A stretch of DNA of 64,000 nucleotides from Lysobacterales bacterium (GTDB taxonomy: Bacteria > Pseudomonadota > Gammaproteobacteria > Xanthomonadales > SZUA-5). The stretch spans positions 62,001 through 126,000 of the forward strand of contig JABAQR010000030.1 in the NCBI GenBank assembly GCA_019187485.1. Direction: 5' to 3'. The position numbers and the translations under genes were made by a program. The notes under the pieces are model-generated. The model worked only from the letters and a program-made list of their open reading frames with translations, was not told the origin of the DNA and ran no database searches. This document shows positions 1 through 64,000 of this stretch, one piece after another; position 1 is the stretch's first letter, and the number at the start of each line of letters is the position of its first letter.

Positions 1-656
1 GCCTGGAGGCCGGCAACAAGACCGAGTTGCTGAAGGTGGTGCGCGAGATCCTGCCGCAGCAGGTGCGGCCGGTGTTCGTGCTGCAGAGCGAGGCGCGCGG
101 CCTCGGCCATGCGGTGTTGTGCGCACGACCGGCGGTCGCCGAAGGCTCCTTCGGGGTGATTCTGCCGGACGACTTCATCGTCAACCGTGAGGGGCCCGGC
201 GCCCTCGCGCAGATGGCGCAAGTGCAGGCCGAAATGGGCGGCAGCGTAGTCGCGGTCGAGCCGGTCGAATGGAAGGACACCGGCAAGTACGGCATCGTCG
301 CCGGTGCCGAGGTCGGCGCCAGAGTTTCGCGCATCGACAGCATCGTCGAGAAACCGCGTCCCGACGTCGCACCGTCAAATCTCGCGGTGGTCGGACGCTA
401 CGTTCTGGATACGCGCATTTTCGATCTGCTGGAACGCACCAAGCCCGGCGCCGGCGGCGAAATCCAGTTGACCGACGGCATCGCCGCGTTGCTGGCCGAA
501 CAGCCGGTGCACGCCTACCGTTTCGATGGCGTGCGCTACGACTGCGGCACCAAGTTCGGTTATGTGCACGCGACGCTGCAACTGGCGCTGGACGATCCGG
601 AGATCGGCGCTCAGGTGCGACGCCTGATGCAGGAACACAGACTCGCCGACACATGA
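1..656 (+). CDS. galU: UTP-glucose-1-phosphate uridylyltransferase, C-terminal part (5' end outside window)
   Basis: This enzyme makes UDP-glucose from UTP and glucose-1-phosphate, feeding LPS, exopolysaccharide and other glycans in the cytoplasm. The reading frame is open from base 3 and continues upstream of the window, so the N-terminal nucleotide-binding part is missing. Visible family motifs are EAGNKTELLKVVREILP, SEARGLGHAVLCA, the ILPDDF segment and the GEIQLTDGIAALL segment of GalU-type nucleotidyltransferases. The stop codon overlaps the ATG of the next gene (ATGA), which suggests translational coupling. The only doubt is whether it is GalU or a close paralogue of the same fold. Confidence 0.93.
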   Translation, partial: LEAGNKTELLKVVREILPQQVRPVFVLQSEARGLGHAVLCARPAVAEGSFGVILPDDFIVNREGPGALAQMAQVQAEMGGSVVAVEPVEWKDTGKYGIVAGAEVGARVSRIDSIVEKPRPDVAPSNLAVVGRYVLDTRIFDLLERTKPGAGGEIQLTDGIAALLAEQPVHAYRFDGVRYDCGTKFGYVHATLQLALDDPEIGAQVRRLMQEHRLADT

Positions 657-2287
657 ATCGTGCCGCCTCACGCGGTCGCGGCCGCTGCTTGCTGTGGCTG
701 CTGATCGCAGTTCTCGCCACGATTCCACGCCTGCATGCGGTCTTGCAGATGCCGGCCTTCGGCGATGAGATCTATTGGCTGGAGGATGGTCTTGAGGCGC
801 TCCAGCGCTGGCAATCCCGTGGCAGTGCCGAGGATATCTGGGGCCCGCGGGTTCTGCGGCATCCAGGAACGCCGACCGCGTTGGCGGGCGGCCTGGCCGC
901 GGCAACCCGCGATGCCAATCTGGATCGTGTGGCGGAGAACGAACGCATCCTGCTGACCGCAAGGCTGTCGGTGGTCTGGCTCGGCGTCCTCGGCTGCGTC
1001 GTGGTTGCGATGCTGGGAGCCCGGCTGTACGGCATCCGTGCCGGTGCGCTCGCCGGAATCATCCTGGCGCTTTCCCCGCATCACATCGCGAACAGCGCCT
1101 GGCTCCAGTGCGACGCGTCGTTGGCGACTTTCAGCATCGCTTCGGTGCTCGCACTGGCCGTGCATTTGCGCAACGGGAAACTGCGGTGGCTGCTCGCCTC
1201 TGCCGGGCTGGCTGGTCTGGCCATCAACTGCAAATGGACCGGGCTGCTCACGATCCCCCTCACCTTCGGCGCGATGGTCTTCCTGCGTTTGCGGGCGAGT
1301 GAATCCTGGCCGCGCGCCGTGGTCGACGGTGTGCGTCCATCGTTGTACTGGCTCGGCGTTGCGGTGTCGGTCCTGTACCTGACGTGGCCGCGGATGTGGT
1401 TCGATCCCTCCGAACTGTTCAAGACGATCCTCTGGGCCAAGGACGTCGGGGCATCACATCTGACCTTCTTCCAGGGCGAGATCACCGAATCGCCCGCGTG
1501 GTACTACTACTTCGTGGCGGTTCCGTTCAGCCTCAGCGAACTGGAGAGTCTGCTCCTGGCGGGAGCCGTGGCGGGGGCGGTGATCGCGGCCTTTCGGGGA
1601 CGATTGCGCATGAATCAGACGAGTTGCCTGCTGCTCGTCTGGATCTTCTTGTTCCTGCTGGCGATGACCTTGAGCGGCAAGAAACTCGGCGCGCGCTACG
1701 TGCTTCCGATCTGGCCGGCACTCGCTCTGCTGCTCGCGGCCTCAGTGCGAGCGGCCTATCGACGTCTGCGCCACCTCGCTCACATGCGCGCCTGCACGGC
1801 GACGGCGGCGCTTGCGGCAGGTTTGGCAGCCTGCGCCACTTTGGCGGCGACCGGCGGAAACTACCCGATACACGCCAACCGACTGCTTGGCGGTCTGCCG
1901 GCGATGGATCGATCGATCCTGATCGTGGGTGTTGCGGATCGCGAGGTCGCACGTTTTCTGGACACCCTGCCGGCGTCGGCAACCGTCCAGATCGCCGGCA
2001 ACCTGCTCAGCACTCGGTGGCACGCCCACCACGCCATGAAGACCGTCGGTTGCGATCTGGCTCAGGGCCTCCGTTCCGCACGCAAGGTGGCGCCCATCTC
2101 GGCAGATTTCGTGGGCGTCTTCAGCCACTTTTCCCACCGCTGTCCGGAATGGAATCACGCGGCCATGCTCGCCGCCCATGCCACCGAAGTACATCGATTG
2201 GAGCGCGACGGCGTCGTACTCGCGCGGGTCTACCGCGCAGAGCGGGCAGATGGCTCGGCGCCCCCGGGGGCGTTGCCCGGAACGTGA
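653..2287 (+). CDS. Polytopic membrane glycosyltransferase, GT-C/ArnT-like
   Basis: The predicted product is a 544-residue integral membrane protein, probably a glycosyltransferase using a lipid-linked sugar donor at the periplasmic face. After a first hydrophobic segment (about residues 12-30) there is an acidic GDEIYW motif (Asp38-Glu39) in the first outer loop, where GT-C enzymes keep catalytic acidic residues. About ten hydrophobic segments follow, then a hydrophilic domain of roughly 150 residues. The ATG overlaps the galU stop by 4 bp, so the two are probably co-expressed; the pairing suits sugar transfer to a surface glycan. The substrate cannot be read from the sequence. A dolichyl-phosphate-mannose-protein mannosyltransferase-like role is an alternative within the same fold. 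Confidence 0.75.
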   Translation: MNRAASRGRGRCLLWLLIAVLATIPRLHAVLQMPAFGDEIYWLEDGLEALQRWQSRGSAEDIWGPRVLRHPGTPTALAGGLAAATRDANLDRVAENERILLTARLSVVWLGVLGCVVVAMLGARLYGIRAGALAGIILALSPHHIANSAWLQCDASLATFSIASVLALAVHLRNGKLRWLLASAGLAGLAINCKWTGLLTIPLTFGAMVFLRLRASESWPRAVVDGVRPSLYWLGVAVSVLYLTWPRMWFDPSELFKTILWAKDVGASHLTFFQGEITESPAWYYYFVAVPFSLSELESLLLAGAVAGAVIAAFRGRLRMNQTSCLLLVWIFLFLLAMTLSGKKLGARYVLPIWPALALLLAASVRAAYRRLRHLAHMRACTATAALAAGLAACATLAATGGNYPIHANRLLGGLPAMDRSILIVGVADREVARFLDTLPASATVQIAGNLLSTRWHAHHAMKTVGCDLAQGLRSARKVAPISADFVGVFSHFSHRCPEWNHAAMLAAHATEVHRLERDGVVLARVYRAERADGSAPPGALPGT

Positions 2288-2552
2288 GCCGCAGGCACGT
2301 ACAGGGGGGCTCGCATGAACTCTGCCATCGACAGATCCTTCTGGAACTGCGCCACCTCGGTCCGCTTGTCCGCCGGCAACCCGATCTTCCCGTTTCGATG
2401 GGTTCCCAACATTCCTTCTGGTCCGGGGACTCGGGACAAGACCATGGCCTGCGTTGCGCAGACCCGACCGTGCATTCGAAAGGGCCGCCATTCCGCTTCC
2501 CATCCGTGCGGTCAGCGCCGAGACTCGCGCGACTGCCCGGTGGAGTCTGTCG

Positions 2553-4169
2553 ATGTCCCGCGAACGCGATCTGCGTCTCGATCTGGCTGAACTGTTACGC
2601 ACTCATGCTGCCGGGCCCGGCGCCGATCTGCGGGCGCTGTTCGCCGATCCGCGACGCGCCGAGCGCTGGAGCGTCGAGATTGGCGGTTGCTGGGTTGACC
2701 TGGCCAAGCAGGCACTGAACGACGATCTGGTCGCCGCCGCTGCCGAGCTGGCGGGACGTCTGCGCCTGCACGAGGCGCTCGAGCAGTTGTTCGCCGGCGA
2801 GATCGTCAATGCCAGCGAAGGCCGCGCCGCACTGCACACGCTGTTGCGGATGCCTCCCCAGGCCGCAATCCCGGCAGGCCTGGTACAACACCATGCCGGC
2901 ATCCAGGCGACGTTGTCGCAGATGGAAGCGTTGGCCGGGCGGCTCGCCGACGCCGGCATCGAGGTGCTGGTCAACCTGGGAATCGGTGGTTCCGACCTCG
3001 GTCCGCGACTGGTCTATGAAGCACTCGCCGCCGAGGCCCTGCCGGGTCGGCGCCTGCGCTTCGTCGCCAACGTCGATGGCAATGCGCTGGAAGCGGTGCT
3101 GCGCCACCTCGATCCGCGCCGCAGCGCCTTCGTGCTGGCAAGCAAGAGTTTCGGCACCCAGGAAACGCGAATGAACGCGCTGAGCGCGATCGCGTGGATG
3201 CGCGCACACGGGCTGGATAAGGAGGAGGTCGCGCAGCGACTGGTCGCGGTGACCGCAAGACCTGCAGCCGCGACGACCTTCGGGGTCCCGCCGGAGCATG
3301 TGCTGGGCTTCGACGAGGCGATCGGCGGGCGCTATTCGGTGTGGAGCGCGATCGGATTCCCGCTGGTCTATGCCTTTGGCGTGGAGCGCTTCCGCGCGCT
3401 GCTGGACGGCGCGCATGCAGTCGACCAGCACGTGCGCACCGCGCCTTGGGAGCGCAACCTCGGCTTCCTGCTGGCGCTGGTGGATCTGCTGCACCGCTGC
3501 GGCTTCGGCCACCCCAGCCATGCGGTGGTGGTCTACGACGAGCGGCTCGCACGCCTGCCGGAGTACCTGCAGCAACTGGAAATGGAATCGAACGGCAAGT
3601 CGGTGGACGCGCACGGCACGCCCTTGCCGTTCCCGAGTGCGCCGGTGGTCTGGGGCGGGGTCGGCACCAGCGTACAGCACGCGTTCTTCCAGGCCCTGCA
3701 CCAGGGCACCGACGTGGTACCCGTCAGCTTCGTTGCAGCCGCGCACGTCGAGCACTCTCTGCCGGCGCACCACGATGCGCTGATCGCGAACATGGCCGCG
3801 CAAGCTGCGGCGCTGCTGCGCGGACGCAGCTACGCGGAGGCGCTCGCGCAGGAGCGCGATGCGGCCGATCCGGCGGCGATCGCGCGCGCCCGCCAGCGGG
3901 TGTTCGCCGGCAATCGCCCGAGCACCACGATCCTGCTCGATCGCGTCGAGCCGCGCACCCTCGGCACCTTGATCGCGCTGATGGAACACAAGGTCTACCT
4001 CGCGGGGCGCCTGCTCGGAATCAATTCCTTCGACCAGTGGGGCGTCGAGCTCGGCAAGGAGATCTGCGGCGAGTTGCTGCCGTGGGTGGCCGGCGGCGCG
4101 CCGGTGGCTGGCTTCGACAGCTCCACCGCGGCCCTGGTCGAGCGCTACCGAGCCGCGCGCTCCCGCTAG
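2553..4169 (+). CDS. pgi: Glucose-6-phosphate isomerase
   Basis: This 538-residue cytoplasmic enzyme interconverts glucose-6-phosphate and fructose-6-phosphate. Family signatures are clear: NLGIGGSDLGPRLVYEAL for phosphate binding, GGRYSVWSAIGFPL, the catalytic-Glu segment QLEMESNGKS, the GTSVQHAFFQALHQGT segment, and GINSFDQWGVELGK near the C-terminus. The ATG at 2553 is preferred over upstream in-frame codons because homology-like sequence starts just after it and a weak GGAG lies upstream. It follows galU and the glycosyltransferase on the same strand after a 265-bp gap, giving a coherent hexose-phosphate and sugar-nucleotide neighbourhood. Confidence 0.95.
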   Translation: MSRERDLRLDLAELLRTHAAGPGADLRALFADPRRAERWSVEIGGCWVDLAKQALNDDLVAAAAELAGRLRLHEALEQLFAGEIVNASEGRAALHTLLRMPPQAAIPAGLVQHHAGIQATLSQMEALAGRLADAGIEVLVNLGIGGSDLGPRLVYEALAAEALPGRRLRFVANVDGNALEAVLRHLDPRRSAFVLASKSFGTQETRMNALSAIAWMRAHGLDKEEVAQRLVAVTARPAAATTFGVPPEHVLGFDEAIGGRYSVWSAIGFPLVYAFGVERFRALLDGAHAVDQHVRTAPWERNLGFLLALVDLLHRCGFGHPSHAVVVYDERLARLPEYLQQLEMESNGKSVDAHGTPLPFPSAPVVWGGVGTSVQHAFFQALHQGTDVVPVSFVAAAHVEHSLPAHHDALIANMAAQAAALLRGRSYAEALAQERDAADPAAIARARQRVFAGNRPSTTILLDRVEPRTLGTLIALMEHKVYLAGRLLGINSFDQWGVELGKEICGELLPWVAGGAPVAGFDSSTAALVERYRAARSR

Positions 4170-4177
4170 CGGCGCCG

Positions 4178-5308
4178 CTACGCCCGGGGCAAGCGCGCGC
4201 GGTCGCGGAAGTCCAGCGCCGATGGCACCGGCGCACGCGGCTTACGATCGTGCTGGCGCGCCAGCGCCCATTGCACCGCGTCGCGGACCACGGCGTCCGA
4301 GTGTCCGGCACGCGCCTGCAGCGCGGCGATGACCGCCGCATCGGCCGGGGCGTTGCCGAGCGCGATCGCGAGGTTGCGCAGCCAGCGCAGGTAGCCGACG
4401 CGGCGCAGCGCCGAGCCCTCGGTGTGCGTAAGGTATGTGGACTCGTCCCAGGCGAACAGTTCCACCAGGCCGGCCGCATCGAGTCCATGGCGGGCGCGGA
4501 AATCGGGCTCGGCGGTGACCCTTGCGTAGCGGTTCCACGGGCACACCAGCTGGCAGTCGTCGCAGCCGTAGATGCGGTTGCCGATCAGCGGCCGCAACGC
4601 CGGGTCGATTGGACCGTGGTGCTCGATGGTCAGGTAGGAGATGCAGCGACGCGCGTCGATCCGGTACGGCGCCGGCAACGCGCCGGTCGGGCAGGCATCG
4701 AGGCAGCGCCGGCAGGAGCCGCAAAGGTCGGCGACCGGTGCGTCCGGCGGCAGCGGCAAATCGGTGTAGATCTCGCCGAGGAAGAACCAGCTGCCGGCCT
4801 CGCGCGCGATCAGGTTGGTGTGCTTGCCGATCCAGCCGAGCCCGGCGTTCGCGGCGAGCGGCTTTTCCATGACCGGCGCGCTGTCGACGAACACCCGGTA
4901 GCCGAAATCGCCGATGCGCGCGGCGATGCGGTCCGCGAGCTTCTGCAGGCGCGGCCGCAGCAGCTTGTGGTAGTCGCGGCCGAGCGCATAGCGGGCGATG
5001 TAGGCGCGCGCCGGATCGGCCAGCACCGCGAGCGGATCGGCCGCCGCGGCGGGCCAGTACTCGAGGCGCACGCAGATCGCGCAAGCGGTGCCCGGCACCA
5101 GTTCCGTTGGTCGCCAGCGGCGGCTGCCATGGCGCGCCATGTACGCCATCTGCCCATGCAGGCCGGCCGCCAGCCACTCGCGCAAGCGTGCGCCGGCGCT
5201 CTCGAGGTCGATCGAGGCGATCGCCAGGGCCGCGAAGCCGAATTCGCTCCCGAAGTGGACGATCTCGTGCTTCAGCGCCAGCGCGGCGTCGGTGTCGAGC
5301 TGCGCCAT
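4178..5308 (-). CDS. queG: Epoxyqueuosine reductase
   Basis: QueG performs the last step of queuosine synthesis, reducing epoxyqueuosine in tRNA to queuosine with cobalamin and two [4Fe-4S] clusters. The 376-residue product carries both cluster motifs: CGSCRRCLDACP near residue 194 and CDDCQLVCPWN near residue 250. The N-terminal domain includes the GLHGQMAYM segment, and a HEAT-like tail (PADAAVIAALQARAGHSDAVV) closes the protein, as expected for the full-length form. It is convergent with pgi, only 8 bp apart, and divergent from nnrD. Confidence 0.95.
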   Translation of the reverse strand: MAQLDTDAALALKHEIVHFGSEFGFAALAIASIDLESAGARLREWLAAGLHGQMAYMARHGSRRWRPTELVPGTACAICVRLEYWPAAAADPLAVLADPARAYIARYALGRDYHKLLRPRLQKLADRIAARIGDFGYRVFVDSAPVMEKPLAANAGLGWIGKHTNLIAREAGSWFFLGEIYTDLPLPPDAPVADLCGSCRRCLDACPTGALPAPYRIDARRCISYLTIEHHGPIDPALRPLIGNRIYGCDDCQLVCPWNRYARVTAEPDFRARHGLDAAGLVELFAWDESTYLTHTEGSALRRVGYLRWLRNLAIALGNAPADAAVIAALQARAGHSDAVVRDAVQWALARQHDRKPRAPVPSALDFRDRARLPRA

Positions 5309-5391
5309 CGCGGTGGAATCGGGTCGGACGAACGGCGTCAGTATACTCGGGCGCCTCGCAGGGGCCGTCGCCCCGCCGCCGGAAACCCCGC

Positions 5392-6882
5392 ATGCCGCAC
5401 GAGTCCAGCCCGCCCGAGGTCGCCTACAGCGTCGCCGAGGCGCGCGAGCTGGACCGGCTGGCGAGCGCTTCCTTCGACCTCCCGGGCGACCTGCTGATGG
5501 AGCGCGCCGGCCGCGCCGCCGCCGCGCTGGTGCGCCAGGCTTTCCCGCTCGCGCAGCGGATCGCAGTGGTCTGCGGCACCGGCAACAACGGCGGTGATGG
5601 CTACGTGCTCGCGCGGCTGCTGCAGGAAATGCGCCGAGAGGTCTTCGTGTACGCGCCGGAACAGGCGTTGCCGCGGACCGGCGAAGCGGCGCGCGCCTGC
5701 GCCGCCTGGCGCGCCGCCGGTGGCCAGATGAGCGTGTTCAACGGAGCACTGGACGAGGTCGATCTGGTGGTCGACGCGCTGTTCGGCATCGGCCTCAAGC
5801 GCGCCCCGGAAGGAGCCCACCAGGCCCTGATCGCGGCGATCAATGCGCAGCCGGCCCCGGTGCTGGCGCTCGACGTGCCTTCCGGCCTCGACGCCGACAC
5901 CGGCGCGACACCCGGCCTGGCGGTGCACGCGCACACCACGCTGAGCTTCATCGGCCTGAAACAGGGCCTGCTGACCGGCCGCGCGCCGGACCTGGTCGGC
6001 GACCTGCTACTCGATGGCCTGGAGCTGCCCGCGGTGCTGCACGCCTGTGTGCCACCGAGCGTGCATGTACTGCGCCCGGGCATGCTGGCGAGCCTGCTGC
6101 CGCGGCGCGCGCGCAGCGCGCACAAGGGCGATTTCGGACACGTGCTGGTGGTCGGCGGTGATGAAGGCTACGGCGGCGCGGTGCGCCTGGCGGCGGAAGC
6201 GGCGGCGCGCGTCGGCGCCGGCCTGGTCAGCATCGCCACCCGCCCGCAGCACGTCGCCGGCATCCTCGCGGCGCGACCCGAACTGATGGTGCGCGGGGTG
6301 TCCGGCCCCGGCGAACTCGAGGCCTTGCTGGCGAAGGCGGACGTGGTCGTGGTCGGTCCCGGGCTGGGGCAGGGCGCCTGGTCGCAGACCCTGCTGTCCG
6401 CGGTGACCGAGCGTGGCCTGCCGACGGTGATGGATGCGGACGCGCTGAACTTGCTGGTGCAGGCCGCCTGCGTGCTGCCCGAACGCGTCGTGATCACGCC
6501 GCATCCGGGCGAAGCCGCGCGCCTGCTCGACTGCCCGACGAGCGAGATCCAGGCCGACCGCTACGGCGCGGTGCAGCGGCTTGCCGAGTTCTTCCAGGCC
6601 ACCGCAGTGTTGAAGGGTGCCGGTACCCTGATCGCGGCCGGCCCACAGCAACCGATGGCGGTGTGTCCGATCGCCACTCCGGCGCTGGCCAGCGGCGGCA
6701 GCGGCGATGTGCTGGCCGGTTGCATCGGCGGCCTGATCGCCCAGGGACTCGCGGCCAGCGATGCCGCGCGCGCCGCGGTGCTGCTGCACGCACTCGCCGG
6801 ACTGGCGGCGGGCGCCGACGGCGAGCGCGGCACCCTCGCCGGCGACCTGTTGCCGCCACTGCGCCGACTGGCCAACCCCTGA
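5392..6882 (+). CDS. nnrD: Bifunctional NAD(P)HX epimerase / ADP-dependent NAD(P)HX dehydratase
   Basis: This fused 496-residue enzyme repairs hydrated NADH and NADPH. The N-terminal epimerase domain (YjeF_N, about residues 1-215) has the VVCGTGNNGGDGYVLARLL motif near residue 60 and an LALDVPSGLDADTG segment. The C-terminal dehydratase domain (about 230-496) has AHKGDFGHVLVVGG, VITPHPGEAARLL and the GGSGDVLAGCIGG nucleotide-binding loop near residue 435. The ATG at 5392 gives a normal N-terminus; the longer upstream frame looks noncoding. The gene is followed after 2 bp by tsaE and then an N-acetylmuramoyl-L-alanine amidase, the widely conserved yjeF-yjeE-ami arrangement. Confidence 0.95.
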   Translation: MPHESSPPEVAYSVAEARELDRLASASFDLPGDLLMERAGRAAAALVRQAFPLAQRIAVVCGTGNNGGDGYVLARLLQEMRREVFVYAPEQALPRTGEAARACAAWRAAGGQMSVFNGALDEVDLVVDALFGIGLKRAPEGAHQALIAAINAQPAPVLALDVPSGLDADTGATPGLAVHAHTTLSFIGLKQGLLTGRAPDLVGDLLLDGLELPAVLHACVPPSVHVLRPGMLASLLPRRARSAHKGDFGHVLVVGGDEGYGGAVRLAAEAAARVGAGLVSIATRPQHVAGILAARPELMVRGVSGPGELEALLAKADVVVVGPGLGQGAWSQTLLSAVTERGLPTVMDADALNLLVQAACVLPERVVITPHPGEAARLLDCPTSEIQADRYGAVQRLAEFFQATAVLKGAGTLIAAGPQQPMAVCPIATPALASGGSGDVLAGCIGGLIAQGLAASDAARAAVLLHALAGLAAGADGERGTLAGDLLPPLRRLANP

Positions 6883-6884
6883 AC

Positions 6885-7358
6885 GTGGGCAGCGAGTGTG
6901 TCTTCGAGTTGCCCGACGAGGCCGCCACGGGGGGCCTGGGCGCGCGGCTCGCCGCAGTGATCGGACCTGGGCTGGTGCTGCTGCAGGGCGAACTCGGCGC
7001 CGGCAAGACCTGCCTGGTGCGCGGCCTGCTGCGTGGCCTCGGCCACCGGGGGCGCGTCAAGAGCCCCACCTACACCCTGGTCGAGCCGTATGCCACGGCA
7101 CGCCTGGCGGTCAGTCACTGGGATTTGTACCGGCTGGCTTCGCCGGATGAACTCGACGCCCTCGGCATTCGCGAGCCGCAGGCAGAAGAACTGCGGCTGG
7201 TCGAATGGCCCGAACGCGCCGGCGGGCGTTTGCGCGAAGCCGATCTCGGCATCCACCTCGATTATCTGGGCGACGGCCGGCGTGCACGCCTGGAAGCGCT
7301 CAGCGCGCGCGGCGAAGCCTGGCTGCAGGCGCTGGTGGTGAACCCGCCCGCCGCATAA
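6885..7358 (+). CDS. tsaE: tRNA threonylcarbamoyladenosine biosynthesis ATPase
   Basis: TsaE is the small ATPase that works with TsaB, TsaD and TsaC to make t6A at position 37 of ANN-decoding tRNAs. The 157-residue product has a Walker A motif GELGAGKT near residue 38, the SPTYTLVEPY switch segment and a HWDLYRL motif, all typical of the family. The GTG at 6885, two bases after the nnrD stop, gives the expected length, whereas upstream codons would overlap nnrD heavily. The spacing implies co-transcription with nnrD and probably with amiC downstream. Confidence 0.94.
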   Translation: MGSECVFELPDEAATGGLGARLAAVIGPGLVLLQGELGAGKTCLVRGLLRGLGHRGRVKSPTYTLVEPYATARLAVSHWDLYRLASPDELDALGIREPQAEELRLVEWPERAGGRLREADLGIHLDYLGDGRRARLEALSARGEAWLQALVVNPPAA

Positions 7359-7426
7359 AGCACCCGCTCAAGAATGTGCGCTAAGCTGTCGCCCCATAAC
7401 AAAAACACTTGTCATCTGGGTGTCGG

Positions 7427-8773
7427 ATGCGGTTCAATTCCGATATTCGTGCCCGGAAACTCGAGTCGATGCTGCGTGCCCTGTTGCTGAGCCTGGCGTT
7501 CCTCGCCTCGTTGGCGCAAGCCACCGAGGTGCGTTCAGTGCGCGTCAAGGCCGGCGCCGAGCACACGCGCGCCACCATCGATCTCTCCGCCGCTGCCGAA
7601 TATCGGCTGTTCACGCTCACGAATCCGGATCGACTGGTCGTGGATATCCTCGGCGGCAGCCTGCGCTCCACGATCGACGGGCCTGGCGATGGCGTGGTGC
7701 GCAGCGTGCGCTCCGGGCGGCCGGAATCGGGTCGTCTGCGCGTGGTCTTCGACCTGACGACGGCGGTGAAGCCGAAGAGCTTCCTGCTGGAACCGTCCGG
7801 TCGCAACCGCCACCGGTTGGTGGTCGAGATGCGCCCGGCGGCATCGACGGTCGTGGCCGCCACCGCGGCGCGCCCGGAAGTGCCTGCGACTGTGCCTGCG
7901 GAGGCGATGCGCGAAGTGGTCGTCGCCATCGATGCCGGCCACGGTGGCCAGGACCCGGGTGCGATCGGCGCCGCCGGCACTCACGAGAAGACGATCACGC
8001 TGAAGGTCGCGCGTCTGCTGGCGCAGCGCATCGACGACGAACCCGGCATGCGCGCGGTGTTGATCCGCGACGACGACCGTTTCGTGGCGCTGACGCAGCG
8101 CTTCCAACAGGCCCGCGAGCACAAGGCCGATCTGTTCGTGTCCATCCACGCCGATGCCGCGCACAACCGCAACGCACGCGGATCGTCGGTGTACATGTTG
8201 AGCACGCGCGGCGCCACCAACGAGGCGGCACGCTTCCTGGCCGAACGCGAGAACCAGGCCGATCTGGTCGGCGGCGTGTCACTGGGAGACAAGGACCGCA
8301 CCCTCGCGGCGGTGCTGCTGGATCTCTCGCAGGGTGCCACGCTGGAGGCGAGCGCACTCGCCTCCGAGCATGTGCTCGCTGGGCTGACGCGCATGGGCAA
8401 GGCGCACAAGCGCCAGGTCGAGCGTGCGAACTTCGTGGTACTGCGCTCGCCGGATGTGCCTTCGCTGCTGGTCGAGACCGGTTTCATCAGCAATCCCGAG
8501 GAAGAGCGCAAGCTCAATGACCCCAGGCACCGCGCGCGCGTCGCGGAAGCGGTGATGCTGGGCATCCGCGACTACTTCCATGCGACGCCGCCGCCCGGAA
8601 CCTGGATCGCGGCGAACGCGAAAGCGCGCGCGCACGTGGTGATGCGCGGCGAGACGCTCAGCGAAATTGCCAGCCGCCACGGCGTATCGGTGCGCAGGAT
8701 CCGCCAGGAAAACGAGCTCGACACCGACATGCTGCGCGTCGGTCTGGTGCTGAAGATTCCGACCTCATCCTGA
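7427..8773 (+). CDS. amiC: Periplasmic N-acetylmuramoyl-L-alanine amidase with AMIN and LysM domains
   Basis: This enzyme cleaves the amide bond between N-acetylmuramic acid and the stem peptide during daughter-cell separation. The 448-residue protein has an N-terminal export signal (hydrophobic segment MLRALLLSLAFLASLAQA), an AMIN septum-targeting domain (about 35-135), a zinc amidase_3 domain from about residue 163 with AIDAGHGGQDPG, and VETGFISNPEE near its end. A C-terminal LysM module (VVMRGETLSEIASRHG, from about residue 402) would bind peptidoglycan. ATG 7427 is the chosen start; ATG 7469 would give a more compact signal peptide and is possible. AmiB is the alternative name, since AMIN plus LysM occurs in both groups. 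Confidence 0.92.
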   Translation: MRFNSDIRARKLESMLRALLLSLAFLASLAQATEVRSVRVKAGAEHTRATIDLSAAAEYRLFTLTNPDRLVVDILGGSLRSTIDGPGDGVVRSVRSGRPESGRLRVVFDLTTAVKPKSFLLEPSGRNRHRLVVEMRPAASTVVAATAARPEVPATVPAEAMREVVVAIDAGHGGQDPGAIGAAGTHEKTITLKVARLLAQRIDDEPGMRAVLIRDDDRFVALTQRFQQAREHKADLFVSIHADAAHNRNARGSSVYMLSTRGATNEAARFLAERENQADLVGGVSLGDKDRTLAAVLLDLSQGATLEASALASEHVLAGLTRMGKAHKRQVERANFVVLRSPDVPSLLVETGFISNPEEERKLNDPRHRARVAEAVMLGIRDYFHATPPPGTWIAANAKARAHVVMRGETLSEIASRHGVSVRRIRQENELDTDMLRVGLVLKIPTSS

Positions 8774-8897
8774 TTCGAATCGAGCCGCGAACACGCCTTC
8801 CGGCACTGGCAGGAATTCCCCGGATCCGGGTTGGGAATCGCTGCGAATCGTTTTGGATCCGCGCGCGCCTTGCATGTTCCACGTCCGCCGTCAAGAA

Positions 8898-8927
8898 TTG
8901 TGGACGACCCGGGCTTTCCTCTAGAAT
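8898..8927 (+). promoter_or_regulatory. Candidate sigma70 promoter upstream of rfaH
   Basis: TTGTGG (8898-8903) and TAGAAT (8922-8927) are separated by 18 bp. The pair sits in the 293-bp gap before the RfaH-like gene and would leave a leader of about 130 nt. Motif match only. Confidence 0.45.
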
Positions 8928-9066
8928 CCACCCTCCACGGCCCCCGGCGGGCCGGCTTGACCCGAGTTGCCCGCGCGTACAGACCGTTCCGGTCCACGCG
9001 TTGATGAGGGGTCGCCCGTTTCCAAAACGGTGGTTCGTACTCGCTTTTCAGGAGAGGACCGCGATC

Positions 9067-9573
9067 GTGAAGTGGTACGTCGTCAATACCCGCCCCCGCG
9101 AAGAATCGCGCGCCGTCGAGCACCTTACCCGTGAGGGTTATCAGTGCCTGTATCCCCGCATCCGCCGTACTCTGCGGACCACCAAGGGACTCGTGGACCG
9201 CGTCGAGTCGCTGTTCCCGAACTACCTGTTCCTGCACGCCAACCCGATGACCGACAACCTTGCCCGCGTGCGTTCCACGCGCGGTGTGCGCAATCTGGTC
9301 CGATTCGGTCTGGAACCCGCCGAGGTTCCGCCAGAAGTCATTGAGGAGTTGCAGTCCTGTGGCGAAAAGCAGGGGGGGGTCATCCGTCTGTCCGGCGCGG
9401 CGCGTCAGGCGGTTGCCGCCAAGTTTGCCGACAGTGCGCTGGTCGATTTCGGCGGTGTGTTCCTGACTCAGGATGGTTCCGAGCGCGTGATTCTGCTGAT
9501 GCGCGTGCTTGGCGACTACAACAAGGTCAGCCTGCCGGACGAGCAGTTGGAGGGCTCGCAGGCCGCCGCCTGA
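9067..9573 (+). CDS. rfaH: RfaH/NusG-family transcription elongation factor
   Basis: The 168-residue product has a NusG-like N-terminal domain (KWYVVNTRPREESRAVEHLTREGYQCLYP and the FPNYLFL segment) that binds RNA polymerase, and a C-terminal KOW-type region (GVFLTQDGSERVILLMRVLG). RfaH-type factors recruit elongating polymerase and the ribosome to long operons such as LPS or capsule clusters that carry an ops element. The start is the GTG at 9067, chosen because AGGAGAGG lies at 9050-9057; the longer upstream frame has no such support. Its standalone position away from secE and rplK argues for RfaH over housekeeping NusG. No ops-like element was noticed in the window. Confidence 0.9.
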   Translation: MKWYVVNTRPREESRAVEHLTREGYQCLYPRIRRTLRTTKGLVDRVESLFPNYLFLHANPMTDNLARVRSTRGVRNLVRFGLEPAEVPPEVIEELQSCGEKQGGVIRLSGAARQAVAAKFADSALVDFGGVFLTQDGSERVILLMRVLGDYNKVSLPDEQLEGSQAAA

Positions 9574-9577
9574 GGTC

Positions 9578-9607
9578 TTGCGTCCCCGGTTCGGACCGGG
9601 GACGCAA
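9578..9607 (+). terminator. Strong hairpin downstream of rfaH
   Basis: A perfect 13-bp inverted repeat, TTGCGTCCCCGGT / ACCGGGGACGCAA, is separated by a 4-nt TCGG loop and begins just after the rfaH stop. No U-tract follows, so it may stabilise the 3' end or attenuate rather than terminate fully. Confidence 0.6.
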
Positions 9608-9620
9608 CCTGTACCGACCC

Positions 9621-10235
9621 ATGTCCTTGTCCCTACGCGACCAGCTCCTGCAGGCGGGCTTCAAGCCGTCCGTGCCGGAATCCAAGCCCGTGACCAAGGC
9701 TGGCGCCCGGCCTGTGCAGGGTCGCCATGCCGGCAAGCCGGCTACAGGTGTCGAAGTGACCCGACGCCCACCCGCGCCAGCGAAACTGGCGCGCGAAGGC
9801 GAACCCTCGCTCGCACACGCCTACCAGATCCGTGCTGAGACCGAAAAACGCGAGCGCGAGGAAGCGCGACGGCGTGCCCAGGAAGCGGCGCAGCACAAGC
9901 GCGAGCAACGCCGGAAACTTGCCGAACTGGTCGCCGACAAGGCGCAGAACGATCCGAACGGCGAGCATGCGCGCAACTTCAGCTACGGCAGAAAGATTCG
10001 CAAGGTCAATGCGACCTTGGAGCAGTTGCATGCGCTCAACGCCGGCGAACTCGGTGTGGTCCAGGTCGACGGCCGTTTCCTGATCCTCGCGTCGGAAGCA
10101 GTCCGCGCCGTGCTGGCGCTCGCGCCGGGTCATGTCGCGCTGTTCGTGCCTGAAGGGATCGGTGTCTCCGCCGGCAACGACGGCGACGACTACGCGGATC
10201 CACGATTCCAGGTGCCCGACGATCTGATTTGGTAG
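9621..10235 (+). CDS. DUF2058 family protein (YaiL-like), paralogue 1
   Basis: The 204-residue cytoplasmic protein starts MSLSLRDQLLQAGF, the hallmark of the DUF2058/YaiL family. It continues through a charged, helical, probably coiled-coil region rich in Arg, Glu and Gln (about 75-110), and ends in FQVPDDLIW. Members are linked to ribosome or nucleoid association in some bacteria, but the function is not established. It follows rfaH by 48 bp across a hairpin. A second family member lies at 19856-20398 on the other strand and ends in the same nine residues. Confidence 0.85.
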   Translation: MSLSLRDQLLQAGFKPSVPESKPVTKAGARPVQGRHAGKPATGVEVTRRPPAPAKLAREGEPSLAHAYQIRAETEKREREEARRRAQEAAQHKREQRRKLAELVADKAQNDPNGEHARNFSYGRKIRKVNATLEQLHALNAGELGVVQVDGRFLILASEAVRAVLALAPGHVALFVPEGIGVSAGNDGDDYADPRFQVPDDLIW

Positions 10236-10312
10236 CGCCATCCAGGCTCAAGAATGCGTGGTAGCCGTCGCGATCGGCGTCTCCGGTCGATGCGACAGGC
10301 AGCGGACACCGC

Positions 10313-14188
<3,876 letters not shown>

Positions 14189-14283
14189 TCGACCGTCCAG
14201 ACGGCCGATCCTTTCATCGCGATGAAGCGATGCATTGTACGCGCAAGACGGTGGAACGGGGATTGCGGGTGCTGGCGTTGCAA

Positions 14284-15288
14284 CTACGCAGGACCCAGCA
14301 TCGTCGAAGGTGGCTTGCGGGTGCGTGCAAAGCCCACCCAGCTCGCGAAGTGCGGTGGCCGGGACTCAACGCCGCCGGAGCTGATTTCGATCGCCTCGAA
14401 TCCTGCCCCTGCCAGCAGTGCGCGCAACTCATCGACCCCGAACCCGAGGTTGCGATGACCAAATGGCAGCACTGACGAACGGTGCTCATGGCGGTCGAGG
14501 CAGGTCAGCAGCAGGCGTCCGCCCGGTCGCAGCACGCGCGCTGCCTCGCCAAGGGCCGCGGCGGGCTGTTGGGAATAGGGCAGGGCCTGCATCAGCAGGA
14601 CCAGGTCGGCACTGTGGGGCGCCAGCGGCAACTGGTGCATGTCGCCGGTGCGGACATGCACGTGCGGTAGCCCGAGCAAGCGCCGCCGCGCTGCCGCAAC
14701 CACGACCTCGCTGGAATCGACACAGGTCCAGGTTCGCGCGCGCGGCGCCAGCAGTTCGGCGAGCGCGCCGTCGCCCGATGCGATGTCGAGCACATCATCC
14801 AGCGACAGCAGTCCGAGGCAGGCGCGCATCGTCGCCTCCCAACTGCGCCCAGGCGAATAGTGCCTTTCCATGTCACCGGCCACGCTGTCCGCCCAGTTTG
14901 CGCCGCCGCGGCGTGCCGTCAGCGCGGCATCGCGACGCGCGCGGTCGTCGTGCAGCAGCGGGTCGCGAGAGTGGGCGTAGAGACTCTTCCAGACCTCGCG
15001 CGCCGCGCCCGGCCAGGTTTCCATCGCCGCGCGATGGTAGGCGGCCACGCCGGCGCGGCGGTCGGTCACCAGGCCGGCTTCCTTGAGCTTGCCCAGATGC
15101 GTGGACACGCTCGGTTGTTTCAGCCGCGTGATGATCGCAAGTTCGGCGACCGTCAACTCCTCGTCGACCAGCAGCGCCAGCAGGCGCACGCGTGTGGCGT
15201 CGGCGAACAGGCGCAGGAGATCGGTGGCGTTGGCGAGTTCGATGGCGGCGGAATCCTGGTCGGGAACCCGATTGTAGGATCGATGCAC
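14284..15288 (-). CDS. ArsR-type regulator fused to a SAM-dependent methyltransferase
   Basis: The 334-residue protein joins an ArsR winged helix (about 18-95; [43 protein letters not shown]) to a class I methyltransferase domain (about 150-330; [15 protein letters not shown] motif I, then [12 protein letters not shown]). No metal-binding cysteines are seen in the DNA-binding helix, so it is unlikely to sense metals. ArsR-family SahR proteins regulate the S-adenosylmethionine cycle in proteobacteria. Placement directly upstream of metH suggests a similar role, with the methyltransferase domain perhaps sensing SAM or SAH. That role is inference. The start is a GTG at 15288. It lies between lpxL and metH on the same strand. 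Confidence 0.85.
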
Positions 15289-15333
15289 GGCGAGCGACCG
15301 CGTGGGTGAGTTGCGCCGCGCGATCCGTCGCGA

Positions 15334-16257
15334 CTAGGCGTACGGCGAAGCTTCCTGCGGATCTGGCCGGGTCTTGAAGCGTGCGTGCAGCCAAAGGTAC
15401 TGTTCGGGGGCGGCGCGGATGATGCCTTCGAGCATGCGGTTGACGCGCGTGGTGTCGACGAGTGCGTCGACAGTCGGGAAATCGTCGAGCGGCGGATGCA
15501 GCTTCAGTCGATAGCTCCCGTCCGCCTCGCGGCGGTGTTCGAAGCCGACCACCACCGAGCCGGTCAACCGCGCCAACTGATGAGTGGCTGTGATGGTTGC
15601 GGCCGGAATGCCGAAGAATGGCGCGAACACGCGCTCGCCGCGGCGGTATTCCTGGTCGGGCGCGTACCAGATGGTGCCACCGGACTTGAGGTAGCGGATG
15701 GCCGCGCGCAACTCGTCGCGGCGGAACATCGCGTCGGCGTAGCGCAGTCGGCCGCGTTTCACCGCCCATTCGAAGGCGGGGTCGTGGTGTTCGCGATACA
15801 TGCCGGCGAGCGGCGCGTAGCGGCAAAACAGGCGTCCGGCCAGTTCGAGGTGACTGAAGTGGCCACCGACCAGCAGCACGCCACGACCGGTCGCATGTGC
15901 GGCTTCGATGTGTTCCAGCCCTTCGATGGTCGCCGGCAATTTCGCGACCCGCCGGTGCGAGCCGAACCAGCCCCAGGCGAAGGCGGCGAGCATGCGTCCG
16001 GATTCGCGCGCATTGGCGTGCGCGACGCGCTGGCGCTCCATTTCGGTCCAATCCGGGAAACACAGTTCGAGATTGCGCAGCAGCACGTGCCGGCGCCGCG
16101 GCAGCAGCGCCAGTACCGGCGGGCCGAGCAGGGCGCCGAGCGCAAGCGCCACCCGGTGTGGGATGCGTGCGATCAGCCACAGCAACGCGACCGCGATCCA
16201 GCCTGGCCAGCAGTAGGGGTGCCACAGAGGGCGGGTGGCGGTCTTGACCTGGCGCAT
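15334..16257 (-). CDS. lpxL: Lipid A biosynthesis acyltransferase (LpxL/LpxM family)
   Basis: This inner-membrane enzyme adds a secondary acyl chain to Kdo-lipid IVA. The 307-residue product has an N-terminal membrane anchor (about 12-40), the HFSHLE form of the catalytic HX4D/E motif in LVGGHFSHLELAG, a YAPDQEY segment and the EQYLWLHARFKTRP terminus typical of the family. ATG 16257 gives the usual start before the anchor. It is divergent from waaA, the Kdo transferase acting just before it in the pathway. Which chain it transfers (lauroyl or myristoyl) cannot be decided. Confidence 0.92.
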   Translation of the reverse strand: MRQVKTATRPLWHPYCWPGWIAVALLWLIARIPHRVALALGALLGPPVLALLPRRRHVLLRNLELCFPDWTEMERQRVAHANARESGRMLAAFAWGWFGSHRRVAKLPATIEGLEHIEAAHATGRGVLLVGGHFSHLELAGRLFCRYAPLAGMYREHHDPAFEWAVKRGRLRYADAMFRRDELRAAIRYLKSGGTIWYAPDQEYRRGERVFAPFFGIPAATITATHQLARLTGSVVVGFEHRREADGSYRLKLHPPLDDFPTVDALVDTTRVNRMLEGIIRAAPEQYLWLHARFKTRPDPQEASPYA

Positions 16258-16356
16258 GCGGGGGAGTCTAGAGCCGGAGCATGGAGGCATGGAGGCATGA
16301 CTCGTGCCCTCGTGCCCTCGTGGGACATACTGCCAGCCCCTCCCGCCGCCCGCCGC
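16258..16356. other. Divergent lpxL/waaA intergenic region with short direct repeats
   Basis: The 99-bp gap contains two back-to-back short tandem repeats, GGAGCAT-GGAGGCAT-GGAGGCAT and CTCGTGCC-CTCGTGCC-CTCGTG (about 16276-16323). It must hold both divergent promoters if these genes are transcribed from here, but no convincing promoter boxes were recognised. Confidence 0.5.
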
Positions 16357-17655
16357 ATGCGCCTCCTCTCGCGCCGCCTCTACACGCTGGCGATGTACCT
16401 GGCGATGCCGGTGATCCTGTATCGCCTGGCGTTCAGGGGTTTGCGCAACCGCGGCTATCATTCGCGCTGGCTGGAGCGCTTCGGCTGGTTTCGCGATCCG
16501 GGTTTCGCGTCCTCGATCTGGGTGCACGCGGTGTCGGTCGGCGAGTTCAATGCGGCGGTGCCGCTGATCCAGGCGCTGATGGAGAAGCACCCGGACACGC
16601 GGCTGGTGGTCACCACGATCACGCCGACCGGTTCCGAGCGCGTGCGCAAGCAGTTCGGCGAACGCGTGTTCCATGTCTACCTGCCCTACGACCTGCCTGC
16701 CGCGATCGCGCGCTTCTTCGCACGGGTCAAGCCGCGCATCGCGGTGGTCATGGAGACCGAGATCTGGCCGAACCTGTACTTCGAATGCCGCGAGCGCGGC
16801 ATCCCGATCTTCATCGCCAACGCACGCCTGTCCGAGCGCAGTCTCAGGGGCTATGGGCCGGCGCTCGGCTTGATCGGCGAGGCGGTGCGCTGCGCGACGC
16901 TGGTTGCGGCGCAGTCGAAGGTGGACGGCGAACGCTTCCTGCAACTCGGCACGCCGCCCGAACGGACGCGCGTGGTCGGCAACATCAAGTTCGACATGGC
17001 GGTACCGTCCGGCCTCGACCAGGTGGCCCGCGAGTGGCGCGAACATTGGGGCGCGCTGCGCCCGGTATGGATCGCCGCGAGCACCCACGAGGGTGAGGAG
17101 GCCGCCGTGCTGCAGGCGCACGCGCGCATCCTCGGGCGCTTCCCGGACGCCCTGCTGATCCTGGTGCCGCGTCACCCGGAGCGCTTCCGCGCCGCGATCT
17201 TGCTGTGCCGTTCCTATGGTTTCCGCACCAGTTGTCGCAGCGAGGACTCCATCGCTACGCTCGACACTCAGTGCTTCGTGGTCGACACCATGGGCGAGTT
17301 GCTGAAGTTCTACGCCTGCGCCGATGCCTGCTTCGTCGGCGGCTCGCTGGATCGCATCGGCGGACACAATGTGCTGGAGCCGGCGGCGCTGAAGAAGCCG
17401 ATCGTGATCGGTCCGCACACCTTCAACTTTGCCGAGATCACGGACACCCTGGTGCGCGAGGACGCTGCGGTGCGCGCTGCCGACGGGGCCAGGCTCGGCG
17501 CCGAGGTCGTGCGCATCCTGTCCGACCCAAAACGGGCAGCGGCGATGGGCGAAGCGGCGTTGCGCGTGGTCGAGCGCGAGCGCGGCGCAGTGCCGCGCAC
17601 GCTGCTCGCCATCGAGGAGATCCTGACCGACGTGGCACGAGGCGAGCCGGGGTAG
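16357..17655 (+). CDS. waaA: 3-deoxy-D-manno-octulosonic acid (Kdo) transferase
   Basis: WaaA (KdtA) adds Kdo from CMP-Kdo to the lipid A precursor at the cytoplasmic side of the inner membrane. The 432-residue protein starts with a membrane anchor (about 8-24). It has WVHAVSVGEFNAAVPLI, the VVMETEIWPNLYFEC segment, the AASTHEGEE loop, and the GGHNVLEPAALKKPIVIGP motif of the GT-B donor site, in the order expected for the family. ATG 16357 is chosen because the anchor and homology-like sequence begin there; an upstream frame exists but is atypical. Confidence 0.95.
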   Translation: MRLLSRRLYTLAMYLAMPVILYRLAFRGLRNRGYHSRWLERFGWFRDPGFASSIWVHAVSVGEFNAAVPLIQALMEKHPDTRLVVTTITPTGSERVRKQFGERVFHVYLPYDLPAAIARFFARVKPRIAVVMETEIWPNLYFECRERGIPIFIANARLSERSLRGYGPALGLIGEAVRCATLVAAQSKVDGERFLQLGTPPERTRVVGNIKFDMAVPSGLDQVAREWREHWGALRPVWIAASTHEGEEAAVLQAHARILGRFPDALLILVPRHPERFRAAILLCRSYGFRTSCRSEDSIATLDTQCFVVDTMGELLKFYACADACFVGGSLDRIGGHNVLEPAALKKPIVIGPHTFNFAEITDTLVREDAAVRAADGARLGAEVVRILSDPKRAAAMGEAALRVVERERGAVPRTLLAIEEILTDVARGEPG

Positions 17656-17741
17656 GTCGTGGACCACGGGATGTCTGACGGCACGCGAAGATGGCGCGCG
17701 TCGCCAATGTCATACGGCCGTGCCCGGAGAACGTCGCGTAC

Positions 17742-17823
17742 GGCGAATAGTTGCCACATTCTCCGCATCTTTTGCGTCGAATGTCTCGCCCTTGCGGCGA
17801 ATACTGGCTCCAATCTCCGCATG
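17742..17823 (+). repeat. Imperfect direct repeat, possible old operator of the Fic remnant
   Basis: GGCGAATAgTTGCCaCATTC then TCCGCATC (17742-17769) recurs at 17796-17823 as GGCGAATAcTGGCTcCAATC then TCCGCATG. The second copy runs into the ATG of the Fic fragment. The position is compatible with an autoregulatory operator; this is inferred from layout only. Confidence 0.5.
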
Positions 17824-17993
17824 AACAGCGGAGAACAGCGATCCATCTGGGAGGCCAGTGACTGGCCGATGTGGCGCTACGACCCGGCGACGCTAGCTGG
17901 CCCCTTGACCGAAGCCAGAGGTTCCCGGGACTCCTGCTCGGCAGGTTGGCGGATGCAGGCGTGGCGCTGCGCGATCAAGCCAGTCTCGATTTG
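17821..17993 (+). pseudogene. Truncated, frameshifted N-terminus of a Fic-family protein (DUF4172 domain)
   Basis: The frame from ATG 17821 reads IWEASDWPMWRYDPATLAGP then LTEARG, matching the start of the DUF4172 domain that precedes the Fic domain. At about 17917 the frame shifts and the match resumes as LLLGRLADAGVALRDQASL, the next conserved helix. Sequence after about 17993 is unrelated and merges into a dispersed repeat, so the catalytic Fic domain with its HPFxxGN motif is absent. A full-length parent would encode an AMP-transferase-like protein. The combination of shift and truncation makes this a dead gene. Confidence 0.75.
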
Positions 17994-18043
17994 CGGACCG
18001 GCCATCCATGGCCGGCGTTTTATCCTCCGCAGGTCGGACCGCC
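17988..18043 (-). repeat. Partial copy of a dispersed structured element
   Basis: Read on the minus strand, this copy has GGCGG-CCGA-type sequence, then AAACGCCGGCCATGGATGGC, then CGGTCCGCAAATCGAG. It closely matches the first part of the copy at 44797. The CCGGCCAT/ATGGCCGG arms form a hairpin. It starts about 13 bp beyond the stop of the cyclophilin gene on the same strand, much like the 44797 copy behind its gene. The 3' two thirds are missing. Confidence 0.7.
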
Positions 18044-18055
18044 CCGGTGTGGAAC

Positions 18056-19006
18056 TCACTGGCCGGCGCAGACCTCGTTGGTCGGTATGGTCAGGCTTTG
18101 CACCGGAATGACGCCGTCGCCGTAGATCGAGGTGTAGCTGAACACGCCGTTCGCGCAACTGGTGAAACGTACCGTCAATCGTCCCCAGTTCGCGTTGCTG
18201 ACCACCTGGTTCGGACGGAAGGCTGCGCCGAACTGGGCGCCGCTGGTGATCAGCATCGGCACTTCCACCTGATGCGCGCCCCATGCGAAGGGCGCCGCGC
18301 CGATGGTCCAGATCTGACGGCCTTCGAAGAAATCGTACCAGGACACCAGCAGCAGCGGGTTGGCGTCGGTGCCGGCCGCGTGCGCGACCTCGATCAGAAA
18401 GCCCTTGCCGGAGTTGTTGGGGTCATACCATGAGGCGGTGTGCGCGGGCAGGATCGGGAACTCGCCGGCGGCCACCCGTGCGACGCGTCGGACCAGCGGT
18501 ATCCGGATCGGCTGCTCGGAGCCGACGAAAATTGCCGTGGTCGCGATCGTGTTGAGCGTGCGCTGTCCGGAAACCAGTCGCCCGAAGACCGTGAAGTTCG
18601 CATCCAGCGTGGTCGCGTTGTTGCCGGTGTTGATGAAAAAATCGCTGGTGGCGCTGTTGACGTTCGGCGGATTGCCGGACAGCGCCATGGCGATCGTTCC
18701 GGCGGTATTGGACAGTCCGTTGTTGCGTTCGGAAGTGATCGCGGGCCGCTGCGGGATTTCGCTGCCGTTTTCCCTGAAACGCCCGGTCTGCACCACGAAA
18801 CCCGGCACCACCCGCTGGACCAGCATGCCGTTGTAAGCGCCCGAATCCACATAAGCGAGGAAGTTGGCAACGGTGTTCGGTGCGCGTGCGATGTCCAGTT
18901 CGAACAGCATCGGTCCGCGGTCGGTGTCGATCAGCACGCGCGGGTTCTGCGCGTGTACGCAGTTTGCCGCCAGCAGCAGGCAGGCGAGCAGGGTACGCAA
19001 CAGCAT
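18056..19006 (-). CDS. Secreted cyclophilin-type peptidyl-prolyl isomerase with C-terminal WYxP domain
   Basis: The 316-residue protein has a signal peptide (MLLRTLLACLLLAANCVHA) and a cyclophilin domain (about 22-175; VLIDTDRGPMLFELD, FLAYVDSGAYNGMLVQRVVPG, and an FGRLVSG segment), so it should catalyse prolyl isomerisation in the periplasm or outside the cell. A second domain (about 195-305) has SWYDPNNSGKGFLIEV, VSWYDFFEGRQIW and a Cys-containing end. This Trp-Tyr-rich pattern occurs in many secreted proteins of this group; its role is unknown. A GGAG lies 10 nt before ATG 19006. The divergent neighbour at 19129 is also secreted. Confidence 0.87.
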   Translation of the reverse strand: MLLRTLLACLLLAANCVHAQNPRVLIDTDRGPMLFELDIARAPNTVANFLAYVDSGAYNGMLVQRVVPGFVVQTGRFRENGSEIPQRPAITSERNNGLSNTAGTIAMALSGNPPNVNSATSDFFINTGNNATTLDANFTVFGRLVSGQRTLNTIATTAIFVGSEQPIRIPLVRRVARVAAGEFPILPAHTASWYDPNNSGKGFLIEVAHAAGTDANPLLLVSWYDFFEGRQIWTIGAAPFAWGAHQVEVPMLITSGAQFGAAFRPNQVVSNANWGRLTVRFTSCANGVFSYTSIYGDGVIPVQSLTIPTNEVCAGQ

Positions 19007-19128
19007 GCGGTATCTCCAGCAGGGGCGGGCTGGCAAGATAGCGCGAAGCCAGGGGGCGGGTCGTGGATCGATTGCGGCAACCCGCTGCTCGCCATACACT
19101 GGCGGTACCCGTCCGTCAGGAGCGTGCC

Positions 19129-19851
19129 ATGTACGAGCCGGTCGCGGTGTTGCTGTTGGCCGCCGCATCTGCGGCAGGGCGCCCGCCGGCGCCGGAGGTC
19201 GATTGCCTGGATGCGCGTTCGATCAGCGGCGTCTGGCGGATTTTCCCCGACCAGTTGCTGGTGCGGAGCGCGGGACGTCGTTTCCGCCTGCAGTTTTCGG
19301 CGGCGTGCGAGGCCGATCCGGCGCGCAGCGTGTTGTTGGCCCGCGAGGGCTGGGTCTGCGGGCGCGGCGGTGAGTTTCTGCAATCCGGAACGCAGCGTTG
19401 CAGTGTGGCGGGCGTGCATCCGATCAATGCCATCGAGTTCCGGCAGGCGCTCGCGCAGGCTCATCATGCGCGCCCGGTCGCCGGCGACCTGCGGGATGCA
19501 CTGGCTGGCCACGTTGGCCGCTGCTTCGATCCCGGTCGCGTGCGTGCCTGGTCGCTGCAGGGCGACAGCGTGGTCGTGCAGACTTCGGCGGTCGGCACGG
19601 GCGGTCGCACGCGCTATCGCGTGAGCTTCAGTGGAGCCTGCCCGGAAGCCGGAATCCTCAACGAAGTGGTCTGGAAACCGGTGGCCGGTCTGATCGGCAT
19701 CTGCGGCGTACCCGGCGAGTACGCGGTCTTCGGATCGCAGCACAAGGACGTTGCACTTCTCGCGCGTTCCTTCCTGGCGGGCCGCGAGTCGATTCCCGCC
19801 GAGCGCGGCTGCGCCATCGAACGCGTGGAGCCGCTGATCGCCGCCAATTGA
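19129..19851 (+). CDS. Secreted protein of unknown function with two related halves
   Basis: The 240-residue product begins with a short hydrophobic leader (PVAVLLLAAASAAG) and is probably exported. Two similar segments are visible: residues about 28-75 (DARSISGVWRIFPDQLLVRS, then RRFRLQFSAACEAD) and about 125-190 (PGRVRAWSLQGDSVVVQTSA, then RTRYRVSFSGACPEAG). Each has a tryptophan, a Leu/Val strand, a basic strand and a cysteine, suggesting an internal duplication of a small beta domain. It is vaguely like the DUF6491 type, but the match is not firm. A CAGGAG precedes ATG 19129. No enzyme motif was seen. Confidence 0.65.
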   Translation: MYEPVAVLLLAAASAAGRPPAPEVDCLDARSISGVWRIFPDQLLVRSAGRRFRLQFSAACEADPARSVLLAREGWVCGRGGEFLQSGTQRCSVAGVHPINAIEFRQALAQAHHARPVAGDLRDALAGHVGRCFDPGRVRAWSLQGDSVVVQTSAVGTGGRTRYRVSFSGACPEAGILNEVVWKPVAGLIGICGVPGEYAVFGSQHKDVALLARSFLAGRESIPAERGCAIERVEPLIAAN

Positions 19852-19855
19852 TCTC

Positions 19856-20398
19856 TCACCAGATCAGGTCGTCGGGCACCTGGAAGCGCGCGTAATAGGC
19901 CTCGTCGCTGTCCGCCGGCGGGGCGGGTGCGGGTTGTGCACGGCCTTGATCGACCACGATGCAGCCTCCGCGCTGGGCGATGCCCTCTGCGGCTGCACGC
20001 GGGATCAGTGCGTACCCGTCGCCGTGCCGGACGATCACCAGGGCGCCCCTGGCGAGTTGTGCGCGCACGGTCGGACCGACCGGCAGGCGACGCACGCGAC
20101 CCGCGTCGACGAAGTGGTAGCTGCCGTCTCCGTCGGACCGCAGTTGCTGCTGCTCGATCAGTTGCCGCAACTGTGCCTGCTGCTCCTTCACGCGCAGTTG
20201 TTCATTGCGTTCGGCAGCCAGCGCACGGTCGCGCTCGGCCTTCTGCGCTGCCAGGCCGCGCGCGTCTACCCGCTCGGCGACTGGTGACGCAGGAGCCTTG
20301 CCGTCGCGCTGGCGGGTCTGTGCACGCACCGCGGCATCCACTTGATGCTTTTTTGCCAGTCCGGCCTTCAGCAATTGGTCTTGCAGTGGATTGCGCAT
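19856..20398 (-). CDS. DUF2058 family protein (YaiL-like), paralogue 2
   Basis: The 180-residue protein starts MRNPLQDQLLKAGLAKKHQ and ends ARFQVPDDLIW, the two diagnostic ends of the DUF2058 family. Between them lies a charged helix (about 45-90) and a globular C-terminal part (VRRLPVGPTVRAQLARGALV). It is convergent with the secreted gene at 19129, 4 bp apart. It is related to the paralogue at 9621-10235, with the same ends but a diverged middle. Confidence 0.85.
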   Translation of the reverse strand: MRNPLQDQLLKAGLAKKHQVDAAVRAQTRQRDGKAPASPVAERVDARGLAAQKAERDRALAAERNEQLRVKEQQAQLRQLIEQQQLRSDGDGSYHFVDAGRVRRLPVGPTVRAQLARGALVIVRHGDGYALIPRAAAEGIAQRGGCIVVDQGRAQPAPAPPADSDEAYYARFQVPDDLIW

Positions 20399-20531
20399 CG
20401 CATGCCCGGAACGGGAAAAGCGCAGGATAGTAGCGTTTCGACGCCAGCACGTCGGTAGGCACAGCCATTGCCACCCGGGGCCACGCCACTCGGCGGCGGC
20501 ATTCTGGCATCTGCGCGTGCGCGCAGCCGGC

Positions 20532-21974
20532 CTATACCCAACCGATCGCGTAGTAGGTAGCGATCACCACGAAGACCGCGAGCGTCTTGATCGCGGTGAT
20601 CGCGAAGATATCCCGGTAGGACTGGCGGTGGGTCAGTCCGGTGACCGACAGCAGCGTGATCACCGCACCGTTGTGCGGCAGCGTGTCCATTCCGCCGGAG
20701 GCCATGGAGGCCACCCGGTGGAACACCTCCAGCGGAATTCCGGCGGCCTGCGCATTGGCGATGAAGGTCTCGCTCATGGCTGCCAGCGCGATGCTCATGC
20801 CGCCCGAGGCCGAGCCCGTGATGCCGGCCAGCGAGGTTACCGTGATCGCTTCGTTGACCAGTGGGTTCGGAATCGCACCGAGTGCATTGGCAACCATCAG
20901 GAAGCCCGGCAGGGCGGCGATTACCGCACCAAAACCGTACTCGCTGGCGGTATTCATCGCCGCCAGCAGGGCGCCGCCGATTGCCTGTTTCGTGCCTTCG
21001 GCGAAGCTGCGCATGACCGGTGTCCAGGCGAAGACCAGCACCGTGGCGATGCCTGCCAGCAACGCACCCATGACCGCCCAGATCGCCGCCACCTTGGCCA
21101 CTTCCTGCACCACCGGCGCGGCATTGCCGATCACCGCCGGCACGAATTCGTGGCTGGAGCCGTAGGCGCGCGGGATCCAGACGGTGAGCAACTTGTTGCT
21201 GAGCCCGACCAGCACCAGCGGCAGGATCGCGATCAGCGGATGGACCAGTTTCCCCCCGGCGAAGGGTGCCGGCTCATTGACCAGGTTCTCGCCGTAGCCC
21301 TCCCCTGTGGCCAGTGCCGCACGCCGACGCCATTCAAGGTAAGTCATGCCGCAGAAGAAGATGAACACCGCTCCGGTGGCTCCCAGCAGCGGTGCCGCCC
21401 AGGTATCGGTGCCGAAGAAGGAGGTCGGAATGATGTTCTGGATCTGCGGCGTGCCCGGCAGCGCATCCATCGTGAAAGTGAAGGCGCCGAGCGCGATGGT
21501 GCCGGGAATCAGGCGTTTGGGGATGTTGCTCTGACGGAACAGCTCGGCGGCGAAGGGATAGACCGCGAACACCACCACGAACAGCGACACGCCGCCGTAG
21601 GTCAGGATCGCGCACACCAGCACGATCGCGAGCATCGCGCGCTGTGCCCCGACCGCGCGAATGGTCGCGACCACGATCGACTTGGAAAAGCCGGAGATTT
21701 CGATCAACTTTCCAAATACCGCGCCGAGCAGGAAAACCGGAAAGTAGAGCTTGAGGAAACCGACCATCTTGTCCATGAACAGGCCGGTGAACATCGGTGC
21801 CACCAGCCCTGGGTCGGTCGCCAGCACGGCGCCCAGCGCCGCCACCGGTGCGAACAGGATCACGCTGTGGCCGCGGTAGGCGGCCACCATCAGGAAGGTC
21901 AGCGCCGCGAGGACGATCAACAAGGCCATGGAGTCTGAAGCACGCACGATGTCGTGCGTCGCAGTCTCCGGCAT
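20532..21974 (-). CDS. GntP-family permease
   Basis: The 480-residue protein has about twelve hydrophobic segments from residue 15 to the C-terminus and the GntP-family pattern, including an ALGAFTFTMDALPGTPQIQN motif, AITGSASGG-like helices and the ASGGMDTLPHNGAVITLL segment. These carriers move gluconate, hydroxy acids or related carboxylates with protons. The TMDALPGTPQ and DTLPHNGA motifs are typical of the branch that includes 3-hydroxybutyrate or citrate-like carriers, but the substrate is not readable. It stands alone, with no catabolic gene next to it, and is followed on the same strand by a DUF2058 gene. Confidence 0.82.
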   Translation of the reverse strand: MPETATHDIVRASDSMALLIVLAALTFLMVAAYRGHSVILFAPVAALGAVLATDPGLVAPMFTGLFMDKMVGFLKLYFPVFLLGAVFGKLIEISGFSKSIVVATIRAVGAQRAMLAIVLVCAILTYGGVSLFVVVFAVYPFAAELFRQSNIPKRLIPGTIALGAFTFTMDALPGTPQIQNIIPTSFFGTDTWAAPLLGATGAVFIFFCGMTYLEWRRRAALATGEGYGENLVNEPAPFAGGKLVHPLIAILPLVLVGLSNKLLTVWIPRAYGSSHEFVPAVIGNAAPVVQEVAKVAAIWAVMGALLAGIATVLVFAWTPVMRSFAEGTKQAIGGALLAAMNTASEYGFGAVIAALPGFLMVANALGAIPNPLVNEAITVTSLAGITGSASGGMSIALAAMSETFIANAQAAGIPLEVFHRVASMASGGMDTLPHNGAVITLLSVTGLTHRQSYRDIFAITAIKTLAVFVVIATYYAIGWV

Positions 21975-22072
21975 CGCAGGCTCGGTTCAACAGCGTACAA
22001 AAGGACAGAGCCAACTGGCGCCGGTCTCTGCCATCGGATCACTCGCGGGCGGTGTCGCGGCTGCGACGTCTT

Positions 22073-23596
22073 TCAGTCGGGTAGACGCGCGCGGATATCC
22101 TCGGCGGCGTCCCAATGGGCGAACAGCACATCCACCAGAGCGGGGTCGAACTTGCGGCCGGACTGACCGCGGATGAAGGCTTGCACTTCTTCGAAAGTCC
22201 ACGCCCGTTTGTAGCAACGGTTGCTGCCGAGCGCGTCGAAGACGTCGGCGAGGGCAACGATGCGGCCGGGCAGGCCGATCTCGGCACCCTTGAGCGCGCG
22301 CGGATAACCCGAACCATCCCAGTTCTCGTGGTGTTCGCGGGCAATCTGGGCCGCCAGTTGCATTAACGGGCGCTTCGACGAGGACAGCATCTGCGCACCG
22401 AGGTCGGCGTGCGTGCGCATCACCATCGTTTCCTCGGCGGTGTGCGCCCCGGGCTTGTTGAGGATCGCGTCGGGGATGCCGATCTTGCCGATGTCGTGCA
22501 GCGGTGCCGCGAAACGCAGCAGATTGGCTTCCTGGTTCTCCATGCCCGCGGCGCGACCGATCAGTTCGGCGATCAGGCCGACGCGGCGAACGTGATTTGC
22601 GGTCTCGCGCGAGCGCGTCTCGGCGGCGCCGGCCAGCAGGTAGACCATTTCCAACTGGCTCTCGAACAGCTCCTTGTTGAGGTGCAGGTTTTCGAAGGCG
22701 ATCGAGACGTTGGTGCAGAAGAGTTGCACCAGGCGGTAATCGACATCGCGCAGCCGCGGGGTTTCGCCGACGTAGAGCAGGCTTTCGGTGGCGTGACTGT
22801 CGGTGAAATGCAGCACGTAGTGATCGTCGGAGAACAGGTTCTCCTTGCGCTCGTAAGCCTGGTGTACCGAATCGAGCAGGCGTCGCGGCAGTGCCGAACC
22901 CACCGGTGCGTTGATGAATCGTGCGTAGTCCCCGGTTGCCGCGGCGACCACCAGATTCTCGCCGTTCGTCACCGGTTGTTCGATCGGCTTGCAGTAGAGC
23001 GCACCGCGTTCGAGACCGACCACATTGCCCAACTGCTCGAGTACCGCGGATGCGAACTCGTGCGATTTCTGGTGCGAGAAGATATGTGCGGAAGCCGAAA
23101 TCACGCGCTCCAGACCGAGCCGGTTGCGCTCGATCAGGATGACATCGCGGTAGGCGCGCAGGGTCGCGTACATCATCGTGCGCAGCTTCTGCGCGGTGAG
23201 TTCGGTCTTGTCTTTGTAGTCGTTGATGTCGTAGTTGGTGATGACCTCGTGTTCGGGCGCCTGGCCCGGCTGCCCGGTGCGCAACACGATGCGCACGAAG
23301 TGGTTGTTCAATTCGCCGCGCACGAACTTGACGAGGTCCAGACCTGCCTGGTCCGACTCCATCACCACGTCCAGCAGCATCACGCCGATATCGGACACGC
23401 TGCGCAGCAGCGTGCGCGCCTCGGCCGCGGAGTAGGCGTGGTGGAACTTCAACGGACGGTCTTCGAAGCGGAAGCTGCCGAGCACCAGCCGGGTGACTTC
23501 ATGCACCGCGGGCTCATCGTCGACGATGAGCACATGCCATGGCTCGGCGGCGACCGGTTCGGCCGCGAACTCGAAGAGTTCTTCCTCCTGCGCCAT
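22073..23596 (-). CDS. Response regulator with DUF3369 and HD-GYP cyclic-di-GMP phosphodiesterase domains
   Basis: The 507-residue cytoplasmic regulator has a receiver domain (about 18-145; VLIVDDEPAVHEVTRLVL, phospho-acceptor Asp in VMLLDVVMES), a DUF3369 domain (about 155-310; GLERVISASAHIFSHQKSHE) and an HD-GYP domain (about 325-500). The HD-GYP residues are intact: HDIGKIGIPD near 365, HHENWDGSGYP near 425, and ALADVFDALGS. It should hydrolyse cyclic-di-GMP under phosphorelay control. No cognate histidine kinase is adjacent, so it is an orphan regulator, divergent from rmuC. Confidence 0.93.
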   Translation of the reverse strand: MAQEEELFEFAAEPVAAEPWHVLIVDDEPAVHEVTRLVLGSFRFEDRPLKFHHAYSAAEARTLLRSVSDIGVMLLDVVMESDQAGLDLVKFVRGELNNHFVRIVLRTGQPGQAPEHEVITNYDINDYKDKTELTAQKLRTMMYATLRAYRDVILIERNRLGLERVISASAHIFSHQKSHEFASAVLEQLGNVVGLERGALYCKPIEQPVTNGENLVVAAATGDYARFINAPVGSALPRRLLDSVHQAYERKENLFSDDHYVLHFTDSHATESLLYVGETPRLRDVDYRLVQLFCTNVSIAFENLHLNKELFESQLEMVYLLAGAAETRSRETANHVRRVGLIAELIGRAAGMENQEANLLRFAAPLHDIGKIGIPDAILNKPGAHTAEETMVMRTHADLGAQMLSSSKRPLMQLAAQIAREHHENWDGSGYPRALKGAEIGLPGRIVALADVFDALGSNRCYKRAWTFEEVQAFIRGQSGRKFDPALVDVLFAHWDAAEDIRARLPD

Positions 23597-23967
23597 CGTC
23601 GCCCCCAGGTCGGACCCGACCCGTCGAAACTAACCGCGGCCGTCGCCCGTGTAAACGTGCGCAGCAGTATCCACGAGCAACAATCGTCGCGATGTGATGG
23701 GCGCGGGGATGGCGAGGGCGCGGCAAAGGGGACGTGGGCTTCGATGATGCCGTCACGCCCGGCCCGGTGAATTCGGTCTACCCCGTGCTGCGGTGGCAAA
23801 AGGACAAGCCACGCAGCGACCCCGACCGTCGGGCCAATCAGCGCACGGCTCAGGGCGGAGCGCGCCAATGCGCCAATGCCGTATCGTGTTGAAAGACCTC
23901 GACGACATTGGCGATGGGTTCCTGGCGTCCCGGCTAGACTCGGCGCGGTTTCGGCTCTCCGACTCCC
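23597..23967. other. 371-bp divergent intergenic region, no gene recognised
   Basis: This gap separates the HD-GYP gene and rmuC. It holds a short tandem GCGCCAAT-GCGCCAAT (about 23864-23879) and an ATTGGCG string at about 23907-23913 that is partly inverse to it. These could form an operator-like palindrome, but nothing firm was seen. Both genes must be promoted from here. Confidence 0.4.
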
Positions 23968-25449
23968 ATGATCGAATCCCTGACCGCTCCCGCCGCCGCG
24001 GCACTTGGTCTGCTGCTCGGCTTGCTGCTGGCCGCCGCAGCTGGATTGCTGTTCGGTAGCAGGGTGGCGCGTCGGCGTTTGGCCGAGGGTGCCGCCGCAC
24101 GCCAGCCGGAAATCGATGTCCTGGAATTGCGCGCAGTCGAGCAGCTTGCCTTGCTTGACCAGCGTGCGGCGGAGCTGTCCCGGGAGCGCGAACGCAATCA
24201 GCGCTTCGAGCAGCACCTGCAGGCACTGATGCGCGAGCATGCGGAGCTGAAGGGTCGGCTGGTGCGGCTGGACCTCACCGAACAGGCGCTCAAATCGCGC
24301 GATTCGGAACTGTCCGAGTTGCGCGTACGCTTCCAGCAGACGCTTTCCCAGGCCAGCGCGCTGGAGGCGCGGTTACACGACGAGATCCGCGGAGCCGCAG
24401 AAAAGCTCGATTTCGTCGGCAAGTTGCGCGGCGAGTTCAGGGATACGTTCAAGGCGCTCGCTGGCGAAGTGCTGCACGACCGTAGTCAGAAGTTGATCGC
24501 CGAGAATGCGGCGCAGATCGGCGGCCTGCTCAATCCCGTGCGCGAGCAGCTCAAGACTTTCCAGGACGCGGTACAGCAGGCCTATGTTCAGGAGGCGAAG
24601 GAACGCAGTCTGCTCGGGCGCGAGATCGACGCGCTGAAAACCCTGAATCACCAGCTCGGCGAGGAGGCCACCAATCTCACGCGGGCGTTGCGCGGCGACA
24701 GCCGCGTGCAGGGCGCCTGGGGAGAGTTGGTGTTGGAGCGACTGCTGGAAGTGTCCGGGCTGGCCCAGGGACGCGAATACAGCACCCAGGTGGTTCTGAG
24801 GGACGTGGACGGTGGCCGGCCGCGGCCGGATGTGCTGATCCATCTGCCGCAGCAGCGGGATCTGGTGATCGATGCCAAGGTCTCGCTGACCGCCTACGAA
24901 CGCTCGATCCGCGCCGAGAGCGAGGGCGAGCGCGCCCAGGCGATGGCCGAGCACATCGCTTCGCTGCGGCGGCATGTGGAGGAGCTCTCGCGACGGGATT
25001 ATGCCGCGCTGCTGGACGGCCGCGCGCTGGATTTCGTACTGCTGTTCGTGCCGGTCGAATCGGCGCTGATCGAGGCGGTTCGGCGCGACGGGGCGCTCTA
25101 CGAACACGCGTTGGGCAAAAACATTGCGATCGTCTCGCCCTCCACCCTGCTGGCCACGTTGCGCGCTGCGAGCCATCTGTGGCGCCAGGAGCAGCGCAAC
25201 CGCAACGCGCAGGAGATCGCCCAGCGCGCTGGGCGGCTGTACGACAAGTTCGTCGGCTTCGTCGACGACCTGGACCGCGTGCGTGAAGCGCTGACCCGCG
25301 CACAGAACCAGCTCGACCAGGCCTACGGCAAGCTCAGCGCGGGCAAGGGCAATCTCGTGCGCCAGACCGAGCAGTTGCGAGAACTGGGCGCCCGCAACCA
25401 GAAGTCGCTACCGCCGGAGTTGCTGGGCGACGCGGACGAAGCAGAATAG
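23968..25449 (+). CDS. rmuC: DNA recombination protein RmuC
   Basis: RmuC limits inversions between short repeats and is thought to be a nuclease acting on DNA secondary structures. The 493-residue product has an N-terminal transmembrane anchor (about 8-30), a long coiled coil (about 40-200) and the RmuC domain (about 190-460) with the GAWGELVLERLLE, DVLIHLPQQRDLVIDAKVSL and LFVPVESALIEAV motifs. VIDAKVSL carries the PD-(D/E)XK-like Asp/Lys core. ATG 23968 matches the expected membrane-anchored start. Confidence 0.95.
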   Translation: MIESLTAPAAAALGLLLGLLLAAAAGLLFGSRVARRRLAEGAAARQPEIDVLELRAVEQLALLDQRAAELSRERERNQRFEQHLQALMREHAELKGRLVRLDLTEQALKSRDSELSELRVRFQQTLSQASALEARLHDEIRGAAEKLDFVGKLRGEFRDTFKALAGEVLHDRSQKLIAENAAQIGGLLNPVREQLKTFQDAVQQAYVQEAKERSLLGREIDALKTLNHQLGEEATNLTRALRGDSRVQGAWGELVLERLLEVSGLAQGREYSTQVVLRDVDGGRPRPDVLIHLPQQRDLVIDAKVSLTAYERSIRAESEGERAQAMAEHIASLRRHVEELSRRDYAALLDGRALDFVLLFVPVESALIEAVRRDGALYEHALGKNIAIVSPSTLLATLRAASHLWRQEQRNRNAQEIAQRAGRLYDKFVGFVDDLDRVREALTRAQNQLDQAYGKLSAGKGNLVRQTEQLRELGARNQKSLPPELLGDADEAE

Positions 25450-25466
25450 CGGGGCCCGTGCCCCGC
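25449..25466 (+). terminator. GC hairpin just after rmuC stop
   Basis: GCGGGG / CCCCGC arms with a 6-nt loop overlap the rmuC stop codon. There is no U-tract, so its strength as a terminator is uncertain. Confidence 0.4.
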
Positions 25467-25499
25467 GCCCGCACGCGCTCGCGCGCGAGGCTCGCGTGT

Positions 25500-25505
25500 T
25501 ACAAT
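25500..25505 (+). promoter_or_regulatory. Candidate -10 box of gyrA promoter
   Basis: TACAAT, 94 bp before the gyrA ATG, is an AT-rich island in GC-rich DNA and matches the -10 consensus at five of six positions. No good -35 box was found at the right distance. Confidence 0.35.
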
Positions 25506-25598
25506 TCCGCGCTTCCCGCGCGAGCCTTCGGGCCGCTGCGATCCTGATGCAACGGGCGCCGCGCGCTGACGCGTGCCTGCCGCCACCGGAGTCTGTGC

Positions 25599-28193
<2,595 letters not shown>

Positions 28194-28200
28194 GGGTTGA

Positions 28201-28285
28201 CGTAGCCCGGAGTGCCGCGCAGCGGTTCTCCGGGTACTTGCCGCGAGCAACCGGGGAACGCGCTGCGCGCGTACCCCGGGCTACG
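28201..28285. repeat. REP-like extragenic palindrome after gyrA
   Basis: The element begins CGTAGCCCGG and ends CCGGGCTACG (perfect 10-bp inverted ends) and lies 8 bp after the gyrA stop. Internal GC-rich sub-hairpins (CCGGGTAC, ACGCGCTGCGCGCGT) fill the middle. GTAGCCCGG-type palindromes are common intergenic repeats in gammaproteobacteria, where they stabilise 3' ends or bind proteins. Confidence 0.8.
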
Positions 28286-28351
28286 CGACGACAGCCGTTC
28301 GCCTTGTTGATCTCCCGGCCGCTGGGCTAGGCTCCCACGCGGAGGTGGCGC

Positions 28352-28609
28352 ATGGCCCACATCATCACCGATCCCTGCATCGGCACCAAGGACACCGCCT
28401 GTGTAGACGTCTGTCCGGTCGACTGCATTTACGGCAAGGATGAAGACGGCGATCAACTCTTCATCAATCCGGAAGAGTGCATCGATTGCGGGCTATGCGT
28501 CGATGCGTGCCCGGTCGAGGCGGTCTTTCCGCAGGAAGAGGTTCCGGACCAGTGGCGCGCTTCGATCGCGCGCAATTACCAACGCTTCGGAATGGAGCCG
28601 CCGCAATGA
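28352..28609 (+). CDS. fdxA: Seven-iron ferredoxin, FdxA-like
   Basis: This 85-residue electron carrier has the cysteine spacing of 3Fe-4S/4Fe-4S ferredoxins: Cys9, Cys17 and Cys53 for the 3Fe cluster, and Cys21, Cys43, Cys46 and Cys49 for the 4Fe cluster, with an extra Cys25. It is somewhat shorter than the roughly 107-residue FdxA. A GGAGGTG lies just before ATG 28352. Its stop overlaps the start of the next gene (ATGA), so the two are co-translated. The electron partner is unknown. Confidence 0.92.
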   Translation: MAHIITDPCIGTKDTACVDVCPVDCIYGKDEDGDQLFINPEECIDCGLCVDACPVEAVFPQEEVPDQWRASIARNYQRFGMEPPQ

Positions 28610-29262
28610 AGCGCTCGCGCCGGGAATGTCTGCGTGCCGGGCTGGTCGCCGGCGCTGCCATGGTGGCGCCGCTGCCCTTGGTCGCAGCTCAAGCGAACAC
28701 AACCATCCGACTGGGGCTCTGGGGCTGCAATCCGCGCGGGCTGGCGCTGGCGGTGTCGGCACTGCGCAGCACGCGCGAGGTGGAACTGTTGGTCATCGCC
28801 GATCCCGATCCCGCGCGGGCCGCGCGTGCGGCGCGCTGGTGGCGCCATCCGGCGCATCGTGCAGGACTGCGCGAGCGCGTGCGGATCGACGACTCGGCAG
28901 TGCTGGCGGGACTCGCAGCGGCCGAGTCGCTCGCGGCGCTGCCGCTGGACGCCCTGCTGCTGGCGGATCCGGGCGAAGCGCCGCCAGACGTCCTGCTGCA
29001 GCGACATGCGTGCTTGCTGCCGGGTGCGGTCAGCCCTGCGCTGGTTGATTGTCTGCGGCAGGCACGCGCGCGGGCCGAGGCCAGCGGTCACGTGCTGGGT
29101 GTGTGCGCCCCTGCTGCGCCCGGAGCGCTCGCTTGCTCGGGCGCTGACTTGCGCGCCGAGTCGCTGTCGGCGTTCTTCGGCGCGATCCGCCAGGGGCGAC
29201 GTGGCGATGCCGATGGGCGCGTCGCCGCGCTGCTGGCAGCCGGTTCCGCGCGCGCGGTCTGA
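28606..29262 (+). CDS. Tat-exported protein with partial oxidoreductase-like N-terminus
   Basis: The 218-residue product starts with a twin-arginine signal (KRSRRECLRAGLVAGAAMVA, cut near VAAQA), so it is probably exported folded. The next stretch, TIRLGLWGCNPRGLALAVSA then a VELLVIADPDPARA strand, resembles the Rossmann start of Gfo/Idh/MocA oxidoreductases. The Gly-rich turn is degenerate (GCNPRG) and the conserved EKP motif is missing. It is much shorter than the usual 350 residues, so it may be a reduced or non-catalytic relative. It overlaps fdxA by 4 bp, which suggests a redox link. Family assignment is tentative. Confidence 0.6.
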   Translation: MKRSRRECLRAGLVAGAAMVAPLPLVAAQANTTIRLGLWGCNPRGLALAVSALRSTREVELLVIADPDPARAARAARWWRHPAHRAGLRERVRIDDSAVLAGLAAAESLAALPLDALLLADPGEAPPDVLLQRHACLLPGAVSPALVDCLRQARARAEASGHVLGVCAPAAPGALACSGADLRAESLSAFFGAIRQGRRGDADGRVAALLAAGSARAV

Positions 29263-29304
29263 GCGGCGCGCGCAGCACCGACGGCGAACCGGTGCGCAGC
29301 CGGT

Positions 29305-30891
29305 TCAGCCAGCCTTGCGACGCCGCTTGGGAGTGACGGCCGGCGCGACCTCCGGCTGGGACGGCGCTTCTGCGGCAGGCGCCGTACGCGGACGCGGGGA
29401 GCGTTTCACCGGAACCTTCTCGACCGTCGCTTCTGTTGCAGCCATCTTGCGCACGCGCGCCTTGCGCACCGGCTTCGGCGCCTGCGAGGCCCCCAGCAGC
29501 ACTTCTTCCAGTTCCTCCAGTGCCTTGCCGGTGTAGGTCGCGAGCCGCTGCATGTGCGGCAGGGTGTCGCGGCAGCCGGTGAAGCCGAAGGCGAGGTGGC
29601 CGTTGTAGCTCTGGCAGGTGATGTTGAGCGCCTGGCCGTGGGTCACCAGCGAGACCGGGTAGGCGGCTTCCAGGCGCGCGCCGCGGTAGTACAGCGGCTT
29701 GTCCGGGCCGGGCACGTTCGAGATCGTGAGGTTGAACATCGGCCGCGTGCGTCCGCCAACGCCGGTCAGCAGCGACAGCATGTACGGCGCCATCAGCAGC
29801 ACCGTGTACTGGGTCATCGCCCGCCGCGGCAGGTTCTGCACATGCGCCTTCGCGCGCCTGGTGGACGCCGTGATCGCGCTCAGGCGCTCGCGCGGATCGT
29901 CGATGTCGGTGCCGAGCGTCGAGATGATGAAGGTGATCGCGTTGCCGGTGCCCTCGTCGTCCTTCGGGCGCACCGACACCGGGATGCCGGCGGTCATGGT
30001 GTGCTCGGGCAGTTCGCCGATCTCGACCAGGAAGCGCCGCAGCGCACCGCCGCAGAGCGCGAGCACGATGTCGTTGAGGGTGGCGCCGCCGGCCTCGGCC
30101 AGCTTCTTCAGGCGCGCGAGGTCGAAGCGCTGGGTCGCGAAGCGGCGCTGGCCGTGGATGCGGCCGTTGATGATCGACATCGGCGCCTCGAAGGGCACCT
30201 GCAGAGTTTCTTCCTTGTTGCGCAGCGCGCCGAGCATCGAGCCGAAGGCGCGCGCGATGTCGGGCAGCGAACCGACCTGCTCGCGGACCATGTCGACGAG
30301 GCTGCCGATCGCTTCCGCGGGTGTCGGCGCCGGTGCGCGCGCGCGCTTGCCGGCACCCTTGCGCGCGACCGCGCCAGCGGCCCAGAAGGGCGGCAGCTTG
30401 CGGCTCGCCTTCGGATCCGGGCTCATCGCCTTTTCGAGCAGCTTGATGCCGCTGACGCCGTCGATCAGTGAGTGGTGCATCTTCACGTACAGCGCGAACT
30501 GGTTGTCGGCGAGGCCCTCGATCAGCACGCATTCCCACGGCGGGCGCGTCAAATCCAGCGGTTGGCTGTGCAGGCGCGCGATCAATTGGCCGAGTTCACG
30601 CTCGCCGCCGGGGCGCGGCAGCGCCGAGTGGCGCACGTGGTGCTCGAGGTCGATGTCGCTCTCGGTCTCCCAGGCCGGCATCAGGCCCTTGAAACCCGGT
30701 GTGCGCAGGCGGTGGTTCCACGGCGACGAGAATTTCCGAGTGCGCCGAAACTCGTCCATGAGCCGGCCGAGGAAGTCGGCCGGCGCGTCCGTTGGCGGCG
30801 AGAAGCGCAGCAGGCCGCCGACGTGCATCGGGGTGTCGCGCGACTCCACCATCAGCCACGAAGCGTCGAGCGGGTTCAGATTCTTGCTCAT
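29305..30891 (-). CDS. WS/DGAT-family wax ester/triacylglycerol acyltransferase with basic C-terminal tail
   Basis: These enzymes join an acyl-CoA to an alcohol or diacylglycerol to make storage lipid. The 528-residue protein starts [20 protein letters not shown], typical of the family, and has the catalytic HHSLIDG near residue 140 and the late motifs [20 protein letters not shown] and [20 protein letters not shown]. From about residue 470 the sequence turns into a Lys/Arg/Ala/Pro-rich tail ([16 protein letters not shown] and on to KRRRKAG) not present in compact family members. It resembles the tail of the phasin at 45325. ATG 30891 matches the conserved N-terminus. Confidence 0.85.
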
Positions 30892-31112
30892 GGCGTGTTC
30901 TCCGGGAAGGCGGCCCAAGCATCGTCCAGCGCGGGAACCCAAGTCCAGCGGCGGTTGGATCTGTTTCCCCGGCACGATCACCGCGCGGCGCTGGCCGGCG
31001 ATTGCGTACGATGGCGCAGTCGGCGTCGCGGCCGTCTCCTTGGTGCCTCACGGGTGACCCGACGGTCGGTGAACGAGTAGGCTTGCCGCACCCGCCGCCG
31101 GAAGCCGTGTCG
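30892..31112. other. Divergent intergenic region before nadK
   Basis: These 221 bp lie between the acyltransferase and nadK. No gene, hairpin or clear promoter was recognised. Confidence 0.35.
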
Positions 31113-31901
31113 ATGACCGATCTGCCGCCCAACGCACCGCCGCGCATCGCCTTCGTCGCCAGCCGTGCGGAACCGGCACAGCTTGCGCTCGCGGCGCTGA
31201 CGCGGCGCTACCCTGCGGTGCCGGTGTCCGAGGCGGACCTGATCGTCTCCCTCGGGGGCGATGGGTTCATGCTGCACACCTTGCACCGCTTCGCCTCCGA
31301 GCGGCGCATTCCGGTATTCGGCATGAAGCTCGGCACGGTTGGTTTTCTGATGAACCTGTATCGCGAGGAAGGCCTGCTCGCGCGTCTGGCGGCCGCGCAG
31401 AAGGCGGTGCTGCATCCTTTGAGGATGCGCGTGGTCGGCGAGTCCGGTGGCCTGCACAGCGCGCTTGCGATCAACGAGGTCTCGCTGCTGCGCCAGACCA
31501 AACAGGCGGCCAAACTGCGCATTACCGTAGATGGCGTGGTGCGTGTCGAGGAACTGATCTGCGATGGCGCACTGCTGGCGACCGCTGCCGGCAGCACCGC
31601 CTACAATCTTTCCGCCTACGGTCCGATCTTGCCGCTCGGCTCCGACGTGCTGGCGTTGACCCCGATCAGCCCCTTCCGTCCGCGACGCTGGCGCGGCGCG
31701 ATCGTGCGCCGTTCGGCGGTGGTCAAGTTCGAGGTGCTCGACCACTACAAGCGCCCGGTCAGCGCCACCGCGGACGCCACCGAAGTTCGCGACGTGGTCG
31801 AAGTGGAAGTCGCCGAGTCTCCGAACGACGCGGTCACCGTGCTTTTCGATCCGGAGCACAGTCTGGAGGAGCGGATCCTGGCGGAGCAGTTCACGATGTG
31901 A
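31113..31901 (+). CDS. nadK: NAD kinase
   Basis: NadK phosphorylates NAD to NADP in the cytoplasm. The 262-residue product has the diagnostic GGDG motif ([11 protein letters not shown], near residue 50), then [16 protein letters not shown] and the [26 protein letters not shown]-binding loop. The form with [11 protein letters not shown] resembles the short proteobacterial type. ATG 31113 lies in the usual position. Confidence 0.94.
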
Positions 31902-31938
31902 TTCGTTCGGGGCCCGGAGCTCGGCGCAACACGAGCGC

Positions 31939-31967
31939 TTGGCACCCGGATTTTCCACTGCTATCCT
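31939..31967 (+). promoter_or_regulatory. sigma70 promoter of tRNA-Val
   Basis: TTGGCA (31939-31944) and TATCCT (31962-31967) have the ideal 17-bp spacer. Transcription would start about 7 bp before the mature tRNA end. Confidence 0.7.
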
Positions 31968-31980
31968 CTCCGGCTCTCTT

Positions 31981-32055
31981 GGGCGCATAGCTCAGCGGTA
32001 GAGCACTACCTTGACATGGTAGGGGTCACAGGTTCGATCCCTGTTGCGCCCACCA
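31981..32055 (+). tRNA. tRNA-Val (anticodon GAC)
   Basis: The 75-nt cloverleaf is complete. Acceptor GGGCGCA pairs with TGCGCCC, the D arm is GCTC/GAGC, the anticodon stem CTACC/GGTAG frames the loop TTGACAT, and the T arm ACAGG/CCTGT carries TTCGATC. CCA is encoded at 32053-32055. Anticodon GAC reads GUC and GUU valine codons. Confidence 0.98.
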
Positions 32056-32528
32056 AGAGAAACAATGAGTTAGACTAGATTCGGCGAGCCTTCGTCCTGT
32101 CTGCAAGGCAGAAATACGGCAAAGCGCCCTATCGGTCTGCGGCGCGCGCCGGGTGGGTAGGGATCTGTTGCCGTCGCAGTTCACGTCGGGACAGGCCGCC
32201 AGCGATACCTCGTTGGTGTCACGGCGATGGTGCACAAGCGCTGCGGCACGCAGGGACAGTGCCATGCGCTTCCGGACCGATGCCCGCCCCGCAGCATCTG
32301 GCGCAGACCCGACCTGTCGCACGGCTTGAAGGCCGAGGAATGCGTTGCCGTCTGCTGGATCTGCGTCGGCAATCGCAGCGCGGCGATGGAGCTCAAGGGT
32401 GAGAAGCGCTGCTTCAACCACCGCCGCAGCACCCCGTGCAGCAGCAGCGCCAGGAAGCAGCTCAGCGCGTGGGCGTGGCGATGGTTTTGGCGTGGAGGCT
32501 TGTGCCGGCAACCACGCAGACCCACCAA
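32056..32528. other. 473-bp region without a recognised gene
   Basis: Open frames exist on both strands, but they lack a recognisable domain, a ribosome binding site or consistent codon pattern. One minus-strand frame ends inside the tRNA, which argues against it. tRNA 3' ends are common integration points, but no att duplication or integrase was found. Confidence 0.5.
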
Positions 32529-34088
32529 TCAGCCAGCCGACACGAACCTGTTCGCGAGTGGCGCCGCCCCCTCGCGCTCGATCCGCAATCGCAGGCGCAG
32601 TCCGAGCGGTTCCAGGAAGTCCTTTTCCTGGCGCAGGTCGGCCCAGGTGAGCGGCTGCTGGCTGAGCCAGCCGCGTGGGAAGGTCAGGCGCATTTCGCGG
32701 CCGGCGACTTCCAGTGCGAGTGGTGGCAATGCTTCTTCCGATCGCGAGCGGTGCAGCACGGCGGCCAGGCGGAACAGTGCGAGGGTGCGTTTCATGCCTT
32801 CGAGTTCACGCGGCGAAATCTCGGCGAAGGTCTGTTCGGGGATGCTGCGGCGGTGGCCGCGCACCAGCGCTGCGACCGCTTCCTGTTCCTGGCGCGAGAA
32901 GCCGGGCAGGTCGGAGTGTTCGATGATGTAGGCGCCGTGCTTGTGGTGCTGACTGTGCGAGACCGCCAGGCCGATCTCGTGCACCATGGTCGCGTACAGC
33001 AGGGTCTCGCGCGCGTCGTCCTCCAGCTTCCAGCCGCCGCGCGCCTGATCGAAAAGCTTCAGCGCGGTGTGTTGCACGCGCAGGGCCTGGGCGCCGTCCA
33101 CCGAGTAGCGGCGGGCGAGTGCGCGGATGCTGCGCTCGCGCGGATCCTGCTGTTGCAGGCGGCCGAGCGAGTCGTACAGCAGACCTTCGCGCATGGCGTA
33201 GTCGGAGACCCGCATCGTGTGCAGGTCGAGTGCCTCGAAGCAGGCCCACAGTGCGGCAAGGCCGCCGAGGAACACCGGCCGGCGATCCTCGGAAAGCCCG
33301 GGCAAATGGGCGTGCTGGATGTCGCCGACCTCGATCAAGCGGTCGATCAATTCGAGCAGGCCGGCCCGGGCGATCTCGCGTTCGCGCCCTCCGAGCCCGC
33401 AGAGGATGTCGGAGATCGCCTTGATCGTGCCGGAACTGCCGATCGTGCGCTTCCAGCCGCGCGTCTTGTAGGCGGTGACGATCGGTGCGAACTCAATGGG
33501 CAGGCGCAGTTGCACCTCTTGCCAGCGCTTGCGCGTGATGCGGCCGTCGGCGAAGAAACGCTGGGTGGTCGCCACGCAGCCCATCTGCAGGCTCTCGGTC
33601 TCCAGCGGCTCGAAGCCCTGGCCGATGATCAGCTCGGTGCTGCCGCCGCCGACGTCGATGACCAGTTGTCGCTGGCGCGGATCGTTGAGTCCGTGGGCGA
33701 CGCCGAGGTAGATCAGGCGCGCCTCCTCGCGGCCGGAGACTACTTCGATCGGTGCGCCGAGCGCGGTCTGGGCGGGCAGCAGGAAGGCGCGCGGGTTGCG
33801 CAACTGGCGCACGGTGTTGGTGGCGATCGCACGGATGCGGCCGCGCGCGATGCCGCGCAGACGCTGGCCAAAGCGCGCCAGCGAGGCGAGTGCGCGCTCA
33901 CGGATCTCGGGCGTCAACTGGCCGTCTGCGGTCAGGCCGAGCGCCATCCGCACCGGATCGCGCAAGCGGTCGATCACCTGCAGGCCGCCGTCGGTGAAGC
34001 GCGCCACGATCATGTGGAAACTGTTCGAACCCAGGTCGACCGCGGCCAGCGGTTCGTGATCGGTCGGTTCCGGTCGCGGATCAATCAC
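32529..34088 (-). CDS. ppx: Exopolyphosphatase / guanosine pentaphosphatase
   Basis: Ppx removes terminal phosphates from polyphosphate and can hydrolyse pppGpp. The 519-residue protein has the actin-fold motifs AAVDLGSNSFHMIVARF near the start and VIDVGGGSTELIIGQGF near residue 145, the IGSSGTIKAI segment, and an HD-like C-terminal region with MVHEIGLAVSHSQHHKHGAY. The start is GTG 34088, four bases after the ppk1 stop and preceded by GGGTGAG, so ppk1-ppx form an operon. The pair controls polyphosphate synthesis and breakdown. Confidence 0.95.
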   Translation of the reverse strand: MIDPRPEPTDHEPLAAVDLGSNSFHMIVARFTDGGLQVIDRLRDPVRMALGLTADGQLTPEIRERALASLARFGQRLRGIARGRIRAIATNTVRQLRNPRAFLLPAQTALGAPIEVVSGREEARLIYLGVAHGLNDPRQRQLVIDVGGGSTELIIGQGFEPLETESLQMGCVATTQRFFADGRITRKRWQEVQLRLPIEFAPIVTAYKTRGWKRTIGSSGTIKAISDILCGLGGREREIARAGLLELIDRLIEVGDIQHAHLPGLSEDRRPVFLGGLAALWACFEALDLHTMRVSDYAMREGLLYDSLGRLQQQDPRERSIRALARRYSVDGAQALRVQHTALKLFDQARGGWKLEDDARETLLYATMVHEIGLAVSHSQHHKHGAYIIEHSDLPGFSRQEQEAVAALVRGHRRSIPEQTFAEISPRELEGMKRTLALFRLAAVLHRSRSEEALPPLALEVAGREMRLTFPRGWLSQQPLTWADLRQEKDFLEPLGLRLRLRIEREGAAPLANRFVSAG

Positions 34089-34092
34089 GCTC

Positions 34093-36162
34093 TCACCCGC
34101 AGATGCGCGCGAGCAGCGAGGCCTGGGCCGAGTGCGGCATGTCCTCGCCGGTGGCCACCCGCGTGTAGCGGCCGTCCGCCTCCAGATTCCAGGTCTGGGT
34201 GTTGTCGGCCAGGTAGTTCTCGAGGGTCTCGTTGAACACCCGCTGGCGCAGCGTCGGATCGAGGATGGGAAAGCAGGTCTCGACGCGGTGCAGCAGGTTG
34301 CGTTCCATCCAGTCGGCGCTGGAGGCATACAGTTCCTCGTCGCCGCCGTTGCGGAAGTAGCAGACGCGGCTGTGCTCCAGGAAGCGCCCGACCAACGAGA
34401 GCACGCGGATGTGCTCGCTGACGCCGGGTACGCCGGGCCGCAGCACGCAGATGCCGCGCACGAAGAGCACGATCTCGACGCCTGCCTGCGAGGCGCGGTA
34501 GAGGGCTTCGATGACCTCCGGTTCGCTGAGCGCGTTCATGCGCGCGAGGATCTTGCCGGCGCGGCCTTCGCGCGCGTGCTGCGCTTCGCGGTCGATTTTC
34601 GCGATCAATTCCGGGTGCAGCGTGAAGGGCGAATGCAGCAGGCGTTTGAGCTTCATCGCCTGCGACAGCCCCGAGAGCTGCTGGAACAGCTTGTGCACGT
34701 CCTCGCCGATCTCGCGGTCGGCGGTGAGCAGGCCGATGTCGGTGTAGATGGTCGCCGTGGTCTGATGGTAGTTGCCGGTACCGAGGTGCACGTAGCGGCG
34801 CGGCTTGCCGTGCTCGCGGCGCACGATCAGCAACATCTTCGCGTGGGTCTTGTAGCCGACCACGCCGTAGACCACCTGCACGCCGGCTTCCTGGAGGCGG
34901 TTGGCGAGGTCGATGTTGGCTTCCTCGTCGAAGCGCGCGCGCAACTCGACGACCACGGTGACGTCCTTGCCGGCGCGTGCGGCTTCGATCAGGTAGTCAA
35001 CCAGCACCGAGCGTCGGCCGGTGCGGTACAGGGTTTGCTTGATCGCGAGCACGTCCGGATCGGACGCGGCCTGTTTGAGCAGATCCACCACGGTCGAGAA
35101 GCTGTCGTATGGGTGGTGCAGCAGCACGTCGCGCTCGCGCACCAGGTCGAACGCGTTCGCTCCAACCTTCGGCGCCTGCACGCGCGGCTGGAGAGGGCGG
35201 TACTTCAGGTCCGGGCGGTCGACCATGTCGTAGACGGCACCGACCCGGTTCAGGTTGACCGGGCCGTTGACGCGGTACATGTCGTCTTCGGTCAGCTCGA
35301 AGTGTTCCAGCAGGAAACGCCCGAGCGAACGCGGGCAGGTGTCGTGGATCTCCAGCCGCACCGCACGCGCGAAACCGCGGTCGAGCAGTTCGTCCTTGAG
35401 CGCGTGCGCGAGATTCTCGACGTCGAACTCGTCCACCCAGAGTTCGGAGTTGCGGGTCACGCGGAAGGGATAGACACCCTTGACCTTGAGACCTGGGAAG
35501 AGATCGTCGACGAAGTCTTGCAGGATCGCCGAGAGCAACACCACATCGTGCTCGGAGCCTGCGACTTCCTTCGGCAGGCGCACGATGCGCGGCAGCGAGC
35601 GTGGCGCGCGTACCAGCGCGAGGTCGGCCTCGCGGCCGAAGGCATCCTTGCCCTTGAGCGCCACCGCGACGTTGAGGCTCTTGTTGAGGATGCGCGGGAA
35701 GGGGTGCGCGGGATCCAGTCCGAGCGGGCTCAGCACCGGCATCAATTCGTCGTGAAAGTAGCTGTGCAGCCAGCGTCGCTGGCGGGCGTTCCAGTCGTCG
35801 CGCGAGAGGAAGCGCACGCCAGCCTGGGCCAGCTCCGGCTTCAGTTGCTGGTTCCAGGTCTGGTACTGCTCGCGCACCAGACCCAGCGCCTCCTCGCGGA
35901 TCGCCGCCAGCACCTCGTTCGGACTGCGACCATCGGGCCAGGGCTTGCTGCCGGTGAAGTTCAGCTGGTGACGAATGGTGGCGACGCGCACCTCGAAGAA
36001 CTCGTCGAGGTTGGTGCAGGAGATGCACAGGAAGCGCAGCCGTTCCAGCAGTGGCACACGCTCGTCCTGCGCCTGCGCGAGCACGCGCCGGTGGAAGGCG
36101 AGCAGGCTGGTCTCGCGGTTCAGGAACAACTGCGGGTCGCGGGCGGCGAGGGCGGGAGGCAT
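34093..36162 (-). CDS. ppk: Polyphosphate kinase 1
   Basis: Ppk1 reversibly makes polyphosphate from ATP. The 689-residue length is typical. Motifs include FLNRETSLLAFHRRVL at the start, ISCTNLDEFFEVRVA, the phosphohistidine site in GYKTHAKMLLIVRRE, and HLGTGNYHQTTATIYTD. The catalytic PLD-like domains occupy the C-terminal half. It directly precedes ppx on the same strand. Confidence 0.97.
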   Translation of the reverse strand: MPPALAARDPQLFLNRETSLLAFHRRVLAQAQDERVPLLERLRFLCISCTNLDEFFEVRVATIRHQLNFTGSKPWPDGRSPNEVLAAIREEALGLVREQYQTWNQQLKPELAQAGVRFLSRDDWNARQRRWLHSYFHDELMPVLSPLGLDPAHPFPRILNKSLNVAVALKGKDAFGREADLALVRAPRSLPRIVRLPKEVAGSEHDVVLLSAILQDFVDDLFPGLKVKGVYPFRVTRNSELWVDEFDVENLAHALKDELLDRGFARAVRLEIHDTCPRSLGRFLLEHFELTEDDMYRVNGPVNLNRVGAVYDMVDRPDLKYRPLQPRVQAPKVGANAFDLVRERDVLLHHPYDSFSTVVDLLKQAASDPDVLAIKQTLYRTGRRSVLVDYLIEAARAGKDVTVVVELRARFDEEANIDLANRLQEAGVQVVYGVVGYKTHAKMLLIVRREHGKPRRYVHLGTGNYHQTTATIYTDIGLLTADREIGEDVHKLFQQLSGLSQAMKLKRLLHSPFTLHPELIAKIDREAQHAREGRAGKILARMNALSEPEVIEALYRASQAGVEIVLFVRGICVLRPGVPGVSEHIRVLSLVGRFLEHSRVCYFRNGGDEELYASSADWMERNLLHRVETCFPILDPTLRQRVFNETLENYLADNTQTWNLEADGRYTRVATGEDMPHSAQASLLARICG

Positions 36163-36272
36163 GCGTGCGAAGTTAGCAGAATCCGGAGGTCTGGCTACTT
36201 GTCGCCCGGGGGCCGCGATCGGGTGCGGATGCTGGAACTTGTATCGACGCGTTTGCGCATCGAAGGTCGTGC

Positions 36273-36340
36273 GCCGGGAATCCCCGGCATCGTGTCCGGC
36301 GCAGCATCTCTCGCACGGGGTCTCCCCGGGCTACCCCCGC
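36273..36340 (-). repeat. REP-like palindrome that includes the stop codon of the M48 gene
   Basis: On the minus strand, GTAGCCCGGGG spans the TAG stop of the protease gene at 36331-36333 and is followed by the hairpin GCCGGG-GATT-CCCGGC (36273-36288). The GTAGCCCGG start matches the element after gyrA (28201). It could be a 3'-end stabiliser or terminator for this gene. Confidence 0.55.
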
Positions 36341-37824
36341 TCGCGCTCTTCCGCCCGTCGGCGCTCGCGGAGCACGATCGGCTGCCATTCGGCGACCTGG
36401 GCGTCGATGCGGGCGCGGTCATAGTAATCGAGGTCGTCGCGCGCAGCGGTCTGCTCGAGCTGGCGCAGGGCGTCCTCGAACTTGCCGCGCAGGAAATAAG
36501 ACTGGGCGTAGGCTTCGGCGGCGCGTACCGGCTGGCCCGCGAGTTCGTTGGCGCGCGCGTACAGTTCCTGCAGCGCGGGATCGTCGCCATGCAGGCTCAT
36601 CAGCGGACGCAGGACCTCGGCGGCGCGGCGACCGGCTTCCTGGCCGTCGCGTTCGATCTGCGAACGCGCGTAGGCGATGCTGATCACGCGGTGTCCCGGC
36701 CGCGCTTCGAGCAGGCGCTGGTAGCGTGCGTTGGCAGCATCGAAATCGCGCGCGCCGCGCTCGCTCTCGGCGAGCGCCAGTTGGTAGCTCAACCGTTGCG
36801 GATCCTTCGCCGCCAGCTTCTCCAGCGCTGCGTGCGCCTCCGCCGCTTCGCCGAGACGGCTCTGGGCGAGCGCGAGGCCATAGGCCAGCGCGCGCGGGTC
36901 GATCTCGCTGGCGCGTTTCGCATCCTGGTAGAAGCGCACCAGTGCCGGCAGATCGTCGGTACTGAGGACGCGCAGGCGTTCGCGCATCAGCATGAACTCC
37001 AGACTGGTCAGTTGCGTGCCGGCGCGCAGCTTGTCGGCGCGCGCCTTGGCTTCGGCGACGCGGGTGGCGGTGACCGGGTGGGTCTGCAGATACTCCGGGG
37101 GCTTTTCGCCCTGGGTGCGGTGCAGTGCGCCGATGCGGGCGAAGAAATCGCCCATGCCGATCGGATCGAAGCCGGCCTTGGCCAGGGTCTGGATGCCGAC
37201 CCGGTCGGCCTCGTGCTCATTCGCGCGGGTGAAGTTGATCTGCCGTTGTTGCAGAAGGGCCATGCCGCCGGCGAGCGCCGCCTGGGCACCGTCGCCCTGG
37301 CCCTGGGTGGCGATCGCCAGGGCAACGGTACCGAGCAGGATCGGCAGCAGATCCTCCATCGAACTTTCCATGCGCCGCGTGATGTGGCGCTGGGTCACGT
37401 GCGCGATCTCGTGCGCGAGCACACCCGCGAGTTCGCTCTCGGTCTCGGCATGCAGCATCAGTTGCGAGAAGGTGACGACCAGCCCGCCCGGCGAGGCGAA
37501 GGCATTGACCACCGGCACGTCGATCAACTCGAAATGGAAGTGGATCTCGCTGCGTCCGCTGCTCTGCACCAGCCGGTAGGCGAGGGTTTCCAGGTACTCG
37601 ACCAGTTCCGGATCGGTGATGCTGAGGTCGTAATTGCGCAACTGCCGCAGCAGGCCTTCGGAATACTCGCGTTCCTTTTCCACCGATAGCATGCGTGCGG
37701 AGGAATCGCCGAGATCGGGCAGATCGTCGGCGATGCTGTTCGCAGCCGCGAGGGTCAGGCCGGCAGCGACGAGGCCACCAACGCACCATCGGCCGGCGAG
37801 TATGATCCTCGGCCAGACCGTCAC
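36331..37824 (-). CDS. bepA: Periplasmic M48 metalloprotease with TPR domain, BepA-like
   Basis: BepA-type proteins degrade or fold outer-membrane proteins such as LptD and BAM clients. The 497-residue product has an export signal (about 2-30, GGLVAAGLTLAAANSIA), the zinc motif HEIAHV with a third ligand in HEADRVG, and the SSGRSEIHFHFELIDVPVVN and ASPGGLVVTFSQL segments. A TPR-rich C-terminal half (about 290-490) follows. The start is taken as GTG 37824 because no in-frame ATG precedes the signal peptide; the long upstream frame crosses a repeat element and is noncoding. The divergent region upstream holds a structured repeat. Confidence 0.88.
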   Translation of the reverse strand: MTVWPRIILAGRWCVGGLVAAGLTLAAANSIADDLPDLGDSSARMLSVEKEREYSEGLLRQLRNYDLSITDPELVEYLETLAYRLVQSSGRSEIHFHFELIDVPVVNAFASPGGLVVTFSQLMLHAETESELAGVLAHEIAHVTQRHITRRMESSMEDLLPILLGTVALAIATQGQGDGAQAALAGGMALLQQRQINFTRANEHEADRVGIQTLAKAGFDPIGMGDFFARIGALHRTQGEKPPEYLQTHPVTATRVAEAKARADKLRAGTQLTSLEFMLMRERLRVLSTDDLPALVRFYQDAKRASEIDPRALAYGLALAQSRLGEAAEAHAALEKLAAKDPQRLSYQLALAESERGARDFDAANARYQRLLEARPGHRVISIAYARSQIERDGQEAGRRAAEVLRPLMSLHGDDPALQELYARANELAGQPVRAAEAYAQSYFLRGKFEDALRQLEQTAARDDLDYYDRARIDAQVAEWQPIVLRERRRAEERERG

Positions 37825-37841
37825 CGGCGAGTCCCGTACGA

Positions 37842-37983
37842 CGGGGGCAGCGACCACCGAGGGTCGATCCGCAATTCGAGTGCGCAAGCGATCGATTCGG
37901 CGCAGCCACTGCCGGACCCGTTCCGGGATCGGGGCAGACAGACGCGTCCGCGAGGGATCGGTCCAGACCCGATCGGTTTTTTC
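37842..37983 (+). repeat. Copy of a dispersed structured element, upstream of tusD
   Basis: This copy shares GCAA-TCGAGTGCGCAAGCG, a GATT-GGCG segment, a CCGGAC segment and a final TCCAGACC-GGTTT-TTCCTGA stretch with the element at 44797. The predicted fold has a head hairpin, a stem CGCAA..TCGA/TCGATT..GCG around GTGCGCAAGCG, a CCGGA/TCCGG hairpin and a terminal hairpin. It fills the gap between the M48 gene and tusD. Confidence 0.65.
37956..37982 (+). terminator. Intrinsic-terminator-like hairpin just before the tusD ribosome binding site
   Basis: GATCGG / CCGATC (37956-37961 and 37969-37974) around TCCAGAC is followed by GG and six T residues (37977-37982). GGAGGT of tusD begins ten bases later, so read-through is needed for tus expression from any promoter further upstream. 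Confidence 0.65.
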
Positions 37984-38004
37984 CTGAGCATGGAGGTCTT
38001 GCGC

Positions 38005-38343
38005 ATGCGTGTGTCCGTGATGGTGCTGGGCGACCCGGCGCACTCCAGCGCGCCGCGGCTGGCCCTGCGGGCGCTCGAAATGGCGCGGCTCGCCGGCTGC
38101 GTCCCCGATACCGCGTTCTTGTACCACAGCGGCGCTTATGCGGCTCTGAATCTGGTGGATGCGGCACGCTGGCGCGCGCTCGCCGACGCCGGCCTGCGCT
38201 GCCTGGTCTGTCGCAGCGCCTGGGAAGAACGCGCTCCCGCCGGCAGCGTCCCCGCCGCGCCCTTCGTTGCCGCCAGCCTGGTCGACTGGCTGCAGGCAAG
38301 CGAACGCAGCGGGCGCGTGCTGCGTTTCGGAGCCAGCGGCTGA
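38005..38343 (+). CDS. tusD: Sulfurtransferase relay protein TusD (DsrE family)
   Basis: TusD, within the TusBCD complex, accepts persulfide sulfur from TusA and passes it to TusE for 2-thiouridine formation at the wobble base of some tRNAs. The 112-residue product has the DsrE fold pattern, with VSVMVLGDPAHSSAPRLALR, FLYHSGAYAALNL and RCLVCRSAWEER, where the Cys is the likely acceptor. ATG 38005 is chosen over 37990 because GGAGGT ends 7 nt upstream. Its stop overlaps the tusC start. Confidence 0.9.
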   Translation: MRVSVMVLGDPAHSSAPRLALRALEMARLAGCVPDTAFLYHSGAYAALNLVDAARWRALADAGLRCLVCRSAWEERAPAGSVPAAPFVAASLVDWLQASERSGRVLRFGASG

Positions 38344-38651
38344 TGTTGCGTTTGTTGTTCACCAGCAGCGGCGGCTGGCGCGCCGGCTTCGACCTCGTCC
38401 AGGCGGCGGCCGCGCTCGACCTGCCGCTGGAGATCGGATTTGCCGGCGATGGTCTGCGTCTGATCCTCGTCGCCGATGGCGGCCAGTGCCCGGCCAGCTT
38501 CGGTGCCTTCGCCAGCCTGGAACTGCTTGGAGTCGACCGGGCACGGGTGCCCGCGCCGGCCCCTGCGCAGTCCGCAGCCTTGCCCTTGCAAGCGCTGGCG
38601 CCGGCCGAATGGCGCGACTGGCTGCGCTCGCGAGCCTTGCAGACGTGGTGA
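38343..38651 (+). CDS. tusC: Sulfurtransferase relay protein TusC (DsrF-like)
   Basis: TusC is a structural subunit of the TusBCD heterohexamer. The 102-residue product is DsrE/F-like (LLFTSSGGWRAGFDLVQAAA, ALDLPLEIGFAGDGLRLIL), diverged in its middle, and lacks a conserved catalytic Cys as expected. Identification rests mainly on its place between tusD and tusB, with one-base overlap on one side and four-base overlap on the other. Confidence 0.85.
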   Translation: MLRLLFTSSGGWRAGFDLVQAAAALDLPLEIGFAGDGLRLILVADGGQCPASFGAFASLELLGVDRARVPAPAPAQSAALPLQALAPAEWRDWLRSRALQTW

Positions 38652-38929
38652 GCGGCGTCCTCCATCACATCGGCTACGGAGCAGCCGACCGCCGCTGGAC
38701 GCTGCTTGCCGGCGCGCTGGCTGCGGGCGACGTGGTGGTGCTGCTCGATCATGCGGCGCGCGATGCGCCGGCCTGCGCGCAGCGGATCGCGACCTTGGTG
38801 CCGGGTGTGCGCTGCTGCCTGCCGGCGGTCGAGTACGGACTGTGCTCGTCGACGGAGATCGAGATCATCTCCGATGCCCACTGGTGGCGTCTGATTGCGA
38901 GCCACGAGGTGCTGCTCGAATGGAGCTGA
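38648..38929 (+). CDS. tusB: Sulfurtransferase relay protein TusB (DsrH-like)
   Basis: TusB is the smallest subunit of TusBCD. The 93-residue product has VLHHIGYGAADRRWTLLAGA near the start, and the family end with EIISDAHWWRLIASHEVLLEW. It starts at GTG 38648, overlapping the tusC stop by 4 bp, and overlaps tusE by 10 bp. Confidence 0.85.
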   Translation: MSGVLHHIGYGAADRRWTLLAGALAAGDVVVLLDHAARDAPACAQRIATLVPGVRCCLPAVEYGLCSSTEIEIISDAHWWRLIASHEVLLEWS

Positions 38930-39237
38930 CGCCCGCGCGCGATGCGCATGGCCATCTGTGCGACGCTGCCTGCTGGGATCGCCGATTCGCCGAGTGCGTT
39001 GCCGCCGAGGAAGGGCTGACGCTGACGCCCGCACACTGGCAGGTGATCGACTTCCTGCGCGAGTATCACGCGCGCTACGGCCAGAGCCCGCCGATGCGCG
39101 TGCTGGTCAAGGTGATCGCACCCCTGCTCGGTGAATCGCAGGCCAGTAGTCGCCGACTGTATCAGTTGTTTCCCGAAGGCCCGGCGCGCCAGGCTTGCAA
39201 GATCGCCGGACTGCCCCGACCTGTGGGGTGTATTTGA
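38920..39237 (+). CDS. tusE: Sulfur relay protein TusE / DsrC family
   Basis: TusE carries sulfur from TusBCD to MnmA. The 105-residue product has the family core EGLTLTPAHWQVIDFLREYH, a YGQSPPMRVLVKVI segment and the C-terminal arm ACKIAGLPRPVGCI, with the penultimate Cys that forms the persulfide and a second Cys ten residues earlier. The two-Cys arm is shared with DsrC, but no dsrAB is present, so the tRNA thiolation role is favoured. In E. coli tusE is separate from tusBCD; here all four are one operon. Confidence 0.92.
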   Translation: MELTPARDAHGHLCDAACWDRRFAECVAAEEGLTLTPAHWQVIDFLREYHARYGQSPPMRVLVKVIAPLLGESQASSRRLYQLFPEGPARQACKIAGLPRPVGCI

Positions 39238-39303
39238 TGCGGGTTGCCGGCGAGCGTCGCCGACCGCCGCAGGGTTCCACGCCACCAATCAGCAATCAAC
39301 GCC

Positions 39304-39570
39304 ATGGCCACCATTCAGATTTACACCAGCGCCCACTGCGGCTACTGCGCCGCTGCCAAGGATCTGCTCGCAAGGCGCGGGCACGCGGAAGTCGAAGAGA
39401 TCCGCATCGACCTCGATCCGGCGCGACGCGACGAGATGATCGCGCGTACGCAGCGGCGGACCGTGCCGCAGATCTACATCAACGGCCAGCACGTGGGAGG
39501 GTACGACGATCTCGCTGCGCTGGACCGGGCGGGTAAGCTGCTGCCGCTGCTTGTGGGCCCACAGTCGTGA
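39304..39570 (+). CDS. grxC: Glutaredoxin 3
   Basis: The 88-residue dithiol glutaredoxin has the CGYC active site near residue 11 (IYTSAHCGYCAAAKDLLARRG), the TVPQIYINGQHVGGYDDL glutathione-binding loop and the usual length. ATG 39304 is followed directly by the first beta strand. It overlaps the next gene by 4 bp and lies 66 bp after tusE on the same strand, suggesting a thiol/sulfur-handling cluster. Confidence 0.93.
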   Translation: MATIQIYTSAHCGYCAAAKDLLARRGHAEVEEIRIDLDPARRDEMIARTQRRTVPQIYINGQHVGGYDDLAALDRAGKLLPLLVGPQS

Positions 39571-39935
39571 GCGATCGTGTGCAGCAGTTCGTGTCCTACC
39601 GCCAGCGCATGAATGAGCGCATCAACGGGATCGACAACCAGTTGGCCAGGCGTTTCTTCGCGCTTGATCGCCAGTGCTACGCCGACGGCCACCTAGACCT
39701 GCGCACCAAGGAGCTGCTGGGTCTGGTCGCTTCGCTGGTGCTGCGCTGCGACGACTGCGTCAGCTACCACCTTGCGCAGTGCCGCAAGGCCGGTTGGTCC
39801 TTCGACCAGATCTTCGAGGCGATGACTGTGGGTCTGGTGGTCGGAGGCTCGATCGTGATTCCGCACCTGAGGCGCGCGGTCGATTTTCTCGACCAGCTGA
39901 CCGCATCGGAAGACGAGGACACGGCGTCTACTTGA
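39567..39935 (+). CDS. AhpD-like / carboxymuconolactone decarboxylase-family protein
   Basis: The 122-residue cytoplasmic protein has the all-helical AhpD fold signature with CDDCVSYHLAQCRKAG, in which the CxxC plus His form a peroxidase-type redox site. It starts at GTG 39567 overlapping grxC, so it may be reduced by that glutaredoxin or take part in peroxide defence. The substrate is not readable. A carboxymuconolactone decarboxylase is unlikely because the CxxC site is intact. Confidence 0.85.
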   Translation: MSDRVQQFVSYRQRMNERINGIDNQLARRFFALDRQCYADGHLDLRTKELLGLVASLVLRCDDCVSYHLAQCRKAGWSFDQIFEAMTVGLVVGGSIVIPHLRRAVDFLDQLTASEDEDTAST

Positions 39936-39979
39936 GGCCGGCGCGGTGGGAAGGCAGACCGCGCCGGTACTCGCTTGCT

Positions 39980-41071
39980 TCAATCGCCGATGCGCACCAA
40001 CACCAGCGCTTCGCCATCACTGGCACGACCCGACAGGCGCGACAGCGCATTGTCGTCGAAGCGCGCGAGTTCGGCGCCGCCCAGCCACAAGCGGCAATCA
40101 GCCGGCGCAGCGTCGCGACGGGCCGGGTCGAGCGGGCAGCGCAACTGGTGGCCGCTCTTGCGGTCATTCAGCACCGCCAGAGAGACGTCGATGCGGTCGG
40201 TCTGGTACTCCAGACGCAACGTCAGCGGTGCACGCGTCGAGTTTGGCTCGAGACTGACCAGCGACCAGCTGCCAGCGAGCGCGGCGCCATCGGCCGGCAG
40301 CGCGAAATTCATCCGCTTGAGCGAGATCGGCATCAGTTCCAGTGCATCCAGAATGCCCTCGCCGCTCGCCTGCGCGTACCAGGCCACCGCGGTCGAACTC
40401 GATTGGAACTCGACTCCGAGGGTGCCCACCGGATTCACCGACTGCGCGCCGCGCGAAACACCCCACAAGGGCTGTCCGCCGATCGACTGCAACAGTTCCC
40501 CGTTGAACACCGAACGGCCGAGGGCACCGGCGGCAAGGTACCAGGAGGGCTGTCCACCGAGCAGGTAGGTATTGGTGGTCAGTGCCAGTGCCTGTCCCTG
40601 GTGTTCGATCATCAGACCGAGACCACCGTTTGGCGTACGGAACTCGCCAGCTTCGTCGGCGGTCCAGAAGCCCGCCTCGGGCCGCACGCGCCGCGACGAG
40701 GTGGCGTCGAGATCCAGCAGGCGGAAGCCGAGCAGGGTGCTCTGGCTGGCATCGTCGCGCACCGAGAACCGCACCCGGTAGACCCCATCCGGTGCCTGGC
40801 CGAAGCCACTCGCCGCTGTCGGATCGACCGTCACCGAGTACTGCGTGATCGCCTGGCCGCAGATCTGGTCGCGTTGGCGCACGGCGATGTCGATCACGCT
40901 ACCTTCGACGTACACCGGCAGCAGTTCAGGCGTGCAGGTGTTCGGCCAAGGGCCACTCACGCGGATTTGCGGCGCATCGCCGGCGAGCAGTTCGATCTGA
41001 TGCGGCGAGACCCGTGCGGACGCGAGCGCGGGCATTGCGAGCAGGGCCAGCAGCAGGGTATTGCGGTTCAT
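39980..41071 (-). CDS. Secreted protein with WYxP-type beta domain
   Basis: The 363-residue product has a signal peptide (NTLLLALLAMPALASA) and is probably extracellular or outer-envelope. Residues about 125-200 (GFWTADEAGEFRTPNGGLGL, then YLLGGQPSWYLAAG) and about 245-290 contain the W-x-x-x-x-x-G-x-G-x and WY patterns seen in the C-terminal half of the cyclophilin at 18056. Two cysteine pairs are near the ends. No enzymatic motif is visible. It is convergent with the AhpD-like gene and divergent from the NAD-IDH gene. Confidence 0.65.
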   Translation of the reverse strand: MNRNTLLLALLAMPALASARVSPHQIELLAGDAPQIRVSGPWPNTCTPELLPVYVEGSVIDIAVRQRDQICGQAITQYSVTVDPTAASGFGQAPDGVYRVRFSVRDDASQSTLLGFRLLDLDATSSRRVRPEAGFWTADEAGEFRTPNGGLGLMIEHQGQALALTTNTYLLGGQPSWYLAAGALGRSVFNGELLQSIGGQPLWGVSRGAQSVNPVGTLGVEFQSSSTAVAWYAQASGEGILDALELMPISLKRMNFALPADGAALAGSWSLVSLEPNSTRAPLTLRLEYQTDRIDVSLAVLNDRKSGHQLRCPLDPARRDAAPADCRLWLGGAELARFDDNALSRLSGRASDGEALVLVRIGD

Positions 41072-41190
41072 GGCGGGCCTCGATTTGTCCTGGAAAGCGC
41101 GGCTCCCCCGACCCTGGTCGAGTTGCCGCTGCCAACCCTCCGGTCTAGTTTACGCGCAGCGCCGATCCGGCGGAAGTCACAATCCTTGGC

Positions 41191-42210
41191 ATGCCCATGA
41201 ACAAGACCATCACGATCCTGCGCGGCGACGGTATCGGCCCGGAAATCACCGATGCGACCCTGCGGGTACTCGAAGCCCTGGGTTGCGGCCTGGTGTTCGA
41301 GTTCGCGCACGCGGGCGTGTCCGCGCTCGAGGAGCAGGGATCGTTGCTGCCGACGACCACGCTGGAGTCGATCACGCGCAACCGCGTGGCCCTGAAAGGC
41401 CCGCTGACGACGCCGATCGGCGAGGGGTTCTCCTCGCTGAATGTCGATCTGCGCCGGCGCTTCGACTTGTACGCCAACGTCAGGCCGGCGCTGTCTTTCC
41501 CGAACACGCGTTCGCGCTATCAGGACATCGATCTGCTGATCGTGCGCGAGAACACCGAGGGCGCCTACCGCAGCGAGGGCCAGACACTGTCGGCGGACGG
41601 CGAGACCGCACAATCGGTCATTCAGGTCACCCGGCGCGGCTCCGAGCGCATCGCCCGCTACGCCTGCGATCTCGCCGCGCGCACCGGACGCAAGCGCATC
41701 ACCATCGTGCACAAGGCGAACATCCTGAAGACCACTTCGGGCCTGTTCCTGAAGACTGCGCGTCGGATCGCGGCAGAGTATCCGGAAATGCAAGTCAAGG
41801 AGATGATCGTCGACAATGCCTGCATGCAACTGGTGACAAACCCGCACCAGTTCGACGTGATCGTCACCACCAATCTGTTCGGCGACATCCTCTCCGACTT
41901 GTGCGCTGGTCTCGTTGGCGGGCTCGGGCTGGCGCCGGGTGCGAACATCGGCAGTGATGCCGCGATCTTCGAGGCGGTGCATGGCTCGGCACCCGACATC
42001 GCCGGCAAGGGCATCGCCAACCCGACTGCGCTGCTGCTGGCGGCGGCGATGATGCTCGATCACCTCGCCTTGCCCGAGGCTGCGCAAAGATTGCGCGCTG
42101 CGGTCCGTGCCACCCTGGAAGCGAAGGACCGCCTCACCGGCGACCTCGGCGGCAGCGCCGGCACCGAGGCCTTCGCGGATGCCGTGGTGGAGCGCGTGCG
42201 CGGCTCGTAG
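41191..42210 (+). CDS. NAD-dependent isocitrate dehydrogenase, IDH3-like
   Basis: This enzyme oxidises isocitrate to 2-oxoglutarate. The 339-residue protein has LRGDGIGPEITDATLRVLEA, the substrate loop SLNVDLRRRFDLYANVRP, VRENTEGAYRSEG, and the cofactor-site segment IFEAVHGSAPDIAGKGIANP, which lacks the basic residues of NADP enzymes and so favours NAD. This short type resembles the mitochondrial IDH3 family and the NAD-type enzyme known in Xanthomonas. 3-Isopropylmalate dehydrogenase is the nearest alternative, but the IDH-like Ser-Leu-Asn-Val loop argues against it. ATG 41197 (MNKTI) is a second possible start. Confidence 0.88.
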   Translation: MPMNKTITILRGDGIGPEITDATLRVLEALGCGLVFEFAHAGVSALEEQGSLLPTTTLESITRNRVALKGPLTTPIGEGFSSLNVDLRRRFDLYANVRPALSFPNTRSRYQDIDLLIVRENTEGAYRSEGQTLSADGETAQSVIQVTRRGSERIARYACDLAARTGRKRITIVHKANILKTTSGLFLKTARRIAAEYPEMQVKEMIVDNACMQLVTNPHQFDVIVTTNLFGDILSDLCAGLVGGLGLAPGANIGSDAAIFEAVHGSAPDIAGKGIANPTALLLAAAMMLDHLALPEAAQRLRAAVRATLEAKDRLTGDLGGSAGTEAFADAVVERVRGS

Positions 42211-42326
42211 GAGCGGCGCGTGCGGGGCCTGGTGGTCGGTTTCCGGTCGTCGCGCCTGCACGGTCCCCACTGGCGCACGGGATCCGGCCGCATTCTGAGG
42301 CTGCTGGTTCCACCGTGGCTCGACAG

Positions 42327-42341
42327 GGCCACTCCGTGGCC
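42327..42341. terminator. Hairpin between convergent IDH and SnoaL-like genes
   Basis: GGCCAC-TCC-GTGGCC is a symmetrical stem-loop in the 149-bp convergent gap. It has no T-run on either strand, so it is at best a weak bidirectional terminator. Confidence 0.4.
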
Positions 42342-42359
42342 GGCGTTCGGTCATGCCAT

Positions 42360-42767
42360 TCAGGTGACGCAGGCCTCGGCCTGCAAGGCCGTGTCGGCAC
42401 GGTGGCGGAAACGGCAGACCAGGCCGTCGGCGCCGAAGCGCCACAGGTGGACTTCGTCTTCCTCGACGACGCGCCTGCCGGTCGCCAGCACCACGAACTC
42501 GATGTCGAGCACCACCACCACCAGATCATCGCCGTCGGCGAGGAAGTGCTTCGGTGCGAAACGCTGGATGCGCAGGCTCCGCGCAAGCTCGCTGAAGAAA
42601 GTCGCCGCGCCGTCGCGTCCGCGGCGCGGTTGCAGCCATGGAACCACGTTGCCGGGCGTCGCGCCGTATTCCCAGTCGACGTCGGGACTGAGTCGATCGA
42701 GGATCGCCGGAATATTGCCGCTGCCGAAGGCAGCGTAGATGGCGTGGACCCTGGCGAGCGCGGACAT
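42360..42767 (-). CDS. SnoaL-like / NTF2-fold protein
   Basis: The 135-residue product has the typical start VHAIYAAFGSGNIPAILDRL then SPDVDWEY, and a central FFSELARSLRIQRFAPKHFL followed by beta strands, as in SnoaL/ketosteroid isomerase-like proteins. The fold often binds or isomerises small hydrophobic ligands, but no catalytic set can be assigned. It is convergent with the NAD-IDH gene. Confidence 0.82.
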   Translation of the reverse strand: MSALARVHAIYAAFGSGNIPAILDRLSPDVDWEYGATPGNVVPWLQPRRGRDGAATFFSELARSLRIQRFAPKHFLADGDDLVVVVLDIEFVVLATGRRVVEEDEVHLWRFGADGLVCRFRHRADTALQAEACVT

Positions 42768-42902
42768 GCGGTTTCCCCGGATGGAATACCGCCGCTACGC
42801 GCATCGGATGCGCGCCGGATGCAGCGACATCACATTTTTGGGCCTGTTGTGCCGTCGCGAGGAGGATTCCGATGGGAGGTCTTGCCGAGTAAATCGCCAG
42901 CC

Positions 42903-43403
42903 GGGTCGACCAAGGTCTGGTCGCATCTCGGTGCAATGCTGGCTCTCGGTGTGGCCGGCGCCACCATGGCGCAATCGACGCGGCTCGTCGCCCACGCCGT
43001 CGGTGCACCGACGACTGCCGCCAGCGGGGTGTTGTACGGGGTAGGGCAGCCGACGCCGTCGCGGATCACGCCGCAGCGGCAATCAGGTGTTCTTCTGGCA
43101 CCGGGACAGTCGGCAACGCTTCTGGTCTCGCGCCAGGTCGGTGGTCCCACCACGGGTGCGACGGGATGATCCTTCGCTCCGTCGATCAGTGCAGACGAGC
43201 GCTGGGTCGCCTTCAGTTCGGTCGCGCCCGAGCTGGTCGCCATCGCGGTCACCGGCGGCATCTCGAACGTCTATTTGTGGGATCGACTTGCCGCGACGTC
43301 GATTCTGGTCTCGCATCTGTCGGCCGCACCGACCACGGGCGGGAGCGGTCCTTCGCGCGCGGGCACCTGGATCCGCGAGACCGCCGGGTGGACACCCGTA
43401 TGA
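42903..43403 (+). pseudogene. Remnant of a secreted PD40/TolB-like beta-propeller protein
   Basis: A signal-like leader (HLGAMLALGVAGATMAQS) is followed by TRLVAHAVGAPTTAASG. After a frameshift near 43100 comes LLVSRQVGGPTTGATG, then a TGA at 43167-43169, then in the same frame FAPSISADERWVAFSSVAPE and NVYLWDRLAATSILVSHLSA then APTTGGSG. The ISADxRWVAFSS and VYLWDR motifs are those of PD40/WD40-like repeats, and the LVS-xxxxPTTGxSG unit recurs three times. The stop sits where Gly would be expected (GGA to TGA). The gene is therefore dead, holding about two repeats of a larger propeller, and the rest is missing. Confidence 0.75.
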
Positions 43404-43583
43404 AGATCGCGTCGACACGGAGCGTCATCACTTCGTCACCACATTCGTATCGGACCGACACGACAAGGCCCTGGATCCGGGGCACCGTCGACCATGCCGG
43501 GGTGTGTTGCGACCATCGATTCCGCGCTCAGGCGACACCGAAGTACCACCCAACATCGACAAATGAGACAAGCGAGGGAGCCA

Positions 43584-44786
43584 ATGAACAAGTTAACCAC
43601 TCTGGCCGTTGCGGTCGCGCTGAGCCTGTCGGGTTCGCTATGTGCCGCCCAGAGCCACGCCGCAGACCGTTCGTACGATCCGGCAACAAGCGATGCCAAG
43701 TCGGCGCAGAGTTCGAGCGACCGGAGCATCTGGCTCGGTGACGACGAGCATTCCTGGGTGTCCGCAGGCGACGTCGGAGCGACGTCGGATGATTTGGCCG
43801 CCGCTGTGGAGGCACTGGTCGATCAACTGACCGACGACGAGCTGGTCATCGAAGTTCAGCGCGACCAGGCAGGCAACAACTGGGCGGTGGTGCTGGGTGG
43901 CTATTGCGAAACCGAATCCAGTTGTGTCCAGTACACGCGCATGGTGAGCCTGGAGGAGCAAGTCTCCGGAGCGGACATCGCCGGCGATTCCGGTGCAGCG
44001 GCCAAGCAGACCGGTCAGCCGCAGCACTTCAAGCTGAGCGTCGTACCCACGGCGCTGCCTTCGGTGGACATGGCCAATGTCGTCGTCCAGGCGCAAGTCG
44101 AGCCTTTCCGTGGCAATCAGCCCAGTCTGGCTGGCGATGCCGATGTTCGGCGGGTACAGCAGGGGCTGGTCGCCAAGGGCATCAGCACGACGGTGGATGG
44201 ATGGTACGGCGACGGCACCACGGCGGCCTACGCGACCTGGCAACGCCGCCTCGGTTACACGGGTCTGGACGCCTCGGGAATTCCCGGACCCGGTTCATTG
44301 GCATCGCTGGGGCAGAATCGCTTCGTCCTCACCAACAAGATCATCGTCGGAGCACGTACGGAGTTCTCCGGCAAGCGGGTCAATGCGCGCACCCGCTCGA
44401 TGCTGTCCGAGGCGCAGCGGTTGTTCGGTCGCACCATCGCCATCACCCAGGGTTCCTACAATGCGGGGGGTGTCGGCGCTTCGGCCGGTACGCACGACGG
44501 TGGCGGCGTGATCGATCTCAGCGTTTCGGCATTGAGCACCACGCAGCGCTGGCAGCTCGTGAAGGCACTGCGCAGGGTCGGTTTCGCCGCGTGGTGGCGG
44601 ACTCCCGCGCAGGGCAACTGGAATGACCATATTCACGCCGTCGCGATCGGCGATACCGACATGTCTTTGTCGGCGCGCAACCAGGTGGCCGATTACTACG
44701 TCGGCAAGAACGGCCTGGCGAATCACGAGGCGGACAACACGCCCTCGGCCTATCGCGTGGCATTCACCTGGTGGGAGAAGTACTGA
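43584..44786 (+). CDS. Secreted peptidoglycan-binding protein with M15-type peptidase fold
   Basis: The 400-residue protein has a signal peptide (LTTLAVAVALSLSGSLCAAQ). A PG_binding_1 domain (about 188-230; ADVRRVQQGLVAKG, VDGWYGDGTTAAYATWQRRL) should hold peptidoglycan. Residues about 300-350 carry GTHDGGGVIDLSV and NDHIHAVAIGD, the H-x(6)-D and H-x-H zinc-site pattern of D-Ala-D-Ala carboxypeptidase (M15) folds. It probably trims or cuts wall peptides. GAGGGAG precedes ATG 43584. A dispersed structured element begins 11 bp after the stop. Confidence 0.82.
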   Translation: MNKLTTLAVAVALSLSGSLCAAQSHAADRSYDPATSDAKSAQSSSDRSIWLGDDEHSWVSAGDVGATSDDLAAAVEALVDQLTDDELVIEVQRDQAGNNWAVVLGGYCETESSCVQYTRMVSLEEQVSGADIAGDSGAAAKQTGQPQHFKLSVVPTALPSVDMANVVVQAQVEPFRGNQPSLAGDADVRRVQQGLVAKGISTTVDGWYGDGTTAAYATWQRRLGYTGLDASGIPGPGSLASLGQNRFVLTNKIIVGARTEFSGKRVNARTRSMLSEAQRLFGRTIAITQGSYNAGGVGASAGTHDGGGVIDLSVSALSTTQRWQLVKALRRVGFAAWWRTPAQGNWNDHIHAVAIGDTDMSLSARNQVADYYVGKNGLANHEADNTPSAYRVAFTWWEKY

Positions 44787-44796
44787 GCTTCTACCA

Positions 44797-44965
44797 GGCG
44801 GCCCGATCCGCGCGGGATGAAACGCCGGCCATGGATGGCCGGTTCGCAAATCGAGTGCGCAAGCGCTTGATTTGGCGAAGTCGATTCCAGACATGCGCCG
44901 GACTCGGCGCGGGCTGGCGAGTTCGGGATGGACTCATCCAGACCGGTTTCTTCCTGACCCCGGGT
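44797..44965 (+). repeat. Fullest copy of a dispersed structured element (candidate small RNA or 3' module)
   Basis: The element has a head hairpin CCGGCCAT-GG-ATGGCCGG (44828-44845). A stem TTCGC-AAATC / GATTT-G-GCGAA closes a GAGTGCGCAAGCGCTT loop. A CCGGACTCG / CGAGTTCGG stem follows (44898-44906 with 44918-44926). The terminal hairpin GGATG-GACT-CATCC (44926-44939) leads into AGACCGG-TTTCTT. Copies occur at 37842-37983 and, partially, 17988-18043. It could also be read as a short ORF (IWRSRFQTCAGLGAGWRV), which is less likely. Confidence 0.7.
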
Positions 44966-45324
44966 TGGTTCGTTTGCCTCAATGCACGTCGCGACGGCGA
45001 GCAGATTGCACCGTCATTCGGGCGACGATGGATCCCGTATCGGGCCAGCGGTCGACATCACCGGAAAAGCGCACGACGTTTTCCCGGATGAGCGCCAGTT
45101 ACTCCCCAAGGCTCAATCCAGGCGCAGTTCCGACACGTCCTAGTCCGGTCAGCTTACGACGTCGTGCGGTCGCGCGCGCCACTTTCGGCTTCAGAGGAAA
45201 GGCGCCCGCCAGCCGGCCGGTCGGGGAGGGCGATCGGCAAACTTTGGCTGGCGGGCATTGAACTCGGGTTGGCGCGATCCCTGCGCCCGGATCGACGCGT
45301 GGCGCCGATCCGTGTGGCTGCGGA
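44966..45324. other. 359-bp gap with a hairpin, no gene recognised
   Basis: No plausible coding frame was found between the element and the phasin gene. An inverted repeat GCCCGCCAGCC (45204-45214) / GGCTGGCGGGC (45246-45256) lies about 70 bp beyond the phasin stop on the minus strand. Confidence 0.45.
45204..45256 (-). terminator. 11-bp inverted repeat downstream of the phasin gene
   Basis: Perfect 11-bp arms flank 31 nt. It could mark the 3' end of the phasin transcript; no T-run follows on the minus strand. Confidence 0.35.
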
Positions 45325-46011
45325 TTACTCTGCAGCCTTGCCTTCTTCGGCGGCCGGCGCGACGGACTTCTTCGCGAGCGCCTTGCGTGGCTTGGCGGCC
45401 GGCCTGGCCGGCGCTTCGTCCTTCGCGACTGGTTTGGTTTCGGCTTTTGCGGCGGGTTTGACTTCGGCCTTCGCAGCGGGTCTTTTTGCGGTTGGCCGGA
45501 CCGGCTTGGACGCTGCAGCGGCCTTCGCAGGGGCCGCCTTGGTGGCTGGCTTCTTGGCCTTCGCCTGGGCACGGTTGCCGGCGTCGAGCGCGCGCACCGC
45601 ACGACTCAGTTCGTCGACCCGCTTCGCCAGTTGCTCCAGTTCCTCGCGGCCGGGGATGCCGAGCCCGGCGAGCGCCTTGGACACGCGGTTCTCGAAGACC
45701 TGCTCCAGACGATCCCAGGTGTCCGTCGCCCGTTCCTTGACCTGCGATACCGACTTCTCGACCATGCCACGCACTTCCTCGACCTTGCTGCCGGTCAGCT
45801 TGCGCGTCGCCTTTTCCAGCGCCGAGCCTTCCTTGACCAGCGTTTCGTAGAGCTTGCCGCTCTGCTCCTGCGCCTTCGCGAAGGCGCCGAGACCGGCCAG
45901 CCAGATCTGCTCGGCCTGCTCCATGATGGCCTTGGCGGTGTTCTTCAGCGTGTTGTCGCTGCCGGCGTCGGCAATCTTGGCCTTCAGCTTGGAACCCTTC
46001 GACGTCTTCAT
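45325..46011 (-). CDS. Phasin-family protein with Lys/Ala-rich C-terminal tail (PhaF/PhaI-like)
   Basis: The 228-residue product has an amphipathic helical phasin domain (about 20-125; AKAIMEQAEQIWLAGLGAFA and the EQSGKLYETLVKEG segment) that coats polyhydroxyalkanoate granules. A histone-H1-like tail (about 140-228) of repeating KPAAKAEVKPAAKAE-type units probably binds DNA, as in PhaF. AGGA lies just upstream of ATG 46011. No PHA synthase lies in the window, but a PHA-system protein is at 49830. The tail resembles that of the acyltransferase at 29305. Confidence 0.88.
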   Translation of the reverse strand: MKTSKGSKLKAKIADAGSDNTLKNTAKAIMEQAEQIWLAGLGAFAKAQEQSGKLYETLVKEGSALEKATRKLTGSKVEEVRGMVEKSVSQVKERATDTWDRLEQVFENRVSKALAGLGIPGREELEQLAKRVDELSRAVRALDAGNRAQAKAKKPATKAAPAKAAAASKPVRPTAKRPAAKAEVKPAAKAETKPVAKDEAPARPAAKPRKALAKKSVAPAAEEGKAAE

Positions 46012-46096
46012 GATGTCCTCTGCGTCAGTGCAGCCCCGTCCCGCGCCGGACGGGTCCGACGCGCTGTTGTGAGCGTGCATGCTGCGGTTCGCAGCT

Positions 46097-46125
46097 AGAA
46101 TATTCACACTATGCAAAATGTCGAA
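46097..46125 (-). promoter_or_regulatory. Candidate phasin promoter
   Basis: On the minus strand TTCGAC (46120-46125) and TATTCT (46097-46102) are 17 bp apart within an AT-rich island. The -35 box matches poorly, so this is a weak call. Confidence 0.35.
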
Positions 46126-46245
46126 AAGGCCCGTCTTGACGCGGTTTTTCGAGCATTCGCACAAGTCCGTGGCGGCTATCGCGCAGATCGGCAGATGGCC
46201 GGATCCGGCGGCGCCGGGTGTGCCCGGCGCGAACCGCGGCGGGCT

Positions 46246-47538
46246 TCAGTCCACACCCTGGCGGGCGCCTTCGAGATCGTCACGCGAGCGGGACGGCAGG
46301 CTGCGGCGCTGGCGATCGAGCACGCGTTCGAGTTCGTGCAGCGCGCGGTGCAGGCGCGACAGCACCGTGGAGTTCGGTGGCCGGGTGCCTTCCAGGCCGT
46401 CCCAGACGGTGCGCTGGGCATCGTCGAGGATGTCGTCGCGCAGCTTCAGGCCGTGACGCTCGAGCACCGGCGACAGCAGTTCGCGGCGGTTGCGCAGGTC
46501 AGCCAGGGTGGTCTGGTAGGCGTGCTCACAGAGGTGGCGGCGGCTGCTGAAGCTGAACACGTTGGTGAAGAACATCTCGGCGTCGTCCGGGTCCGGCTGG
46601 AACAGCACCAGGTCCGAATGGTCGTAGCTTTTGTCGTACTTGCCGAAGCCGACGCGCATGCGCGAATACAGCATGGCGCGAATGGTCTGGCTCATCACCC
46701 GCGGCAGGCCGCCGTCGACCAGGCTGCCCGGCGGTTCGTCGCCGCGGTCGCGCAGCGCCGAGGCGTCGAAGGGCACCAGCGGGTTCAGCGCCAGCAACAG
46801 ATCGAGGTCTTCGTCGAGCGCGACCGACGCATGCAGCGTACGTTGCAGCGCACCGTCGACGTAGTGGCGGCCGCCGATCTCGACGGGTGGGTAGAAGCCC
46901 GGCAGCGCCGAGGAGGCCTGAACCGCCTTGCTGATCGGCACGTTCGGGGCTTCGGTCGAACCGAAGCGCACCGCGTGGCCGGTGTCGAGGTCGACCGCGA
47001 TCACGTACAGCGGGCGGTCGAGGGCGCGAAAGTCGTTGCTGCGGCCGGGCGCGTCGAAAATGCCGCGCAGGTAGCGCTCGATGCCCTCGTTGTCGAACAG
47101 GCCGGTCGGGATCGCGGCACCGAGGCGGCCCAGCGATTCGCTCCAGCCGACCGCGCCGGGACTCGTGATCAGGTCGACCAGCCACTCGCCGACGATCTTC
47201 GGCAGCGAGCCCAGCCGTCGGATGTACTCGAAGAAAGCCGGTCTCAGGAACATCTCCGGACGGAACTGGTGTTCCGGCGATTCCTCGGTGATGAACATCC
47301 GGCACATCTCGTCGCTGCCGACGCGATTGGCGAGGCCGGCGGCGAGAAAGGCGCCGGAGCTGACGCCGACGTAGACGTCGAGCCGGGTCAGGTCGAGGCC
47401 CTCGACCGCTTCGTCGAGTGCGCGCAACGCGCCCATCTCGTAGATGCCGCCGACCGGCCCGCCGCCGGCCACCGCCAGGCCGATGCGATGGCGGTGCCGC
47501 GGCGAACGGACCCGACGCGCTTCCTGCAAATGCAGCAT
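46246..47538 (-). CDS. Patatin-like phospholipase
   Basis: The 430-residue cytoplasmic or membrane-associated lipase has the oxyanion loop AVAGGGPVGGIYEMGAL, the nucleophile elbow GVSSGAF near residue 59, and the VDGALQRTL dyad Asp near residue 226, in the usual patatin order. These enzymes hydrolyse lipid esters. The C-terminal third (about 300-430) has no known domain. It is transcribed away from the alpha/beta hydrolase at 47703 and lies just upstream of the phasin gene on the same strand, suggesting a storage-lipid or membrane-lipid role. Confidence 0.88.
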   Translation of the reverse strand: MLHLQEARRVRSPRHRHRIGLAVAGGGPVGGIYEMGALRALDEAVEGLDLTRLDVYVGVSSGAFLAAGLANRVGSDEMCRMFITEESPEHQFRPEMFLRPAFFEYIRRLGSLPKIVGEWLVDLITSPGAVGWSESLGRLGAAIPTGLFDNEGIERYLRGIFDAPGRSNDFRALDRPLYVIAVDLDTGHAVRFGSTEAPNVPISKAVQASSALPGFYPPVEIGGRHYVDGALQRTLHASVALDEDLDLLLALNPLVPFDASALRDRGDEPPGSLVDGGLPRVMSQTIRAMLYSRMRVGFGKYDKSYDHSDLVLFQPDPDDAEMFFTNVFSFSSRRHLCEHAYQTTLADLRNRRELLSPVLERHGLKLRDDILDDAQRTVWDGLEGTRPPNSTVLSRLHRALHELERVLDRQRRSLPSRSRDDLEGARQGVD

Positions 47539-47702
47539 CCGTGCATTCCCGTAGTGAAAACCGGCCGATTGTAGTGGCCGTCGGTTCGAAATCGCGCTCG
47601 GTAGCGGAGGTTGTTTACCGTTCGTCGGGGGCGCTCTCGCGCGAGTTCGCGTGCTTGCTCGATTCGCGGCCGGCAGACTGCCGCGCACACTTGGAGACCT
47701 GC

Positions 47703-48650
47703 GTGGACCTGCACCTGCCCCCTGCCGCTGAACGCCCCACGCTGCGTCTGGTGCTGCGCACGGTGCTGCTGCTGCAAGTTCTGCTCGCTGGCGGCCTGGC
47801 GGCCTGGTGGATGCGCCAGGGGTGGGCGCCACTGCCGGTGGTTGCCGTTGCGGCCTCGTTGCTGCTGGGCTGGATGTGGTTCCTGGCGGCTGGCGGCTTC
47901 CTGCTGAAGTGGCTGGCGGGCGACTGGCCGCGCGCGGTGCGCGGTCGTCACTGGCCGCGCACGCTGTGGGTCGAGGGCTTGTGGATGCTGCGGCTGTTCG
48001 TGTTCGACATGGCCTGGCGTGCGTCACCGCGTCACCTGGCGGGCGATGCGCGCCGGCCGCCGGTGCTGCTGGTGCATGGCTTCCTGTGCAACGGCGCGGT
48101 CTGGCATCCCTTCGCGCGCTCGCTGCGCGCCGCTGGGTGGAATCACGTTGCGCTCAGCCTGGAGCCCACCTATCGCGATTTCCGGCGCCAGTTGGAGGTG
48201 CTCGACGATGCGGTGCGGGCGCTGGCCGCGGCCAGCGGACAGGCGTGCGTGCTGCTGGTCGGGCACAGCATGGGAGGATTGCTGGTCCGCGCCTACGCGC
48301 GGCGCGCGCCACAACGCTGCGTCGGCCTGCTGATGGTGGCGGCGCCACATCATGGCACGGCGGTCGGCGATCTCATTCACGGACTCGAACATGGCCCGCC
48401 GTCGCCGCGCTGTCGCTGGCTGCGGCAGATGAATCAGGAGGACGGTGAACGCGTCGTGCCGCCGGCCTTGAATCTGTGGAGCGCCGACGACAACATCGTG
48501 CTGCCCGCACGCAGTTCGCAGTTGCGCCAGGTGGCGGAACGTGGGCTGCACGGTCACGGCCACATGGCCCTGATCGCCACCCCCGCGGCCTGTGGCGCGC
48601 TCGTCCGGGCCCTCGACGAGATTTCGACCGAACTGGAGCGGCCAGCATGA
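47703..48650 (+). CDS. Membrane-anchored alpha/beta hydrolase (triacylglycerol lipase-like)
   Basis: The 315-residue product has two N-terminal hydrophobic segments (about 17-35 and 42-70), then an alpha/beta hydrolase fold with VLLVHGFLCNGAVWHPFARS, the nucleophile elbow VLLVGHSMGG (Ser in GHSMG), and VAAPHHGTAVGDL. The late HGHGHMAL could supply the catalytic His. It resembles lipases of the PGAP1/LipA type. The start is GTG 47703 with GGAG upstream. It overlaps the PrxQ gene by 4 bp. Confidence 0.8.
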   Translation: MDLHLPPAAERPTLRLVLRTVLLLQVLLAGGLAAWWMRQGWAPLPVVAVAASLLLGWMWFLAAGGFLLKWLAGDWPRAVRGRHWPRTLWVEGLWMLRLFVFDMAWRASPRHLAGDARRPPVLLVHGFLCNGAVWHPFARSLRAAGWNHVALSLEPTYRDFRRQLEVLDDAVRALAAASGQACVLLVGHSMGGLLVRAYARRAPQRCVGLLMVAAPHHGTAVGDLIHGLEHGPPSPRCRWLRQMNQEDGERVVPPALNLWSADDNIVLPARSSQLRQVAERGLHGHGHMALIATPAACGALVRALDEISTELERPA

Positions 48651-49126
48651 TTGCAGTGGGAGACCGTGCCCCCGATTTCGATCTGGAGGCGGACAACGGC
48701 AGTCGCTTCAAGCTCTCCTTGCAACGCGGGCGGCGCGTGCTGCTGGTGTTCTACCCGGGCGACGAGACCCCGGTGTGCACCGCGCAGCTGTGCGAGTACC
48801 GCGACGGCTTCGAGGACTATCGGGAACTCGGCGTGGACGTGGTCGGCATCAGCCGCGACGACGCCGAGAGTCACCGCAAGTTCAAGGCGCGGCGCAGCCT
48901 GCCTTTCAAACTGCTGAGCGACAGCGATCTGGCGGTCGCCCGGCGCTACGGCGCGGCCGGGCTGCTCGGAATGAAGCGTGCAGTGTTCCTGGTCGACGAG
49001 GATGGGCTGGTACGCTACGCGCACGTCGAGGCGGTGGCCCTGTTCCGACGCCGCCACGAGGAGCTGATCGAGGTTGTGCGCAAGCTTGGCAGGCCCGCCG
49101 TCCAGCGTCCCGCCGACGCACGATGA
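48647..49126 (+). CDS. bcp: Thiol peroxidase, PrxQ/BCP family
   Basis: The 159-residue peroxiredoxin reduces peroxides with thioredoxin or glutaredoxin. It has the family pattern VLLVFYPGDETPVCTAQLCE with peroxidatic Cys and resolving Cys five residues apart, RDDAESHRKFKARRSLPFKL and RAVFLVDEDGLVRYAHVE. ATG 48647 overlaps the hydrolase stop, so lipase, peroxiredoxin and the next gene form a coupled set. Confidence 0.92.
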   Translation: MIAVGDRAPDFDLEADNGSRFKLSLQRGRRVLLVFYPGDETPVCTAQLCEYRDGFEDYRELGVDVVGISRDDAESHRKFKARRSLPFKLLSDSDLAVARRYGAAGLLGMKRAVFLVDEDGLVRYAHVEAVALFRRRHEELIEVVRKLGRPAVQRPADAR

Positions 49127-49857
49127 GCGCAGTCGGCGAGCGGCTGCGCGAGCTGCTGGGCCGGCTGCAGGCGCAGCATCGTCGCCAGCAGGCGGACACC
49201 GCGGTGAGCCAGCGCCTTGCCGCACTGCGCGCCTGGCAGTCGCGGCGCCTGGCGGCCAGCTATGCCGACATCCGTGGCGAGTCGCGATTTGCCGCCGCCT
49301 GCGAGTTCTTCCTCTCGGACCTGTACGGCGAGGGCGATTTCGGCGACCGCGACCGCGCCGTCGAGCGCGTGGTGCCGATCATGCTGCGGCTGTTGCCGGA
49401 AGGCGTGCTTGCGAGCCTGGCGCGCGCGATCGAGCTGAATGCACTGAGCCAGGAACTGGACTACGCGCTCGCCGCCGCGTTGCCGCCGCACTGCACGCAT
49501 GCGGAGGCGATCGCCGATGTCGATTACGCCGCCGCCTACGCGCTGTCGGCCGAGCCACAGGCGCGCAAGCGCCAGCTCGCGCTGCTGTTGGTACTGGGAC
49601 GGGAACTCGATCGTCTGGTGCGCAAGCCGCTGTTGTCCGAATTGCTGCACATGTGCCGCTGGCCCGCCAGGCTGGCGGGTCTGGGCGCGCTGCAGAGCTT
49701 CCTCGAACGCGGCTTCGACGCCTTCGGCAAGCTGCACGGTGCCGGTCCCTTCCTCGGCACCATCCTGCGCCGCGAGCGCGCCTTCATGCGGGCGTTGCCG
49801 TGCGTGATCGACGGCGGCGAGCTACGCCTTCAGGACCCGAATTCCTGGTCCAGGTAG
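49123..49857 (+). CDS. Conserved-type cytoplasmic protein of unknown function
   Basis: The 244-residue product is almost entirely helical, with no signal or membrane segment. A recognisable motif is ESRFAAACEFFLSDLYGEGD followed by RDRAVERVVPIMLRLLPEGV; similar FFLxDLYG proteins occur in related bacteria but the function is unknown to me. It overlaps the bcp stop by 4 bp and its 3' end overlaps the convergent PHA-system gene by 28 bp, so it belongs with the lipase-bcp set. Confidence 0.75.
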   Translation: MSAVGERLRELLGRLQAQHRRQQADTAVSQRLAALRAWQSRRLAASYADIRGESRFAAACEFFLSDLYGEGDFGDRDRAVERVVPIMLRLLPEGVLASLARAIELNALSQELDYALAAALPPHCTHAEAIADVDYAAAYALSAEPQARKRQLALLLVLGRELDRLVRKPLLSELLHMCRWPARLAGLGALQSFLERGFDAFGKLHGAGPFLGTILRRERAFMRALPCVIDGGELRLQDPNSWSR

Positions 49858-50108
49858 CGACCGATCTCGGACTCGATCGCACCCTTGATCGGCAGCAGCA
49901 GCCAGCTGATGTCGGCATGCACCGAGACCGTCTCGGCGGTCACCGCGATGTGCCCGTCGACGCCGGCTCGGGTGAACTCGAGGATGTTGTTCTCCCACGC
50001 GGCTTCGATCTCGAAGCGCTCGCGGATGTGCTTGGCGACCTTGTCCACCGCCTTGCGCGCCCTGGCGACGCCGAGTTGGTGCTTGCGATGCATGCGGATG
50101 GTGGCCAA
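49830..50108 (-). CDS. Polyhydroxyalkanoic acid system family protein
   Basis: The 92-residue protein matches the PHA_gran_rgn-type family: IRMHRKHQLGVARARKAVDK, an EAAWENNILEFTRAGVDGHI segment and a C-terminal WLLLPIKGAIESEIGRYL helix. Members are found in PHA-producing gammaproteobacteria, often near phasins, with an unproven granule role. It overlaps the convergent upstream gene by 28 bp. Confidence 0.85.
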   Translation of the reverse strand: MATIRMHRKHQLGVARARKAVDKVAKHIRERFEIEAAWENNILEFTRAGVDGHIAVTAETVSVHADISWLLLPIKGAIESEIGRYLDQEFGS

Positions 50109-50179
50109 TGGCGCGCTCCGTTCCCCTGTAGCGGTCGGTGTTGATTATGATCAAAGCCTGCTTCGGAATGGAGCGCCCC

Positions 50180-51208
50180 GTGCGTATTTGCCTCGCCTTG
50201 TGTCTGTCGACCGTCGTTTGCACGCTGGCCGCACAGGCGCCACCCCACGACGACCGTGCGCAGCATGAGCCAGCGGCAGTCCCGGTGGCGCCCACCGATG
50301 CGGGCAGCAGCGCCGTGGCGACGAACGCGGCGGTCGCGCCGGTGCCGACCGCCGGCAAGTCCGACCGGACACCATCCGTCGCGATGCCCGCTGCGTCGGG
50401 GGCGGTGCCCGCCGACGCCGTGCCCGCGCGCGCGGCGGTGTTCACACCGACGGCGATGCCGGTTTCGCCGGCCACGGTTCCGGCAGCGCCCGCAGCGAAA
50501 TCCGCCTCGGCTGCGGCGCCCGCAGCGGTGCCTGCACCACCGAAGCCTGCGGCATCCATACCGAAGTCGCCGCCGCCCCCCGCAGCACCACCGGCACTCG
50601 CCACGATCCGCGGACAGCTCAGCCTGACCAGTGGCGGGCGCCCGCTGCGTCCCGACGATGCCGTCGACGCGGTTGTGTATTTCCGTCCGGCCACGCCGGT
50701 GCCGGTGGTGCTGCCTGCACAACCGCTGGTGATCGCCACCGAGCGCAAAACCTTCGTGCCGCGTGTGTTGCCGGTCCCGGTGGGTGCGAGCGTGCGCTTC
50801 CCCAACAACGATCCGATCCTGCACAACGTGTTCTCGACCGCGAAAGAAGCGAGCTTCGATCTCGGTCTGTACGGGCGCAGCGAGGGCGAGTCCCAGCGCT
50901 TCACCCAGCCCGGGGTGATCCGGGTTTACTGCAACGTGCACCATGCGATGGTCGCGCACGTGCTGGTGCTGGACACGCCTTTCTTCACCAAGCCGGACGC
51001 GCAGGGGCGCTTCCGTCTGACGGGTGTGCCGGCCGAGGCCGGCGAGCTCTACGTCTGGCATGAGCGCTCACAACTGTGGCGGGCCGCGGTGACACCCGGG
51101 GTCACGCCGGACGTACAGGTCAAGCTCGAACTCAGCCGGCGGCGCGTGCCGCCGCACCTCAACAAAACCGGACAGCCCTACCGGAGAACGCGTCCCGATG
51201 AGTACTGA
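50180..51208 (+). CDS. Secreted cupredoxin-like protein with Pro/Ala-rich spacer
   Basis: The 342-residue product has a signal peptide (RICLALCLSTVVCTLAAQA) and a long Ala/Pro/Val-rich spacer (about 25-135). A plastocyanin-like fold follows (about 140-300), with PVGASVRFPNNDPILHNVFS and VIRVYCNVHHAMVAHVLVL, giving a His...Cys-x-x-His-x-Met type-1 copper site. A carboxypeptidase-regulatory-like strand set ends the protein. Similar proteins are often named methylamine utilisation-type. GTG 50180 is chosen for its GGAG 6 nt upstream; ATG 50168 is an alternative. It overlaps the kinase start by 11 bp. Confidence 0.78.
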   Translation: MRICLALCLSTVVCTLAAQAPPHDDRAQHEPAAVPVAPTDAGSSAVATNAAVAPVPTAGKSDRTPSVAMPAASGAVPADAVPARAAVFTPTAMPVSPATVPAAPAAKSASAAAPAAVPAPPKPAASIPKSPPPPAAPPALATIRGQLSLTSGGRPLRPDDAVDAVVYFRPATPVPVVLPAQPLVIATERKTFVPRVLPVPVGASVRFPNNDPILHNVFSTAKEASFDLGLYGRSEGESQRFTQPGVIRVYCNVHHAMVAHVLVLDTPFFTKPDAQGRFRLTGVPAEAGELYVWHERSQLWRAAVTPGVTPDVQVKLELSRRRVPPHLNKTGQPYRRTRPDEY

Positions 51209-53987
51209 GCGAGCTGGATTTCGCCTGCCGCTGGCCTTTCGCATCTTCGTCGCCACCGCGGTGCTGGTGGCGGTCGCGGTCGCCGTGGCCGCCTTCTTCA
51301 CCATCCAGCAGGGTCGCAAGGCCGGCGCGGAGGCGGTCGCGCACGACCTGGCAGCGGCGAATGCGGCGCAGGAGCGCCTGGAGGCGCTGTCCTTCGAGAA
51401 GCTCGACCTGATCGCGCAGACCATCGCCGGCGATGCCGACTTCGTGCGCTACGTGGCGGCCGCTACCGACAGCGGCGAGGGCATCGGTCAGAGCGATCTC
51501 GCCCCGCTGGACGCGCCGCCGGACGCGGCGCCGGCGCCCGATCCGGAAACTGCATCGGCCGTCGCCACACCCGAGCCTTCCAGCGAAGCCGATACGGTGT
51601 CGGTCAAAGACCTGCTGACGCAGCAATGCGAGACCTTCGGGGTCGCCTTCGGCATGGTGCTCGATTCCGAAGGCCGGGTGGTCGCACGCACCGACGAACG
51701 CGAGGCCTTCCAGGAAGATTTCGCGAGTGACCCGATGTTCGGCACGATGATCGAGAATTTTGCCGGTGTCACCGGGTACTGGCGCGACGGCGTGACGCTC
51801 TACCAGGTGTCGGCGCGACCGATGGTCCAGCAGGGCGATGTGCTTGCCGGCTACCTGATTGCGGGCGTGCCGGTCGATGCGGCGACGGTCAAGCAGGTGC
51901 GCGCGGTCAGTGGCGGGGAAGTCGCCTACTGGATGCTCGACGGCGAGAAGCTGCGCCTGGTTGCGACCTCGGTCGACGAGGCCGCCGCCGGTCTGCTCAA
52001 GGAAGCGATCCTCGGCATGGAGGCACAGGTCAAGGAAAAACTCGCCAAGGGTGAGCCGCTCGAGCGCGTGGACATCACCCTCGGTGGTGGCAAACACGCG
52101 GCGAGCGTCGCACCGTTGTTCGGCCAGCCCGGCGACGCGGTCGGCGGGGTGCTGACGATGACTTCGGTGGACGCCGCGATGGCGCCTTTCAAGTCGATCC
52201 AGAATTCGGTGCTGCTCGGCGGCCTCGCGGCTTTGCTGCTGGCGCTCGCGGTGTCCTGGTGGCTGGCGCGGCGGGTGCTGCGACCGGTGGCCGAATTGAC
52301 CGAGGCCGCCGAGCAGGCGGCCGGCGGCAACTACCATCAGCAGATCAGCATCGAAGGCAACGACGAGGTCGGCCGGCTTGGCCGTGCCTTCGATTCGTTG
52401 CTCAGCGATCTGCGCGAACAGAAGGATATCGAGGGCTACGTCGGTCACCTCACGCGTTTTCTGCCCGATCCCGGCTCGGAAGCGCCGACCGCGGTCGTGC
52501 GAACGACCCCCAAGCCTGCCACGCGGCGCGACTGTGCCCTGCTCGGACTGGAACTGCGGCGCTTCCTGAAAGCGCCGCCGAGAGGCGAGGAAGCGATCAC
52601 GTTGACCGCACTCGGACAACTGATCGAGGAGGCGCAGGCGCGTGCGCAGGCAGCAGGTGGCGAATTGCTGGAACAGGAGGGCCCGCGGCTGCTGTTCGGC
52701 TTCGGTGGTGAGGCCGCCGAGTTGCGCGCGCTGGCCACGGTCCATGCCTGGTGGGAAGGCCGCATCGGCGCACCCGACAACGGCGCCGCAGCGGCGCTCG
52801 CGGTTGGCGAGATCGTGCACGGCTCGTTGCCGGCGCGGCCGGATGCGAACGCGACCATCGGCCTGCCGGTGCTGCAGGTGGAACGCCTGCTCGGCGAGAC
52901 TTCGGTCGGACAGTTGCTGATGGCGCCAGCGGTCGGCGAGAAGCTCAAGGTGGCCGGTCAGACCAGCGTACTCAAAGTCACCACCGGCCAGGGCAGCGGC
53001 AAGCGCTTCCTGACCGTCGACAAGCCCGGGCTGGCCGCCGTCGCGCGTGCCACGCCTGGCATCTCCCAATCCACGGTCGTCGTCGGCGGCGACCCCAACG
53101 CCACGGTGCGCCCGGATCCGTCACAGGTCACACGCGCCGCCGGCGACACATCGTCCACGCGGCTCGCGCTCGGCATGCGCTTCGCCGGTCGCTACGAGAT
53201 CCTCGCGATCCTCGGCGCGGGCGGCATGGGCATGGTGTACAAGGCCCGCGATGCCGACCTCTCAGACGTGGTGGCGCTGAAAATGCTGCGGCCGGGCATG
53301 GTGGTGGATGCCGAGCAGCTCGACCGGCTCAAAGTCGAGCTCAAGCTGGCGCGCAAGATCACCCATCCGAACGTACTGCGCACTTACGACTTCGGCGACT
53401 TCCAGGGCGTGCCCTACATCTCCATGGAATACGTGCGCGGTGTGACCCTGCGCTATCTGTTGCAACAGGCTGGCAAGCTGCCCTTCTCGGCGGCGCTGCG
53501 CATCGCCCGGCAGTTGTGCATGGGTCTGGACGCCGCCCACCAAATGGGTGTGATTCACCGCGACATCAAGCCCGAGAACCTGATCATCGAACAAAGCGGC
53601 AACGCCAAGCTGATGGACTTCGGCATCGCCCGGCCGACCGGGCGCAACGATGGCGGACATACCCAGCCGGGAACCTTCCTCGGTACCCCGAACTACGCCT
53701 CACCCGAGCAGTTGTCGGGCATGGACCTGGACCCGCGCTCGGACATCTATTCGACTGGCGTGGTGCTTTGCGAGATGTTCTGCGGCAAGCTTCCTTTCAG
53801 CGGTGGCAACACCATGGAGCTCTATCTGGCGCACTTGCAACAGCCACCGATCAAGCCCTCCGAGCTGTGGCCGGACATTCCGCGGCCCCTGGAGACGGTG
53901 ATCCTGAAGTGCCTGGAGAAGAAACCCGACGACCGCTACGCCACGGTCGCGGATCTGCTGGTGGCCTTGTCCGGCCTGCGCGCCTGA
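51198..53987 (+). CDS. Transmembrane Ser/Thr protein kinase with HAMP and cyclase-like domains
   Basis: The 929-residue protein reads N to C: TM1 (about 13-36), a periplasmic sensor (37-333) with a Pro/Ala-rich insert near 105-135, TM2 (about 334-357), HAMP (350-410; RRVLRPVAELTEAAEQAAGG), a class III nucleotide cyclase-like domain (about 433-600), a linker, and a Hanks-type kinase from about 664. The kinase has GAGGMGMVYKARD, Lys in VALKML, HRDIKPENL, DFGIA and a SPEQLSGMDLDPRSDIYSTG segment, so it looks active. The cyclase-like domain lacks clear catalytic metal Asp residues and is probably a regulatory relic. Its neighbours are a cupredoxin-like protein, an outer-membrane barrel and an FHA protein. 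Confidence 0.88.
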   Translation: MSTERAGFRLPLAFRIFVATAVLVAVAVAVAAFFTIQQGRKAGAEAVAHDLAAANAAQERLEALSFEKLDLIAQTIAGDADFVRYVAAATDSGEGIGQSDLAPLDAPPDAAPAPDPETASAVATPEPSSEADTVSVKDLLTQQCETFGVAFGMVLDSEGRVVARTDEREAFQEDFASDPMFGTMIENFAGVTGYWRDGVTLYQVSARPMVQQGDVLAGYLIAGVPVDAATVKQVRAVSGGEVAYWMLDGEKLRLVATSVDEAAAGLLKEAILGMEAQVKEKLAKGEPLERVDITLGGGKHAASVAPLFGQPGDAVGGVLTMTSVDAAMAPFKSIQNSVLLGGLAALLLALAVSWWLARRVLRPVAELTEAAEQAAGGNYHQQISIEGNDEVGRLGRAFDSLLSDLREQKDIEGYVGHLTRFLPDPGSEAPTAVVRTTPKPATRRDCALLGLELRRFLKAPPRGEEAITLTALGQLIEEAQARAQAAGGELLEQEGPRLLFGFGGEAAELRALATVHAWWEGRIGAPDNGAAAALAVGEIVHGSLPARPDANATIGLPVLQVERLLGETSVGQLLMAPAVGEKLKVAGQTSVLKVTTGQGSGKRFLTVDKPGLAAVARATPGISQSTVVVGGDPNATVRPDPSQVTRAAGDTSSTRLALGMRFAGRYEILAILGAGGMGMVYKARDADLSDVVALKMLRPGMVVDAEQLDRLKVELKLARKITHPNVLRTYDFGDFQGVPYISMEYVRGVTLRYLLQQAGKLPFSAALRIARQLCMGLDAAHQMGVIHRDIKPENLIIEQSGNAKLMDFGIARPTGRNDGGHTQPGTFLGTPNYASPEQLSGMDLDPRSDIYSTGVVLCEMFCGKLPFSGGNTMELYLAHLQQPPIKPSELWPDIPRPLETVILKCLEKKPDDRYATVADLLVALSGLRA

Positions 53988-53996
53988 GGGGGAAAT

Positions 53997-55076
53997 ATGC
54001 ACAATCGCTGCGGTATCGCTCTGTCGTTCGCACTGGCGCTGGCCTCCTCACCGGTGGTGGCGCAGGAAGCGGAGGCGGCCTCGGAGGAGGCAGCGGCCTT
54101 CGACTGGAGCATCGAGCTGCGCCTGCGTGGCGAGCGCACCGTCAACATCCCCGGGCGGGTGGACGACATCGAGCGCATGCGCTCGGCGCTGCGTGCCGGC
54201 TTCATCTACGATCCGGGCAATGGTTGGGAGTTCGGCGCCACCGCCAAACTGGCCGCGGGAGACGACGACAACGACGACAACCGCCGCAACAACGACAACG
54301 AGGAGTCCAACGGCGCAGCGCTCGATGAGCTCTACGCCGCGTACCACTTCAGCGCGGACGGGCGCTTGCAGCTTGGCAAGACAGGCATGCCCCTGGTGCT
54401 GTCGCCGTTGCTGTGGGACCGCGATCTGCGCCCGTTCGGCGCGAGCATCGACTACACCCACGGCGTGCGCGACTTCGATGCGCTGCACGTCACCGCCGGG
54501 TATTTCGCCGGCGATCACCTGTACGGCGACGAGTCGCGCATCGCCGCGCTACAGATCGGCTATGGCTGGATGGAGGGCGCGGAAACCGGCTTTTCGACCT
54601 TCTTGAGCTACCTCGATTTCGACGATCTCGATGTGCTCGCGCGCGAAGGTCTTGGGCGCACCAACCGGCGCATCGCCGGTCGCCTCCTGTCCGACTACGA
54701 GTTGCTGGACCTGCAACTGATCGGCCGCACCCGGGTCTTCGAGGCGCCGCTGGTGGCGCGCCTGGACCTGGTGCGCAACTACGGTGCCGACGATTTGCGG
54801 GATGGTGGCCGCTTCAGTCTGGTGTGGGGTGATGCCGACCGCGACGGCGGCTGGGAGCTCGGCTACGCCTACCAGCGTGCACAACGCGACGCGGTGCTGG
54901 CGGCCTTCGCCGAGGACGACTGGTGGTTCCACAGCTTCGCGCACGGGTACATGCCTTGGGTCGCTTACGGATTCGGCCCGCACCTGAGCCTGCAGGCGAC
55001 CGCTTTCCTCGAACGCCGCGACGGCATTGAGGCGTATACCGAGCGCTACCTGCTCGACCTGCGTTCGCGCTGGTAG
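53997..55076 (+). CDS. Putative outer-membrane beta-barrel protein (porin-like)
   Basis: The 359-residue protein has a signal peptide (HNRCGIALSFALALASSPVVAQ), then alternating strands with aromatic girdle residues (IELRLRGERT, LRAGFIYDPGNGWEFGATAK, LDLVRNYGADDLRDGGRFSL) and a C-terminal LLDLRSRW ending in Trp, as in barrel proteins that use the BAM signal. An Asp/Asn-rich patch (GDDDNDDNRRNNDNEES, about 88-104) could bind cations. GGGGGA precedes ATG 53997, ten bp after the kinase stop, so it is co-transcribed. The solute is unknown. Confidence 0.75.
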   Translation: MHNRCGIALSFALALASSPVVAQEAEAASEEAAAFDWSIELRLRGERTVNIPGRVDDIERMRSALRAGFIYDPGNGWEFGATAKLAAGDDDNDDNRRNNDNEESNGAALDELYAAYHFSADGRLQLGKTGMPLVLSPLLWDRDLRPFGASIDYTHGVRDFDALHVTAGYFAGDHLYGDESRIAALQIGYGWMEGAETGFSTFLSYLDFDDLDVLAREGLGRTNRRIAGRLLSDYELLDLQLIGRTRVFEAPLVARLDLVRNYGADDLRDGGRFSLVWGDADRDGGWELGYAYQRAQRDAVLAAFAEDDWWFHSFAHGYMPWVAYGFGPHLSLQATAFLERRDGIEAYTERYLLDLRSRW

Positions 55077-55119
55077 TCTTGCGCGCCAGTCTCTCCAACG
55101 AAGGTCACGGCACGGCTCG

Positions 55120-55977
55120 ATGAAGATCAGCTTCCCAGGCGGCGAGCGACAGGACTTCCTGGCGGAGCACGGCCCGGTGCGCGTCGGCTCGGCGGCCGAC
55201 AACGACATCGTGCTGCCGGCCGGCAAGCAGGTCCGGGCGTATCACCTGGAGTTGCAGATGGAGCCGCGCCGCGGGGTCAGCCTGAGCGTTTCCGATCGCG
55301 CCGCCGTGGTCCACGTCAACGGCCGCCCGGTGCGCGAGAAGGCGATTCTGCGTCTCGGCGACACGATCAGCGTGGGCAGCGTGCGCCTGGTCATGCGCCC
55401 GGACGTGGATCGCAACGAGAAGCCGCCGAAGCCGGCCCCGGACGGCGACGGCCAACACCGTTATGCACCACCGCGGGTGGTGCTGCGGGGCGTCTCCGGC
55501 AATCATTTCGGCAAGGTCGTTCCGTTGCGAGGGAAGACCGTGATCGGTCGCGGCAGCGATTGCGACATCATCCTCAACGAGTCGGAAATGAGCCGTCGTC
55601 ACGCGCTCATCGAGAACACCGGCGATGGTCTGTTCCTGCGCGACCTGGGTTCGGCCAACGGCACCTTCGTCAACGGGACGCCAGTGCGCGACACCGTGCT
55701 CAAGCCGGGTGACCAGCTGGCCTTCGATCAGACCCGTTTCCTGATCGAGGCGCCGGGTTATCTGATCGCGATGCCGGGCGACGAGACACCGCCGGCACAC
55801 ACCGGCGTGATTACCCAGGTGCAGCGACCGCTGATGTTGCCACAGGCCTCCGTGCCCGCCGCCGCCCCCCCCGAGGACGAGAACAGCGCGGTCGACTGGA
55901 TCATCATGGGCGCCGCTGTGGTCACGCTGGTTGCGCTCGCCGTGCTGGTGTGGATGGAGTTTGGCCGCACCGGCTGA
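55120..55977 (+). CDS. Double FHA-domain membrane protein
   Basis: The 285-residue product has two FHA-like domains: a diverged one (about 10-100; VRVGSAADNDIVLPAGKQVR) and a canonical one (about 140-230; VIGRGSDCDIILNESEMSRR then HALIENTG, and SANGTFVNGTPV). The second has the Arg/Ser/His/Asn residues that bind phosphothreonine. A single C-terminal TM helix (about 262-280) anchors it with the FHA domains in the cytoplasm. It is the fourth gene of the kinase cluster and the natural reader of kinase-phosphorylated Thr. Confidence 0.85.
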   Translation: MKISFPGGERQDFLAEHGPVRVGSAADNDIVLPAGKQVRAYHLELQMEPRRGVSLSVSDRAAVVHVNGRPVREKAILRLGDTISVGSVRLVMRPDVDRNEKPPKPAPDGDGQHRYAPPRVVLRGVSGNHFGKVVPLRGKTVIGRGSDCDIILNESEMSRRHALIENTGDGLFLRDLGSANGTFVNGTPVRDTVLKPGDQLAFDQTRFLIEAPGYLIAMPGDETPPAHTGVITQVQRPLMLPQASVPAAAPPEDENSAVDWIIMGAAVVTLVALAVLVWMEFGRTG

Positions 55978-56060
55978 GAAGTCGCCACTGCGCTTCGTTG
56001 CCGCGCATTCGACTTCGGTTGCACTCGTCGCCCGCCCGCCGGCACGGTCCGCGTCCGCGA

Positions 56061-56549
56061 TCAGATCGGCGTGCCCGCATCCACCAGCCGTCGGCTGCCA
56101 TCGCGGGCGCGGCGCAGCGCTTCGGTGGCGCGCTGCAGCAGGTGTTCGGCTTCAAGCTCGTGTCCGCTTGCGGTGGCGATGCCTATGCTGGTGCTGTCGC
56201 GTGCGCAGGCATGGCCATCGGCGTCCGGCTGTTCCAGCGAATCGAGGATGCGGTGCGCCAGACGGTGCGCCGCATAGGGTCCGTCCATGAATTCGGCGAC
56301 GATCATCCAGGCTTGCGGCTCGGTCTGGGCCACGAAGTCGCTGCGGCGCGCACACCGACGCAGACGCTGGTCGATCTCGTCGGCACTGGCGCCGGCTGCG
56401 ACGCGACGGTCGATCTCCAGGCACAGCACCGCAAGCATCGACGAGTGATTGCGCGCCCGCGAGATCGCCGCATCGAGAAAGTGACGCAGGCCGGTGCGAC
56501 CGGCCTGTGGCGTGTCGACTTCGCGCACCTGCGGCACGGGGGAAGGCAC
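56061..56549 (-). CDS. Degenerate GGDEF-like protein (start uncertain)
   Basis: About 162 residues read like a GGDEF fold: HFLDAAISRARNHSSMLAVL, AWMIVAEFMDGPYAAHRLAH at the usual active-site position, STSIGIATASGHELEAEHLL and QRATEALRRARDGSRRLVDA. The catalytic GG(D/E)EF loop is replaced by AEFMD, so it is probably not a diguanylate cyclase. GTG 56549 is the first reasonable start; the open frame continues to 56834 but that part looks noncoding. It is convergent with the FHA gene, 83 bp away, and could be a regulatory remnant. Confidence 0.55.
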   Translation of the reverse strand: MPSPVPQVREVDTPQAGRTGLRHFLDAAISRARNHSSMLAVLCLEIDRRVAAGASADEIDQRLRRCARRSDFVAQTEPQAWMIVAEFMDGPYAAHRLAHRILDSLEQPDADGHACARDSTSIGIATASGHELEAEHLLQRATEALRRARDGSRRLVDAGTPI

Positions 56550-56988
56550 ATCGAACAAACGTCGGATCCTCGCATTCTCGACGGCGGCGGAGCATAACAG
56601 CGCATCGGAGCCGCACCGGACTGCACCGACCGATCGTTCCGGGTGCGCGCCAGACTGGTCGATTCCAGCAGCCGTTGCCTTGATGCGCGTCACACGCTTC
56701 ACCGCCGGGCTGGCCGCGCCGTCGGATCGTCGTCCATCATCGCCGGGGCCGCCCGATCCACGGACCCGCCATATCCGGGCTTGCGACCGGCGTGGTGCGA
56801 GCACCTCATGCACCGCGGCCTTTGGCGGCGCCACTTTGGCGGTGGACGCCAGGGCGCGGGCCTCCCTCGGGATGGTGGCGCGCCTGCGCGGCGGTCAGAT
56901 CGGCGATACGCCGCCGGAAAGGTGCGGAATGTCCGCCTGCGCGTGCCCCGCTCGTGGGATAGTGGAGGCCTTCGCCCGGAGCGAGCGC
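56550..56988. other. 439-bp region, no gene recognised
   Basis: The gap between the GGDEF-like and VCBS-repeat genes has open frames on both strands but none with recognisable sequence. It probably holds the start region of the degenerate gene and the promoter of the next one. Confidence 0.4.
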
Positions 56989-58572
56989 ATGCGCCACCTG
57001 GCACTGTTCCTTTGCATGGCGGGTGCCGCGCCTGTCGCGGCGCAGTTCACCACGCCGGTGCAGCAATCCGCCTACGGCGGTTGCGGTCTCTCGAGCTGCC
57101 AGGTCGGCTGGTACAGCGGCCCGGCGGTCGCCGACCTCGAAGGCAATGGCTCGCTCGAGATCGTCTGGGGCAGCTTCGACGTGGTCGCGCTCGACGCCGC
57201 CGGCGGCGAACGCTGGCGCGGCGCCAATGCGCAGCGCGTGTGGCCGGCGATCGCGGTCGCCGACTTCGATCCGGGCTCGCCCGGGCTCGAGAGCGCGGTT
57301 GGCCGCAATGGCAACCAGTTGACGCTCTACAGCGCCACCGGCGCGGTGTTGTGGACGCGCAGCCCCTTCAGCGGCGGCGAGGTGCGCAGCCTCGCGGCCG
57401 GCGACATCGACGGCAATGGCGACCTCGAGATCGTGGTCGGCCGCGCCTCCAGCGGCGGTACGCTGCAGGTGTCCGTCTACGAGCACGATGGCAGCGTGCG
57501 CACGGGCTGGCCGGCGCGCCGCACCGGCGAACCCGGATTTGGCGCCGGCATGTACAACGAGAACCTCGCGCTCGGCGACCTCGACGGCGACGGCCAGCAC
57601 GAGGTCTACGCGCCCACCGACACCCACTACATCACCGCGCTGCACCCGAACGGCGACCAGTTGCTCGCAAGCACGCTGTACGGGCTGTCGATGGGCCTGC
57701 AGAAGACCTGGGCCCAGGTCGGCGTGCACGTCGAGCACGCCGTGGACCTGCAGGGCTTCGCAAACTGCGGCACCCAGCACCGGCCGAACTTCGCGAATGC
57801 CGCCCCGGCGATCGCCGACCTGGACGGCAATGGCAGCCTCGAGCTGATCGTCCCCGGCGACGTCTACAACTGCGCAATCGGCGATCCCGCCGGCGACCTC
57901 TACTACCTGCCGTGGATCCTGAAGCGCGATCGCACCCGCTGGAGCAATGCGAGCGTCGACTGGACCACGATCCCGCCACCCGGCGCGAGCGGCGGACCGA
58001 TCATCCAGGGCCAGTTTGCGACCATCGAGGACGCGGTCGTCAATGCGGTGCCGGCCGACCTCGATGGCGATGGTCAACGCGAGATCCTGTTCCAGAGCTA
58101 CGACGGCAAGCTGCACGCCTGGTGGCTGGACAAGACCGAGAAACACAGTTGGCCGTACACCATTCCCGGCACCGGTTTCCGCTTCGGCGCCGAGCCCGCG
58201 GTCGCCGACCTCGACGGCGACGGCGATGCCGAGGTGATTTTCACGACCTGGCCGCAGAAAGGCGGCAACGCGGTCGGCCAGTTGCTCGTGCTGAGCCACC
58301 AGGGCGTGCTGCTGACCTCGGTGAACCTGCCGGCGCCGCGCGGCGGCAACTGGAACGGCGGGCTGGCCGCGCCGACGCTGGCGCAGCTCGACGCCGATCC
58401 GAACTGGGAAGCGGTGGTCGGCACCAGTCGTTCGGGCGTGGTCGTCTACGAGCTGCAGGGCAGCGCCGCGACCGCGATCCGCTGGGGCACCGCGCGCGGC
58501 AACCTGCTGCGCAACGGCCAACCGCCAGCCACGGGACCCGCCAATGCCTTGTTCCGCAACGGGTTTGAGTGA
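56989..58572 (+). CDS. Secreted FG-GAP/VCBS-repeat protein ending in LFRNGFE
   Basis: The 527-residue protein has a signal peptide (RHLALFLCMAGAAPVAAQ) and many calcium-binding-like FG-GAP/VCBS units: AVADLEGNGSLEIVWGSF, AAGDIDGNGDLEIVVGRA, LGDLDGDGQHEVYAPTD, IADLDGNGSLELIVPGD, PADLDGDGQREILFQSYDG and VADLDGDGDAEVIFTT, spaced about 60-90 residues apart. These form a beta-propeller, perhaps binding carbohydrate or protein. Cysteine-containing inserts sit between units. The last residues, LFRNGFE, form a short tail that I associate with secreted proteins of this bacterial group. GGAG lies 7 nt before ATG 56989. Confidence 0.82.
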   Translation: MRHLALFLCMAGAAPVAAQFTTPVQQSAYGGCGLSSCQVGWYSGPAVADLEGNGSLEIVWGSFDVVALDAAGGERWRGANAQRVWPAIAVADFDPGSPGLESAVGRNGNQLTLYSATGAVLWTRSPFSGGEVRSLAAGDIDGNGDLEIVVGRASSGGTLQVSVYEHDGSVRTGWPARRTGEPGFGAGMYNENLALGDLDGDGQHEVYAPTDTHYITALHPNGDQLLASTLYGLSMGLQKTWAQVGVHVEHAVDLQGFANCGTQHRPNFANAAPAIADLDGNGSLELIVPGDVYNCAIGDPAGDLYYLPWILKRDRTRWSNASVDWTTIPPPGASGGPIIQGQFATIEDAVVNAVPADLDGDGQREILFQSYDGKLHAWWLDKTEKHSWPYTIPGTGFRFGAEPAVADLDGDGDAEVIFTTWPQKGGNAVGQLLVLSHQGVLLTSVNLPAPRGGNWNGGLAAPTLAQLDADPNWEAVVGTSRSGVVVYELQGSAATAIRWGTARGNLLRNGQPPATGPANALFRNGFE

Positions 58573-58804
58573 TTGCGCCGGTGCGAACCGACGAGACGCA
58601 AGGGGCGCAAGTCCCGGCCAGCGAGAGGAGTAGCGATCCACGCTGTCCCCGAATTCTGCATGGCAGACTGTTGACGGGGCATCCACAGGCCAGCCATTGA
58701 GCTGCGGAAGAAGCCTGATTCCGGGCGCCGACGCTGTTCATTAGCGCCCGCACTGACCCGGGAAGTCTTCCCCTGTCTCGCTCCCGCCCTCTCGCTCCCG
58801 CCCC
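58573..58804. other. Intergenic region after the VCBS gene with short CT-rich direct repeats
   Basis: The tract contains GACGCAAGGGGCGCAAG near 58599, a relaxed copy of the GACGCAAAG units at 60025, and a tandem TCTCGCTCCCGCCC repeat (about 58776-58803) abutting the dehydrogenase stop. No gene was seen. Confidence 0.4.
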
Positions 58805-59956
58805 TCAGTTCTTGCCCGCGAACAGTTCGCGCCCGACCAGCATGCGCCGGATTTCCTGGGTGCCGGCGCCGATTTCGTAGAGCTTGGCGTCGCGCAGCAG
58901 ACGGCCGGCGGGGTAGTCGTTGATGTAGCCGTTGCCGCCGAGCGACTGGATCGCCTCCAGCGACACGTCGACTGCGGCCTTCGAGCAGTACAGCAGGCAG
59001 CTCGCCGGATCCACGCGCGAGCGCAGGCCGGCATCGTAGTCCTGCGCCACGCGGTAGGCGTAGGCGCGCGAGGATTGCAGCGCGGTGTACATGTCGGCGA
59101 GCTTGGCCTGCATGATCCCGAAGGTGCCGATCGGCTGGTCGAACTGCTTGCGCTCGCGCACGTAGGCGAGAGTCAGGTCGAAGCCCGCCTGCATCAGCCC
59201 GAGCGGGCCGCCGGCGAGCACCAGGCGCTCGGTGTTGAGGCCGCTCATCAGCACCTTGACGCCCTGGTCGATCTCGCCAAGCACGTTCTCGGCCGGGATC
59301 TCGCAATCGTCGAAGACCAGCTCGCAGGTGTTGGAACCGCGCATACCGAGCTTGTCCAGCTTCTGCGCGCTGCGGAAGCCCGGCATGCCCTTCTCGACGA
59401 TGAAGGCGGTCATGCAGCGCGAGCCGCGGTCCTTCGGCGCGGTGCGCATGTACACCACCAGCACCTCGGCGTCCGGGCCGTTGGTGATCCACATCTTCGA
59501 GCCGTTCGCCACCCAGACGTCGCCGCGCTTCTCGGCGCGGCAGCTCATCGAGCCGACCACGTCCGAGCCGGCGCCGGGTTCGCTCATCGCCAGCGCGCCC
59601 ACCCACTCGCCGCTGCACAGCTTCGGCAGGTATTTCGTGCGTTGCGTCGGCGAGGCGTTGTTGTAGAGGTTCTGCACGCACAGGTTGGAGTGCGCGCCGT
59701 AGGACAGCCCCACCGAACCCGAGGCGCGCGAGATCTCCTCCATCGCGACCAGGTGCGCGAGGTAGCCCATGCCGCTGCCGCCGTACTCCGGATCGACCGT
59801 GATCCCGAGCAGCCCGAGCTCGCCGAGCTTGGGCCAGAGGTCGCGCGGAAAGCTGTTGCTCTTGTCGATCTCATCCGCCCGCGGCGCGATCTCGCTGTCG
59901 GCGAAACGCCGCACGGTGTCGCGCAACAGGTCCAGTTCTTCGCCGAGGGAGGTCAT
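58805..59956 (-). CDS. ivd: Acyl-CoA dehydrogenase, isovaleryl-CoA-type
   Basis: This flavoprotein oxidises isovaleryl-CoA in leucine breakdown. The 383-residue product has the acyl-CoA dehydrogenase fold with [29 protein letters not shown]-type motifs (here [20 protein letters not shown]), the catalytic Glu in [20 protein letters not shown], and the C-terminal [20 protein letters not shown] with [17 protein letters not shown]. The Glu in [13 protein letters not shown] matches the position used by isovaleryl-CoA dehydrogenases. The next gene on the strand is a leucine-type dehydrogenase. Assignment to isovaleryl-CoA rather than another short-branched substrate is moderate. Confidence 0.85.
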
Positions 59957-60024
59957 GGGATCGCGCTCCGGTCTTGCCGTTCGGAGCGCTTTCCGACTGC
60001 GCTCCGCTCAGGCTTTGAATGGTG

Positions 60025-60138
60025 GACGCAAAGGACGCAAAGGGGCGCAAAGGACGCAAAAATAGAGCAGGGACACGATGGGCTGCTCATCATCCGCTCT
60101 TCTTTGCGTCCTTTGCGCCCCTTTGCGTCCTTTGCGTC
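60025..60138. repeat. Perfect 36-bp inverted repeat with 42-bp loop
   Basis: Left arm 60025-60060 and right arm 60103-60138 are exact reverse complements, composed of GACGCAAAGG / GACGCAAAG(GG) units. It sits between the two dehydrogenase genes (68 bp from one, 31 bp from the other). In RNA it would form a very stable stem; in DNA a cruciform. Confidence 0.92.
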
Positions 60139-60169
60139 ACGAATCAGCCGCCACGAACAGCGCGCCGGG

Positions 60170-61270
<1,101 letters not shown>

Positions 61271-61550
61271 GGCGGTCACTCTCTCGAAGGCGGGGAAGGC
61301 GCCGACGCGGGAGGCAGGCGCGCGACGGCCTTGGCGGCCGCGGAATCTTTCGCGCTGTAGCACCCTCCCGGCGTGCAAGCGGCGCGGATCATACGCAGAT
61401 GGGATGACTTGCCCAAGGTTGGTGCACTCCCGGCCGGGCCGCGGTTCAGGCTTCGATCGATTCGACGCGTGGACGCGGTGGGTGCTGCCGGCATCGGTCC
61501 AGGACCCCGGGGTGCGATAGGATCACGGCACCTGCAGCGGAGAGCACTCG
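61271..61550. other. Divergent intergenic region before the DUF2333 gene
   Basis: The 280 bp hold the divergent starts of the leucine-type dehydrogenase and DUF2333 genes. No repeat or clear promoter was recognised. Confidence 0.35.
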
Positions 61551-62609
61551 ATGGAAACCCAGGATGCCGTGGTGCCTTCGCCGCAGACACTGGAGACCGT
61601 GCCGCCGGCACGCAGTTGGCGCAACCTGTTCGGGCTGCGCGTGGTCGCGATCGCGCTCGCGCTGCTGGTCGTCGGCATGCTCGCGCTGATGTTCTGGTGG
61701 TCGACCGAGCCCGCGCGCTTCAGCGTCAAGGCCGCGGCGGAAGCGCGCGCGAAGGCCGCCGGGCAGCAGGTGGTGCCGGGCTACACCAGCGTCGCCACCT
61801 CGATCCGCATCGCCGAGACCCTGCTCGACAAGCGCGGTGGCTACCTGTCCAACGACATCGCGCCGCCGGGCGTGCTGATGGACAACATTCCCGAATGGGA
61901 GTTCGGCGTGCTCCAGCAGTTGCGCGACTTCACGCTCGCCTTGCGCAACGACTTCTCGCGCTCGCAGAGCCAGTCCGAGGACGACGTCGACCTGCGCGAG
62001 GCGCAGCCCTTGTTCGCCTACAGCAACGACCACTGGATCCTGCCTTCCACCGAGAGCCAGTACCGCAAGGGCATCGAGCACCTCGATGCCTACCTGAAGC
62101 GGCTCGCCGACGCCGACCAGTTCAATGCGCAGTTCTATGCGCGCGCCGACAACCTGGTCGCCTGGCTGTCGTTGGTCGAGAAGCAGATGGGCTCGCTGTC
62201 GCAGCGCCTGTCGATGAGCGTCGGCCAGGTGCGCATCAACACCGACCTCGCCAACGACGGCCAGGCCACCCAGTCGACCCCCGCGCCGGCGGTGGTGATC
62301 ACGCGCACACCCTGGATGCAGATCGACAACGTCTTCTACGAGGCGCGCGGCGCCAGTTGGGCACTGCTGCACCTGCTGCGCGCGATCGAACGCGACTTCG
62401 AGCCGGTGCTGAAAGACAAGAACGCGGCGATCAGCGTCAAGCAGATCATCCGCGAGCTGGAAGAGTCGCAGGCGGCGATCTACAGCCCGATCATTCTCAA
62501 CGGCGGTGGCTACGGCTTCTTCGCGAACCATTCCCTGGTGATGGCCAACTACATTTCGCGCGCCAACGCAGCCTTGATCGACCTGCGTAAACTCCTGGAG
62601 AGGGGGTGA
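61551..62609 (+). CDS. DUF2333 family membrane-anchored protein
   Basis: The 352-residue product has a cytoplasmic N-terminus, one TM helix (about 28-50, VVAIALALLVVGMLALMFWW) and a helical periplasmic domain with the family core TSIRIAETLLDKRGGYLSND, MDNIPEWEFGVLQQLRDF, and ILPSTESQYRKGIEHLDAYL. DUF2333 members are widespread in gammaproteobacteria, with unknown function. The stop codon is overlapped by the hairpin at 62606. Confidence 0.88.
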   Translation: METQDAVVPSPQTLETVPPARSWRNLFGLRVVAIALALLVVGMLALMFWWSTEPARFSVKAAAEARAKAAGQQVVPGYTSVATSIRIAETLLDKRGGYLSNDIAPPGVLMDNIPEWEFGVLQQLRDFTLALRNDFSRSQSQSEDDVDLREAQPLFAYSNDHWILPSTESQYRKGIEHLDAYLKRLADADQFNAQFYARADNLVAWLSLVEKQMGSLSQRLSMSVGQVRINTDLANDGQATQSTPAPAVVITRTPWMQIDNVFYEARGASWALLHLLRAIERDFEPVLKDKNAAISVKQIIRELEESQAAIYSPIILNGGGYGFFANHSLVMANYISRANAALIDLRKLLERG

Positions 62610-62659
62610 ATCGCGATCGCGCGCAGCGCGAGCCGGCGCATGCGCCGGCAGCGATTCAC
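62606..62659 (+). terminator. Nested palindrome spanning the DUF2333 stop
   Basis: Arms GTGAATCGC (62606-62614) and GCGATTCAC (62651-62659) enclose GCCGGCGCATGCGCCGGC (62632-62649), an 18-bp perfect palindrome. The outer arm covers the TGA at 62607-62609. No T-run follows; it may act in RNA stability or as a binding site. Confidence 0.55.
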
Positions 62660-62736
62660 GCCGAGGGCAGGAGCCGGAGGCCGGGCTGCCTGGCGAGCGC
62701 AGGATGCGCGAGGCTGACAGCAATCCGCGAGGCCGT

Positions 62737-63642
62737 TCAGTTCTGGGCCGGCAACTCCGGTGGCGTGATCGGCGTCTCGTCGGGCGTGTCTGCACGCAGT
62801 CCGTCGGGCACCAACTCATTCGTAAAGAAGGCGATCAGCGCGCGGTTGCAGGCGCCGATCGCGTCGAAAGGCGTGCCATGGCGGGAACCGGCGACTACGC
62901 GTAGCTCCGCGCGCAGGCGTCGGGCCCAGTTGCGCTTTTCCGCGAGTGGCGTGTAGTCGAGTTCGCCGACCAGCATCAGCATCCGCGTGGCGAAGTCCTC
63001 ACAGCGATCCGCGGCGCACCAGGCCGCCAGCGCCTGCGCACAACGCAGGTAGGGCTCCACCTGGCTGCGGCCGACCACTTCGACGACACGCTTGCGCATC
63101 GCGGCCTGGTGTGCGTGCGGGAACATCCGACGCGCGACCATGCGTGCGGTGCGCGGCAGGCCAAGCAGGCGCACCAGCGCAAGCTGTGTGTTCAATTCCA
63201 GCCACTTGCGCCAGTGATCGACGCGGTAGCTCGGCAAGCTGTTGATGGTCGCCATGGCGGTCACACGATGCGGCTGCTGCAACGTCATTTCCAGCGCCAC
63301 CGCGCCGCCCATCGAGAAGCCAGCGATGCCGATTCGATCAAACCCGAGCGCATCCATCAGTGCCCACAGTGCGACCGCGTGTCCGGCGATGGACACTTCC
63401 TTGTACGCAACGCTGCGGCCGCAGCCGGGAAGGTCCGGCACCAGCAGATGAAAATGGCCAGCCAGGGGTGTGATCTGGAAGGCCCAGTCCTCACCGCTCG
63501 AACCCAGTCCATGGATCAGTAGCAATGGTGGGCCGGCGCCAAAGCGGCGCAGATAGGGAAGCACGGTCGGTGTCGGACGGCGGCGTGTGCCAGGGTGCAC
63601 AAAGATTACGCGGAAGGTCCGACGAGTGCTTGCAGTGCTCAT
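62737..63642 (-). CDS. Alpha/beta hydrolase
   Basis: The 301-residue protein has the fold markers PPLLLIHGLGSSGEDWAFQI (HG oxyanion loop), DLPGCGRS, the nucleophile elbow IGIAGFSMGGAVALEM (Ser in GFSMG), and a late VVAGSRHGTPFD with the catalytic His. The catalytic Asp is probably in LMLVGELDYTP. It has no signal peptide, so it is probably cytoplasmic. The substrate is unknown; esterase-like or meta-cleavage-product-hydrolase-like roles are possible. ATG 63642 is the start; the longer frame before it lacks homology-like sequence. Confidence 0.84.
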   Translation of the reverse strand: MSTASTRRTFRVIFVHPGTRRRPTPTVLPYLRRFGAGPPLLLIHGLGSSGEDWAFQITPLAGHFHLLVPDLPGCGRSVAYKEVSIAGHAVALWALMDALGFDRIGIAGFSMGGAVALEMTLQQPHRVTAMATINSLPSYRVDHWRKWLELNTQLALVRLLGLPRTARMVARRMFPHAHQAAMRKRVVEVVGRSQVEPYLRCAQALAAWCAADRCEDFATRMLMLVGELDYTPLAEKRNWARRLRAELRVVAGSRHGTPFDAIGACNRALIAFFTNELVPDGLRADTPDETPITPPELPAQN

Positions 63643-63685
63643 ACACACCCGATCCAATACGCGGGACACTGCACTGGAGCCCGCC

Positions 63686-64000
63686 ATGCGTCCGCTGCAC
63701 GCGATCATCCTCGTAAGCGCGCTGCTTCCGGTTTGCGCCGCGATCCATGCCGCATCCGCACTCGCCCCCGGCACCCGGGTGGAAGCCTCGCCCCAGCAGA
63801 TGGAGCAGTTCTGGGAGCCTTGTGTCGTCGAGAGCGGACCCAATCAGTGGGATCAGTACCGACTGGAGTGCGCCGGTTACGTGCTGCCAGTGCCGTCGAA
63901 GTGGATTCGTGAGCCGCGCACGCCGGTCACCACGGCGGTCGCGGCGGCTCCGCCTCCGTCCGCGCCGTCGCAAGTTCCTGCCGCGTCTTCAACGCCGGAG
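63686..64000 (+). CDS. Secreted protein, N-terminal part (continues beyond window)
   Basis: ATG 63686 has GGAG 6 nt upstream and encodes a signal peptide (MRPLHAIILVSALLPVCAAI), then QMEQFWEPCVVESGPNQWDQ and YRLECAGYVLPVPSKWIREP with two cysteines, then a Pro/Ala/Ser-rich stretch up to the window edge. The frame is open to base 64000 (105 codons). It is divergent from the hydrolase at 62737, 43 bp away. No domain is recognisable in the visible part. Confidence 0.7.
   Translation, partial: MRPLHAIILVSALLPVCAAIHAASALAPGTRVEASPQQMEQFWEPCVVESGPNQWDQYRLECAGYVLPVPSKWIREPRTPVTTAVAAAPPPSAPSQVPAASSTPE

Follow-up and report, generated by a model that had tools for sequence, protein, structure and literature searches.

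A dispersed MITE-like element with a conserved four-hairpin fold, probably carrying a Rsm/Csr-type RNA, in a Lysobacterales genome and its relatives

The window analysed in this study is a stretch of 64,000 nucleotides from the 3.83-Mb genome of a Lysobacterales bacterium (contig JABAQR010000030.1, positions 62,001 to 126,000 of the forward strand), which holds three copies of a short foldable element, two of them fuller and one partial (Table 1). R1, a covariance model built from eight copies of this genome, recovers exactly the three copies reported in the first-pass annotation, which are thus real, the next match being at an E value of 0.005. The first copy extends to 44787 once its conserved head is counted, and the span of 44797-44965 initially proposed was off by about 10 nt at each end; in subfamily A this 27-nt head (44787-44813) stands outside the outer stem. 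BLASTN with this copy gave 46 matches in the genome, itself included, seven of the other copies being below 1e-35. The presence of further copies, as expected for a dispersed family, was confirmed with covariance models, both in this genome (about 40 relatives, at R1 E values below 1e-3) and in others. Many subfamily A copies are truncated, and short copies of this genome have lost the inner hairpins and retained both ends.

Table 1. Positions of the element copies in the window, of the parts of the first copy, and of the adjacent genes.
Feature	Position	Strand	Basis
Upstream gene (start uncertain); signal-like N-terminus and peptidoglycan-binding domain	43584-44786	+	Pfam PF01471, E 9e-6; translation
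TGA stop of upstream gene; element begins at next base	44784-44786	+	Translation; 11 or more further copies of this genome are placed likewise
First copy, full length, subfamily A: 27-nt head, outer stem, hairpins h2-h5	44787-44957	+	R1 match (44814-44957, 146.6 bits, E 4e-41); head aligned with ~28 other copies
Outer stem, 5' arm, GGGATGAAAC, terminal-repeat-like	44814-44823	+	
Hairpin h2, hexaloop AUGGAU, C-G closing; 44830-44837 is CATGGATG, a CANGGAYG-type site	44824-44843	+	
Hairpin h3, GCAA (GNRA) loop	44845-44877	+	
Hairpin h4, loop ACATGCG	44880-44908	+	
Hairpin h5, pentaloop GGGAU (GGA retained), C-G closing at 44924-44930	44911-44944	+	
Outer stem, 3' arm, GGTTTCTTCCT	44945-44955	+	
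Second copy, subfamily A, strongly decayed; no stop codon directly before	37838-37987	+	R1 match (54.8 bits, E 4e-14)
Third copy, truncated: head, h2, start of h3	17985-18055	-	R1 match (17904-18026, partial, 21.7 bits, E 2e-4); BLASTN 9.5e-15 to first copy (L023)
Cyclophilin-type peptidyl-prolyl isomerase gene (start uncertain); TGA 18058-18056 abuts third copy	18056-19006	-	Pfam PF00160, E 7e-33

The first and third copies begin at the base right after a TGA, and not 11 to 15 bp beyond the stop as previously described. The same placement is seen in at least 12 subfamily A copies of this genome, usually behind TGA, and the stops are natural wherever orthologues were compared (ilvE, a thiolase gene, and others). 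The presence of copies behind such genes means that the proposed link with secreted-protein genes is not general. For several copies of this genome, element-free orthologous sites exist in the genomes G001, G002, and G004. At the stop codon of one orthologous gene, different subfamilies are found in this genome (L059) and in G002 (L088/L245), both of one genus, and G001 and G004 carry no element at this gene. Several sequences adjoining the elements were also observed. A second palindromic repeat, approximately CCCGGATGYTTCATGARGCATCCGGG, adjoins elements of this genome at L009, L016, and L032 (e.g., CCCGGATGCTTCATGAAGCATCCGGG at L032) and is perhaps another dispersed family. Proteins ending in FADGFE/FASGFE-like sequences precede the elements directly at L025 and L030 of this genome and at L109 of G011, and this C-terminal GFE motif recurs in these genomes. 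The Xanthomonadaceae sRNA asX1 (RF02235; L260, 204-318) lies about 1.2 kb from an element.

At least three subfamilies sharing the hairpin order h2-h3-h4-h5 exist in this genome: subfamily A, that of the window, with the ends GGGATGAAAC...GTTTCTTCC plus the head; subfamily B, with the ends GGAACCTCTGAACAAC...GTTCAGACCTTCC (L057-L060); and subfamily C (L056, L061, L062, and L064). The T-rich end noticed at the outset holds as one arm of a terminal inverted repeat (GGATGAAAC/GTTTCTTCC) but not as a classical terminator, which was ruled out at the element end, where there is no U-run. In relatives, the stems are almost completely different and the loops are retained, and h2 through h5 together span 112 to 113 nt in most lineages, which delimits a core unit of four hairpins. 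In a MAFFT alignment of 19 sequences made without structure, 29 of the 39 pairs show compensatory change across lineages and 92.0% of cells are paired, with a covariation score of 0.465 against 0.162 ± 0.013 in shuffled alignments (0 of 500 shuffles reaching the observed values). Sliding the partners by a single column reduces this score to about 0.1 (at most 0.108). A second structure-free MAFFT alignment, of 22 sequences, gave 24 of 32 pairs changed on both sides, again reached by none of 500 shuffles, and 37 of 39 pairs show changes on both sides among 61 sequences in a structure-fitted alignment.

In four active lineages, aligned by fitting to a model, stems depart from the lineage consensus by 34 compensated doubles, 14 G.U, 3 A.C, and 10 transversion mismatches, each counted as a distinct event. 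That G.U outnumbers A.C (binomial p 0.013) speaks for an RNA of this strand rather than for a symmetric DNA palindrome. Altogether, covariation across lineages, loops kept while stems change, and a G.U bias on one strand support the reading of the family as a structured RNA. The compensating change formerly seen between the window copies is another matter: inside subfamily A, covariation is not above that of shuffles (3 pairs versus 3.1), and it becomes overwhelming only across subfamilies and genomes. Moreover, the stem changes of subfamily A (3 doubles, 11 G.U, and 13 A.C) are those expected without constraint, and the GGA of h2 is retained in only 5 of its 9 full copies. Subfamily A thus appears to be decaying or dead and free of RNA constraint, and the proposal of a small RNA or regulatory family, which fits the family in kind, as judged by fold, loops, and G.U bias, probably does not apply to the decayed copies in the window.

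For the loop counts, each of 58 loci contributed a single copy, and almost every locus is from a different genome. Hairpin h2 is closed by C-G in all 58 and fits CANGGANG (C-ANGGAN-G) in 53; its six loop positions carry 1.87, 0.26, 1.87, 1.87, 1.78, and 0.73 bits, i.e., A, G, G, and A are fixed and both N are free. A closing A-T pair does not account for the first A, which persists also in loops with a base other than T at position 6. Hairpin h5 has mostly a pentaloop, with GGA in 49 loci and CAGGANG in 31, and both h2 and h5 carry a GGA-type loop in 45. The loops of h3 are of GNRA type, and those of h4 are mostly ACNTGYG. Published CsrA/RsmA sites include RUACARGGAUGU, the ANGGAN hexaloop of CsrA/RsmE, and the CAGGA(U/A/C)G repeats of CsrB (PMC7652899), and the RsmA site is CANGGAYG (PMC7705225). 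We infer, mainly from the match of the h2 and h5 loops to these sites, that the reader of the loops would be a CsrA-family protein. The long stems of the element count against this reading, since CsrA SELEX sites favour short ones (PMC7652899). In the class sample, csrA is present in all 28 element-bearing genomes versus 312 of 369 overall (hypergeometric 0.0075; 0.035 for complete genomes), a co-occurrence that is modest because csrA is common.

The family is large and extends across the Gammaproteobacteria and part of another class. Using R2, a core covariance model applied at E ≤ 1e-4 and trained on members of the order, so that its E values are rough, we found matches in three samples: that of the order (105 of 398 genomes, 39 of 98 genera), that of the class (28 of 369 genomes, 25 of 272 genera), and that of the phylum (37 of 398 genomes, mostly from one family of another class). 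No family of Rfam 15 covers the element at gathering score, plasmid and phage collections gave no match to it, and viral contigs gave none to one exact h4 pattern. An exact-pattern scan of named organisms yielded mostly chance matches, one Xanthomonadales MAG excepted, and no prior description of the family was found in the open-access literature.

The first-pass interpretation was incomplete in that it missed the mobile nature of this DNA, which is seen in target-site duplications and in terminal repeats common to IS5-family elements. The genomes G004, G007, and G011 each hold 43 to 51 matches. In G004 and G007, the element measures 152 bp (149 in two copies), and its flanking 4-mers (CTAG, TTAG, and ATAG) are identical in 24 of 27 cases (shuffles, mean 11.8, maximum 20), the variable first flank base agreeing in all 27. 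In G011, an element with other end sequences is again 152 bp long, with identical flanks in 12 of 15 cases (shuffles, mean 3.4, maximum 10). The flanks in both are mostly YTAG/YTAA, i.e., a 4-bp YTAR target duplication of IS5 type. These elements are short, have neither transposase nor coding capacity, and occur as many near-identical dispersed copies per genome. An IS of about 1.22 kb in G011 has the same ends as the local element (GGAGGGTCTGAACAAG), with YTAR-type duplications in all 13 copies examined, and one IS in G004 shares the CTGTTGAGAA-type ends of the G004/G007 element; both transposases belong to the IS5 family. The PF05598 transposase was not found in six other genomes, including that of the window. 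There, subfamily B has identical flanks at 2 of 4 sites (GTAG/GTAG and CTTG/CTTG), and no target-site duplication is demonstrable for subfamily A. The h2-h5 unit is tandemly repeated in G011 and G021, the G011 array lying inside one pair of ends. At G004/G007 loci (e.g., L125, L129, L131, L135, and L137), another CTAG-flanked repeat (TGTGGTGTCCCAAAAATAACTGGAATT...) often stands beside or inside the element, which suggests a nested insertion at the duplicated CTAG. An integron attC-like site was also considered, but the duplications and terminal repeats point to IS5 instead.

Terminal repeats and 4-bp YTAR duplications like those of resident IS5-family elements, together with the capped arrays and with the conserved fold and loops, argue for a MITE with a conserved Rsm/Csr-type RNA cargo, to which we assign a probability of roughly 60%. 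We propose a model in which, in the active lineages, IS5-family transposases recognise the terminal repeats, mobilise the element in trans, and duplicate the YTAR target. The cargo would be not a gene but an RNA of about 112 nt, whose h2 (ANGGAN hexaloop) and h5 (NGGAN pentaloop) would present the sort of GGA motif to which the CsrA/RsmA dimer binds. From a copy landing in a transcribed place, often just past a stop codon, the RNA could join the 3' UTR or be cut from it, and its binding to CsrA/RsmA could turn the copies into decoys or new Rsm-type small RNAs, with a putative benefit to the element or to its host. The window copies would then be remnants of a subfamily on which RNA constraint has ceased to act. 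Since YTAR includes TAG or TAA, some occurrence of the IS5-type subfamilies at stop codons is to be expected. Subfamily A, however, follows TGA, keeps its head outside the outer stem, and has no demonstrable duplication; neither its mode of spread nor its exact placement behind stops follows fully from the model.

Several other explanations deserve consideration. The element could be an ordinary MITE whose folded RNA only renders insertions harmless or stabilises 3' ends, as has been proposed for BOX or REP, its GGA loops being unrelated to CsrA/RsmA. Mobility is well supported, the elements are mostly intergenic and often between converging genes, and stable 3' hairpins can protect mRNA (PMC3049150). 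Stability alone, however, leaves unaccounted for the near-invariant A, G, G, and A next to variable N positions, the fixed unit length, and the order of the four hairpins, so that we regard this explanation as rather unlikely. Nor do copies of the active lineages show any orientation preference towards the upstream gene: as called with a simple gene caller, 16 are (+,+) and 12 (-,-) to their flanking genes. This absence of bias counts against a cis role in general, and it also implies for the proposed RNA cargo that many copies would be without sense transcription unless they have promoters of their own.

Selection on the hairpins as single-stranded DNA, e.g., by a REP-type Y1/RAYT transposase or another DNA-hairpin-binding enzyme and with no RNA role, seems improbable. 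G.T is tolerated in DNA hairpins too, and subfamily A copies adjoin a stop codon at only one of their sides and lack a duplication, as in single-strand transposition; nevertheless, the active lineages have IS5-type 4-bp duplications and terminal repeats and not the target-adjacent, duplication-free insertion of Y1 enzymes, while h3 keeps its GNRA loop and h2 keeps A1 when N6 is not T. Domestication of subfamily A by the host as a 3' regulatory element, retained behind stops to serve, for instance, in termination, would fit its 12 or more copies starting exactly past stops that are natural where orthologues are comparable. Its neutral stem mutations (11 G.U, 13 A.C), the loss of the h2 GGA from nearly half of its full copies, its many truncated copies, and the missing terminator U-run make this explanation very hard to sustain.

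The usual hallmark of a MITE is its pair of DNA ends, the interior being disposable. In this family, it is the internal RNA fold with its loops that persists from lineage to lineage as the ends change, and this implies that an RNA within a transposable element is under selection. Should CsrA/RsmA bind the loops, mobile DNA would be linked directly to a main bacterial post-transcriptional regulator, and Rsm sponge RNAs, those released from 3' UTRs among them, could have arisen in this way. The family suggests that RNAs able to bind a regulator are being spread through bacterial genomes by mobile DNA. A bolder hypothesis, which we offer tentatively and hold to be somewhat doubtful, would be a phylum-wide transposable class with a CsrA/RsmA-binding RNA cargo, whose two docking hairpins would be kept through complete turnover of stems and ends, be multiplied in capped arrays, tune the host regulator by copy number, and repeatedly seed host Rsm-type RNAs such as RsmW. 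Annotators also gain a tested covariance-model core for a family that Rfam lacks and that occurs in roughly one in four of the genomes sampled from the order.

Among known systems, the sponge RNAs CsrB/CsrC and RsmX/Y/Z are regulated host genes that, unlike the element, are not mobile and have neither terminal repeats nor target duplications. No Rfam match to these RNAs was found in the elements at gathering score; they nevertheless resemble them in their GGA-bearing hairpin loops, which recur and follow the same consensus (PMC7652899). RsmW, a Pseudomonas RNA, derives from the PA4570 3' UTR, binds RsmA (Kd 11.5 nM), and is described, unlike the element, as a single Pseudomonas aeruginosa sRNA (PMC4950607). 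Aligned over its entire length, its model (RF02809) matches two elements, the four hairpins all falling in register (36.5 and 36.2 bits, E ~1e-3; Rfam cut-off, 52 bits); as these scores are below the cut-off, and as a reverse search with the RsmW model in 22 genomes found no element above cut-off or chance, membership in RsmW is not claimed. The two hairpins of the gyrA RNA motif (RF01740) align to h4-h5 of two elements at 32 to 33 bits (E 2e-6 and 4e-6), below the 45-bit cut-off, and its consensus loop CAAGAUG lacks the GGA, which makes it a lead only. REP/RAYT elements combine a single hairpin, a flanking tetranucleotide, and a Y1 gene with no duplication, and the duplications of the active lineages argue against them. 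The IS5-family elements of G011 and G004 have the same terminal repeats and YTAR duplication as the elements beside them, which differ in being 152 bp long and without transposase. QMITE1 and QMITE2 of Coxiella burnetii are likewise gammaproteobacterial MITEs and gave rise to the sRNAs CbsR3, CbsR13, and CbsR16; unlike the element, QMITE1 measures 300 to 400 bp, QMITE2 makes duplications of 7 to 9 bp, CbsR13 is a very long palindrome instead of a chain of four hairpins, and CsrA does not occur in the text of that paper (PMC5896051). BOX of Streptococcus pneumoniae differs in ends, host phylum, and sequence, and CsrA-type conserved loops are not described in the available part of its account; like the element, it consists of small dispersed mobile repeats that can fold as RNA, are sometimes transcribed, and have end modules capping variable internal ones (PMC3049150). 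The capped array of G011 has the same layout as the boxA and boxC ends around boxB modules, a likeness of layout alone. A MITE or BOX-like element is thus of a known kind, and it is the conserved RNA cargo that is unexpected.
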